DNA of 64,000 bases from Pogonophryne albipinna (Eukaryota > Chordata > Actinopteri > Perciformes > Artedidraconidae). Of this stretch, positions 1-64,000 are shown piece after piece. Both the position numbers and the translations under genes were made by a program. The notes under the pieces are model-generated. The model was not told the origin of the DNA and did not search any database. It saw only the letters and a list, made by a program, of their open reading frames with translations. How positions within the stretch are numbered: the stretch's first letter is position 1; every line of letters starts with the position of its first letter. The stretch spans positions 5,993,204-6,057,203 of the forward strand of contig CM053244.1 of the NCBI GenBank assembly GCA_028583405.1, read 5' to 3'.

Positions 1-135
1 CAAGCTCTAGCCAATCAAACCGCTGCTTGTGTGTCAGGGGCGGGAGATTCATGTGATTGGTTGTTGGTCGAGCTTCAGACACGGCCAGCTCCAAGCTTTT
101 TTTGAAGCTGTAGTGTGGACGGGCCGTAAGACAAG
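1..135. repeat. MITE-like repeat fragment, one end
   Basis: The segment ending near 130 (GAAGCTGTAGTGTGGACGGG then CCGTAA) recurs almost exactly at 31105-31139, where it abuts the gypsy gag remnant. Two dispersed copies with the same terminus indicate a short non-coding DNA element. The left end lies outside the window. From 136 to about 590 I see no gene, only AT-rich intronic or intergenic sequence. Confidence 0.4.
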
Positions 136-894
136 CAGGCCCATGAATTATATGCTGGGCAGTCATATACCTCTCTTCATTATCAACTGCACGTACAAAT
201 TGCCTCAACATTTATCACAATCTGTCAAGGCTGACTGAGTTGTGCCCTGAAGCTCCTTTCCAACTCGAGCATTCTCTGATCAGATGAAAAACTCACATTT
301 CAACAATGCTGCATTTTGAAGAGATCACAGTATCCATGCTGAATAGATATAAAACCTTAGTTGTTCATCAGAATCAGAACCATAATTGTTCATTTATCCC
401 AGGGGGTAACTAGGTTTTGTAACAGTTGCAACAATTAGAGCAAAAATAAATAAATAATTATATACAAATAAGAAATTGAAGCAAATATGCATAATAAAAC
501 TCATTGTAGCCACCGGGACACAGCATGGCACATAATTGAGGCAGGATGTCTTCCAATGCAAGGGGGCCTTCTAAAGACTCAGGCATATATCAAATCAAAT
601 CAATCTTTATTTGTATAGCCCAATATCACAAAACTCGTTTGTCTCAGTGGGATTTACAGATTAAAAACAAATAACATTGTAAATGATGCAGTTACAAAAA
701 AATGAAAAGACAAGATAGTGTATGTAATACAAATAGAAATACAAAATAAATTAAGATAACAACAAAAGACAATAAAAACACATAACACATTCAAATTATT
801 CAAATTAAGTACCATCAAAATCAAATCAAATGAATACCATAAAATGCGAACTCTAACCGAAGGCTTTGTTAAAAATGTAGGTCTTCAATGCACT

Positions 895-3535
895 TTAAAA
901 AGTTTGGACACTCTCTGCCTCTCTGATTGAAACAGGAAGTTGGTTCCAGAGCAAAGGCGCTTGGTAGCTGAACGCTCTGACTCCTGATCTTGTTTTGCGG
1001 ACTCTGGGCACCACTAACAGACCTGCACCCTGGGAGCATAGTGTTCTAGCGGGGCAATAGTGGATACAAATATATTTTAGGTACGAAGGTGCCTGACCAT
1101 TTAGCGCCTGGTAAGTTAAAATAAGTATTTTAAAATAATGTCTGTGCTTTACCGGCAGCCAGTGTCGAGCAACTAAAATTGGAGTGATGTGCTCCATTTT
1201 TCTGGTTTTAGTGAGTATACGGGCTGCAGCATTTTGTACCAGCTGAAGATTGTTAATGGATGTGGTGGGACAGCCTGATGGAAGGGAGTTACAGTAATCC
1301 AGCCTAGAGGTAATGAATTAGTTTTTCTGCATCATTTTGAGTCAGTATGTGTCTGATTTTTTTTATATTGCAGAGATGAAAGAAGGCAGTCCGTGAAACA
1401 TTCTTTATGTGAGATTTGAAGGACAAATCTTCGTCGAAGACAATGCCAAGATTTTTGACTGTGGAGCTGGAGGTCTTGGTGATACATCAATCATTCTTAT
1501 GTCAATTGTGGCATCATTTTGGAATTGTTTGGGGCCAAGTAAAATGACTTTGGTTTTGTCTGTGTTTAAAAATAAGTAGTTGCAGGTCATCCATGGTTTT
1601 ATATCTGACACGCATTCTTGTAGTTTAGATAATTTATACTGTTCATCCGGCTTGAACGATAGGTACAGCTGTGTATCGTTAGCATAACAATGAAAATGTA
1701 TGGAATGTTTCCTTATAATTTTGCCTAATGGCAACATATTAAGAGAGAACAAAATGGGTCCGAGGACAGATCCTTGCAGCACTCCATGATTGAGTGTGGT
1801 TTTTATTGACCATTCATCATGCTCCGATACAAACTGAAGCTGTTCTGAGAGATATGACCTAAACCAGTTTATTCCAGTACCCTTTATGCCAATGGACTGT
1901 TCTAATCTTTCTAGTAGGATGTTGTGGTCAATGGTATCGAAAGTTCCAACTTAGGTACTCAACAGTACCAGGATCGAGCAAAGGACACTTTCAGATGCTA
2001 TGAGAAGGTCATTTGTGACTTTTGCTAGTGCTGTCTCTGTGCTGTGATGAGTTTTGAAGCCTGATTGGAATTCCTCAAGTAATTGATTCTTATTTAAAGG
2101 AGACCTATCATGCTATATTTGAATAATATATTGTAGGGCCATACCTATATAAGGTATATTTATACGTTTTTTTTTTAAAAATACCAAACATTTTGCTCTA
2201 TTTTCCTCTCCTCCACCCTGCATGCGCTGCAGCTGACCACGCCCCCCTGCAAAGGAGGGGGCCGAGTTACGAGCATCATGTTACCATGCTGTTACCATGC
2301 CACGGCAACCTCTCATTCCCCTGATAGGTGTAGAGTTGGCCATATAGGTGGAGCTCCTCGTCACTGACGTCAGACTATTTTCAAATCTAGATCAGTCTGT
2401 ATCAGATCTGTTGCAGCCCCGTTTTTAGAGATTTGGGTACGGAGAAAAAGAGAGACGGTTGTGTTTTCTGACACTTGGTGAGTTCCCTGACACACCGGGG
2501 ACACATATTCATGTATAAAAGACGTACAAAAGTGCATTTTGCATGATAGGTCCCCTTTAAGTATTCGCACAGCTGTTGAGCGACTGCTTTCTCAAGGATT
2601 TTAGAGATGAAGGGAAGGTTAGATATTGGTCTGTAGTTGGCCATAACCTCAGGATCAAGGTTAGATTTTTTAAGGAGAGGTTTAATTACAGCCTCCTTAA
2701 ATGACTGTGGTACATAGCGTGATGATAATGACATATTTATTAATTTTATTATGGGGTAACATTTCCTTAAACAGCTTGGATGGAATTGGGTCTAAGACGC
2801 AGGTTGACAGTTTCGAAGAGGAAATAATGGAAGTTAGCTGGTTAAGGTCTATTGGAGAGAAGCTATCTAGGTATATTTCAGGTGTAATAGCCGGTAAAAA
2901 TATACCAGTGGTTGTAGACACCTCAGTGCTGTATAAGGGAAATAGGAGGTTAATATGGTCTCTGAAAGTTTGGATTTTGTCATAAAAAAAATCATAAAGT
3001 CGTTACTTCTTAGTGGAATCGGGATAGATGGTTCAGAAGAGGCTCTCGGTCAGCCTGGCTAAGGTGTTAAAAATAAATCTGGTGTTATTCCTATTTTCTT
3101 CTATCAATGATGAGTAATAACTTGCTCTGGAATTTTGTAGAGCCTCCTTATATATTTTAAGGTTAACAAGCCAAAGTACACAAAATAATTCAAGCTTAGT
3201 AGAACGCCATTTCCTTTCAAGTTGTTGTAATTTTTGTTTTAGTTTCCTCTTTTTAAGAGGACCAACAGAGTCCAATATTATTCGGAGCGCGTCTGTGGCA
3301 CCATCAACAGCATTATCTATTTGGGGGGTGGGGGGGGTGGGTTAAAATTAGGGTAGGAGTCTTCCCATACACTGAGACAAGGTATTGCACTAGATGTTGA
3401 CAGAACTTTTTCCTTAAATGTTGCTATAACACTTTCAGTTAGATGTCTCGTATAGGAGATCTTGTCTGGCAGTTTGTAGTCCAGTAACAGTACATCAAAA
3501 GTTATTAAAGCAGGGTTATGTGGATAGTATGACAC
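895..3535 (-). pseudogene. Broken L2 ORF2 (endonuclease-reverse transcriptase)
   Basis: This is the coding remnant of the LINE above. In an intact relative it would nick target DNA and copy the element's RNA in the nucleus. Conserved blocks are recognisable in order but in several reading frames. The second catalytic aspartate position of the RT box reads N (YANDTQLY, about 1686 on the minus strand), and the start of the endonuclease is missing. It is non-functional by inspection. Confidence 0.8.
2098..2556. mobile_element. piggyBac-type MITE with TTAA target duplication
   Basis: The segment is bounded by TTAA on both sides (2094-2097 and 2557-2560). It has terminal inverted repeats AGGAGACCTATCATGC and AGGGGACCTATCATGC (right end read in reverse), one mismatch in 16. 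It interrupts the L2 RT coding region, and removing it with one TTAA restores LINE continuity. No coding capacity was seen. Related ends (CATAATAGGT or CATGATAGGT just before TTTAA) occur at 19395-19420 and 53385-53408. Confidence 0.85.
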
Positions 3536-3819
3536 ACTATTGATGTGTGAAGTGAGTTTGGTAGTAATAAGCTTTATAATAGTGATTAAATATTATTGTA
3601 TTCTCTTTTTTCGGAGTTGCACTTTGCAGACGGTCCCTGAGCACTCGTTTCTTCTCCGGCTGCAGATAGAGACCAATGTAATGTGTCCAGCTCGGAGGAC
3701 GGCGCGTATTGGCTTTTTTTGATCAAAATGTAATTGTAGTTCGTTGTCAACCTTACCACGGTACTTAGGAGACGTCATTTGTGTCTGAATAACGTTTTGT
3801 TCATGAGTTATTGATCCGT

Positions 3820-4024
3820 GAAATCAGAATCTCCCAATATCGTTCCAACTATACTGAACTAAACCAGAAGACCATCTCATTTCGTAGACCGCTCGGTTTG
3901 CTGTTCCTTCACTTTAATTTTATATACATTTATTTTGGACGAAAACTTAGCGTGAGGAAAGGCAAGTGTGGCGTGAGGTTAATTGCGTGACTCTCACGCT
4001 CAATGCGTGAGTGTTGGCAGCCCT
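3820..4024. repeat. Short repeat fragment with GCGTGAG-rich end
   Basis: The sequence around 3950-4024 has repeated GCGTGAG/CTCACGC words and ends in GGCAGCCCTG, a terminus style common in fish DNA elements. The other end was not identified. Beyond it, 4090-4200 is rich in GCTAGC/GCATTAGC words. Confidence 0.3.
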
Positions 4025-4399
4025 GAGTTACTACAGTAAGGATTAGTAACATGTAGTATTAGTAACATTTGGAGATGTTTAAACACAATGAGAAAACGCG
4101 TTAGCATTCACGCTAGCATTAGCATACACTTTAGCGTTAGCATACATGCTAGCGTTAGCCATACTAGCCTGTATACATGCGTATTGCACAGCTAGCATTA
4201 GCTATATTTACCTTGTTTACACTTAGGGGTCCTATGTGTTAATCTGTGTATGTTACACTTGCATGCATGAGATATGAGTACACATATCAGAAAAACTGAA
4301 AAGCATGAACAAACTAGAGTCCACATGGATGATGCTATGCGACTAGCCATGTTTAGGAAAGTAAACACAGCTGTCCAATGAGGGCTACAGGATAGGGAT

Positions 4400-4571
4400 C
4401 AGTAAGCATAATAAGGAGGTTGACAAAAACAGGCACTCAAATAATAGACTGTTTTAAGTGCTGTGTGCCTTTGACCTAGCCCTGCATTGTAATATGACGT
4501 ATGTTTTGAGTTTGTGTATAAGTCTGCTTTGGTAGAGCCCCCCCTGGAGAAAAATGCACCAGCCGCCACTG
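4400..4571 (-). mobile_element. hAT-like element end (CAGTGGCGGCTGGTG terminus)
   Basis: On the minus strand the segment begins CAGTGGCGGCTGGTGC at 4571. The same 15-base terminus opens a plus-strand copy at 62982. The opposite end was not located. Between 4572 and 6850 I see no gene and no clear element, only AT-rich intron-like DNA. Confidence 0.4.
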
Positions 4572-6858
4572 GATAGAAGTCAAATGACAACAGTAATTGT
4601 TATTTCAGGGTGTTTTCTGTCAATCAGTCAACATGAAAATAATGCATCTGTAACAAAGGGCCATGAAAATATGTCTCTATCATCCTTTTTCTGCCACTAC
4701 CTGCTTTGGTTTCTGCACTGTAGTGACACCTGTTTCGTCAACATTATAAATCATGTCTGGAGGGAATTAATGCCAGTAAAACAAACATGAAAGAACTAGA
4801 CCAGTATGACCAAATAGCCCAAAAATAGATATCCTTATAAATGTAGCTGGTAGGTAAACTCATGTGCCAGTCTGTTGCCAATATACTTTACTGATTTATA
4901 TAGGCTAGTCATTGATAGTTATTCATGTTATCAAATGTGGTATTCTCTCATCTGTCCATCACTTTAACCAGATTGTCAAAGAACTCCTGCCATGCAGGAA
5001 AGATGGTGGCGTGTCTTAAAATAATAGAACCAATCTAGACCTAAAAGAATATAATTGATTCTATAAAGATACTGTATTTAGCTACACAAACCAGTTAACA
5101 TTGGCTGACCTACTGAATCATGTGATCTCTTGGACACCCTACCCGCTAAACCCTTTCTCGTTTCAGTTGTTTGCATAAGGAATGTTATTGTTTCTTCAAT
5201 GTTTCAAACATAAAAAACAAATCAGTTGTGTAAAACTACATTAAAAAATACAATTCTATACTACAGAGAATTAAGTTAGCTTCCATTTACCCCAAAGCAT
5301 TAGGCTCACTTTGCCCCACAGCTACTTTTTTGGAAAAGGTTTAGTCAATCAAGCTAATCTTTAGTAAAAAGATTAATATGGTTTTACACCCTGCTAAATA
5401 ACCGACACGTTTGATACATATTTTCAGACCTGGATAAATTAGCTTTGACATAAAAGTAATTATATTAACACCTTACCTTGCACTATTTCTATTTTTATTG
5501 TTGTTTTTTTATATTTATTTGTTTATGTCTTGTAAATTTCACTGTCTCGTCAGTCCGCTCGCATTCTAGCATTCCACAAACATTGCTTAAGACTCAAGAA
5601 TGACCAGAAGATATTTGGAGTTTTGAAGGTCAAGGCAACTGTGACCTCATGTCTCAGGGACACCCAATGGAAAAAAATACTTCAAATTTCCGAAAGAAAA
5701 TTATCCACATTGAGTTTATTGAGTTGAAACAATAAGTTGATTTATAATAATATTTTTCAGTATTTTAAAGCTGCCTTTAAATCCTACACTCCCCAATGCA
5801 AAGAGCTGATACTTGGTGACCAATTCTAATCTCTTTATTGTATCTGTTTAGGCTAATCGCAACGGCTTGATAGGTGAGTTTCATCTGAATGTGATGGCTC
5901 ACTCGTAGTCAAGGCTCATCTCTAGACAGAGATAGAGTAGCAGAGGAGCAGAATCTCCTGACCAACTAAAGGCACATCTGGTTGGAACAAAGAGGCTGCT
6001 CATGTCACAATTAACCTAGCCTTTTCTAAGTTTTACCAATAGCAAGGTAGAAACCCTCTGGTATAGGAAACCTTTACCTGACTAACAAAGTGAAAAACAT
6101 GATTTGAATTTGAATTTAAGTGTAACAATGCAATATTGGGATATATATTTTTTAAATCCTCTGGAGCAGAGAGAGGAGCTGTGGATTATTGTTATTGATT
6201 AATGCATCAGTGTTTCTTAGGGTCAGCACTAAACTCACAACTTAAAATGAAAGCGTTTAGTTTATTTAATAAAAGAGCACATGTTCAATGTGAAAAGTGA
6301 CAGTAGTTATAGATTATTTGCAATTTGGTGCTATATATAAAATAAAATAAAAAGTAATACAAAAAAAAACACCTTGAATTTCAGGGGGGCGCGGGGCTCC
6401 GATGGTGGGGCGCCAACACTGCAGTCTAAAGGGTCATAAGCTAGCATCCTCTCAATAACTGGTGTTTTGTTGAGTTGGGCTAACAACACTGAGAAGGCTC
6501 AATAGTGTGTTCCGATTCCAGAACAACCCTCACTTTACCTGAACCCACACACTCAACCAAACTTCTGTAGCAAGTTATATTCCCTTGAATCTACACTATA
6601 ATCAGATACTGTCATCAGCTCAAAGCATGCTCGCTAACAACAACCAGTTAACAAGATGTCAAATTAACTTGCTGCTCAATCCACAAAAAAACAAACACTT
6701 ATTCTCAGCTAGCATACTAACCTAACTAGCATGCTAAGTACAAAACCAGCTACATACTGTAACCACCAATAGTTTCAGATCTCAAGCGTCTGTAAAGCTT
6801 CCCAAATATTTCTTCAAATTGGTTAGTTTGGGGTTTTTCTATACTCCATACTCTTTAT

Positions 6859-7766
6859 CAGTCTTTCTCACTGGTGGTCCGTGAGTGACCCCTAGTGGTC
6901 CGTGAGTATATTGGTAAAATGTCCCATTTGAAATTATATATTATACAGTACATTTTAAGTGCTTCTCAAACTGTTTAAAAATGATTAGTATAGAGTGTAG
7001 CATAGATGTAGCATATGATGCATATGCATAAAAGGGCAGATTGGCAATTTGTGTTCATAATTTAATAAAAATATGCCTGGAATGACATATGTATTTAAAA
7101 CAAACCCATGACCAAGGTTGGTTCAATCACTGCTTCATGACAGTTATTGAAAAAATATGCAAAGATATGAAGTGTATTTCAGTAAATTCTCCTCACATGA
7201 TAACTATCTCAACTTGTACCTAACCCTCTGACTGACAGAAGCTTTGTACTGCTGACATATATAGATATGCACTTTCTCTCTTATTTCTTTCTTTACCGTG
7301 ATAGGCTTAACCGTAGGGAGGCTATGTCTCAATGGGCTAATGCGTTGATCTTCGTATAATGGGAGCACAAATCATCCCCACTGCAGTCAACATGGCGTTG
7401 TGTCTGACTCTGGGCAAGACACTTCACACCAAGTTGCTCCTGTGGGGATTGTCCACAGTATGGAGTGTATGTAAATCACTTGGGATAAAAGCGTCTAACA
7501 AGTGACAATGTGATTCACCAATTTATTCATTATTAACATTTAATATTGTGTATTCTTTGGATATTCTATTGATTGTATTTGTATTGTTGATTTAATGTGT
7601 GAATGAAAAATATAAAGAAGGTCACATAAAGCTATCATTATTAGGCTGTTATTTGTAACATATTGTTGGAGTGGTAAGCAGGCCTATTGTTTTGAGTTAG
7701 GTGGCCTGTGAGTGTTTTTTTTATTGGTTAAGTGGTCCTTGGTTTGAAAAAGTTTGAGAAACACTG
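6859..7766. mobile_element. Non-autonomous hAT element with nested SINE-like piece
   Basis: The left end CAGTCTTTCTCACTGGTGGT and the right end (reverse strand) CAGTGTTTCTCAAACTTTTT form hAT-style inverted termini. Candidate 8-bp target copies are CTCTTTAT (6851-6858) and CTCTATAA (7767-7774), 6 of 8 identical, so the insertion is old. No transposase coding was seen. A SINE-like segment sits inside at about 7310-7505. Confidence 0.55.
7310..7505 (+). repeat. SINE-like fragment
   Basis: This has a tRNA-like head (AATGGGCTAATGCGTTGATC resembles an A-box region), a conserved body (GGCAAGACACTTCACACC), and the tail AAATCACTTGGGATAAAAGC then GTCTAACAAGTG, which closely resembles the tails of common teleost SINEs. 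No gene is present. The family was not determined. Confidence 0.5.
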
Positions 7767-8629
7767 CTCTATAAAGTCTAATTTTAGGTATCAAATCATA
7801 ATTGGGTATTCACCATTAGTAAAAAATAGTGATTGGTGCATCAGGATAACTGGCTAAAGTAGTAGTGATTTATCATCTTCTTTTTTGGTTGCTAGTTGCA
7901 CACACTCTGCGTTTCTTACAGAGTAGAATGAAAGACACCATTTTCAAGAGCTTATTTTGCCATCAAACATGGAAGAAGGAAAATAGGTTTGAATTGTGTC
8001 CTGTTGTAGACACTAACATACATAACTGGACATAAATATTTTAGACATATTTAAAATAACAAATTACAAAAGCCTTACAGTACATATTTAAGAAAGATAT
8101 GATTATTACCTAATATCAATCCATAAACACCACATGTAAAATAACAGTCCTTACTCTACACCAGGGGTGCCCACACTTTTTTGGCCGGTGAGCTACTTTT
8201 GAAATGACCAGCTCACCGAGGTCGACCAACCAAAAATAAAATCCCAAATTGCAAGGGGCTGAATAACACGTTTTATTTATACATGGGATAACTACAACAA
8301 CTCTATTTGGGTTCTTGAACAGAAACAAATACATGAATACATAAAACTAAAATGGCATGTTAACCTCTCTCTATTTCTCTATCTATTTCTCTATCTCTCT
8401 ATTTCTCTCTCTCTCTATTTATTTCTCTCTCTCTCCTCTCTGTTAAGAAACACATAACAAGCAGGCTAAGAAACCACTCTCCATGGTCCTGAAATCTTAA
8501 ACATAAAACACAAATATAAGTGCAAGGAATACAATAAATGAGTAGAACACTCAACTTAGACACCAGACTCAAATGGGTCCTATGAACAGTCTCTCAAAGT
8601 AATAATGATATACACATAGTTCCAATAGG

Positions 8630-9724
<1,095 letters not shown>

Positions 9725-10216
9725 TTTGTTGTTTGTCTCTTGTTTGTCTCTTTACATTCATTTGAGTTTTCCCGGCACTTGACTGATCTTGTATCGCTTT
9801 GCATTCTGGGTTAACAGACTGGAAAGCGATAGGTCGCTTTTTCTGTCAATCAAGTAAACTCCTGAATTAAGTGGCAGGGAGGCCAAGGGAGGAGGGATCA
9901 AAACCTGTTTTGTCTATTTTAACGGAGCTGGATTTTTTATTTTTATGAATGACTCGCGATCTACCTGTCGACCGCAGGGGCAATGCTGGTAGATCGCGGT
10001 CGACGTACTTGGCACCTCTGCTCTACACTCTGGAAAAAACGATGTACATTATTACATCTTTGGTACAGACCCTCATCCTTCCACCACTGCTCAAAGTAAT
10101 CACCCTATTTGTGAGCAGGATGACTAGGTTTTCTCTGGAAAAAATGAAAACAAATGTTGCATTGAACACTGTATTAACTGATCCTTAAGCTAGAGTGACA
10201 ATGTTTTTTTTTGCAG

Positions 10217-10538
10217 AACTTGTACCAGAATAGGTTCCTTGGCCTGGCTGCCATGGCCTCCCCGACCCACAGCAGCCAGACTCGTCAGCGCTACAAGGGT
10301 GCAGTTCGTCACAGTTACGGCCCAGACAGCTTTGCTGTCAATGGTCTGAATCAGGAGGACTTCATGATGGGATTGCCGCGGTCCACCAGTGACACTGATC
10401 TGGTCTCTCTTGACACTCGCTCCACTCTAACCATCAGCTCCTCCCACTACACCATAGCCCAGTCTGAAGACCTCGTAATCACATGGGATATCAAGGAGGA
10501 AGTGGATGCTGGGGACTGGATTGGCATGTATCATGTCG
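10217..10538 (+). CDS. hecw1: hecw1 exon (N-terminal part of HECT E3 ubiquitin ligase HECW1-like)
   Basis: The exon follows a polypyrimidine tract and AG acceptor (TTTTTTTTTGCAG) and ends at donor GTAAGT with one base of a split codon. It encodes NLYQNRFLGLAAMASP, a linker with PRSTSDTDLV, and DLVITWDIKEEVDAGDWIGMY. This is the conserved N-terminal region of HECW/NEDL ligases. The NLYQNRF start and EEVDAGDWIGM favour HECW1 over HECW2. Family members are cytosolic HECT ligases with C2 and WW domains that attach ubiquitin to substrates, notably in neurons. An internal ATG lies at 10253 (MASP). The true initiator may be in an upstream exon outside the window or unrecognised here. Confidence 0.9.
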
Positions 10539-10797
10539 GTAAGTGAGCTGTGACATGATGACATTGAATGTTAGAATTTGAGATAGATACAAGATAAACA
10601 ATAATCATTTAACTATATTTAATGATGAAACCAGTTACCACATACAATCAAAGTTTAAATGAGTACTCATTGTCACAATTTAGATGGTATTTTGGCCCAG
10701 TTGGTTCCAATCTTCAGTGAGGCCAGACATGTTTGACTTTTTTTTTTAAAGATAATAAAAAAATAATTGAGAAAAGGGCCACCGTTTAGCTCACTTG

Positions 10798-11525
10798 TGG
10801 CGCTTTTCTACTGCAGGGCCTCGCTCGGCTTAGTACGGTATGGCTAGGCCTTGTTAGGCCAGGCTCACTTTATGCTGCATTTCCATTACAGTTTAGGAAC
10901 TGGGGTAGTAACTATAGTAACGCAGTGTAGGCGGAGCCGTGACGTCATCTTCAATGCGAAACACAAAACCAACATCAGCCGTTAATTGTTAACCCTCAGA
11001 GCTCACAGCTCCTCATATCTGTTCAGAAACTAGACAAAAGTGAAACAAGTACAAACCACAGACTGTCTGTGTCATGGCGAATACAGTCGCTGCTTTATTT
11101 ATTTCTGTATAGGCCGTTGTTGTGAGTGTGGACGTTCGGAGCATGTACTGCGTTAGCTTAGCCAAGAAAACACGCATTTTAAAAGGTTTTTCACCTGCCG
11201 TCTTGTCTGCAGACTTGTCAAAGCATTAAGTCATGGTTTTTATTAACCGGTATCAGTATGTTGTTACTTCAGCATCATTTTGAAACGTATATTACAATTA
11301 AATCACGGTAAAATATGTTCATTTTGTTGTAGTTGCCAGCGATTCTCTCACTAGTTTAGCATACTCAGCCCGGTTGTTGGCCCGGAAAGAACCTCGATTT
11401 TGGAGAGCCAGAAAACTGAAAAAGTTCCCGCTAGCCGGAACTACGCCTAGTGGAAACGCAACCAAAAACGGGCCTGGGGCACGGCACGCTTAAACCGCGC
11501 TCCGCATTGTAGTGGAAATGCGCCA
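10798..11525. mobile_element. PIF/Harbinger-like MITE in hecw1 intron
   Basis: The termini TGGCGCTTTTCTACTGCAGG and (reverse of right end) TGGCGCATTTCCACTACAAT are imperfect inverted repeats. They match the termini of the Harbinger element at 23614-24201. The flanking triplets TTG/TTC fit an eroded 3-bp target duplication. No protein-coding remnant was seen. Confidence 0.6.
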
Positions 11526-12121
11526 TTCGTAGAGCTGGCGGTCCATAAACTGGGGCTTGGTCCCGGTTATCTTTCTTCAGCATTAAGTCATGTTGCCCTT
11601 AATTCATCACATCAAGCATATGATGTCACAACAATCAATCATTGTGAGCTGACCTGATCAAAATCCCAAAACAACTCATCTAAATACTAATTACTAAATA
11701 GACAGAGTATGTTGTGCACCTCTGATATTTTTCTTTGAAGCTACATGTTATCAAACACACATTTTAAGTTGTTAAATTGTAAAAATCCTCAGAAAAAATA
11801 AACAAGACATTAGATTCCAGCCATTGTGTTTCTGCTATACTATATGTCGTTATAATGCAAATACATCAACTTGTCCAAATTCCCAAAACATTGTAATATT
11901 GCACATTTTTATTACACTAAGGTTTATACCAGTTCCTACAATATGGGGTGGCACACCTATTATTTCTAGTAGATCAAGGACAATTCTACTTGGAGAATCA
12001 ATTGCAATTTATGTGACTGTAATGTAAAGTGTAGGGAAATTGCTTATAAAGAATGACTTAATCAGAGAATTATTTGAGATTGAGTAGCATTTTAGTTTGA
12101 ACGGTTGTTACCTCTTCCCAG

Positions 12122-12229
12122 ACGAGGCTTTATCGGAGAACTTTCTGGACTACAAGAACCGAGGCATCAACGGATCTCATAAGGGACAGATTGTATGGAA
12201 AATTGACTCCACCTCCAACTTCAGTGACG
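12122..12229 (+). CDS. hecw1: hecw1 exon, continuation of N-terminal domain
   Basis: The acceptor is CTTCCCAG and the donor is G|GTTAGT. The 108-bp exon completes the split Asp codon and reads DEALSENFLDYKNRGINGSH then KGQIVWKIDSTSNFSDG, matching the HECW1 N-terminal domain. Phase is conserved with both neighbouring exons. The upstream intron (10539-12121) carries a Harbinger-like MITE. Confidence 0.92.
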
Positions 12230-12493
12230 GTTAGTAACAAAAACACTTTTTCACAATATATATATACATATATGTACACAAGACTTGACCCTATTCAGCT
12301 TCCCAAAATAGTTTTGTTTTAGTGAGACAAAAAGAGGAGGAGGATACGGTTGGGCTTTGGTTGGAAGTGTTTGGGCTGTAGGGTGTGTGGGTGTCGGTGT
12401 GTGCGGCGAGGGAGGAGTAGCAATTGCTGCAGGGAATCTCCTCCCCGTGGCTGGAGTAGGTCTGCCTGCTAAGACGGCAAGTGGCCTGGACTC

Positions 12494-12690
12494 TTACTTC
12501 ATGCTCCGCTGCAGCAGTTCCTGTAGGAGAGCACGGTCTTCGCTCTGCTGGAAATCGTCGGCGGTGGTGCTCTCCTGCATTAGAGCGGGATGCTGGAGGG
12601 CCTGTCCCAGCGGTCTTTCTCCTTTCGACATGGTTCTGTTCAGGCGCCACCCGGAGATTGTCCTGTTCACCCAGGGGGAATGACGGAAGG
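12494..12690 (-). other. Unrecognised minus-strand ORF next to a tRNA-Lys-type primer site; possible LTR-element fragment
   Basis: On the minus strand TGGCGCCTGAACAG (12636-12649) resembles a primer-binding site matching a tRNA-Lys 3' end. A few bases later an ATG (12632) opens a short reading frame starting MSKGERPLGQ. This order (PBS then gag-like ATG) suggests the 5' internal part of an LTR element. No protease, RT or clear LTR pair was seen. I do not recognise the protein. Confidence 0.25.
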
Positions 12691-12848
12691 AGATGAAGGA
12701 TGTTTGCAAATAAAGGTTTATACACCTGCCACGAAAAAACAAGGGGCAACATAAAACAGTCCAAATAGAAACAAACTCCAAAATAAGGCATTGCCAGGTA
12801 GGGCTTCTCTGCAAGAGACCAGAACCAGGTTGCCTGCATCCGAAAGGC

Positions 12849-13000
12849 CAACATTCTTGAATCCTTCAAACAATCTCTCAAAACTCACTTATTTACTAGC
12901 TTTCAAACTCTGATCAACAACTGCAAGAAATGTTGTAAGTAGTTTATAGAATCAATTAAAAAAACACAAACCTATACATAAATAGTAAAACCAGAGAAAC
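12849..13000 (+). mobile_element. 3' end fragment of an L2-type LINE
   Basis: The plus strand reads ILESFKQSLKTHLFTSFQ, the characteristic C-terminus of L2/CR1-type ORF2, followed by AT-rich sequence. The body of the element is missing. From 13000 to 13350 there is only AT-rich low-complexity DNA. Confidence 0.5.
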
Positions 13001-14285
13001 TGATAATGAGGTGGTATATATATATATTGTCTATACAGTATCTATATATACTATATTTAAAAAAAAATACTATATATTTTAAAAAAACATTAGTAATAAC
13101 AAGCCCCCAAATACATTAATAAACACAAAGTATACATACAAAGGATAATATTAAGAAAATGCATCATAACTTAAATTAAATATTTTTGAGGTATATTATT
13201 TTACACTTAATGGTTGTGTAAGGGAAGGAATGTGTCAAGGTTTGTGCAGTGGACTGGGAGTTAGTATGTATAAAAAGAGAAGTGAGGGAAGATTAAAATA
13301 AAAAGGCTTGGAGATGTCCCCATATTGTTGTATTGCATCACAAGGATAATAGAAGAACAACTAGAGAATGCAATTCCTGAAGAAATTGCTAGTGGGAATG
13401 CTTTATGCTGAAAAGCTGACGCTAAACTGCTATGCTGAAATGTAATGTGTAAGAAGAAAGTGAAGAATTTAGATTGAAATGATACATGAACACTGGGGGA
13501 AAAAAAGAAAGTAAAAAGGCTTGGAAAAGCGGCAGAATATTTGAATTGCAAACTCTTGAACTAACTTGATGGTGAATGATCTGTCGCCATGCCAACGGCA
13601 TTTGATGACATCCCATAATACGCTTAGATGCGTTGATGGCTGCATCGTTACCAAACCTGTGAAGTTTTGGGCCATTTGGTGCATTTTCACTGAAGTTATG
13701 AGAAAACCGTGTTTCATGGTGAGGTGTTGCCATTAGGGATGTAACGATACCATAAACTCACGGTACGATAATATCGCAATAACAAGTCCACGGTACAGTA
13801 TTTATCGCGATATTGAATAATAAAGAAAGGGAAAAAAATACTTTTTTTTTTTGAATTTTCTTTTTAAATTTAAAAATGTTTTACTTGGAAAAATGTTCTT
13901 TATTAAATAATACATCTGATTTGTACAGCATTTTTAGTAGGATAGCAGTATTTTAAAGTGTCAAAAACAAAATGACAGTAATAGACTGGAACAAGAAAAC
14001 CAGTACTACCAAACAAAGTAGGCATTTTCTTTGTGCCACTGCACCTCACAAATAAACAAGGACATTTAATAATCAGACCCCGCAATAAAATAAATCAAGT
14101 TTCACTTTAGTTTTTCAAGTAATTCAACTCAAACTCACTAAGTCACTCACTCAACATCATCAGACAGGTTTTTAGGAATATGAGCATGTCCACATTTCCA
14201 GGTAGAAGCTGGGATGTTTGGGAGTTTACAATATCCCCTGCTGTGGAAAACTCTCTCGCTTGGTACTGATGTTGCTGGGACAGCA

Positions 14286-14735
14286 GTGGTCGCGTTAACC
14301 GAATATTTTTTTTAACAATGACGGAAAAATCTGAAAGCAGTCTGTCATTTTGACAGATTAGAACAAACTCGGAACAGCGCCAAAGTTTCCCCGCAGCGAG
14401 GCTCTGGTGTTATGCCGTGTTATGCATGCCCTCCAAAAGGAAATTATATCGTTTCCAAACCGTACTTTGCCGTACAGATCATTGAAATGTCTGGGAGTTT
14501 TTGCTTTACGCTGTGCGCGCTCCTGCGAGGTGCATGCATATCTCGGTGGGCATGCATAACACGGCATAACACCGCCCCCCCGTTGACAGTTCACTAGCGT
14601 GCTCTCTCTTCCACCCCCCCGCGTCTGCGCGACACGTTAGTGGCGAGTTCAGACCCGACGGGTAATAATGGATTATGACGGATATTTTACGATCCTGTCT
14701 GTCAAAATGACGGACAGCGAAAAAGTCTAACGCCA
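14286..14735. mobile_element. MITE candidate nested in the hAT element
   Basis: The segment has imperfect inverted ends: GGTCGCGTTAACC on the left, and GGTGGCGTTAGAC read in reverse on the right. Just inside them are mirrored TCTGTCATTTTGACAG-like words near both ends (14340-14356 and 14695-14713). No coding capacity was seen. It hosts a smaller foldback at 14406-14573. Confidence 0.5.
14406..14573. mobile_element. 168-bp foldback with perfect 26-bp inverted ends
   Basis: The 26 bases at 14406-14431 (starting GGTGTTATGCCG) are exactly reverse-complementary to 14548-14573. The interior is non-coding. It sits inside the MITE at 14286-14735, which sits inside a hAT, which sits inside RptA. No clear target duplication was seen. 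Confidence 0.75.
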
Positions 14736-14899
14736 CCTCAGTGGGACAGAGAGATATGCTTTGGCCATGGGTGACAGCAGTGGGTCAAACTGTGCATTGT
14801 CTCTCCACCACTTCAAAAATAATACAGTTTTTGCCAAGAAGGTGAGGCTTATTGATAGGGCGAGATATAAATATACTGTTGGTACTTGTCAATGTCTCT

Positions 14900-15035
14900 A
14901 GGTATGTAAATGTAGCCCTGTAAATACGATGTCCTTTTGTGTTCTGTTGTTTTATGTTCATCTTGTAACCTACTTGCTGCCATGTTGGACAGGTCTCTCT
15001 TGAAAAAGAGATCGATGATCTCTAAAAAATTAAAA
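14900..15035 (+). mobile_element. L2/CR1 LINE 3'-end fragment
   Basis: The block GATGTCCTTTTGTGTTCTGT through CTCTTGAAAAAGAGATCGAT aligns with the 3' UTR of the LINE at 27-30.9 kb (30788-30880). It is only the tail, with no coding. Confidence 0.6.
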
Positions 15036-16386
15036 AAATTAAATATATATATTTTTTAATCGTGGTAGATTTTGTCAGTCTCACGATGGTATTGGGACGT
15101 TTATTTATCGCGATACCGCGATATTCGGTATATCGTTACATCCCTAGTTGCCATGGCAACAGCATTTGAAGAAATCTCAAAAATGTCCCGTAGATGTCTT
15201 CACGGCTGGACTGTTAGCACACATGTGAAGTTTGAGCACTTTTTGAACATTTTCATAGGAGTTATAGCGACATTGTCTTTTATGGCGAGGGATGCCTTTC
15301 CATGGAAACGGCATATGATGAAACCCCATAATTGACGTAGAGCTGTTGAGGGCAGGACCATTAACCATTATCTGAAGTCTGCTGCTCTGAGCATGTCAGT
15401 TGGAGTTATGACATCATCGTGTTCCATGACACAGGTGTTTATATTTGAGCTAACGACGTGTCCAGAGATCAAAGGTTTCCATGGTGATTAGTGAGAGGAA
15501 AGCATTTTCATTGTTCTGAATGAGAGATAAACCTGTTACATGTGAACGTTTTGTTGAAGAACCGTAACAGATATCGGTGACATTTCAAAGCGTGAAGCAT
15601 GTCAAGGAACTTGGCCATCTGAAGTGTACTTTTTGTGTACTTTTGGGTCAATAATATGGCCTTTTTGGCAGATTAACTAAAGGTGTGCGGCTGCTGTGGT
15701 GGGGAAAGAGCAGCCTGAATTTACAGTGGAGTTTAATGGAGACATGTTGAAAGTTGTTGTCACTTCATGCCCTTAAGAGGCATTTTGTTTAATTATTTTT
15801 GCTTAATTTTTTTTATCTTTCAAGCTACGAGATGTTCTCCTATGTTTGTCATGAAAAATTATGTCTCAGGGATGTAGGGTTTGGGAATTATGGCAGGTTT
15901 AAAAGAAAAATATGAAGGCAAAATCTGTCCTCCACTCTAGCTGTGACATCACGCACTCTAAAATCTGAAGAAGGCCTCTTTACCAAGGTCTGAACAATGT
16001 TTAATATCTGTAAAAGTAAGAATCAGATTTAAAAGTTGTGTTACACAAATTATGTCAGAAAGATGTGTGACATTTTAAAGTTTGAATGAGTTTTCTGAGT
16101 GAAAGTATGAAGGAGCAGTTAGCAGTTGAAGAAGGAGCAGTTAGCAGTTGAAGTTGCATGAAGATTGTTGTTGGATGTTATGAATGATAAAAGTAATAGC
16201 CATTGATTCCCGACCGAGCTGAACGTTTTGATGTTTGAACGGAGTTTCTGCGATGTTCAATGTGGGAGAAGAAGCAGCGCAAAATAACCCGGCGGAATAA
16301 TAAAGAATTGTGTGCGTAGCATAACAGACAGTTGGAATGCTGTGTCAGCATTCCCACTAAATAAAGGTGGCATGTACTAGGGGTGT

Positions 16387-17370
16387 AACGGTATCCGTAT
16401 TCATCCCGAACCGTCACGGTTCGGACGTCACGGTTCGGACGTCACGGTTCGGCACATGCAGTCACACTACGAATACGCCTTTTTTATGAGTGGGAAAAAA
16501 GTCTGTCACTCAGGGCAGTATCTATTACACTATATATTATCCAGGGGGCGGTATTGCGCCTAAAAGCTGTTTGCCAGCCGCCCTTAAACAACAAATGAAG
16601 AACAAGAAGCAAACACAAACAACAAAACGAACAAAAATACAAGAAGAAGAAAAGTTAGTATGGCGATTTCAGGAGCTAGAACCCACCTGCTTCTTTTAAA
16701 TCAGCTGTGTGGGAACATTTTGGATTCCCTGTGGACTACAATAACGATGGAGTGCGAGTGGTGGATCGGACGAGGACGGTGTGTCGGCGTTGTTCGACAG
16801 CGGTGCGGTATGCTCATGGTAACACACGCCAAACATGCTAAATCATATCAGAAGGCATCACCCACATTTGCCAATCACCGGAGCCCGGCAAAAGACAACA
16901 GCAGTTCAACAGCTTATCCCTGTTGTTTTTAATAAACCAATAGACATGAAAGCCGAGAGACCAAAATACATAACGGAAGCTATTGTATTGGCATATATAT
17001 TTCAACGGCTATGCGCCCTTGAAACACTCTTATTATTTATTTTGTAATATTTTCAAGACATTCTTTTTAGTTTTACAGCTTGATGAAACCTTTTTGTTTG
17101 ACATCAGTCATTAGATAATATGGCCATCTGAGTGTGTGTGGTACTGTTTGTGGTTTGTTTTTAACTGTGTAATACAGTTAATTATTCAAAATGTTAAAGT
17201 TCCTTATTTTTCTACTGAAACTTGCACTAGTGTTCAAAAATAAATAAAAAGAAACATGGAATTATGCATTTGGGACTTTTTCTTTGTTGCTTTTTCTTGT
17301 TGTGCCGAACCCGTACCGACCCGTGACCCCCAAACCGAGGTACTCATCATTACCCAGGTCTCTAAAAACG
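16387..17370 (+). mobile_element. hAT element remnant (AGGGGTGTAACGGTAT terminus) with BED finger
   Basis: The left terminus at about 16378 is of the AGGGGTGTAACGGTAT type and is followed by ACGGTTCGG repeats. The right portion has GAACCCGTACCGACCCGTGA then CCCCAAACCGAGGTACTC, but the terminal repeat is lost. It encloses the broken BED-zinc-finger coding segment at 16683-17005. Confidence 0.7.
16683..17005 (+). pseudogene. BED zinc-finger exon of a ZBED1-like hAT transposase, frameshifted
   Basis: The plus strand reads SAVWEHFGFPVDYNNDGVRV then VDRTRTVCRRCSTAVRYAHG. After a 2-bp insertion near 16824 it continues in another frame as MLNHIRRHHPHLPITGARQK. Together these give the C-x2-C...H-x3-5-H layout of a BED finger, which in the intact family binds the transposon ends. 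The catalytic region is missing, so this is a dead remnant. Confidence 0.75.
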
Positions 17371-17576
17371 GGTACAGCGGAGCTGATCCAGATTTTCTGA
17401 GAACTTCACGCCATTACTAAAATGTGGGCTGGCTTTACAGTACACTGAACTCCTGGCAATGGCCCAACCTATCGTCCCCATATACAGTTGCCTAGCTGAA
17501 TCAGCTCCCGCAGCTGTATGTCTGTTTATTCAGCAGAGTGTCTACGAGAGTGACTTAGAGTAAAGATGTTATATTT

Positions 17577-18832
17577 AAGCAATAGCTCACGACAGGCCGT
17601 GGTATATGCTCATTATATCACAGCTAAGGGGCGTGGTTCGGCCCGACGCGAAGCGGAGGGTCGACAACCCCCTTAGCTGTGATATAATGAGCATATATCA
17701 CGGCCTGAAGTGAGCTATTGCTTTTATAAAACGGTTACCAAGTGTGGCAATATGAAAGAAAAATACACACTCTAATTTAAATAGTTTTTATTCGTAAATA
17801 ATGATGTTCAAAATAAAATAGTCCCTCCGTTGCCTTCTGCACAAAACATAGTGCGAGGTGGTTGTTATGCAACAACACTAACAGCTAGCGAACATATTAG
17901 ACAGAGAGCGTTGATCCATTATTTGGCTATTTATTTACATTCATTTGTATGTTGCCGTTTATTGTGCACCCACTGAAAAACTGTCCAGCATCAGTAGCAT
18001 GGCTTACGTGGTTACTTGTATAGGTTGAGGTTGTTCTAGGCTGTTGCTTGGCGTGGCGAGAATATTGCTCCACTTTCTCCGGTCCCCGAGATTCGGCTTC
18101 CAGTAGCTCTGGAGAGAGCTTTCGCACCTGTAGCCACTAACGGTCATCATTTATCTGCTTTGTTTCAAGACCCGCATCAGAAAGCTTTTGAATGGGGGTA
18201 CTTATCCAGTTGGTCTACCTGCTCTTCACGTAGCTCTGCTTGTCATCGTTTAGGTGCTTTTTTTTTCTGGAGATAGGCACTCCTCAATCCACTCCTCCAT
18301 AGTAAGACCCCCCCGGAGGTCGAAGTTAATCTTAAATGTTTCTATTTTATGCTTTGTAAGTTTGTTTTGTAACGGAAGAAATGTAAATATATTTATAAAA
18401 CTGACAAGTCAAATCAAGCAATCTGATTGGTCGATAGTGTTTTTGCGGACCTCTTTGATTACAGATTTGAAAACATCGTTGCTTGCTTTCAAAGTAGCAC
18501 AATTCATTATGTCAAACCTTGGAAAGTATCTAGATACCCCTGCCCTAATGACAAAGGAACTGCACACTGAATATGTTTTGCCGTTTGATGTCTATGTCTG
18601 GACCGCTGCGTAAAAAGGAGGGTTTCTGCCCCGTTACTTCTCCGCTGCTTTCTTGTTCCAGTATGCAGTTTGCTTTTCAGCCCAACGATATACTGTTTTT
18701 CTCAGACGCGGAGGGATACTGATTTGTTGTGAAAAGTAACTTACAATTCTACCCGTGGTATACGCTCAGTATATCACGGCTAAGAACCAATCAGATTGCT
18801 TGATTTGACTTGTCCGTTTTATAAACATAATA
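17577..18832. repeat. Complex foldback element
   Basis: There are two inverted-repeat systems. Arms 17577-17631 and 17669-17723 are near-perfect complements around a short GC-rich loop (17632-17668). A second pair, GACAAGTCAAATCAAGCAAT (18402 onward) and its complement at about 18795-18820, flanks the right part. The motif GGTATACGCTCAGTATATCACGGCTAAG at 18757-18784 repeats the first arm. No transposase was found. Confidence 0.7.
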
Positions 18833-19224
18833 CATACAATGGCTATGTTCTAGTGGGAAACACTGAATAAAGAACATGTCAAGCTGTGTGCTGTATCAGA
18901 AACAATGCGCGACATGTTTTGGAAGTAATATGGTCTGTGTTTACATTAGCAAGCATCACTAACACTCAGAGCTAACGCTGTACTGGAGAGAATATGAGTA
19001 AAGAAGCCGGATATAAAAGGAACTGTCCTTATGGTAATCCGCGAGATAGAAATAGTTTGAACTCCATACTGTTTCAGAAATAGTGCTTGATTTGGTTTGG
19101 AACATAATTTGGCATTTAATTAGGGCAGTGTTTAGCTGAGTTTCTGCCGGTAGACACCCTTCTCTTCACAGAGCTCACTGCTTGCATGCGGACGCTCAAA
19201 AAGGACTGGGCCAGCAGCAGCCTG

Positions 19225-19425
19225 GTTACAGCCCGGTTACATTACATGGGCCAGACCCAGAATCAGCACTTTTGTAACAGAGCTGGAATAGAGGGGTATG
19301 AGGCATGCTACAATGGGTGATGTGTTTGGTATTTTGAGCAAAACACTTCAGAGACATGTTTTGTATAGATATGGCCCCATAATATATTGTTCAAATATAG
19401 CATAATAGGTGAGCTTTAAATGTAT
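19225..19425. repeat. Fragment of the TTAA MITE family
   Basis: The sequence CATAATATATTGTTCAAATA then TAGCATAATAGGTGAGCTTTAA matches the inverted left end of the MITE at 2098-2556. The companion block CCCAGAATCAGCACTTTTG recurs at 53255-53273. Only one end is present. Confidence 0.6.
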
Positions 19426-19566
19426 ACTAATAAAAAAAGATCTAAACCCCAAAACCTGTTTTGTATCAAGGTCCAAATGACAATGTGGTGAAAAGATAAC
19501 TAATTATCGTTTAATTTTCTCTTCATCATTTATACCTCTCTTTCCCTCTCATCTCATCCTTCCCAG

Positions 19567-19661
19567 GTGAGACCCAGGTCTGCTTCAGGTACTACCATGG
19601 CGTCAACGGAACACTGAGGGCAACGACTCCCAGCATAACCATAAAGAAAGCTTCTGCACCT
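19567..19661 (+). CDS. hecw1: hecw1 exon, continuation of N-terminal domain
   Basis: The acceptor is CATCCTTCCCAG and the donor is CCT|GTGAGT. The exon finishes the split Gly codon and reads [20 protein letters not shown] then [12 protein letters not shown], the conserved HECW segment just before the C2 domain. The 7.3-kb upstream intron is full of mobile elements. No later hecw1 exon (C2, WW, HECT) was found up to 64000. The gene is therefore partial in the window. Confidence 0.92.
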
Positions 19662-19725
19662 GTGAGTCCGACCAAACCTCATGGCTTTATTTTGACGTAT
19701 GCAGCTTTCTGAGATGTATAATAAT

Positions 19726-20755
<1,030 letters not shown>

Positions 20756-20763
20756 ATAATAAT

Positions 20764-21215
20764 AATAATAATAATAATACATTACATTTATAAAGCGCTT
20801 TTCCTGGTGATCAAAGCGTGTACAAGCAATTAAAACAAAATAACAACAAAAGTAAAAAGTGCTAAGCTAGGTGGAATAAGGGCGAGGGGTTAGCGGATTA
20901 GGAGTTGAAGGCAAGAGTGAAAAGGTGAGTTTTGAGGGATTGTTTGAATGATGTGAGATTGTTGGAAGATCTGACGTGGCTGGGGAGGGAGTTCCAGAGT
21001 GTGGGGGAGGCTGCAGCGAAGGCCCTGTCACCCTAGGTCCGGAGCTTTGCCCTGATGGGCTGCAGTAGGTTAGCTTCAGCAGACCTGAGGTAGGGGGGGG
21101 CAAGGTTGTTGAGGGCTTTGAATGTATGTAATGTATGTAATGTATGGCACTTCGATGGTCTCTAAGTATCGTGTGTCTGTTGAATGGCAGCCTGGCCTCT
21201 TTATTTCTATTCACT
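20764..21215 (-). mobile_element. L2/CR1-type LINE C-terminal fragment
   Basis: The minus strand gives the terminal ORF2 block with GDRAFAAASPTLWNSLPSHV then RSSNNLTSFKQSLKTHLF, with a stop or frame break upstream. The tail carries AAGCGCTTTATAAATGTAAT. It is a 5'-truncated copy. From 21216 to 21800 I see no gene. A short GC-rich tandem (GCTGGGGC units) lies at 21388-21435. Confidence 0.65.
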
Positions 21216-21804
21216 TAAGTCATTCATGTCAATCAACCTTAGTGGTGAAGAAGCTACTTTTTATTTGTACCTTGCAAGGCAACAACCTATTCTTGAAGTA
21301 GCTATGCTGCATTCACACATAACAGGAATGGACTATTGACATGCTCTGCTCTTGAAAGGAGTCTTATAATAACACTGAAAAAAGCTTGGCTGGGGCAGGA
21401 TGCTGGGGCGGGACGGCGGGGCGCTGGGGCAGGGCGCTACAGGAATAGCACAGCGTCTTTCTGAAAATATAGATGTTTACGACATGAAGCACTTATGTGG
21501 CCACTCAAAGTAAATCTGGGTGCTCTGAGAAAAGATGTATAGACCCTCACAACGTAACTTAATCAATTTCAATGTTAGAAATAAATTGGTAAACTTTTTG
21601 GTACAAACCTATGAGAAACACAATTTCAGCAAGGAAAAGGCCATGCAAATAAAGATACAAGAAATGGGAGTAAGAAGGACCATAAATATAGAGGGAGGAA
21701 TTTATTTGGATATTGAGTTCAAATATCAAGAAGGTTTCTCCAGAATCGCAGACTCCAGCTTAAAGGAATAGTAACATTGCTTTGTGGTGAATCTCAGCAA
21801 CTAG

Positions 21805-22915
21805 TCAGAATAAGAATTACGTTTATTACAAGGTAAGTTTTAACAAAAATACATTTAAGAACAAATAAAGTGGAAGCACATTATAAAAAGGCATTTAAAA
21901 ACAGGCATTTAAAAAGCAAAGATAATAAAATCAACACAACAGGTATAAAATACATGGATAAAAAGCCATACTGCAGTTTGAATTTGAACAACTCATCCAA
22001 ATGCAGCGTCAAAAAGATAAGTTTTGAATCTCGATTTAAAAGTATCAACAGTTGCAGCTTGTCACGATCTTTATGTTATGTCACGTTTTTAGTTTTGTAT
22101 GTCTAGGTTTGGGTTTGTTTTGCTGTTCTGTTCTCCCTGTCTCATGTTTTCCTCCTTGTTTCTTGTCTGGTCCTTCTCCCTGTGTTTTCCTTCCTGTCGT
22201 TAGTTTCCCTGGTGTGTCTGATTGTCTAATTGTGTTCACCTGTTGCCCTTGTGTTTCTGCCTCCCCTGCCCGGCTGTTTCTCGTCTCATGATTACCCCTC
22301 CCTGTATTTAGTCTTGTCTCTTCCTGTGTTCCCCGGTCGGTTCATTGTTTGTTTGTCCTCCTGTCACGTCACACTTCATGTTTTTCTCTCCGGTCTTCTT
22401 CCATGTTTCTCACGGTCAGTTTTTGTGTTGTTGTTTTCTGTACTACCGTTTCAAGTTATGCCATGTTTTGTTTACCTGCTTTTAAATAAAGCTCGCTTTT
22501 TGTTTCAAGACCTTTTTTCCGTTTTTGTAGTCTGCATTTGGGTCCTACCTTTTCTGCGATCTTTAAAGTGATCATAACACAGCTGACCTGCAGGATTCAG
22601 GCAGTTAGTTCCAGATGGTCGGGGCATAAAAACTAAATGCTGCTTCTCCATGTTTAGTTCTGACTCTTGTAGCAGAGAGCAGACCCGTCCCAGAAGACCT
22701 GAGACTCCTGGATGGTTCATATTTTTGCAGGAGATCATTAATATAATTTGTCCCTAAACCATTTAGTACTTTAAAATCAATTATTTGGCAGACTGGAAGC
22801 CAGTGTAAAGACTTCAGTACTGGACTGATGTGATCCACTCTTTTAGTGTTTGTGAGGACACGGGCAGCAGCGTTCTGAATCAGTTGCAGCTTTCTTTTAT
22901 GTTCATTCAACCATA
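21805..22915 (-). mobile_element. L2-type LINE 3' part, split by a solo LTR
   Basis: On the minus strand 22605-22910 encodes LQLIQNAAARVLTNTKRVDH, LKSLHWLPV and the terminal AFSFYAPTIWN block of L2 ORF2. The 3' UTR continues past the LTR insertion to about 21805. Removing the LTR with one CAGCT restores continuity. It is 5'-truncated and dead. Confidence 0.75.
22060..22579 (+). mobile_element. Solo LTR (520 bp) with 5-bp TSD
   Basis: It begins TGTCACGATC and ends GATCATAACA. CAGCT is duplicated on both sides (22055-22059 and 22580-22584). An AATAAA signal (about 22484) lies near the 3' part. With no internal region left, this is the product of LTR-LTR recombination. A gypsy or ERV origin is likely but not proven. 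Confidence 0.8.
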
Positions 22916-23613
22916 TGCAGATCGATTTTACATTGTTGAAATAAAAAAAGCAAACAATTACTTACAGTTCAGCAAACACAGAGAATTATACATCATGGTA
23001 TCCTATAAGTTACATCCAAACAAAGAGGAATGAGAGAATATTGAATCGGCAACACACAAATAAATTAAAATAAACAATAATTAGTTTTGTTCAAGGCCAC
23101 CCTTATCTTTACAGCACCTTTTCACAATTGTAGCCCAAAATGATCGATTACAGGAGTCCATCTATTTACAAACGCATCCGACTTCATCTGGAGTCTTGCT
23201 GTTATTTTTCCCATTGAGAACACCATCAGTAGCCTATCTCGCCACCGACGTACACTGAAAAAATTGATACTTTGGATCAACTTTCCAACTTTTCCAACAA
23301 ATTCGTTAATTTGTTACAGCAATTTTTTTTAGTTTATTCCAAATAGATTTTTTGACCTCAACATTTTTATTTGAGTCAAGTAAAAAACATTGCTAAGATA
23401 TATATTTACATTCACACAAAGATATGAACAATTTTTACCAAAACAAAACACAAGGGTAATACCAAGCCTCTGAATTAGCACTAAGCGAAAAAATGCTAAC
23501 GCACTTTAGCACAGAATTCAAAATAAAGATACCCTTATTACTTATCGAAACTGCACATACAATATATCCGATTAAAGCTGAGACTGATTATTTAAGTATA
23601 GTATCATCACTAA

Positions 23614-24201
23614 TGGCGCATTTCCACTGCAGCGGGTAGCCCCGTTTAAGCGTCCTTAATCGTCCTCAAGCGGCCAGGCCAGTTGTTGGTGGCCTTTCCA
23701 TATAGCGTAGCACCTAGCAGGTACTTTTTCCCTCTTTTTCCGGCCCCATAAAATCGTGGTTCTATCAGGCCAGGGCCAGGGCTGAACTAGTGACGTCAAC
23801 ACTCTCGACTGCTGATTGGTCAAAGAGAATCGTCACAAGATCGCGCGCGAGATCATCCCTAGCGTCGCATATATATCTAGAAGCAAGCTTGCAGCATTTT
23901 TATACACAGCATTTTTGTAAACGGAGGAGCTCCAAAAATGGCAACGTCAAACAGAAGCACACCGTGGTCGACCGAGGAGGTGACGACGTTCCTACATCTC
24001 ATTGGGGATGATAAAATCCAGCGGGAGCTCGACGGAACAACAAAGCCGATCGCCCCGCCTACACTGCGTTGCTACCCCAGGTCCTAAACTGTAATGGAAA
24101 TGCGCCACGGCCTCGGACGGCCAGCGAGACAGCCCGAGGCCTGAGCGAGGACGCTTAGGGACGCTTAAACGGGGCTACCCCGCTGCAGTGGAAATGTGCC
24201 A
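23614..24201 (+). mobile_element. PIF/Harbinger non-autonomous element with TAA TSD
   Basis: The termini TGGCGCATTTCCACTGCAGC and (right, reversed) TGGCACATTTCCACTGCAGC are long inverted repeats. They extend through GGGTAGCCCCGTTTAAGCGT with few mismatches. TAA flanks both sides (23611-23613 and 24202-24204), the 3-bp duplication typical of PIF/Harbinger. It carries a short Myb-like reading frame. Confidence 0.88.
23938..24087 (+). pseudogene. Myb/SANT-like ORF remnant of Harbinger
   Basis: This 49-codon frame reads STPWSTEEVTTFLHLIGDDK then IQRELDGTTKP. It is the start of the Myb/SANT-like DNA-binding protein that PIF/Harbinger elements encode alongside their transposase. The frame then runs into the element's terminal repeat and stops. 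The remainder of the domain and the transposase are deleted. The ATG is in a reasonable context (AAAAATGG). It is a remnant with no expected function. Confidence 0.7.
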
Positions 24202-25398
24202 TAAGCGATCCGAACTCGCGACAGGGGAAGCAAACACAGACATCACAACACGTACCTTTACGGAGCTTTTACGGGAGATCGTCTCACCGTAGCTGTCAAT
24301 CTGATCAAAAAACGTGTTCAATGGCATTAAAACGAGAAAAAACGCGGCTGAATCGGTTGATCCATAGGTTAATAATGTATCTGTGGCTTTGAAACAATTA
24401 TTTATAATCCATAATTCCATTTTTATGTAAAAATCAGAGCAAAAAATGTAGCTGCTAATGGTAGCCACCAGAGTGTATGCAGCTTCCGGTTTTGGCCACG
24501 CGTCACTCTCACTCCTTATTTGTTCATGTGTTGGTGTGTGTAGAACTTCCCCTCGATTCCATTGGCTCTAGCGGTTAGAAAGAGATTTCATTCGTCAAAA
24601 TCGACCAAGGGGGGCCAGAGATATGGAAAATCCACCCAAATGACCCCAGAAGTGTTCTTTTTTTGCTAAATCTCTCTAAAAAGGTCAAATTTCACTTATT
24701 TTGCATCAATCTTGATACAGGGTACTTATTATATGTTGTACTTTGGATTCCTAAAGCTTTTAGTCTACTAACCCCTCGAAAATGACATTCCCAGAACAAA
24801 TGACCATATCTTCCCTTCTAAAAGGGTTACATTAATAATATTTTTTCTCAAAGCAAGGGTTAGGGTTAGCCTAACCTGTGAGTGGAATGTAGAAGTGTCA
24901 GAATCAATATAGATGTTTTTATTTTAAAGTAAATTCAGATTGAACACAGTAAAAAAATGTAAATTATTGTGTCCGTCCAAAAAAAAAAAATTACTTATAG
25001 TGAAAACCACCCTTGAATGATGGGATGGTAAATAGCTACTCCTCTTTCTTTTTTTTTTTCACATGAGGCACTGACAACTTGCCCCACCCATTCCCTTCTC
25101 AGCTTTTTGTGTTTGTAGGAGTCGGGAGGGCTGATAATTTATTCCGGCAAATTACTCAGACCTACTAATTGACCTAACAGAAGTTATTGAGTCTATGTAA
25201 GTTTACTGCTTGGCTCAGATCCACCAATGTCAGCAAGATCTCACCTCTATTAACTCTTGAAGAACCAGGTTCAATTAACTGCCGTTTCAATTCAGATGAC
25301 CCGCTAAATCTGTTTAAGCGATCCCGAAGGATTTTGATATCAGTAATGTGAGGCGTGTGGCGCAGGGGCTAGTGCCTAGGTGTTTGGATCAGGGGTCA

Positions 25399-25588
25399 CA
25401 GAGAAAGTGCCCAGAGGAGTGAGAGAGACGTATCCGGCTGGGCTCCTCCTATAACCTTTTCCCCAGGTGTAGCTCATCAGGCAGGTCTCCTCCCCGACAG
25501 GTGCGGCTCATCACCACCGGAACCTGTAAACACCCACAAAGCACACAAAAATAGACGGCACCCCACGTAGTGTGGAGGGGTCGTCACA
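25399..25588 (-). repeat. Truncated 3' LTR of the gypsy element
   Basis: The segment is nearly identical to 33334-33522. On the minus strand it begins TGTGACGACC. It is directly preceded (in element sense) by a run of about 15 G at 25589-25605, the polypurine tract. It lacks the last ~130 bp of the intact LTR. Confidence 0.85.
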
Positions 25589-25619
25589 CTCCCCCCCCCC
25601 CCCCCATAAGAAAGGAGTT

Positions 25620-26205
25620 CCCTTAACTATCTAACGTCAGTCCCTTGACCCAGCACCTGGAAGAACCCGGAATGTCCTTCCATAAACCGCAAACTAGCCC
25701 TTGGCAACAAACCAAAAACCTGACCCCCAGGTCGCTGCCGATTTGGCTTACCTGTCTGACATGATTTAACGTGCCGAGACACATCTCTCTTCAGACCAGG
25801 CCAAAAAGACATACCGCAACATGTAACCACATGTTTTACGCACACCCCGATGTCCCGACTGTCCATGCGCTTTCCTGAGGATCTCCTCACGAAATCTGAC
25901 AGGAACCACAATCTGATACACTGGCTCACCCATGAAGCCTTTCCCACGTGACCACCACTTTCTGACCAGCAATCCCCCTTGCAGCTGATAACCCCTGGTG
26001 ACACCATTACCTTCCTCGGTGGAGAGAACCGCCTCAAAAAACGGACTGAGGGAGACAAATCCGCTTTCTGCTCTACCACCAACTCACTGCGGGATACAGA
26101 CAACAACCAGTCAGGAATAACCACAGAATCTATCTCACTGGCCTCTTCCCCCTGCTCAGATTCCCCCTGTGCACGGCTCACAGCCCGGGTCACAGAGCAA
26201 GCCAC
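25620..26205 (-). pseudogene. Gypsy pol remnant: integrase H2C2 zinc-binding region
   Basis: The minus strand at 25766-25972 reads GLLVRKWWSRGKGFMGEPVY then HGQSGHRGVRKTC, with an H-x3-H / C-x2-C layout completed by SCQT in a neighbouring frame. This is the zinc-binding domain that precedes the integrase core. The core DDE domain is deleted, and the frame passes directly to the 3' end of the element. At least one frameshift is present. Confidence 0.7.
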
Positions 26206-26712
26206 AAAGACTCCAGGAGAGCACGAAACATTCTCCTCTGCGTTAACGGCCTCCTCTAATGGCTCCTAATGCAGAAGTCCACTTTACTGATGCTCTCTTT
26301 AAGGTCTCTCCGAATATTTGCTGTGTGTAATTGTCTGGTAATTTAATTCCAAGAAACACACACAGAGGAAATCAGTCAAAATCGATATTCCTCGGTTATT
26401 ATTACCCCCAAATATTCTTATTGTTTTTTTTTTTTACATGAGCTGTGTTTGCTCTGAAGGCACATGCCCCAGCAGCAGTCACAGGGAAAATCGGCCAGGA
26501 CGAAGTCCCCTCAGACACCGATTCCCCAGGTTATCATTAAAACCCCAAATGTAAAGAGTAGAGAAACCAAAAAAAATGCAGCCGCTCAGTTTCACAGGTA
26601 ATTTTATGATACCGTCAATCACAGATTCTGGTAAGGCAATGTCCAAATATAGATTTGAAATTACACTTACCAGTTCTGAAGATCTTTTGGTATCCTGCCG
26701 ACAACGCCAATT

Positions 26713-27000
26713 TGTGATGGAAACTTCTGTGCAGCAATGCAGAGCCAAGGCTCAGGAAAGGATGGAAGCTGGAGCGGCTTTAGTCAAACACTGATATTTA
26801 TTGAGAGTAGAATACGGCTGGAGAGATCACACTTTCATGTGAGCCACCAAGCAACACTCTGAAGACAGAGCAGAAACACAGCTCTATACATCCCAAAGGA
26901 GGGATCTAAAACCCGCCTTTTCCTACCTTAATCATTACCAGACATTGGAACAAAGACCCGTTTGTATTTACAAACTCACATGAACCAAACTTCCCCCACA
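26713..27000 (-). mobile_element. Second LTR, with a primer-site-like sequence beside it
   Basis: In minus orientation the segment starts TGTGGGGGAAGTTTGG and ends TTCCATCACA. The adjoining internal sequence ATTGGCGTTGTCGGCAGGAT (26692-26711, minus strand) resembles a PBS region. It carries an ATAAATATCAG polyadenylation-like zone. The internal part continues to about 26270 but no gene was recognised there. It is probably the 5' stub of a different LTR element inserted in the gypsy copy. Confidence 0.5.
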
Positions 27001-30000
27001 GGAAGACAGAGGACCTCTTGACCTGTGTCCTCCTCAAGTCACAGGCAGGAGCATATGTTGCTGCCTGCGATCTGCGATCTACGGAGGCCTGCTCGTCGCG
27101 AAGAGACGGAGCGGCTCCACCTGTTTGCTGCCTGCGATCTTCGATCTACGGAGGCCTGCTCCCACCTGTAGAGTACGGCTGCACTGGAGAGGTTTTTACC
27201 CCGGAGTCGTCGCGGAGAGACGGAGTGGATCCACGCTTCGGGCTTGGCCTGCTAACACCGGGCGTGTGCTGCTGTGCGGAGGTGGATTTTACCACGGCTG
27301 GGGCCTGCTTTCCACCTGTCCTGGTTCTGCTGTTGCAGAGGCCTGCTTTCACCCCGGGGATACCACGCTGCTGCTTTCGTCTGTCCTTTGTTGCTGTGCT
27401 GATTTTGCTCCAGGAACATCGGATTCTGTGTGCTGGTCTGGGAAAATGGCCCATATCGGGATTCTGCTGTGCCTGTTAACTATTTTGGACTATGAGAAGA
27501 TCTCTAGTCATTCTGAGGAGTCTACTGGATTCAGGTCTGTTCTGCCACCCGCAGTGGGCATCCCCTGCAAAGGTTCGGATGTGTTACACAAACAATTACC
27601 GGTTGCCTTGTCACAGTCAATCTGCTCGACAAAATATGTTTGTCTTTTTTGTTTTCCTGCGATGATGGTTCTTCAGGACTGCTTCTTAAGCTCTAATCAC
27701 ACTCTCGCAGACTTTTCCGGTGATTCTAAAGTAGATGACAATGTATGTGTATGCGCATACATTGTGTATGTGCTTAAGAGGAAAAGATGCCTGTTTTTGT
27801 TGTTGTTATTACTGTCAGGAAATGTACAACCTAACCCTGGTCCGCCCAGTAGCAGTAGTCAGATCGCTACTCCTGCTGATTTTAAAGCTAGATCTGGGTT
27901 GGGTTTCATCCACTTGAATGTGCGCAGTCTGTTAGGTAAACTAGATTTTGTCCATATTTGGGCGAGCTCGACTGACGCTGACGTCATTGTTTTATCAGAG
28001 ACATGGCTAAATAAATCTATTGTGGCCTCTGACATTGCCTTAAATGGTTATAATGTGTATCGTACCGACCGGCCTAATAAAGGTGGTGGCGTTGCCATTT
28101 ATGTTAAGAATAAGTTCAGTGTATCCACATTAGTTTCCAAATCTATCAGTAAGCAATTTGAATTTTTAGCCTTAAATATAGAAGTGGCAAAGGGTCAACA
28201 GGTCATGGTAGTGGGCTGTTACAGACCCCCCTCAGCTGTCAAAGACTCCTTGTCTTCGCTAGCAAATCTTTTATCGCAACTAGACTACAAGGAAATAGTG
28301 CTACTTGGAGATTTTAACTGGGACTGGTTAACTACAGTGTCAGAGGATTTTAAAAACCTTTGTATCTCTTTAAATGTTACTCAGATTGTTGACAGTCCTA
28401 CTCGCCCTAATATTAAGTCCCCAAATAAATCCTCCCTAATTGATCTCATTTTAACTAATGTTCCCCATAAATACTCATCTGTGGGAGTATTTGCGAATGA
28501 TCTGAGTGACCACTGTGTTGTAGCCACAATTAGGGACACAAAAGTCCAAAATGTTAAACCTCGTATTATCATCAAGAGAGACATAAAACATTTTGTGGAG
28601 CAGGGTTTTGTACATGATCTGTTTGATTTTGATTGGGGAAAAATCGATTTGTGTGCTGATGTTGAGACTGCATGGTCTTATTTTTATCTTGGTTTTATGG
28701 AAATTATAGATAGACATGCACCCCTGCGTACATTTAGAGTGAAGGGACGGGACAATCCTTGGTTTTCTGCTGAATTATCTAGTCTCCTACATGAGAGAAA
28801 CAAGGCCTGGGCAAAGGCTAGGAAATCAGGCTCAGAGGTAGAATGGCTGCATTTTAGGCAGCTAAGAAATAGCTTCACTTCACATGTCAAAAGTGCTAAA
28901 TCTAAGTATTATCTGTCAGTTACCACAAAGAACCTGAACAACCCTAGAAAATTCTGGAAAGCTATAAAATCGATATCCACCGGTGATATCCGTAATGAGC
29001 TACCTCCGTGCCTTACCACAGCATCTGGCACTATATCGGATAGGGCTACCATGTTAAATTGTTTTAATGAGCATTTTGTGTCCTGTGGCTCTCTGTTTCA
29101 TTCCGTTTCTAATTCTGCTTCTGTGAACACCACAGTCGGTGACTCAGAACAATGTGGTCTGGAAAACCCTTTCAGTTTTACTCCTTTTACTGTTGATGTT
29201 GTTCGTGAAGTCTTAACCAAGCTAGATCCTAAAAAGCCGGCTGGTCCGGACAACGTAGAACCTTTCTTTTTAAAGATAGCTGCAGATTTTATTGCTCCAC
29301 CTCTTACTACTCTTTTTAACCTCTCTCTCAGCACGAACAAAATCCCAAAAGTATGGAAGTCAGCGTATGTCCTGCCACTACTAAAAGGAGGGGAGGCCAC
29401 CTTATTAAACAATTATAGACCCATCTCTAAATTGTCAGTTCTGGCTAAGGTTCTTGAACGCCTAGTGAGTGAACAAGTAAAGGAGTTTTTATGTACAAAT
29501 GACATCCTGTCTAAACATCAGTCAGGCTTCAGAAAGCAACATAGCACCATCACTGCCACAATGAAAGTGGTAAATGATATTACGAGTATTTTAGATAATA
29601 AGCAGAGTTGTGCAGCTCTATTTGTTGACCTATCCAAAGCTTTTGATACCGTCGATCATCGCATTTTGAAGCAGAGGCTGGTCAGTATTGGCATATCCAG
29701 CCATGCAGTGGGGTGGTTTGTAAACTACTTCTCTGAAAGGTCCCAATGTGTTCAGTTTGATGGGCTGTCTTCTGAGTGGTTAAACATCACTAATGGTGTA
29801 CCACAAGGTTCAGTTTTAGGTCCGCTATTATTCTCTATCTATATTAATAGTTTAGGTGAAAATGTCGAAGGAGCAACCTTACATTTTGATGCGGACGATA
29901 CCGTTATGTACTGTGCAGGTCCCTCGATTAACGAGGCTGTTGTTAAATTACAGGCTGTTTTTAACATTATTCAGGCTCAGCTCTCTGAGCTTAAGCTTCT

Positions 30001-30925
30001 TTTAAATGTGGATAAAACCAAGGTAATGCTCTTTTCTAAAGCTAAAGCTAAAAATACACCGGAGACTGCTTTGGATATTGTAACTACGCAAGGAATACAA
30101 CTTGAAGTGGTTACCTGTTACAAATACCTGGGTATCTGGCTTGATGATTCTCTCACTTTTACATTTCATGTAAATAACCTGCTTAAAAAGCTGAGGGTTA
30201 GGCTAGGTTTCTTTTACAGAAATAAGTCCTGTTTCTCGCTTGAGGCCAGGAAAAGGCTAGTCACTGTGACCTTTTTACCTGTGCTGGACTATGGTGATTT
30301 GTTATATATGAATGCACCTGCCAATTACCTGAGCAAGTTAGATGCTGCGTATCACAGTGCACTGAGATTTTTGACAAATTGTAAAGCACTTACGCATCAC
30401 TGTACCCTGTATACCAAGGCGGTTATGCCATCACTTACTGTACGGAGGCTCAGTCACTGGTACTTTTTCATTTACAAAGCCATGTTGGATAAACTACCAT
30501 CTTATATCTGCTCCCTGATCTCTCTGCGAATTGAAAGTACTTATTGCCTGAGATCGCATGCTGTGGTTTTATTAAATGTGCCAAGTTCTAGGACTGTCTT
30601 AGGGAAGAAAGCTTTTAGATGTGCAGCTCCACTAACATGGAACAGTCTGCAAAAAGAATGGAAAATTACCAAGCTAGTTCCACTACATGTTTTTAAAGCT
30701 CGGTTGGATGCTACAAAATCAGATGCTGTTGGTACCTGTACATGTGGTTAAATATGTAAATTGTAATCCCTGTACATTTTGCTGTATGATGTCCTTTTGT
30801 TGTTCTGTTGTTTATGTTTTTATGTCTTCTTGTGGAACCTACTGCTGCAGGTCTCCCTTGAAAAAGAGATCATTGATCTCAATGGGATTTTACCTGGATA
30901 AATAAAGGTTTTGAATTGAATGTGA
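27001..30925 (+). mobile_element. Near full-length L2/CR1-superfamily LINE
   Basis: The element has a GC-rich 5' region, one long open reading frame, and a 3' UTR ending AAAAGAGATCATTGATCTCA then ATGGGATTTTACCTGGATAA and ATAAAGGTTTTGAATTGAAT, a tail typical of fish L2/CR1 LINEs. The 5' region has a 67-bp direct duplication (27059 and 27126, starting TGCTGCCTGCGATCT). It is inserted beside an LTR inside the gypsy element. Its intact reading frame marks it as one of the younger insertions in the window. Confidence 0.88.
27446..30751 (+). CDS. LINE ORF2: endonuclease-reverse transcriptase, intact frame
   Basis: ATG at 27446 (GAAAATGG context) gives 1101 residues. The frame is open further upstream to 27125, so the start is uncertain. 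A hydrophobic Leu run precedes a 2A-like motif SGNVQPNPGP (residues about 124-133). An AP-like endonuclease follows (about 150-370, with LNVRSLLGK, LSETWLN, GDFNWDW and LSDHCVVA). RT spans about 640-900, with NYRPISKLSVLAKVLERL, FVDLSKAFDTVDH, NGVPQGSVLGPLLF and the catalytic box reading DADD (815-818) where YADD or FADD is usual. The C-terminal block includes LDYGDLLYM and AAPLTWNSLQ. The protein would act in target-primed reverse transcription. The Y-to-D change may weaken RT. Confidence 0.88.
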   Translation: MAHIGILLCLLTILDYEKISSHSEESTGFRSVLPPAVGIPCKGSDVLHKQLPVALSQSICSTKYVCLFCFPAMMVLQDCFLSSNHTLADFSGDSKVDDNVCVCAYIVYVLKRKRCLFLLLLLLSGNVQPNPGPPSSSSQIATPADFKARSGLGFIHLNVRSLLGKLDFVHIWASSTDADVIVLSETWLNKSIVASDIALNGYNVYRTDRPNKGGGVAIYVKNKFSVSTLVSKSISKQFEFLALNIEVAKGQQVMVVGCYRPPSAVKDSLSSLANLLSQLDYKEIVLLGDFNWDWLTTVSEDFKNLCISLNVTQIVDSPTRPNIKSPNKSSLIDLILTNVPHKYSSVGVFANDLSDHCVVATIRDTKVQNVKPRIIIKRDIKHFVEQGFVHDLFDFDWGKIDLCADVETAWSYFYLGFMEIIDRHAPLRTFRVKGRDNPWFSAELSSLLHERNKAWAKARKSGSEVEWLHFRQLRNSFTSHVKSAKSKYYLSVTTKNLNNPRKFWKAIKSISTGDIRNELPPCLTTASGTISDRATMLNCFNEHFVSCGSLFHSVSNSASVNTTVGDSEQCGLENPFSFTPFTVDVVREVLTKLDPKKPAGPDNVEPFFLKIAADFIAPPLTTLFNLSLSTNKIPKVWKSAYVLPLLKGGEATLLNNYRPISKLSVLAKVLERLVSEQVKEFLCTNDILSKHQSGFRKQHSTITATMKVVNDITSILDNKQSCAALFVDLSKAFDTVDHRILKQRLVSIGISSHAVGWFVNYFSERSQCVQFDGLSSEWLNITNGVPQGSVLGPLLFSIYINSLGENVEGATLHFDADDTVMYCAGPSINEAVVKLQAVFNIIQAQLSELKLLLNVDKTKVMLFSKAKAKNTPETALDIVTTQGIQLEVVTCYKYLGIWLDDSLTFTFHVNNLLKKLRVRLGFFYRNKSCFSLEARKRLVTVTFLPVLDYGDLLYMNAPANYLSKLDAAYHSALRFLTNCKALTHHCTLYTKAVMPSLTVRRLSHWYFFIYKAMLDKLPSYICSLISLRIESTYCLRSHAVVLLNVPSSRTVLGKKAFRCAAPLTWNSLQKEWKITKLVPLHVFKARLDATKSDAVGTCTCG

Positions 30926-30956
30926 CTTAACGAAAAGCATATGTTTGTAATTTGAC

Positions 30957-30981
30957 AGGTTCTCAGAAAAGCTGAGAACCT
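30957..30981. other. Short perfect stem-loop just after the LINE
   Basis: AGGTTCTCAG-AAAAG-CTGAGAACCT forms a 10-bp stem with a 5-nt loop. It lies between the LINE 3' end and the MITE end that borders the gag remnant. Its role is unknown. Confidence 0.4.
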
Positions 30982-30989
30982 CTAGACAC

Positions 30990-31140
30990 AAAGTGATCGG
31001 ATTAAAATATTCTCTGACACCCACAATTCAGTTCGGCGAAAAGCGAGGCAACGTGACGTCACCCCATTCAAAGTGAATGGGCAGACGCGTTGGAAATCGT
31101 TTTTGAAGCTGTCGAAGCTGTAGTGTGGAGGGGCCGTAAC
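30990..31140. repeat. MITE end, same family as 1-135
   Basis: The block ending GAAGCTGTAGTGTGGAGGGG then CCGTAAC matches the 100-130 segment. It interrupts the protease end of the gypsy gag-pol frame. Confidence 0.45.
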
Positions 31141-32772
31141 AGTCACAGTGGGTGAAGATGACTGCGTGGTAGGCGGTGGACCCTCAGCCCACACACGGCT
31201 GACAGCCAGGCCGTTACTCAGGATAACATCCACACCACCAATCGGCATTACAGGACGGACCCCCATGGCGACATCACCCTGCACCAGACCAGAGTTAAAC
31301 ACAACAGAATGCAGAGGAACAGGCACAACATTCATTCCCATACCTCGCATCCGGACAAAATCCCCAGTTCTAGATTTGTCCGAAAATGGTAACACAGAGC
31401 TCAGAATGTATGAGTCATACGATGCAGTGTCTCTCAAAATCTTTACCGGCACGCTTATGTCACTTCCCCCCAATGACACGTATCCGGTTGACAAAAATGC
31501 AGAAAACAGTGGTTCCTTCCACCCGCATGGCTCATTAATCTGCTGACAGGGAGAGATGACAGGTAAGGGTACCACAGATACAGCACAAGCAGCAGAGTTA
31601 AACTGGCCTACACAGTTCCCCCTGTTAGCCTTAGCTTTTGGACAGTCAGCCTTCCAGTGCCCTCTCTCCCTGCAGAAATGACAGATTTCCGAATCACCCT
31701 GTGGCTGACCTCGTATCTCACGCTCAGGTTTACCCCAGTGCGGATTGGCTTTCTCTTCCCATCTCCCTGCTGCACGATACATACCAGCTTCATCCTGGTC
31801 CCTGAAAACTTGACCGCCCCTGTGCGTTAGCACATAGTCATCTGCCAGAGCAGCAGCCTCTGCAGCAGTCTTCACTTTGCGCTCGCTGATGTAAACCGCA
31901 ATGTGGCTGGGTACAGAATTTTTAAATTGCTCCAACACCATCAACTCACATACTGCAGTATACGTTTCGACATTCAGGGATTTACACCACCTACTGAAAA
32001 AAGTAACCAGATCCGTGGCAAACTCAACATGGGTCTGTCCGCTAGACTTCTCCCAGGACCTGAACCTCTGTCGATATGCCTCAGGGACTAACTCATATGC
32101 CTTCAACACAGCAGTCTTAACAGTCAGATAAACCTTGCTCTCTGCCACAGTCAGAGCAGAGTAGGCTTCCTGGGCTTTACCCGTTAACACACACTGTAAC
32201 AATAAGGTCCCCTCAGCGTCAGACCACTCTCTGGTCTCAGCTACACGTTCGAACAGGGAAAAAAAACTATCTGGGTCTCGTTCACTAAACTGAGGCACTA
32301 CCCGCAAATTACTGCCAACGTCAAATGGAGTACCTCTACCAGGGAAATTAGAAGCCTGACCTGCACCACCAGCAGGAAAACCCAACCTCCGCTCCTCTAA
32401 CTCAAGCCTTTTAATTTCTACTTCCCCCCTTATTTTTTCCACTGACAGCTTCTCCATTTCTGTTTGCAACAACAGCAACTCCTTTCTCTGTTCAAAAGTC
32501 AGGCCTGTATCACTGCAGCCAGACATACTGCCACTGTCTCTGCTAGGATCAACAGTATGTTTACCCCGTTTGAAAACACCTAACTCAAACAAATTTGCTC
32601 TTACAATCCCTCTTATGTTTTCCTTCATCCTTTTATCCCCAACATCCAAGCGGAAATGTTCAGCAACACCGATCAGCTGCTCACGTGAGAAGACCTCCAG
32701 TAGATCCTCTGTAGGCACTCTCACAAACTCCTCTACACTCTCCATCGTGACAACACTGTGTGGCACGCTCAC
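31141..32772 (-). CDS. Gypsy gag (SCAN-like capsid, CCHC knuckle) and protease start
   Basis: The open frame runs leftward from 32772, and an internal ATG at 32745 (MESVEEFVRV) is also plausible. In order it has an N-terminal helical region, a Glu/Lys-rich coiled coil (EKLSVEKIRGEVEIKRLELE), a SCAN-like capsid domain (FSERDPDSFFSLFERVAE to ALADDYVLTH), a zinc knuckle CHFCRERGHWKADC, and the aspartic-protease start with LRDTASYDSYIL in place of the usual DTG or DSG context. Gag assembles the particle in the cytoplasm. Tetrapod SCAN domains are known to derive from this kind of gypsy capsid (Gmr1-like). The frame is cut by a MITE at about 31140. Confidence 0.85.
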
Positions 32773-33199
32773 GCTACTTACACAGCATATACGCTACCGC
32801 GGCCCGTCCCTCTAACTGCCTCACAGTACTAGCTAAACTCCCTGCTAGTCTTCAGGTGCTAGTTATGGCGGGTACTTACGCACTTAATACCGTAAGCTCG
32901 GCGAAGTGACCAGCAAACCGGCGTGCTCCCGAGCTAATAGCTCTAACCACTTTCACACCACACTAATAGCCCCCCCTACGACCTCCAAGGAAGACCGTAC
33001 TGAAACCACGGTAACTAACTTGACTGTGTTCATACTCGCTGCCACACATTCCCCCTGTTATCATAACTGCAAAACACTCACCCCCGTAACGCTACTCCAA
33101 ACAAATCAGCCGCACTCAGCGACAACAGCTGTGCAAAATCCGTCCCCACAACGGACATCTATCATCAAACGTTCCCAGGTCCAAAGCGACGAGCCCCCA

Positions 33200-33522
33200 T
33201 ATGTTACAACCCGGCTCGTGGGCTGTAACATAAAGCAGGGAGGCGAGACGAGAGGTAAGGGGTTTAATATAGTTTATTGTTTAAACACAACAAACTAAAT
33301 AGACACCAGCATCAGGTCCCCGAAACTGGCGCAGAGAAAGTGCCCAGAGGAGTGAGAGAGACGTATCCGGCTGGGCTCCTCCTATAACCTTTTCCCCAGG
33401 TGTAGCTCATCAGGCAGGTCTCCTCCCCGACAGGTGCGGCTCATCACCACCGGAACCTGTAAACACCCACAAAGCACACACAAATAGATGGCACCCCACG
33501 TAGTGTGGAGGGGTCGTCACAG
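33200..33522 (-). repeat. 5' LTR of the gypsy element
   Basis: On the minus strand it starts TGTGACGACCCCTCC at 33522 and ends GGGTTGTAACA at 33200. It is followed after 2 bases by the primer site TGGGGGCTCGTC. AATAAACTATATTAAACCCC supplies a polyadenylation-like signal. The stretch 33334-33522 is repeated at 25399-25588. Confidence 0.85.
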
Positions 33523-33658
33523 TAACTTCAACAGCCCAATTCTGTTGTGATATTTAAATCTCCCGCTAGAATTTAGAGGCATTTCCTCATAAATGACCGG
33601 TGATAATAAAAAGCACATTCAAACTTTCATTCAACAAATCAGTTAATTTGCTCATTTC

Positions 33659-34110
33659 CACATTCGTATACTTCAACTAGTCCCGCATGAATTTGGAGGA
33701 CCTTTCCTCACAGGTGGCAGGGTACTAACTTTCAACAAACATCAACTCATTCCACAATTCAAGTCATTCCACAATTCACATCATTCCACAATTCACATTC
33801 GTATACTTCAACTAGTCCCGCATGAATTCGGAGGACCTTTCCTCACAGGTGGCAGGGTCCTAACTTTCAACCAACATCAACTCATTCCACAATTCACATC
33901 ATTCCACAATTCACATTCGTATACTTCAACTAGTCCCTCATGAATTCGGAGGACCTTTCCTCACAGGTGGCAGGGTACTAACTTTCAACAAACATCAATT
34001 CATTCCACAATTCACATTCGTATACTTCAACTAGTCCCGCATGAATTCGGAGGACCTTTCCTCACAGGTGGCAGGGTACTAACGTCCAACAAACATCAAT
34101 TCATTTCACA
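33659..34110. repeat. Minisatellite, about 100-135 bp units
   Basis: Four units begin CACATTCGTATACTTCAACT at 33659, 33794, 33912 and 34013. Each carries GGAGGACCTTTCCTCACAGG. Unit length differs by the number of CATTCCACAATTCA sub-repeats. No gene is present. Confidence 0.9.
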
Positions 34111-34424
34111 AAGAAGTTTGAGAGAACCTTATCGAGAGCAAAATAAATAAAAAGACGTAGATGGAGTCAGTGAAGAATATGAGGTTGTTCTTCTTCCTTC
34201 CTTCTTTTTGTTGGGCATAGTCAGTGAAGAGGACCTCTGGGTTTCCACACAGTGTCTTCTCCTTGTGTTTGTCCTTTGCATTTACACTCTTGCATTTAGC
34301 AGGATATTCAATCTCTCTTCCCTCTGCTCTGAGAGCTGAGAAGTTCTTTTTTGCATGCTGGAAAGTTTCCATGGCGACCACTTGTTTTGTTCCAAAGAGA
34401 GGCTAGGCTAATTATTAGCTTACG

Positions 34425-34828
<404 letters not shown>

Positions 34829-34836
34829 AATATAAT

Positions 34837-35531
34837 TGACTACTTATTCCGTACAGCCTGATATTATTGCGCCGAAGTCGGTTTTCCATGTCATCGCATT
34901 TTGCTGCTAAACTAGCCTCTCTTCTGAGTAAGTAGCTATTACGTTACCATTGACTGTTAGCAGGCTCAATGTCGAGTCAAGGCAACATAATAAAGGAGAC
35001 GGTAGCCGAAGTAATCAAAAGGAAGAATTTAATTAATAATTACCACCATGGTTGAACAAAGGGAATATAAAGTAATGACAGACAAGAACACATACTGCAG
35101 ACAGGATCAGCCACAGACAAAGGGGAAGGCAGAATACTTATACATGAGGTAATGACGAGACAAGACACACCTGGGTTAATTACAAATGGGTACACCTGGA
35201 GGGGAAACGATAAGGACTACAAAACCATAACAGGAAACTACAGCTAGACATGACACATCACACTAGGAGCACCTGATCAGGGCACAAACACATAACAGTA
35301 GCCCACAGCCCTTTCTTGACGTATGCTTCTGTCTTCCGTGGCGCTCACTCGATTCTCTGCCGTTGTTATTCTTTCATCCAGTTGCTCTATTTGCTGTTTT
35401 ATCTCAGTCATGGACGATTCCTGTCTGTTAAGTGACAGTTTAGTGTCCTTAAAGGACTCACTGTTTTCTTGTCTGAGTTTTCTCAACTCCGCTAGCATCT
35501 CTGATTCACCACCTGTTGGTTCGCTACTCAT
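34837..35531 (-). pseudogene. L1/Tx1-type LINE ORF1 remnant split by an LTR
   Basis: The minus strand from 35531 encodes a coiled-coil N-terminus (LAELRKLRQENSESFKDTKL, then EQLDERITTAENRVSATEDR). After the LTR insertion it resumes with AKCDDMENRLRRNNIRLYGI, the conserved start of the L1 ORF1 RNA-recognition region. Intact ORF1 proteins bind LINE RNA as trimers. The frame runs into the TC tract, so the C-terminal half is lost. Confidence 0.75.
34937..35297 (-). mobile_element. Solo LTR inside L1 ORF1, 5-bp TSD
   Basis: GTAGC is duplicated on both sides (34932-34936 and 35298-35302). On the minus strand it starts TGTTATGTGTTTGTGCCC. The other end reads TATTACG on the plus strand, one base off the usual TG. 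Removing it with one GTAGC rejoins the ORF1 reading frame exactly. Confidence 0.8.
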
Positions 35532-35659
35532 GCTACGTTAATACGTCCGTTAGCATTAGCTGCTTCTGGCTAGCTTTCATTTCGTCGTGTTTTCCTGTAT
35601 TAGCGTTATTCTTGATTTCTTTCTTGCCCTGGCTCATTGTGTTGGGGATTCTATCATTT

Positions 35660-37002
35660 AGTGAGAATGCTGATACAGCATTCCAACTATCTGTTCTTCG
35701 ACGCACAAAATTCTTTATTATTCTGCCGGGTTATTTTGCGCCTCTTCTGCTCCCACATTCCACATCGCAGAAACTCCGTTCAAACATCAAAACGTTAAAC
35801 TCGGTCGGGAATCGATGGCTATTACTTTTCTCATTCATAACTTTCATAATTCCAGAGATACATCCCATAATTCATCAAATTGTTAACATGGAGAAACTCT
35901 TCAGACTTGAAAAATCTTCAACTGCTAACTGTTCCTTCATACTTTCACTCAGAAACCTCATTCCAACTTTAAAATGTTACACATATTTCTGACATTATTC
36001 GTGTAACACAACTTTTACATCTGATTCATACTTTTAGAACTATTAAACATTGTTCAGACCTTGGTAAAGAGGCCTTCTTCAGATTTTAGAGTGCGTGATG
36101 TCACAGCACAGATTTAATTTTGCCTTCATATTTTCTTTTAAACCTGCCATAATTCCCAAACCCTACATTCCTGAGACATCATTTTTCATGACAAACGTAG
36201 GAAAACATCTCGTAGCTTGAAAAATTAAAAAGAATTAAGCAAAATATTCAAACAAAATTCCTCTTGAGGGCATGAAGTGACAAAAACCTTCAACATGTCT
36301 CCATTAAACCCCATTTTAAGTTCAGCCTCATCTTTCCCCACCACAGCAGCCGCACACCTTTAGTTAATCTGCCAAAAAGGCCACATTATTAACCCGAAAG
36401 TACACAAAAAGTACACTTCAGATGCTCAAGTTCCTTGACATGCTTCACGCTTTGAAATTTCACCGATATCTGTTACAGTTCTTCAACAAAACGTTCACAT
36501 GTAAGAGGTTTATCTCTCATTCAGAACAATGAAAATGCTCTCCTCTCACTGATTACTGCACATCACTACGGGACAGTTTTGAGATTTATTCAATTGCCGT
36601 TGCCATGGCAATACAATGCTCACCATGAAACACGGTTTCCTCATAACTTCAGTGAAAATGCTCCAAACGTCCCAAAACTTCACAGGTTTGGTAACAATGC
36701 AGCCATCAACGCATCTAAGCATATTATGGGATTTCATCAAATGCCGTTGGCATGGCGACAGATTATTCTCCATCAAGTTAGTTCAAAAGTTTGCAGTTCA
36801 AATATTCTGCTGCTTTTCCAAGCCTTTTAACTTTATTTTCTTCTCTCATCACACATTCAAGCCCTCAGTGTTCACGTATCATTTCAATCTAAATTCTTCA
36901 CTTTCTTCTTACACATTACATTTCAGCATTGCAGTTTAGCGTCAGCTTTTCAGCATAAAGCATTCCCACTAGCAATTTCTTCAGGAATTGCATTCTCTAG
37001 TT
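35660..37002 (-). repeat. RptA copy 2 (inverted relative to copy 1)
   Basis: Reverse complement of the repeat at 13358-16345. Examples are GAATGCTGATACAGCATTCC at the left end and GGAATTGCATTCTCTAGTT at the right end. It preserves the empty site for the hAT at 13734 (TTGCCATGGCAA at 36602-36613). Non-coding. Confidence 0.7.
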
Positions 37003-37039
37003 CAGTCTAGTGTTCATTTGTCGGATATCTCTTGGGTTT

Positions 37040-37815
37040 TGACTATTTTAATCACGGGTCTGACGGAGCTGGGGAATCAAGCGTCTGTTCTCGCCATCAC
37101 GTAACCGGAAGTCCCAGCTGCAGCTTTCTAATGGATTTGTTGTGAGCCCTGTGAAGACACTATTACAGTAGTCGAGTCTACTGAAGATAAAAGCATGGAC
37201 AAGCTTTTCTAAATCCTGTTGTGACATTAGTCTTTTAATCCTAGATATGTACTTCAGGTGATAGTATGCAGACTTAATAACTGTTGTAATGTGACTGTTA
37301 AAATTCAGGTCTGAGTGCATCACTACACCTAGATTTCTAGCTTTAATCGTTGTTTTGTAGTCTGCCGACTGAAGCTCTGCGATGACTTTCAATCGTTCCT
37401 TCTTTGCTCCAAAAACAATGATCTCAGTTTTCTCATTGTTCAATTGTACTCATCCAGTCATTGATGTGCTCAATGCACTTGCTCAGTTTTCTAATCGGAG
37501 AATAGTCTCCTTTAAATAAATCTGGGTGTCATCTGCATAGATATGATAACTTAGATCGTTGTTTTTTATAATTTGAGCCAATGGTAGCATATAGATATTA
37601 AAAAGCAAAGGTCCTAAGATGGGGCCTTGAGGAACCCCGCATGTCATATTTGTCAATGCTGATGTGTAGTTGCCTATTGAGACAATGTTTTTTCTGTCCT
37701 TTAAGTAGGAACCAAACCAATTTAGAACTGTTGCCGAAACTCCCACCCAGTTTTCTAGTCGGTCTAGCAATATGTTGTTGTCAACAGTATCAAACGCAGC
37801 GCTGAGATCTAATAA
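37040..37815 (-). pseudogene. L2-type LINE RT fragment
   Basis: The minus strand 37483-37770 gives GVPQGPILGPLLFNIYMLPL and an intact YADDTQIYL catalytic box. 37048-37443 continues with NNEKTEIIVFGAKKER and ARNLGVVMHSDLNFNSHI, then the DYCNSVFTGL block. A stop or frameshift lies between them (about 37445-37480). It is truncated at both ends. Confidence 0.8.
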
Positions 37816-38080
37816 TAATTAAAACTGCGGTCGCAGAAGTGCGCGCAGTGATGAGCGGGCCCTCGCGTCCGTGCGCTTGTCGGGGAGGGCAGCCGGTTGT
37901 CCCGGTGTCAAGCAGACGCACGCAAGTTCACCGAAATGAGCCGTTTGTGATTTCTATCATTTTCGCGTCACAGACTCCCAGGTCCTCCGGCAGCGACCCG
38001 GAAACGGATGTCGGCGCGCTGTCTCGAAGGAAAACAAATTTCTCTAAAGGCTCGTCGAGGATCGATTATCGAGGAGGCTG

Positions 38081-38235
38081 TCTGGAGGAGCCGTAACCGA
38101 GGATACACTAATTTAGAGGAGAGAGGAGTCTCTCTGGAGGAGCTATAACCGAGGGTACAAAGATGTAGAGGAGAGAGAAGACAGGAGTCTCTCTGGAGGA
38201 GCTATAACCGAGGGTACACTGAAGTATTCTCCGGA
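38081..38235. repeat. Short tandem repeat, 52-59 bp units
   Basis: Three units begin TCTGGAGGAG at 38081, 38133 and 38192. Each continues with a GTAACCGAGG- or ATAACCGAGG-type core and a GGTACAC/GGATACAC block. The surrounding 37830-38390 is otherwise GC-rich, non-coding and unassigned. Confidence 0.7.
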
Positions 38236-38403
38236 GTCGATTACAGCCAACAGTGATGTTTAAAAGAGGCGTGACGCATGGCTGGACATATGTCAACGAA
38301 GCACAGCTCTGCAAACTGTTCCCGTTTTGATTATAAGTTATTTGAGATGATCAAATGTGCATCAGACTTTCTGCCCTTTACTGTTTGTTTACTCACTAAT
38401 CAC

Positions 38404-39588
38404 CAGAGGTGTGGACTTGAGTCAGACTCGAGTCACCAATTTGATGACTTTGGACTCGACTTGACAAAATCACAAAACACTTGCGACTCGACTTGGACTT
38501 GAACGCCAATGACTCGGGACTTGACTTGGACTTGAGCCCTCTGACTTGAGGTGACTTGATAATTTAATTCAGGGGTCTCCAACACGCCGATCGCGAGATG
38601 CCGCTAGAAGAGCAGACTCCCGTCGGGGAGAGCAGAATCTCCAGCCGCTTCTGCTCTTGCTGAGAATCCATGCAGGCAGGGGCGGGTCTTTATTTAGCTG
38701 GGCCACCATGCGGCCAATCATATGCGAGGACACACTAGGCTCATACCATTATGTGAAAGAACGGTGGGGGGCAGACGCTCCAAAGACAGCAGGTGTAGTG
38801 GTACAGGCCAGCTACAGAGCGACGGGGAGACGGGGAGCCGGATTTAAATGCAAGCGCGTCGGAAAAAGTCAAGAAATTAGCGAAAACCGAAAAAAGAAGT
38901 AACCACTCAGGATTTATTGTCAGAGGTGGGAGAAGTTCAGATCTTGTACTTGAGTAAATTACCAGAGTGTAGGAATACTCGGTTACAATAAAAAGTCCTG
39001 CATTCAAAATGTTACAAGTAAAAGTACAAAAGTATTAGCATCAAAATATAGTTAAAGTACCACCTGCAGAGGGATTCAGGTGTTCTTTTCCCCATAAAGA
39101 CCGCCTCGCTGCACATTATCCCTTGCATAAAGATAGATTGTGGGTCCCTTATAACATGTTGTACACAGTGGAAATAAACATTCTGGTTACCTCAACATCA
39201 GGGATCTTATACATTAAACTCCTTCTGAATCAAACCGTCACGGTAGCCTTACCTTACTGATCCCTCTTAAAATAGAAGAAAACATGTTACTTTTACCAGC
39301 AGAGAGAAAATTGATTATTACAGTATTAATGTGACTAATAAAGGGCAGTTTGATTATTAAGTATTATTCTGTTGATCGATGTCATTACATTTGTTGAAAA
39401 GCACATAATGACTTGTTTAAGACTCGTTTTGTCAAAGTTTAGGACTTGGACTTGACTTGAACTTGAGCACAAAGACTTGAGACTTGACTTGGACTTGAGC
39501 GCAGAGACTTGAGACTTGACTCTGACTTGAGCGCAAAGACTTGAGACTTGACTCGGACTTGCAAAACAATGACTTGGTCCCACCTCTG
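38404..39588. mobile_element. hAT element (CAGAGGTG termini) with exact 8-bp TSD
   Basis: The left end CAGAGGTGTGGACTTGAGTC and the reversed right end CAGAGGTGGGACCAAGTCAT are inverted. CTAATCAC flanks both sides (38396-38403 and 39589-39596). Subterminal GACTTGGACTTGAG-type words are repeated many times at both ends. It holds pieces of two other hAT-like repeats (38575-38900 and, starting CAGAGGTGGGAGAAGTTC, 38922-39060). No transposase was seen. Confidence 0.88.
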
Positions 39589-40197
39589 CTAATCACATCT
39601 CCCCTGGATGTTAGGCTATTTTTTTTTAATACAACAGCTTTCATTGTGACGTGATGTTTACAGTGAGAACAGGTGCTGAGGTCAGTGCAGAAAGCAGAAC
39701 AGTGTGTATAATATATATCGCTCAATAATATATGTACCAGGCCTACATTTCACACTTTATTTGTAGGCTTTAGGAGATATCTACAAATAAACAGTAGGTT
39801 TAGGGTTAGGGAGTGTATAGGTGTCTGTTGTAATGAATATGCCACCAGCAAAGGGCGTTGTTGGACTAACAGTAGGAGAGTGTGTGTGTGTGTGTTTGTT
39901 TGTGCAGGGCCAGTCCTGACCAATTTGCTGCCCTAGGCAAGATTTTAGCTGGTGCCCCCCCGCCCCTAAATGCAGACACTCACTATGACTCACGCATGCA
40001 TGCAGGTGCACGGTTGTGGCATGACCACCAAAACAGAAAGATATGGACACAAGATGTGTGCAAATGCATTTAGTATCCTATCCATTTGAACATGATTTAA
40101 GTGGGGGGTGGACCTAACATCCTCTATGGGGGTCCGGGGGCATGCTCCCCCGGGAAGTTAAACGCATCAATCTGGTGCACTTTGAGAGCAACATTAA

Positions 40198-41081
40198 TAC
40201 CTCATTCACACCAACGCAACTCCGTTTCAAGCTCCGTGCTAGAGCTTTTCAGGTTCAGAACCGGTTCTTCGGTTTAGCTCTGGCTCTTTTCACACCGCCC
40301 AGAGTCCGACTGGTGCTGCGTCATTGCGTCATCGTTTGCGTCATGACGTAACCGTTTGCGTGCCTGCTTCATAAAGCCAAACCGTGCGGATTAAATCAGT
40401 TGCATTAATTTCTTATGGCTCTATCTGCAGCTTTTCCGGAGTCATTTCTGTGGTTTAGACTATATTCTTATAAAAAAGTGTACTCGTGTCAATAAAGATT
40501 TTTTTTAAAACACAACTGCTTCCGAGGTCGGTCTTATTTCTTAAGGTGGACTGAACCATGAGTGTGGAGTAACGGTGTATCTTTCATTTAAATGAACTGT
40601 AATCTTCACCCAGGTATGTAACAGCTGTTCTCAAATGAACAAGTGAAGTAAAGTTGAATATTTATAGTTTTATAGATTTATAATGAGTTATAATGAGAGG
40701 TGATCAACGTGAATGCTCAGGTTCCACCTTAACACGCAGACACGTTGCTTCACCATGAGCAGAAACCTTTATATATACAGTCTATGGCAGAAACACTGAA
40801 ACTCTGAAACTCTTGTTAAGTTTCTCCATCGTTGTGTATAAACTGGATAAAACGCAGGCTTTTTGTTGTTGTTCAGGAGTTGATCCTGTCTCTGCCCCCG
40901 CCTCGACGTAGGCGTGACGTATGCGGTGCTTTTGCTCTGGCCGGACAATTTTTTGGTGCTTGAAACAAACCGGATTCTGGAGCTAAGAGGCTGCTCCGCT
41001 GCGGTGTGAAGAGGAAAACCCGGTGCTTTTCAAGCTCCAGCTCCGAACCGGCCCTTAAACACCGTTGGTGTGAATGAGGTA
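40198..41081. mobile_element. MITE with TAA TSD (Harbinger-like)
   Basis: The left end TACCTCATTCACACCAACGC and the reversed right end TACCTCATTCACACCAACGG differ only at the last base. TAA flanks both sides (40195-40197 and 41082-41084). Secondary inverted motifs such as CAAGCTCC...GGAGCTTG lie inside. No coding. Confidence 0.85.
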
Positions 41082-41677
41082 TAAGAGATCTATGGATACA
41101 CCTCTCAACATCAATATGAAACAGAACTGTAAACAGATTTACTATTTCTTTATGGATATTTTACAAATCACAATAGTTTTTAAACTGTATTCTTGTTTAT
41201 TAATAACAACTTTTTTTTACTGTCATATAGTATTTCATACCTGTTTTTCGTCTATTCTCTTATTTTTGTATAACTATAATGATCATATAAAGGCAGTGGT
41301 GTAGTGGGCGTTGGACGTGGGGGTATGCCGTACCCCCACTTATTTAGAGCATGATCTTTTTTTTAATAGTCTAATAAATATAAAAGCATTGCCGGTGTTA
41401 TCAGTTGCAAGTGTGTATTTGTTGTAATAATGACAAACATAATACATTTGACAGTAATTATAATAAAAAATAAAAACGATTTCCTTAAAAAAATTATGAT
41501 TCGTCATCACGCTCGTCATCACGCTCGTGACCCCGCGGCGAGCTGGGGGTGTGTCAGTGACACACCCGCGGCGAGCTGGGGGTGTGTCAGTGACACACCC
41601 ACGGCGAGCCAGCTCGCCGCCCGCCGATTTTGCGGCAGCTCTTTCCCTCAACAGAGCGCTCACGAAAAAGCTCTATA

Positions 41678-42179
<502 letters not shown>

Positions 42180-43189
42180 AGCAGCACTGCTTATTTGCAA
42201 TGTAGGCTAGGCCTAATCAGAATAATTTCAAGTCCAGATTCAATGTTGTTTGCATAAGTAGGCTATATTTTTCATTTTGTTTATTTAATAAGTTAATTTC
42301 AGGACAATTTTGGGAATTTTGTTTGTTTGTTATAAGTTTTAAATAGATTTTGAAAGTGGAGTAGCTTATGCAACTTAGGCCTATACATTGTTTATGTAAC
42401 TTATGTGCCAGTGTGTCCATGGTTTTGAGTCTGTGTGGGTGTTGAGCGCAGCGCCGTCTGCTTTTTGCAGTACAGTAACTAAAGTAGGATTAAGCATACC
42501 GGTAGTTTCTGTGGACCTGTTTGCCCGTTTTGAGTGCACTGCGCGCGTGCGCACTTGTGTGGCATTGTTTGGGATGACCTAATTAAAATAGCGTCCCCCG
42601 AGTAAAAAAATCCCCACTACACCACTGGTGTGCCTTTACCTCACTGAGCTGAGGTTATCAGAGCCTCTCAGTCTTTCAGAAGAGAGCTCTCTAAAGCTCT
42701 CCCCCCCGCGGCCACTTACACAGTAAATTCCAATGTTAATAAAAGCACACAGAAGCTGTATACGTTTTTTGGGAGTTTGATTTATTTTAAATTAACACTA
42801 ATACAAAATTAAAACTATAATTGCACACTAAAACCATTATTTAAAAAAAAGAACTATTTCACATAAACCTCTGGTTTTTACTGGGGCTGGCGCAGTTCAA
42901 CTTGATGTTGGGGGGGGGGTGTGCCATAGTTTATGGGCGCTGTACGCAATATAGGCGTAGTTCTGTTAGTATAAGATAATAAGATGTACTTTGTTGATCC
43001 AAAATCGGGAAATTGTGTTATGAAATAAAATTAAAAAAAATCTAACTTTTTTTTTCTTTTTCTCCCCAATTTTCGGAGCCCCCGGTATAGCATTCTCCTA
43101 TACTGCCTATGCCAAGGGCCGGCCCTGTGTTTGTGTGTGTGTGTGTGAGAGTTGATGTGCCAGGCAGACAGGCAGGTCTCAGTAGCTTA

Positions 43190-45075
43190 TCTGACATATA
43201 ATTGGTAAAAAATTGTACATTCTCCGTAAGCTTGCGAGCTCCCCGTTTGAGCGAAGGACTATTCCTTCTCAATGTAGCATGACATTGGATATGCGCTTAA
43301 TTTGTCCTGGATTGGAATTTTTCCGAACATTTCCTTAAGAGGAGTTTGCAAAAATGTGCTTAAAATGCATGAAAAACGCACATATTTGAAAATTGCCAAG
43401 TTTTTGGGGGGCGGGGCTAAAGGAAGGCAATTTGAAATATGTCCAGATTCATAAGAGCAATGTGTATACAGTGTTTCGTGAATATTGGAAAAACTATATG
43501 CGAGTAGTTTGGAGTAATTTGTGGCATGTAAATCGTCAAAAATGGAACATTGTCCGTTAGCTTACGAGCTACTCGTTAGAGCGATCAACTATTCCTTCGC
43601 AATTTAGCATCACATTGCATATGGGCTGAACTTGTGCTGGATAGGAATTTTTTCGATCATTTCCCTAGGAGGAGTTTGCAAAAATGTGCTTAAAATGCAT
43701 GAAAAACGCACATTTTTGAAAATGGCCGACTTTATGGGGGACGGGGCTAATGAAAAGCAATTTGAAATATGTGTTTAATCATAATAGCAATGTGTATACA
43801 GCGTTTCGTGAATATCTGAAAAATTATATTTGAGTAATTTGGAGTAGTTTGGAGTCATTTGCGACATGTAAATCGGCAAAAATGGAAAATTCTCCGTTCT
43901 TTTACGAGCTCATCGTTTGAGCGACCAACTATTCCTTCGCAATTTAGCATCACATTGGATAGGGGCTGAACTTGTGCTGGATCATTCCCCTTGGAGGAGT
44001 TTGCAAGAATGTCCTTAAAATGCATGAAAAGTGTAAATTTTTCAAAATAGCCGACTTCTTGGGGGGCGGTGCTAATGACAAATATGTCCGCAATTCCCTG
44101 AGGAATGTCTGTGCTAAAATTCGTGAAGTTCTGAGAAACTATATGTGACTACCACACAATAGGGGGCGCTAGTGAGCAGTTTTTTTGAAAAATTAGTTTT
44201 TTTTGTGTCCCAAGTTTTGCGTCCAAAGCTCATTTTATGCTATCGCAATTTAAAAAAAATGTATAGGCCACGCCCACATTCTGCATTTTTTGCGACACTT
44301 TAAATCTCAGTTTGTAGTCACCCCCAAAGTATGTGTAAAAAAATAAATAAAATCGTCCATCCGTTCTTGAGTTATAAATTGGTGGTGTTTTTGGCGCCCC
44401 CTATAGTCCAAAATGAAAATTATTTGTTGTGCCTATTCCCCAAGACAGACTGACCCTATCCACCAAAATCTGTGATGTTTGGATACATTGTTGATGAGTT
44501 ATGAGCATTTCTTTCTAAGCCCCACCTTTTTGCGAGTACGTTTTGATTAATGGCGGCAATATTTATCGTCTGAACATGCTAGTTTTCTACGGTAATGTGT
44601 CTGACCCTCCACCGATTTTGTATACGAAGTCTGATGTTGAAAAACTGAAAATTGAAATTTAAGTGAATATTTAACTGTTTATGTAAATTATGCTAATTAA
44701 AAAATTAGGCGGAGCTTAGGGTTCCAAGAGGATTATTTGTAGAACAGGTCCACCCGGATAAGGGTGCAAAATATCAGGTCATTTGGATTTACAGTGCAAC
44801 TTTTTAAATGTATTCCGAAATGGGTTTTTCGTAGGTGGCGCTAGCGAGCACCTTGGACAATTTGAACACCATTGACACCAGAATATTGTATTTTTCACCA
44901 TTCCTGGCGTCCGTGCAAAATTATACAACTTTTGAAGCGTCCTAAAGGCTTCAAAAACAGGAAACGCCAGCAGAAAAATAAGAAGAAGAAGAATTCCTCC
45001 AATAACAATAGGTTTCCTCGCACTTCGTGCTATGACGCCGTCGGGTCCTAGCACATCGTGCTCGAGCCCTAATAA
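43190..45075. repeat. RptB: repeat with three tandem ~335-bp units
   Basis: Units start near 43200, 43540 and 43875. Their AAT[G/T]TAGCAT[G/C]ACATTG words lie at 43271, 43601 and 43941 (spacing 330 and 340). Each unit has GTTTGCAAAAATGTGCTTAA or a close variant and a GGGGGGCGGGGCTAA-like block. The right end has AAGAAGAAGAATTCCTCCAA then TAACAATAGGTTTCCTCGCA and GGGTCCTAGCACATCGTGCT, a sequence very common in teleosts. No gene. Confidence 0.7.
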
Positions 45076-45227
45076 TACTGATATTCTGCCACTATCTGTG
45101 TTTAAATGGATGTCATTTAAGACTTAAAAACGCATCATCTGCAGGAAACAGCATCTGAGGGCTTCTTAATATTTAATAAACTATGAATGTTTCATATCCA
45201 TGTAACGGGAAGAAACTCAGCTAACTG

Positions 45228-45970
45228 ATGATATGAACCATTTTTAGCAAAAAAAAAAACACAAGAATAACGCTGAGCCTCTGAATTAGCCCTGAGCGAA
45301 AAAATGCTAACGCCGTTAGCACAGAACTCACTCATAAAACCCTTATTACTTATCGTAAATGCAAATCCAACATATCGATTAGCATCGTGAGATTACACAT
45401 AATCGATAGGTATCTGTATCATCACTCCATGATCAGAACTCGTGACATTATAAATAAAAACAGACCTCACAACACGTGGCATTAGGTAGCAAACACGGCA
45501 ATATGTCTTACCTTTGTCGTTGTCTGATCAAAAGTTGTCTTCAGTGGCATTAAAACGATAAAAACGCTGCTGAAGGTTAATCCATAGATTAATCCAATGT
45601 GTCTGTGTCACTTTGAAATAATTTCTGATAATCCATCAGCAATAAAACTAGTGTTCAGATTTCAGAGCGTAAGATAGCTTTCGCTTTGGGCAAACTATGT
45701 GCGCATAGCCCCCACTTCTCAATGGTAACGTTGGTGTGTATGTGGAAATTCCCCTTCGATTCTATTGGCTCTAACGGTTCAAAAGAGATGTCAATCATCA
45801 CAATCGACCAATGGGTTCCAGAGAAACAGCAAAAACGCCCATTTCCACCAGAGGTGGAGTTTTTTTTTCTAAACCTCTCTAAAAAGGTCAAATGTCACTT
45901 GTTTTGCATCAATGTTGATACAGGGTATATGTTGTACTTTGGATTCCTAAAGCTTTTAGTCTACTAACCC
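45228..45970. repeat. RptC copy 2, left part
   Basis: It matches 23440-23600 and 24230-24785 without the Harbinger insertion. At 45970 it is cut by a hAT terminus. Its natural continuation appears inverted at 46750-46970. Confidence 0.65.
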
Positions 45971-46745
45971 AGGGGTTCCCAAACTTTGCCATGCCAAGGA
46001 CCCCCATAGCATTATCCTCTGACGGGGACCCCCCTGTTGCCATTTTTATTTTAAATGATGAGTACATTATGATGGAAAAGATAACAAATAAATCATACAG
46101 CTTAATACATTTTCTTAATATATATTTGTATTAATAATTAATAATCAGTTATTCTTCTAAACATTTTTTGTATTTATCTTTTGTTTGTCATTCATTACAT
46201 TCATTGTGTGTTCTGTTATAAACATTCTTAACACAATATTAAACAGTAATATCAACCGTAAACATATTTTTAAAGCATTTTTAAAGTGATTTCTGTCTTT
46301 ATAATATTATATAATTTTGAACAGTAATATGAACAATTAACATTTTTAGCATTTTTGAAAGCTACTTACGCCTTGATAATATTATATACAATATTCAACA
46401 GTAATATTAACAATAAACATTTATATTCATATATATAAACAACAATATTTACTACATCCATGCTCTCATCCAGCTGCAGAGCGAAATATTCACTAGCTCT
46501 CACTTGCTCCAAAAGCTGAGCAGATACTCAGTCTCACTCTCAGTAGCGGCAGCTCGATTCTGATTGGCTTGAAGGGCGGTCGTGTGATTTAAAAACAATA
46601 AAATAAAATATGAATAAATAAAAAATATTAAAAGATTGGCATCAAAGGACACAAAAAAAAAAGGTAACTCAAAAAATAAAACAATTCCCCTTTCCCTCAA
46701 ACTTTGCGTGACCTCCCTGGAACCCCCCGGGGGGTCGGGTCCAAG
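45970..46745. mobile_element. hAT remnant (CAGGGGTTCCCAAACTTT end)
   Basis: The left terminus CAGGGGTTCCCAAACTTTG is intact. The right side has CCTGGAACCCCCCGGGGGGT but the terminal repeat is lost. The interior is AT-rich and non-coding. Confidence 0.6.
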
Positions 46746-46969
46746 GGTGGTTTTCACTATAAGTAAAAAATAATTTTTGGAAGGACACTATAATTTCAAT
46801 TTTTTTTACTATGTTCAATCTGAATTCTTTAAAATAAAAAACATCTATATTGATTCGGACTTTTCTACATCCAACTCACAGGTGTATCATTACTTTGAGA
46901 AAAAAGATTATTAATTTTCCCCTTTTAGAAGTGTAGTTATGGTCATTTGTTCTGGAAATGTCATTTTCG

Positions 46970-47185
46970 AGCCTGAGACCTGAAAAACAGGCTCGGGGCT
47001 GGACAGGTTAACAAGAGCAGTCTCAGTGCTGTGGTTTGGTCGAAAGCCTGACTGGAACACATCAAAACCGTCATTTAAAAGCATGAAATGACTCAGCTGT
47101 TGAAAAACAACTTTTTCAATAATTTTGCCTAAAAAAGGAAGGTTTGATATTGGACTATAATTATTCATTTCAGATGCGTCTAGAT
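46970..47185 (-). pseudogene. L2-type LINE RT fragment
   Basis: The minus strand encodes NNYSPISNLPFLGKIIEKVV then FQSGFRPNHSTETAL, the RT fingers segment of L2. It is truncated at both ends by RptC and by a hAT end (CAGGGGTCACCAACC at about 47187). Confidence 0.75.
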
Positions 47186-47186
47186 C

Positions 47187-47764
47187 AGGGGTCACCAACC
47201 TTTTTTAGGATGAGAGCTACTTTCAAAAAATAAAACAAGTCGGGGACTACTTTTACTCCTCTTTTTTTTGTTTTTTTGCAGTGATATATTTAGCACATTT
47301 TAACATTATTATATGCTTACCTTTAACCTTTGTGTGCTGTTTGGGTCTGTGGGACCCGTTTTCAGTGTTTACTAAAAGAAAATGTATGCAATTTAATTAT
47401 TTTAACCTGCTTTATTTGGGGGTGGACCTCACATCCTCTAGGGGGGTCCCCATACAACCCCAGGAAGATTTTTTTTTAAATGATTAAGTTAAATGCATCT
47501 ATCTGGTGCACTTTGAACACAACATGAATACAGCGCTCAACACTCATATGAAAGGGAGCTGTATACTTTTCAATAATCCAAAAATCTTTAGAATATGATC
47601 ACAACCAATAACAAATCATTTAAACTTGTTTATTCTTATCTTATGTTACCTAGTTAGCATTCTTTCTTTCTATTTATGCATATTTTACTAATCACTCCCT
47701 TTTAAACTGTTTTTTTTACTATCCTATAGTACACATTGGAATGATTTCTTACTTTATCTATATT
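47187..47764. repeat. hAT fragments
   Basis: CAGGGGTCACCAACCTTTTT at the left is a hAT terminus with GAGAGCTACTTT following. 47415-47560 matches the hAT at 39905-43127 (GGACCTCACATCCTCTAGGG, ATCTGGTGCACTTTGAACAC). No gene. Confidence 0.5.
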
Positions 47765-47772
47765 AAATAGAT

Positions 47773-48841
47773 CAGGGGTCGGCAACAGGCGGACCGTGGT
47801 CCGGATCTGGACGCCGACCTATACGGACCCGGACCTATAATCAATACATTAATAGGGGATTTCAATTTGACGGGGCGATTCTATTTTAACCGCTGCCGAC
47901 AGGGGGCGAGTTGAAGAGACGAGTGAGCGATACAGGGAGAGAAACACAGAAGAAGAGATGAGAGCGCGACAGAGAGAAGCGGAGAGGAAAGTGAGTGAAG
48001 AGAATAATTAGCGATACAGGGAGAGGAGAGTGAACAGGCGTGTTAGCGGCAGACAGGGAGAGACAAATAATTATTCATGGCGCTCTCCAAGAAGAGGAAA
48101 GTGGACAGTGAGAACAGAGTTTTTAACCCTGAGTAGACGGACTCATTCATGTTCATCCTACCCACTGGGAGCACAGAACCAGTGTGTCTCATTTGTTCAG
48201 AGACCGTGGTGCTCATTAAAAGTGCCAAAACGCCCCTAACCCTAATGGCCCTGACACAATTTCAGCCCAGATTTACAAACTCCTGGCAGGACAAGCTCAA
48301 GCTCAATTCTCACACTGAATTAAAAAAAGTGAGTGAGGGACTGCAATATAAGAGGGAAAGAAAGAGAAACTTTAAAACTGTTCAATTGTTATGATGTGCA
48401 AAGACTGATATTGTTCTATAATCGTCTGAAAATGTTAACTGTTAAGTGTGAAACTCAAGCTGCTGCTACACTTTATTTTATTTATCTAAAATTAAGCGCT
48501 TTTAAAATGCACATATTTTCAAAAGCTATTTTATTTATTTTCTCTATTTTAATTTTAAATGCAGCCCGAGAGGAACATTACACATATCCACAGTATTTAC
48601 TGTATATCTGTATAGTTCAATGTTAATTGACAATAAATATTGTTGTTTTTGAATTGTACTTTCTTTATTTGATTGGCAGTCATGGCATGTTGATTACATG
48701 CAGACGTTGATAAAGCTACAGGCTACTTCAATATATATCACACTAATTCATAAAGCAAGTTAGACATTTTGATGTTCCGGACCTTTGCATGGGGAGATTT
48801 TCTCTATCTGGACCTCATTGAATTTTAGTTGAATACCCCTG
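47773..48841 (+). mobile_element. hAT element with exact 8-bp TSD
   Basis: The left end is CAGGGGTCGGCAACAGG and the right end (reversed) is CAGGGGTATTCAACTA. AAATAGAT is duplicated exactly (47765-47772 and 48842-48849). Only the start of a transposase gene and its 3' UTR survive. Confidence 0.88.
48079..48235 (+). pseudogene. N-terminus of a GTF2IRD2-like hAT transposase with a nonsense codon
   Basis: ATG at 48079 opens MALSKKRKVDSENRVFNPE, then a TAG stands where relatives have Trp. The frame resumes with TDSFMFILPTGSTEPVCLIC, where C-x2-C begins the zinc finger. The remaining transposase is deleted except for a short tail. This is a clear dead copy. Confidence 0.7.
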
Positions 48842-48984
48842 AAATAGATAGTGGTGTGCTCTCCCTAGCTCTCTCGCTCTCTCTCTGTCTCGCTCACAAG
48901 AGGCTGTGTGCTCCTCCGTGGCGATGACGGCTTGCGTTAAAAATAATAATAAACATATTCGTAAAGTGGGGGGACACAGACGGG

Positions 48985-49045
48985 ATTTCGAAAAGTGGGA
49001 GGGACATGTCCCCCCTGTCCCCAGTGGAAATTACGCCATGCGTGT
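48985..49045. repeat. Short fish repeat end
   Basis: GGGAGGGACATGTCCCCCCT then GTCCCCAGTGGAAATTACGC is the terminus of a widespread teleost repeat type. Only the end is present. 48850-49140 otherwise shows nothing beyond a CT-rich patch. Confidence 0.3.
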
Positions 49046-49284
49046 GTGTGCGTCAAGTGCAATAAATATATATGCAAGTTGCAACACACACAGAGTAAAA
49101 CTCTGTGTTACGCTCTCCACGAGCTTACAGGATTGAACTCACAATGCTGAACTGGAGGAGGAGACAGAGTTTATGAGGTAAAAAAGGTTTATTAACCAAA
49201 AAACCTTTCAGGAGACAAAAAGAGGGATTAGATGTCCACTTAATCCTGGGCCAGGGGTTTCACCAGCGGAGGTGCGGAGATGCA

Positions 49285-49475
49285 CGGAGGTACGCTGGCG
49301 AGGTGAGCCGAGGATTCAGAGCTGGCGAGAGTTTACCGGTTGGAGCTGGTGTGCGTGGATGCACGGGGGATACACTGGCGAGGAGAGCCGGGGATCCAGA
49401 GCAGGCGAGAGTTGACAGGCTTGAGCTGGTGTGCGTGGAAGCACGGAGGAACACAGACGAGGGGTTGGTGGCTGG
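49285..49475. repeat. Imperfect tandem of ~85-bp GC-rich units
   Basis: Units share CTGGCGAGG[T/A]GAGCCG[A/G]GGAT and GAGCTGGTGTGCGTGGA[T/A]GCACGG. They sit just 3' (minus sense) of the gypsy integrase fragment. Confidence 0.6.
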
Positions 49476-49559
49476 ACGTGGCAGGCAGAGGAGTAGGCAG
49501 ACGGATACTGGACAGAGGTGTAAGGTGGAGCGGCATGTCTGTGACGGTTGACTGACCGT

Positions 49560-50930
49560 TGGTTTCTGGCAGAAGTCCGGAGGAGTTCTGAACGAGTGTC
49601 CCTCCAAAATCTTACGGCACCGTCGAATGTGTTGCTGGACGGAAGGAACTGCTAAGTCACTCTCCTCCTCAGGAAACAGGGGAGGTTGGTACCCTAAGGA
49701 GACTTCAAAAGGTGAGAGACCAGTAGCTGAAGACGTGAGTGAATTGAAGGAGTACTCAACCCAGGGTAGAAGGGAGCTCCAGGTAGATTGATTGCGACTG
49801 GCAACACAGCGGAGAGTAGATTCCAGGTCTTGATTGGCCCTTTCAATTTGACCGTTTGACTGGGGATGGTAACCAGAGGTTAGACTGACAGATGCACCAA
49901 GTGAAAGACAGAAATTCTTCCAGACCTGAGAGGTGAACTGAGGGCCTCGGTCGGAGACGATGTCAGCCGGGATTCTATGCAGGCGGAAAACATGCTGGGT
50001 GAGAAGTTGGGAGGTCTCCAGGGCTGAGGGGAGCTTGGGCAGAGCTTCACAATGGGCACATTTGGAGAAACGGTCACTAATGATTAGAACAGTATTGTTT
50101 CCTTGAGAGGGAGGTAGGCCGGTGACAAAGTCCAGTGCTATGTGTGATCAGGGTCGACTAGGGATTGGAAGGGGCTGAAGCAATCCTGCAGGTCTCTGAT
50201 GAGAGGCTTTGCTCCTAGCACATGTAGAACAGGCTGAAACATACTCCTTTGTGTCCTTTACTGAAGGAGGGAGAGTGTGCGGTTGGCACCTGGGTGATTG
50301 GCAAAACGGGAGCTGTGGACCCACTGCAGAACTTGGGAACGGACTGAGTTGGGGACAAACTGACGATTAGGCGGACCGCTACCAGGGTCAGGTTGCTCCA
50401 AAAGCGCCTCCCGAATCGAGTTACTAATTTTCCAGGTGAGGGCACCCACCAGAGAACTCCGGGGAGAATAGAGTCCAAGGAGGTTACAGGACCCTCAGAA
50501 TGAAACGATCTGGACAGGGCATCGGGCTTAGCATTCTTTGAACCAGGGCGATAAGTCAGGGAGAAATTGAAACGACCAAAAAAGAGGGCCCATCTGGCTT
50601 CCCGTGAGTTTAGTAGTTTGGCTGACTGGATGTACTCAAGGTTCGTCCAAACAAGAAAAGGCTGTTCACTGCCCTCAAGCCAGTGTCGCCACTCCTCCAA
50701 TGCCATCTTCACCGCCAGAAGCTCTCTGTTTCCCACATCATAATTTCTCTCAGCAGGAGAAAGACGACGACAGAAAAAAGCACAAGGGTGAAGCTTATTG
50801 TCTGGCTCTGCAGTCTGGGACAGAACAGCGCCGACCTCGATGTCAGATGCATCTACCTCAACAACAAACTGCTTGCTTGAGTCCGGCTGGATGGGAATGG
50901 GGGCAGAAGTGAACAGGGACTCCTATTAAT
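49560..50930 (-). pseudogene. Ty3/gypsy pol fragment: RNase H and integrase
   Basis: On the minus strand RNase H reads [54 protein letters not shown] and [13 protein letters not shown] (about 50925-50500). A zinc-binding region (about 50449-50258) follows, in a shifted frame. The integrase core then runs 50147-49560 with [22 protein letters not shown] and [13 protein letters not shown], so all three catalytic acidic residues are visible. A TGA replaces a conserved Trp just before the core (50148-50150 complement). Reverse transcriptase upstream is absent. 50930-51600 holds no gene that I can see. Confidence 0.85.
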
Positions 50931-51609
50931 ATCTAATAATAAAAATAATACATTTCAATAACGTACTTTAACCACCAGGTGTCCCTTTCTATCAGCTGTG
51001 CACCGTTATGGTGTAAATATAACCTATCTACCAATTGGATCAAATATAAAAGTCAGCCGAATTAGTGCTGATACTGCAAGGAGACGTACTGTGTGAAAAG
51101 AAATGGAAGATGTTGTTTAATTGCTGATATATTTATGATCCATGTCACATATTCAGTTTCGGCGGCATTTTTTACAGTTTGTCAAAAGGTCTTCTCATCA
51201 GGGCTCTATAAATAAATATCTACGGCAGATATGTAATATTTAATGCAGCCGAACCGTGTATTACAATGCCGTTATGTGATGACTTCAAAGAGAAAAGCAA
51301 GAACACTCGGAATAAAGTATTTTATTTTTTTTAAATGTTTTCGGATCAACAGGAAGTCCAGTTAACTATAATATCTGTGCGCAACAATACCCCAACCCAT
51401 AGATCCGCGGGTGAATAATAATCACCACATTACACACATCCCTTCACATTTAAATTTAAATTTACATTAAAGTATTTCGTGAGGCCTTCTAAAATGTTTT
51501 TAAATATAATTAGGGTTGTAGTTGAAGAGTTTGTAAATTATTGCGTTGCGCAATCGCACAACGGCACGTCCATTAATTCCACAACCACACACATGGATTA
51601 ACATCGATT

Positions 51610-52758
<1,149 letters not shown>

Positions 52759-53159
52759 GATTTAATACATTAATGTAGCCTTTGTTTCTGCTAAAAGAGG
52801 TGTCGACCAGCTGGGGCAACAAGAAAATCGGCGAAATCGAGTGTGACTATTAAAAAATAAATAATTATTATATTAATATTGACAATAACAACCAACCGTC
52901 GGGGTAGCATTTGCCGGGGAGCGTCATGGCGTCTATTATCAACGCTATGGGAGGTCTATGAAGGTCTATGGGACGCCCTGCCCGTTGAAAACTGACTTCC
53001 AAGGGGTACCCTGTACGTAATAGAGTGATGGGGAGGGGCCCTGACCGTCCGTCAATATGTGACGGGTTGGGAGTGAGAACGTGTTGATCTGCCAGGTGAG
53101 TGAGCCGTCATAAGCTCCGCCCCCTCTTATTTTATTTATTTTTCAGTTACAAAAAAAAA

Positions 53160-53252
53160 AGCTTTATTTTGTATCTATTTTAGCCTTTATTTATACAGGT
53201 GAACATCTCATTGAGACACAGGTTCTCATTCTCAAGAGAGACCTGTTTATAC
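53160..53252 (-). mobile_element. L2/CR1 LINE tail fragment
   Basis: On the minus strand CAGGTCTCTCTTGAGAATGA then GAACCTGTGTCTCAATGAGA and TAAATAAAGGCT is an L2/CR1 3' tail. No coding. Confidence 0.5.
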
Positions 53253-53408
53253 CCAGAATCAGCACTTTTGGAACAGGAAGAGAAATAGAGGGATATGAGG
53301 CATGGCTAGAATGGGTGATCTGTTTGACCAAAACACTTCATAGACATGTTTTTTATATATCTAAGACCTATGCTATTGCCTAAAAATAGCATGATAGGTG
53401 ACCTTTAA
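53253..53408. repeat. TTAA MITE family fragment
   Basis: CCCAGAATCAGCACTTTTGG at the left and AGCATGATAGGTGACCTTTAA at the right match the family at 2098-2556 and 19225-19425. From 53409 to about 55190 I see no gene and no recognisable element. Confidence 0.55.
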
Positions 53409-55194
53409 TGTAGTCAAGCAAATAATCCGCAGAGCTAGTTGTTGTTATCCCTCCATCCAGTAGACATCTTGCCCTTTGATGCGACAGTGACGTTTTTGGA
53501 TGCAAGGAAGAACTACAGGCTGTTTCAGCATGGATTTCAAGTTGCCACATTTTGTAGATGCTGCTTGACATGGAACTTCAGCTGTATTTGTTAAAGCCAG
53601 AGTTCAAGAAATGCTGCAGAGATGCAAAGTAGGTTGAAGTTGGGTGCATCTATTATATTAGTCCTGAATGTACATGCCATTTCATTATATTGAGACCATT
53701 TTTAAACTTCACCTTGCAGTACTACGTGATGTGTTGTAAAAATATAAAATATACTAGACTTAATTAGGAAATCTGATTTTTTATGATATTAAAAACTGAG
53801 GGAGTTCTTAGATCAAGTTGTATCATACAACTAAATGTACAGCTACAAAAGAAGGAGTTTGTTTATACAGTACATCTGTTTTGAAGAGTGCATGCACTTG
53901 TCGTGGGTGCGCAAAAAATAAGGTATGCATTGTCCATCTGTCTGTATGGCTTTGAATAACTGTATGTTCCTCCATATGTTAATTTCCTTGGGTATTTAAA
54001 TTGAAAAACAAACCCAGCATTTCATATTATGCTCTGTCCATTGACAGGCATATATGATAAAACATCATCACCAAGCAAACCATATCTGCTCTAAATAAGA
54101 AAAGCAATCAGTCAATCTGTTTAATCGTTCTGACCTGGTGATTTGTGCATGGTTATTTGCCACTCTACAGTAGTATTCCTCTTATTCCTTTAGGCATCTC
54201 TTTCACAACCTCTAATATTCACACCTATGGCCTCTATATATGTGACTCTCTGGGCTGACTTTTCTAGTCAACCCCCGTTTCTAAAGCCTAAATCAGTCAG
54301 ACCCTGTTATCAAGTGGTTGTGAACCTAGGTGATTGGGTTTCAGTGTTTGCCTTCCCATTCTGCTGCTGTAGCCCCCTGGAAATGATGATGGATCAAGAA
54401 CTTGGTACTAGGACAAATGAATAAAAATAACCGCCACAGGCAGGGAAGGTGGGAGATAGAGATAGGAGAATTGAGTCCACCCCAGGTAAGTCATTGAGGT
54501 TTTTGGACGTATAGCGGGGGGAATGCAGAAGACCAAACTGCTTGAGGCTCAGACAACAAAAGCAAAAAAAGGAGAAGAAAATTATAGAGGAGATAGACGG
54601 ACAGGAAAGCAGTGGAGGGAGATTTCTCTGCTTTGCCTGTTTTTCACTTTAGACAGAGAGGACAAAGCCCTTGATTTGTATGGGTGTGATGGACGGCATG
54701 TGTCTCCAGCTGGGACTGCTGTCTCCCTGTCGTACTGAGAGAAGGAGCGGGAGGAGGACGAGGCTCAGCTGGAAAGCCTGGGTAACCATAAATAGTCACT
54801 CTGTCCATAACTTTCTCTTTCCTTAAATATACACTTGTTACAACTAATTCAGTCTTCTGCCTTTGCCTTCATTTTTCGAGCAGCATCTTGGATTACTATA
54901 CAGCAAATTATGAAACACAGCAGGTTGATAATCGTTTGTAATATATGTTTCACTTTCTGTATTATGTTATTGGATGTAGCCTCTAACCTGTACAATACTG
55001 TTGATTAATCTGATACGTAATAATATAATGCTGCTAGGAAGTATTACAAAAACAGAAACAAAAAACTGTATAATTTGGACCAAAGAGAATATTTAGATGA
55101 TTTATAATTATTCTTAATCAATGTCCCCATATTGTAGGTTCAGTGACTGTACCAAGGGTTTTGTGAGATTGTCAGGTTTTGCCGGCACATAAAC

Positions 55195-55500
55195 CTATAC
55201 AGGGTTGATAGATTGACAGTATAATAAGACTGTTGGTTGCCCAAATGCGGAAGGAGGGTCAGAGCAGGGTGGAGAGAACAAGTGATTATTTAAAATCAGT
55301 GTGTGAGTTGAAGCCCTGTGTAGGTCAAGTTGTTTTCTGTATTGGAGCCAGATCTTAAAAGTACTAGTGACCACTGGGTTGTCTGAGATTTTGCTGGTTA
55401 CCGTGGGAAGCTGAGAGCAAATCACAGAGTGTAAGGAACCAGAGGAGAAGGAAGTCTCAGTATGAACCCAGGGTGGGCAGGAGTCTTGCAGCAAGCCTAG
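55195..55500 (-). pseudogene. L1-type LINE ORF2 C-terminal fragment
   Basis: The minus strand from the gap edge reads DNPVVTSTFKIWLQYRKQLD then LILNNHLFSPP and SDPPSAFGQPTVL, which resembles the C-terminal region of fish L1/Tx1-type ORF2. The upstream part is lost in the sequencing gap. Confidence 0.55.
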
Positions 55501-56500
55501 NNNNNNNNNNNNNNNNNNNNNNNNNNNNNNNNNNNNNNNNNNNNNNNNNNNNNNNNNNNNNNNNNNNNNNNNNNNNNNNNNNNNNNNNNNNNNNNNNNNN
55601 NNNNNNNNNNNNNNNNNNNNNNNNNNNNNNNNNNNNNNNNNNNNNNNNNNNNNNNNNNNNNNNNNNNNNNNNNNNNNNNNNNNNNNNNNNNNNNNNNNNN
55701 NNNNNNNNNNNNNNNNNNNNNNNNNNNNNNNNNNNNNNNNNNNNNNNNNNNNNNNNNNNNNNNNNNNNNNNNNNNNNNNNNNNNNNNNNNNNNNNNNNNN
55801 NNNNNNNNNNNNNNNNNNNNNNNNNNNNNNNNNNNNNNNNNNNNNNNNNNNNNNNNNNNNNNNNNNNNNNNNNNNNNNNNNNNNNNNNNNNNNNNNNNNN
55901 NNNNNNNNNNNNNNNNNNNNNNNNNNNNNNNNNNNNNNNNNNNNNNNNNNNNNNNNNNNNNNNNNNNNNNNNNNNNNNNNNNNNNNNNNNNNNNNNNNNN
56001 NNNNNNNNNNNNNNNNNNNNNNNNNNNNNNNNNNNNNNNNNNNNNNNNNNNNNNNNNNNNNNNNNNNNNNNNNNNNNNNNNNNNNNNNNNNNNNNNNNNN
56101 NNNNNNNNNNNNNNNNNNNNNNNNNNNNNNNNNNNNNNNNNNNNNNNNNNNNNNNNNNNNNNNNNNNNNNNNNNNNNNNNNNNNNNNNNNNNNNNNNNNN
56201 NNNNNNNNNNNNNNNNNNNNNNNNNNNNNNNNNNNNNNNNNNNNNNNNNNNNNNNNNNNNNNNNNNNNNNNNNNNNNNNNNNNNNNNNNNNNNNNNNNNN
56301 NNNNNNNNNNNNNNNNNNNNNNNNNNNNNNNNNNNNNNNNNNNNNNNNNNNNNNNNNNNNNNNNNNNNNNNNNNNNNNNNNNNNNNNNNNNNNNNNNNNN
56401 NNNNNNNNNNNNNNNNNNNNNNNNNNNNNNNNNNNNNNNNNNNNNNNNNNNNNNNNNNNNNNNNNNNNNNNNNNNNNNNNNNNNNNNNNNNNNNNNNNNN
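55501..56500. other. Assembly gap (1000 N)
   Basis: A round-number block of N. It abuts the left arm of an inverted repeat, which is a plausible reason for the break. Any reading frame across it is meaningless. Confidence 1.
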
Positions 56501-57177
56501 AGTGACACAGATGTTGTTCTTACTAGTTAACTAGTGGAGGGCAATTTTTCTCACTAGTGAGGTTCTGTTATAAACATGTTAGACTTTGACCTTACATGTT
56601 ACACATTTTTCTTACATGTAAGCCCTTTCCTTCAACTAGTTTGGCTTTTTTCGCACTAGTGAGCAACTGCATGCAACTAGTTAGCTATTGATTTAACATG
56701 TATGGCTTTTTCCAGAACTAGTGGATATGTTCAGCCCACTAGTTGTGGTTTTGTTCTCTCTAGTTCAACACAATGACTTACTAGTTGACATGTACGTGCA
56801 ACTAGTTTACTAGTGATGTGTCAAAAAATGCACTAGTCAACATGTATGACTTTGAAACAATTCACTAGTTAACTAGTTGCACGTACACGTCAACTAGTAA
56901 GTCATTGTGTTGAACTAGAGAGAACAAAAGCACAACTAGTGGGCTGAAAATATCCACTAGTTCTGGAAAAAGCCATACATGTTAAATCAATAGCTAACTA
57001 GTTGCATACAGTTGCTCACTAGTGCGAAAAAAGCCAAACTAGTCGAAGGGAAGGCCTTACATGTAAGAAAAATGTGTAACATGTAAGGTCAAAGTCTAAC
57101 ATGTTTATAACAGAACCTGACTAGTGAGAAAAAATGCCCTCCACTAGTTAACTAGTAAGACAAACATCGGTGTCACT
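56501..57177. repeat. Inverted repeat 1 (315-bp arms, 47-nt spacer)
   Basis: Arms 56501-56815 and 56863-57177 are reverse complements with few mismatches. For example, the left AAGTTTGGCT-type blocks are mirrored at 57030-57045, and CACAATGACTTACTAGTTGA is mirrored at 56893-56912. The left arm is cut by the gap, so the true arm is probably longer. The spacer (56816-56862) is found reverse-complemented at 62298-62343. Confidence 0.9.
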
Positions 57178-57485
57178 AGTTTACTAGTGACTCCTCTAAG
57201 GCTTCACTAGTTAACTAGTGAGCTAAATTGTGTGTAACTAATTAACTAGTAAGGTCAAAACAATTGTACTAGTGCATATAGTGGACAATTTGGACCTCAC
57301 TAGTTAACTAGTGCACATTTTGAGCCTCACTAGTCAGCTTAGAAGACCAAAACAGGCTTCAACTAGTTAACTAGTGAACATTTTGCCTTCACTAGTTAAC
57401 GTGTAAGCTGCAATATGTATCCACTAGTTAACTAGTTGCCGTTCATATGGCCAACACGTTAACTAGTCAGCCATAGGCAAATGAA

Positions 57486-60349
57486 GCAGGCGGGACCCAG
57501 ATTCTGATTGATCAGTTCAGCTCTGTGAGGGAGAGCCTGAGGGGGCGTTCTCCTGCGATGTTTTTTGCAAGGTCTTGAAGACGTGAGGTGCATCAGTCGG
57601 TATTTAGTGCCTACTGTTAACATATTGTCCGTGGGAAGTCAGTCAGTGTGTGTTTTGCCTAGAAAAATACATGTTTCTGCTTCTGCTTTGTTCCTCTTTG
57701 GGTGTGTGTTTTTGTTGGTGCGAGTGTGCGCACGCTTGTGTCAGAACACCGGCACTCGAGACATAAAAGTAGAGGAAGTGATCGTGGGACATTTTATCAG
57801 CGGTGCTCATGAAATGAATAAAGCAGAAACACTGGACGGATCTTAAAATCAGGATAACGATAGATCCGTATGAAGATAAACAACCTCTCCATATTTGCCA
57901 AGACTAATATTTACGGAAGTCACGGCGATCTCTCAAAGCTGTGATCCGAAGAGGGTTACTTCCTCTTTCAATCCATCAATAATGTCACTCTTTTATCACA
58001 ATGTCATTCTAATCCAGCACCTTTCAAATTGCAGTTTAATAAAATGTTTTAAAGAGGATCTATATTTGTGTCTGCAGTCCTAAGGCAACTTTCTAATTTT
58101 AAGAAAGTCTTCAATGTTCTTACCTAATTTGATATACAATCATATGATCATAATAACAAAAAATACTTTTGTTTTATATTTTTGTAAATATGGTCAATTT
58201 TAAAACACAGTGTATTTAAGCTCTTAAATAAACTATTTTGGCTGGGTGGCGCTCTATAGCTTAGGGCCAATAGGAGACCTCGAATCATTATTTCCCCTCC
58301 TCCTCATTAGCATTCTGTGCAACTAGTGTGACGAGTGCACATTTGGGATCCACTAGTACCACGAGTGAACATTTTAAGCCTCACTAGTTCACTAGTGGAA
58401 TTTAAACGCATCTCACTAGTTAACTAGTAAAGGGCAAAGGGTTCACTAGTTAACGTGTAGACATTTTGAGCCCCACTAGTTAACTAGTAGGGTCAAAAGA
58501 GGCGTCAACTAGTTAACTAGTGAACTTTTTGCCTTTACTAGTTAACTAGTGAGTTATTCTGGGTGCGACTAGTTAACTAGTGCAGACAAATGTTTGCCAC
58601 TAGTTAACTAGTTGTGCTTCTTTTGTGTGACTAGTTAACATGTCAGAGATTTTGCAGCGCACTAGTTAACTTGTAAGAATTTTAGGGTCACTAGTACGGT
58701 CAGAGGGCCACTAGTTCATCAAAAAGCTTACACGTTGGGACTTTGGCGTTACAAGTGCTGCTCCTGGCGTCACTAGTAAGGCATACGTGGTAACTAGTGG
58801 TAACGTGGTAACGTGGTAACTAGTTGAATAAATACTCAAATGGCTTGCCATTATGGCAAGCCATTTGAGTATTTATTCAATTTCCTTGATATCAGACGGC
58901 AGCGACCTACACTAGTTGGCTCTTTGATTTCACTTGTTAGATATATGGTCAAACTAGTTAGGCACTCTGCTTTACTAGTTGAATAAAACATTACACTAGT
59001 CGCTCTTTTTCAGCAACTAGTGGCACTTTTGTCCGACTAGTTACCACGTATGCCTTACTAGTGACGCCAGGAGCAGCACTAGTAACGCCAAAGTCCCAAC
59101 GTGTAAGCTTTTTGATGAACTAGTGGCCCTCTGACCGTACTAGTGACCTAAAAGTCTTACAAGTTAACTAGTGCGCTGCAAAAGCTCTGACATGTTAACT
59201 AGTCACACAAAAGAAGCACAACTAGTTAACTAGTGGCAAACATTTGTCTGCACTAGTTAACTAGTCGCACCCAGAATAACTCACTAGTTAACTAGTAAAG
59301 GCTAAAAGTTCACTAGTTAACTAGTTGACGCCTCTTTTGACCTTACTAGTTAACTAGTGGGGCTCAAAATGTCTACACGTTAACTAGTGAACCCTTTGCC
59401 CTTTACTAGTTAACTAGTGAGATCATTTAAATTCCACTAGTAAACTAGTGAGGCTTAAAATGTTCACTAGTTGTACTAGTGGATCCCAAATGTGCACTAG
59501 TCACACTAGTTGCACAGAATGCTAATGAGGAGGAGGGGAAAGAATGCATCGAGGTCTCCTATTGGCCCTAAGCTATAGAGCGCCACCCAGCCCAAATAGT
59601 TTATTTAAGAGCTTAAATACACTGTTTTAAAATACAGTAATACGACCATATTTACACAAATATAAAAAAAATTATTTGTGTAATTATGATCATATGATTG
59701 TATATCAAATTAGGTAAGAACATTGAAGACTTTCTTAAAATTAGAAACGTGCCTGAGGACTGCAGACAGGAATATAGATCCTCTTTAACACATTTTATTA
59801 AGCTGCAATTTGAAAGGTGCTGGATTAGAATGGCTCTGTGATAACAGAGACATTAGTGATGGATAGAAAGAGGAAGAAACCCTCTTCGGATCACAACTTT
59901 GAGAGATCGTCGTGACTTCCGTAAATATTAGTCTAAGGCAAAATATGGAGAGGTTGTTTATCTTGATACGGATCTATCGTTACCCTGATTTTAAGATCTG
60001 TCCAGTGTTTCAGCTTTATTCATTTCATGAGCACCGCTGATAAAATGTCCCACGATCACTTCCTCTACTTTTGTGTCTCGAGTGCCGGTGTTCTCACACA
60101 CAAGCGTGCGCACATTCGCACTAACACACACACACAAAGCGGAACAAAGCAGAAGCAGAAACATGTATTTTTCTAGGCAAAACACACACTGACTGACTTC
60201 CCACGGACAATATGTTAACAGTAGACACTAAATACCGACTGATGCACCTCACGTATTCGAGACGTTGCTAAAAAACATCGCAGGAGAACGCCCCCTCAGG
60301 CTCTCCCTCCAGAGCTGAACTGACCAATCAGAATCTGGGTCCCGCCTGC
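57486..60349. repeat. Inverted repeat 2: giant palindrome with ~1.4-1.5 kb arms
   Basis: Left arm 57486-58851 and right arm 58853-60349 are reverse complements over almost their whole length. At the centre, 58824-58851 pairs perfectly with 58853-58880 (28 bp, one unpaired base at 58852). The right arm has about 160 bp (58881-59040) not matched on the left. Arm ends carry GCAGGCGGGACCCAGATTCT (left) and its complement (right). Confidence 0.93.
58318..59512. repeat. ACTAGT-box arrays at the heart of the palindrome
   Basis: About 25 ACTAGT hexamers lie in 58318-58830, with the mirror set in 58905-59512. Most are paired as ACTAGTTAACTAGT. Variant boxes are ACATGT, ACGTGT, ACTTGT and ACAAGT. Unit lengths counted between 58415 and 58680 are 30, 30, 33, 29, 31, 31, 31 and 31 bp. 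The 15-19-nt sequences between the 14-mers differ from unit to unit, but are conserved between the mirrored arms. Confidence 0.92.
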
Positions 60350-60365
60350 TTTATTTGCATATATA
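60324..60365 (+). promoter_or_regulatory. Candidate promoter for the transposase-like gene
   Basis: CCAAT (60324-60328), an octamer-like ATTTGCAT (60353-60360) and TATATA (60360-60365) lie in promoter-like order, 136 bp upstream of the ATG at 60501. The mirrored site in the left arm (57470-57530) lacks both CCAAT and TATATA. This is inference from motif order only. Confidence 0.4.
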
Positions 60366-60366
60366 G

Positions 60367-60411
60367 GCTCACTAGTGAACGTGTATGGCCTTCACGTTCA
60401 CTAGTGAGCCA
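60367..60411. other. Perfect 18-bp stem hairpin upstream of the transposase gene
   Basis: GGCTCACTAGTGAACGTG and CACGTTCACTAGTGAGCC flank a 9-nt loop. Each stem contains an ACTAGT box. It lies just downstream of the TATATA motif, so it would fall in or near the 5' UTR. It could be an operator-like site or simply part of the element's end. Confidence 0.6.
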
Positions 60412-60500
60412 TATGAACTGCAACTAGTTAACTAGTGGATGCATATCGGTCTCCTATTGGCTCTTAAGCCCATCAATCTTCACAGAAGTTCAAACACAAG

Positions 60501-62028
60501 ATGGCGGGCGTTGTACTGAGACGTATAAGAAGAAGATGTACTGAGATTCAAAGAGCATTTAATCAAGGATCTTTGGGCCGAACAGAAGTTTACGCTATCA
60601 ACAGCTCAATAGCTAACGTAAGAAGGGTTGGAGATACTATTGGCGCCGAGGCTGTGCAGGATATAGTTCAAAGTCTCACTGATCTCAGATCTTTCATCTC
60701 CGGACCTCAAGCTTCCAATGCCCTACATACTGGTTTCCATGCAGCACACCTTGTGCATTCAGGTGAGTTACTAACTAACATTGATAAATGACTTGCCTTG
60801 ACTTTAGGCCTGTACCTGAATATTCGAATATCCGAATATTCGTTCGTTGGAATACTATTCGGGTTTCAATTTCGTTATTCGGATATTCGTTTTGTTTGTT
60901 TTTTTCCCGTTTTTGTTTTTATTTGAATGTATTGAAATCTCCAATATCACCGTAAGAGCTTGTTCGGGGGGTACTAACACTTAACCATAAACGTTATCGT
61001 TTACTTTCTCCGTCTTTAGATATTACTTTTCTCCGTTAATCTCCGTCACGTTGTTTCCATAGCAACAACAACTTCCTGTCAACAGCGCTACCTCTCCTTC
61101 AAAATAAAAGCATGTCCATGAATAGGAAGCCAAGCCACTTAAGACATATACAACTGCAACGAAAGTAACAAACACAATGCGATATATTTTTCAATTTCAA
61201 AGAACACAAATTGGGTTAATAACTATAAAACAACACTACTGTAGAATAACAAAATGAATGCCGTGAATACACCAACATACACGCGTTGAAGCGGTTCGTT
61301 GCTGATTACTACGCCACTTTTTTTACCAGTTTATATAACTTTGTTTGAACTCACATGAATATTAATGTGACCTGTTGTTAACAGACTTACTTAACATTTA
61401 AAAACTCATTGTTCTGTTGATGAACGTTCTGATGAACTGTTATAATAATTATACATGTTTATATATTTGATATTATATATTTTCCTTTTTTATTTCCATA
61501 TCATAAGGAAGACGAGGAAGACCTGCTCTTGACATAACGAGGGGGCAAATTGAGCTGCTCCTAGGTCAAGGTTTTACCGTGAGAGCAATGGCAAGGATGT
61601 TGGGCTGTTCCTCCTCATTCCTTCATAAAAAAATGATGTCTTTAAATACTTCAGCAAGGAACAGATTCACTACCATTAGTGATCCTGACCTAGAAGAGCA
61701 TGTCAGGAGACTCCACAACCAGTTTCCTAGATCAGGTTCAGAAGTAAGCATACTAGTTTATATTCCCTTTTAGATTTTTTTTATATATAATATTTATTGA
61801 AAATGTTCTGCATCTTATTTGTCTTTTTAAATTAACCACTTTCAGATGATGAGGGCATACCTGCACGAAGAAGGGATTGTGATACAAAGAAGAAGAGTTA
61901 GAGAGACTCTAAAGCAAATCGATCCAGCTGCAGCAGCACAGAGATGGGGCAGACTGTGGCTAGGAGAACCTACTATGTGCCCTTCCTAACAGCTTGTGGC
62001 ACATAGATGGCCATATGCGTCTCATTCG
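60501..62028 (+). pseudogene. Three-exon HTH/integrase-like transposase gene, frameshifted and truncated
   Basis: Exon 1 (60501-60762, donor G|GTGAGT) begins MAGVVLRRIRRRCTEIQRAF. Exon 2 (61508-61743) joins in phase and has a GRRGRPALDITRGQIELLLG segment, then a helix-turn-helix around GFTVRAMARMLGCSSSFLHK. Exon 3 (61846 onward) reads MMRAYLHEEGIVIQRRRVRE and stops at TAA 61987. Beyond two apparent 1-bp losses, a different frame gives NSLWHIDGHMRLIR before a donor at 62029. Such W-H-x-D-G segments open the catalytic core of integrase-like transposases in fish and invertebrates. The rest of the core is absent, and only 270 AT-rich bases separate it from the right array. Exact superfamily (Ginger- or IS3EU-like) was not determined. 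Confidence 0.65.
60805..61300. repeat. Repeat insertion in transposase intron 1
   Basis: TGAATATTCGAATATCCGAA then TATTCG at 60820-60870 is the palindromic end of a common fish element. The remaining intron is non-coding. No matching right end was found. Confidence 0.4.
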
Positions 62029-62297
62029 GTAATCAGCTCTTGAATTTGAAAGAAATCAATTATAGTAGTAATTATAATCTTCTAATCCAGCCTAGTTTTG
62101 TTTATTATTTTCCTCTTTCACTATATAATCTCAATCATTTTCTTATCAACAACATTTATAGAAGTATTGGATATATTGAACAAATGTTATAAAGATAACC
62201 TTTAAGGTATTTAATATAATGCATTAATTCCTTGTTCTATTCGATTATTTGCACAGGTGGGGGCTTGTGACACATGCCGGAATTGTTCAACAAGTGA

Positions 62298-62945
62298 ATT
62301 GTTTCAAAGTCATACATGTTGACTAGTGCATTTTTTGACACATCACTAGTAAACTAGTTGCACGTACATGTCAACTAGTAAGTCATTGTGTTGAACTAGA
62401 GAGAACAAAACCACAACTAGTGGCTGAACATATCCACTAGTTCTGGAAAAAGCCATACATGTTAAATCAATAGCTAACTAGTTGCATGCAGTTGCTCACT
62501 AGTGCGAAAAAAAGCCAAACTAGTTGAAGGAAAGTGCTTACATGTAAGAAAAATGTGTAACATGTAAGGTTACTAGTAACTAGTTAACTAGTAAGAACAA
62601 CATCTGTGTCACTAGTTCACTAGTGACTCCTCTAAGAGTTCACTAGTTAACTAGTGAGCTAAAGTGTGTGTAACTAGTAAACTAGTAAGGTAAAAACAAT
62701 TGTACTAGTGCATCTAGTGGACAATTTGGACCTCACTAGTTAACTAGTGCACATTTTGAGCCTCACTAGTCAGCTTAGAAGACCAAAACAGGCTTCAACT
62801 AGTTAACTAGTGAACATTTTGCCTTCACTAGTTAACATGTATGCTGCAATATGCATCCACTAGTTAACTAGTTGCCGTTCATATGGCCAACATGTTAACT
62901 AGTCAGCCATAGGCAAATGAAGCAGGCGGGACCCCGATTTTGATT
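62298..62945. repeat. Right-hand ACTAGT-box array (direct repeat of 56863-57500)
   Basis: It matches the earlier array unit by unit in the same orientation (GTGCATCTAGTGGACAATTT, GAGCCTCACTAGTCAGCTTA, and the final AGGCAAATGAAGCAGGCGGG). About 55 bp present at 57080-57135 is deleted here near 62570. The array ends at GCAGGCGGGACCCCGATTTT. Confidence 0.9.
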
Positions 62946-62981
62946 TGGTCAGTGTCCAAACTGAGTGAAGAGCCTTTTAAG

Positions 62982-63196
62982 CAGTGGCGGCTGGTGTTTT
63001 TTTTTCTAGGTAGGGCTGTACCACATAAAATCAATTTCAGCAAACAACCCAGTATGACTTAATTCAAAAATAAACAGTAGTTTCAGTGTTAATTTATCAG
63101 TCTTAAATTGTAATGCCTCCATAAACAATTTAAACATTTGAGACTATGTACAAAAACTTAAAAAACAATTGCATTAGCAATACTTGCATATATATG

Positions 63197-63245
<49 letters not shown>

Positions 63246-63320
63246 TATATCATATATATATATATAAGTTCAAGTTTATTTGCATTAAAAACGTGTGTTT
63301 AAACCCTTCTGTTCAAAGTT
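62982..63320 (+). mobile_element. hAT-like element start (CAGTGGCGGCTGGTG terminus) and TA tract
   Basis: It has the same terminus as the minus-strand copy ending at 4571. It is followed by AT-rich sequence and a TA microsatellite (about 63199-63266). The right end is not in the window or was not recognised. 63320-64000 holds no gene that I can support. Confidence 0.45.
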
Positions 63321-64000
63321 GATATTTTGTTTCTTAAAAGATTAAATCTTTAAAAACATGCCGTTTGCCATTTTTAAAGTTTGATGGAAGAAATTAAAAT
63401 ATAGGTCTCTGACGTGGAGAATCCGTGTATCTACCGTCCAATCGTTTTTCTTTATTAAACACGTAAACGGAAGAGCGTCTGAGAAGCGTTTTTGCTTTTT
63501 GCCTTACTAAATGGTGAAATGGTCCTTGGAGCGAGGGGCGGGGCCAAACTCACGGAAGTGATTTCAAAACAAAGCACTCGTTTGCTAAAATCACACTTGA
63601 ACCACTCCAGTATCCGGCTGAAGGACCGGTGATTATTATAAACAAGGGGAATTTAGCGATCACAACGAAAAACGGCCAAGATACATATTGAGCCCAGAAA
63701 ATGGATGTTATTAAGGGCTGTAAATATAATAAGCCTGTGTCTAAAATGGAAAACATTGTTAGGAGATTTATACTATACAGCGGTTCTGCACTGCGGTCAC
63801 TCAGCCGTCTCTCGAGTTTGTTTTTTCAAATCAGCTGCTCTTCATTATTCCTGCTATATTTGATGAGTGATACAAATATTTGTTACCACAAGTTCTTAAG
63901 AAAACTGACACTGTTGGACTCGGTTCTAGTTTGAATTCTACCAGAAATAAAATGAAGTACTTTTACTGTGTACTTTGTGAGTATTCCTCTGTCAGAGTCC

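Follow-up and report, generated by a model that had tools for sequence, protein, structure and literature searches.

Palindromic ACTAGT box arrays inside the long terminal inverted repeats of a fish cut-and-paste DNA transposon family

The dense ACTAGT arrays described here are the ends of a family of cut-and-paste DNA transposons, in which they lie inside long terminal inverted repeats (TIRs). Close matches at the protein level suggest that the host fish is an Antarctic notothenioid. We consider that the observations as a whole are best explained, with a probability of roughly 0.78, by copies of an element resembling IS3EU/GingerRoot, whose box arrays would act as docking sites for the transposase, regulation included. 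Within the literature searched, the box array with its two-step helical layout and a companion HECT gene seem to be new; the kind of transposon and the long repetitive TIRs are known. The interpretation given in the first-pass annotation is partly supported.

In the window, the whole 64-kb stretch of DNA analysed, ACTAGT occurs 137 times, against 18.3 ± 4.2 in shuffled sequences (0 of 100 shuffles reach 137), and 126 of these copies fall within positions 56501–62950, in blocks at 56522–57467 (38 copies), 58322–59510 (55), 60371–60436 (4) and 62322–62903 (28), with a single copy outside them at 61752. The first-pass annotation had claimed a density far above chance, doubling as ACTAGT-TA-ACTAGT and variants of the form AC-NN-GT, and all three are observed, the last for most variants: besides the excess over shuffles, 117 intervals between neighbouring copies in this region are no longer than 60 bp and 32 of these are exactly 8 bp, as in the doubled box, and the 169 ACNNGT hexamers of the region comprise 126 ACTAGT and 22 ACATGT. 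A tandem-repeat scan at the arrays returned short low-copy arrays only.

The window contains two copies of the element placed end to end (Table 1), with the junction at 58851/58852 and zero host DNA between the abutting termini. The left copy runs off into an assembly gap on the left of the arrays (55501–56500), and the right copy is broken and internally deleted. The latter is collinear with an intact copy (97%) from 58852 to 62285, a comparison which indicates that an internal deletion removed the rest of exon 4 and the HECT gene. The leader of the right element is probably the site of the transposase promoter. The arrays had been proposed to form part of a transposon and to flank its transposase gene, and both points are supported; the arrays lie within the TIRs, the TIR match ending at 60499 and the gene starting at 60501.

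Table 1. Features of the two end-to-end elements (coordinates in the window)
Feature	Position	Strand	Remarks
Inner (M) box array, left element	56522..57467	-	38 ACTAGT; contains a palindrome with arms at 56501-56821 and 56857-57177
Box-free leader of the left element's inverted repeat	57473..58321	-	Counterpart of 59511-60365; from inverted-repeat matches
Terminal (T) box array, left element	58322..58824	-	Single-box segment mostly deleted
Left element terminus	58825..58851	-	Inward reading ATGGCAAGCCATTTGAG.., one base short
Right element terminus and 59-bp box-free end segment, TATGGCAAGCCATTTGAGTATTTATTCAA..	58852..58910	+	Terminus with 230 matches in the genome
Terminal (T) box array, right element	58911..59510	+	12 singles spaced by 20-21 bp, followed by 12 doubles spaced by 29-33 bp
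Leader within the TIR	59511..60365	+	Single ACNNGT; TIR match to 60499 in copies L006 and L020
Cluster of 4 ACTAGT	60371..60436	+	Stops 64 bp short of the start codon of the transposase
Transposase exon 1, MAGVVLRRIRRR..	60501..60762	+	Begins just past the end of the TIR match at 60499
Transposase exon 2, GRRGRPALD..	61508..61743	+	Weak helix-turn-helix match
Transposase exon 3	61846..62028	+	Disrupted by a frameshift and an in-frame stop; first catalytic Asp expected here
Transposase exon 4, first bases	62257..62285	+	Homology to the intact copy ends at 62285
Partial M box array	62290..62903	+	28 ACTAGT; joined at the deletion point

The ends of the elements are TATGG..CCATA, and those examined read TATGGCAAGCC..GGCTTGCCATA. 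Comparison of copies, in which the outermost termini found were taken as end pairs (one further pair, whose right end was not found, was left out), yielded both the ends and a 6-bp target duplication, which is exact in 7 of 18 end pairs (GAGCTG, TGCGCA, CACCGG, GCGTCA, CCCTCC and, in microsatellites, TGTCTG twice), matches at five of six positions in one pair and is absent from ten, a lack that might be due to additional tandem ends and to rearrangement. A TA target duplication was rejected: TA belongs to the TATGG terminus, and the duplication has 6 bp. The five-of-six match belongs to a gene-less copy of 1,012 bp (C5), which consists of little beyond the ends and 37 ACTAGT, with T arrays at both ends, and whose mobility is thus likely rather than proven. 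At one locus with an exact duplication (L011), the first ACTAGT of the left end is reached only 2.3 kb inward.

A complete end consists of a long inverted repeat that comprises the terminus, an array of 36 palindromic boxes with the core TMACTAGTKA, and a leader; the TIRs, T array included, have 1.4–1.6 kb, and in one copy (C4) the inverted segments are of 742 and 1134 bp. In the T array, whose first box is 59 bp inside the terminus, 12 single boxes spaced by ~21 bp are followed by 12 double boxes spaced by ~31 bp, with a phase of 10.3 bp. The M array, which lies upstream of HECT in both of the larger copies that were examined (C4 and C197), is less regular, having also gaps of 23, 39 and 50. 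For both T and M, 0 of 5000 jittered arrays match the observed helical phasing.

Such regular spacing could also be expected from a functionless, satellite-like or tandem-duplication product, in which the boxes would be remnants of a duplicated unit, and tandemly duplicated ends are indeed seen, in steps of 49 bp and about 297 bp. Nevertheless, the spacers are mutually unrelated, with identities (0.30 and 0.33) close to the 0.25–0.26 expected at random, yet the boxes are nearly identical and are conserved across subfamilies, though in the sole old copy hardly above the spacers, and we find this origin scarcely credible. Satellite DNA was also rejected, since the spacers are unrelated, the units are not alike along their whole length and, in this one genome, the arrays occupy fixed places within elements that have termini and, in some cases, a transposase, which agrees with the gene linkage suggested initially. 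The long inverted repeats of Drosophila Foldback (FB) are made of short units with periods of about 10, 20 and 31 bp; these are tandem repeats of related units, unlike the conserved boxes with unrelated spacers observed here.

Boxes vary less than spacers. Columns with shared variants number 12 of 216 in boxes and 83 of 386 in spacers (Fisher p = 8.6e-8, a nominal value because the rows are related copies), and with four divergent loci left out 6 of 216 and 43 of 386 (nominal p = 1.6e-4; 0.008 at non-CpG-like sites). In a mask-rotation test of the T array, 0 of 599 rotations equalled the constraint of the boxes. In the M array, boxes are less variable than spacers at non-CpG-like sites and no less variable at the few CpG-like sites. 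In the only old copy (L017), boxes and spacers have decayed almost equally (0.870 vs 0.828), and the array-free leader is fairly conserved too, with 8.3% shared-variant columns in 17 copies. Given this lower variation and a spacing of two or three DNA turns, the boxes resemble rows of enzyme docking sites.

We also considered that DNA structure itself matters, with cruciforms or hairpins, formed by the boxes and inverted arrays, being processed in transposition or causing rearrangements. The inverted arms (about 90–320 bp, 95–100% identity), the end-to-end copies and the palindromic M array would be compatible with it, but each box has only 6–14 bp, with unrelated spacers in between, and protein binding explains better the constraint and helical phasing of such short boxes; we regard a structural role as very improbable. 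The "multi-arm folding" described in the first-pass annotation corresponds for the most part to the long inverted repeats of the two end-to-end elements, together with an array that is palindromic within itself.

The transposase belongs to the integrase-like DD34E enzymes; residues D223, D280 and E315 are invariant in 50 sequences. Pfam gave a match to rva_4, a sub-threshold match to rve and weak N-terminal helix-turn-helix matches, below curated cut-offs, and neither a zinc (HHCC) domain nor THAP was among the Pfam matches. In fold comparison it matches retroviral integrases, IstA and TnsB, with weak whole-chain similarity to structures 8ea3, 8aa5, 9bw1, 8b4h and 4fcy (TM by query 0.13–0.29); a sequence search of solved structures returned only two interferon matches, by chance. 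Tn7/CAST TnsB, IS21 IstA and Mu transposases likewise combine an integrase fold with N-terminal DNA-binding domains and bind several sites per end, but these systems are bacterial or phage and have far fewer sites per end than the fish family. Scanning with the transposase alignment retrieved no relative from viral contigs and seven loci from genome contigs, five of them weak hits in bacteria and two in contigs assigned to a sponge-symbiont MAG; in these two contigs, whose transposase is related, there is no ACTAGT array, only scattered TAGCTA. Kinship with a viral contig containing two 14-mers (L005) was discarded: it reads as phage-like by eye, and the occurrence was taken as chance.

Judged from published descriptions of termini, duplication and transposase, the family fits IS3EU/GingerRoot (PMC10045372; PMC12730594); the unknown kind of transposon that had been supposed is not supported. 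In the portions of these publications available to us, IS3EU elements of rust fungi have TAYGG..CCRTA termini and 6-bp target duplications, the IS3EU transposase is an integrase-like DDE enzyme without HHCC whose first Asp lies 100–300 residues from the N-terminus, and TET-carrying fungal members bear alpha-kinase and TET/JBP passenger genes (PMC10045372; PMC12730594). The fish elements have TA..TA termini, a 6-bp duplication and a DDE transposase without HHCC, with the first D at 223. Palindromic box arrays, TIRs of 1.4–1.6 kb and a HECT gene, all three present in the fish family, go unmentioned in those portions of the IS3EU descriptions.

With kilobase-scale repetitive TIRs, the family also belongs to the long-TIR structural class (Foldback/Galileo-like). 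As far as the available text of the source goes, Galileo has long repetitive TIRs with several tested transposase sites, the proximal one at about 70 bp (59 bp for the first box here), and Foldback and Phantom are named there as similar but untested; Galileo differs, however, in being a P-superfamily element with a THAP transposase and in having three site positions, against 36 boxes per end here, and the 21/31-bp helical design is not seen in that text (PMC3688188). Membership of Galileo or the P superfamily was rejected, considering the rva_4 and weak helix-turn-helix matches and the absence of THAP in Pfam. Hermes and other hAT elements also have short subterminal repeats read by an N-terminal DNA-binding domain, including one cooperatively bound quasi-palindromic pair, but, in the part of the account available, the sites have 4 bp (17 and 14 per end), the domain is a BED zinc finger and the catalytic family is another (PMC10368747). 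In the open-licence PMC literature searched, which is distinct from Repbase/Dfam, we found neither the box, the two-step helical layout nor the companion HECT, and none of the titles and abstracts listed brought ACTAGT arrays together with IS3EU, or contained transposon, HECT and IS3EU at once.

In our reading, the boxes are cis-acting sites that bind a protein, most likely the transposase. The initial proposal of subterminal transposase sites stands in that the arrays behave like functional subterminal sites, in variation and phasing; the binder itself is what we infer. Transposase dimers would use their N-terminal helix-turn-helix region to recognise the boxes, and with a spacing of two turns (singles) or three (doubles) they would line up along the same side of the double helix. 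A multimer may then assemble on each end, distinguishing true ends from scattered 6-mers, and cleavage and joining at the TA termini, staggered by 6 bp, would be the task of the integrase-like domain. Boxes are also present near the start codon of the transposase and upstream of HECT, which suggests that the transposase may regulate its own promoters.

Host dimeric factors typically bind short palindromic sites, and the boxes could be bound by a protein of the host, either a transcription factor or a component of chromatin, in which case the arrays would enhance or silence the genes of the element. The same regulatory-type positions, the 60371–60436 cluster and the M array, would suit it, but the T array begins 59 bp from the terminus and C5 keeps T arrays at both ends, so that arrays are retained where there is nothing to express; we consider a host binder unlikely. 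Returning to the transposase as binder, we suggest, tentatively, that in the IS3EU-type lineage a graded, helically indexed platform might specify the transpososome and act as operator for both genes, with the HECT ligase possibly controlling how the transposase, or else a restriction factor of the host, is turned over.

A general question about transposases is by what means a single short DNA-binding domain locates the correct ends within a genome of gigabase size. The family constitutes a natural many-copy design, which preserves the sites, their spacing and their helical phase as the intervening DNA drifts, and this makes the design directly testable by mutation of boxes or phase.

The HECT ubiquitin-ligase gene is convergent and is present at 16 of the 18 transposase loci; it is linked to the element, and any role for it would be inferred. 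This companion gene could be the origin of some fish proteins named "G2/M phase-specific E3 ubiquitin-protein ligase-like".

A first-pass annotation had described dense ACTAGT boxes with variants of the form AC-NN-GT, and both descriptions hold: ACTAGT occurs 137 times in the whole window against 18.3 expected (each palindromic site counted once), with 126 copies concentrated in 56501-62950 as four dense blocks and one isolated copy, where they make up 126 of the 169 ACNNGT hexamers. Paired double boxes (ACTAGT-TA-ACTAGT) at most 30 bp apart were found at 477 places in the 1.07-Gb assembly. A separate tandem repeat in the window, with units of 101-135 bp and four ACTAGT, is apparently unrelated to the box arrays.

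Inward from the terminus, the terminal box array (T array) consists of 12 single boxes every 20-21 bp followed by 12 double boxes every 29-33 bp; the inner box array (M array) is spaced less evenly. In both arrays a period of 10.3 bp fits the unit starts best, and the observed phase coherence was reached in 0 of 5000 trials with gaps jittered by up to 5 bp, in T and M alike. Flanking bases lengthen the box palindrome to approximately TMACTAGTKA. A recent tandem repeat was ruled out, since equal-length spacers share 30% and 33% identity with one another, near the 25-26% given by composition.

Constraint on the T array was assessed in 27 distinct arrays with a coverage of at least 80% (retained from 49 matches after removal of identical or contained ones), one of which is the window's right arm. 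Shared-variant columns amount to 12/216 in boxes and 83/386 in spacers, or 9/183 and 66/320 when CpG-like sites are excluded, and rotation of the box mask gave a stronger depletion in 0 of 599 cases. With four divergent loci (five rows) left out, the contrast is weaker and still holds (6/216 vs 43/386, p = 1.6e-4; p = 0.008 at non-CpG-like sites), these p values being nominal because the rows share ancestry. The leader, an array-free stretch inside the terminal inverted repeat (17 copies), has an intermediate 8.3% of shared-variant columns. By box position, shared variants number 0, 1, 5, 4, 2 and 0 of 36, the outer A and T having none and the middle two bases being the most variable. In the M-array halves (11 and 10 copies), variable non-CpG-like columns are 0/97 and 0/67 in boxes vs 6.7% and 5.9% outside; at the few CpG-like sites of this array, boxes were not less variable. 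Box and spacer identities are 0.990 and 0.899 in locus L011, 0.970 and 0.780 in one arm of L044, and 0.870 and 0.828 in L017, the sole old copy. We read these alignments as boxes that would be kept while a lineage is active and decay after the death of a copy, the decay part coming from one copy.

As the first-pass annotation had proposed, copies were aligned to define ends and target-site duplications, using L006-L021 (16 loci of 9.9 kb each, the window's own place included) and L022. Alignments of many of these loci start at window position 58852, with TATGGCAAGCCATTTGAGTATTTATTC, and a search with the 26-base terminus (at most two mismatches) returned 112 and 118 genome matches vs 0 for the reversed control. 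L006 holds a complete 5.2-kb element whose inverted repeats, about 1.6 kb long, are 94.6% identical. Among 18 left/right end pairs, compared at the outermost termini found (the C18:1.67 Mb pair, whose right end was not found, being left out), seven have exact 6-bp flanking duplications, and a target duplication is absent in ten (L012, L013, L014, C4:34.48 Mb, C6:1.71 Mb, C9:35.59 Mb, C9:36.14 Mb, C18:4.71 Mb, C20:4.13 Mb and C84). These TA..TA termini and 6-bp duplications are as given for IS3EU in passages of PMC10045372 and PMC12730594, where the rust-fungus termini are TAYGG..CCRTA.

Several copies are housed in (GTCT/GTGTCT)n microsatellites (L006, L007, L020 and C20:4125224), possibly by target preference or by post-insertion expansion. 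At several unlinked copies the terminus is tandemly duplicated, the second starting 49 bp or about 297 bp further inward, with junctions reading ..GACGGC|TATGGC.. and ..GTGACC|TATGGC..; an abortive end reaction may have produced these, or they may mark inherited subfamilies.

The 1,012-bp element on contig C5 contains little beyond two ends and 37 ACTAGT, consistent with the arrays as the cis-acting part; the counter-case is L011, which has an exact duplication and yet a left side free of ACTAGT for its first 2.3 kb. We infer that dimers would occupy the boxes and that a filament-like multimer would form on each end, and the closeness of boxes to promoters suggests autoregulation. In Hermes, according to the relevant part of PMC10368747, a quasi-palindromic pair is read cooperatively. 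In the fish element, site number, palindromy and helical phase go further. The novelty of the family is judged against the PMC literature, and the genome data are those of this one fish genome.

Features and their coordinates (C, contigs, and L, loci, of the same genome)
Feature	Place	Coordinates	Details
Window	G000:C3	5993204-6057203	
Left element, reversed	window	terminus at 58851	M array, leader, T array, terminus
Right element	window	terminus at 58852	terminus, T array, leader, four boxes, transposase exons
Abutting termini	window	58825-58878	inverted pair, zero host DNA between; left terminus one base short
Transposase first exons	window	60501-62285	collinearity with intact copy ends at 62285
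Partial M array, right element	window	62290-62903	continues after deletion
Stretch starting cagtggcggctggtg	window	62981-64000	inside element
Separate tandem repeat	window	33659-34111	
Complete element	L006	3224-8388	
Intact transposase copy	C4	34476108-34485536	9.4 kb
Tc1-type fragment	L074	C197:157000-161000	apparent
Duplicated terminus	L014	C2:35037359-35038018	
Duplicated terminus	L035	C4:34476858-34476907	
Duplicated terminus	L052	C8:22001736-22002255	
Exact 6-bp duplication	L011		GAGCTG
Exact 6-bp duplication	C16		TGCGCA
Exact 6-bp duplication	C16 (other pair)		CACCGG
Exact 6-bp duplication	C132		GCGTCA
Exact 6-bp duplication	C197		CCCTCC
Exact 6-bp duplication	L006		TGTCTG; in microsatellite, counts for little
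Exact 6-bp duplication	C4	1.48 Mb	TGTCTG; in microsatellite, counts for little
5/6 duplication	C5		GCTGTC/GCTGCC

The multi-arm folding claimed for this region comes down to an end-to-end pair of elements together with the palindromic M array. Most of exon 4 and the HECT gene are missing from the right element, whose right end did not turn up in the 5 kb past the window. The stretch starting cagtggcggctggtg, at least partly common to L006, L020 and L074, resembles a hAT-type insertion by its motif. The apparent Tc1-type transposase fragment of L074, judged by eye, lies inside the 21-kb C197 element, near its M array.

Exon 3 of the transposase is frameshifted in the window copy, and all four exons are open in the C4 copy. 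Joining the exons gives a protein with a match to Pfam rva_4 (8.8e-92); residues D223, D280 and E315 are invariant among 50 homologues, and helix-turn-helix matches at about residues 99-188 fall below Pfam curated cut-offs. The predicted model of a Merluccius homologue (P0029; mean pLDDT 83) resembles those of retroviral integrases, IstA and TnsB (E about 3e-5 to 1e-3, TM scores low). Over 73% of its length, the transposase shares 98% identity with a Gymnodraco acuticeps protein; among 7987 sequences scored, 1769 homologues reach E <= 0.001, and the 120 matches listed are from fishes, echinoderms, molluscs, insects and unnamed sources. Relatives at 41-45% identity (L076 and L077) lie on contigs filed as sponge symbiont MAG, which are probably sponge DNA and in which the TAGCTA palindrome appears frequent.

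The C4 copy carries, on the strand opposite to the transposase, the final two exons of a HECT ubiquitin-ligase gene, and the 21-kb C197 element, one of those with an exact duplication, has exons for the whole HECT domain (profile 9-303 of 306, exons joined by eye). The close transposase family was defined as matches ranked higher than the 42%-identity row, which combine by place into 18 loci; a convergent HECT match lies about 1.3-6.2 kb away in 16 of these, and none was found at C8:39735592 and C6:11291061. The 16 are not independent events, as several have identical scores and are recent copies or duplicated assembly. Away from this family, the genome has only four HECT matches, weak ones of 36-40% identity; given this and the 16/18 linkage, the HECT gene is a resident part of the transposon family in this genome. 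A HECT fragment matches a Pogonophryne albipinna protein at 100% identity across 163 residues, which, with the Gymnodraco acuticeps match of the transposase, makes an Antarctic notothenioid the probable host. In other fishes, several relatives bear the annotation G2/M phase-specific E3 ligase-like.
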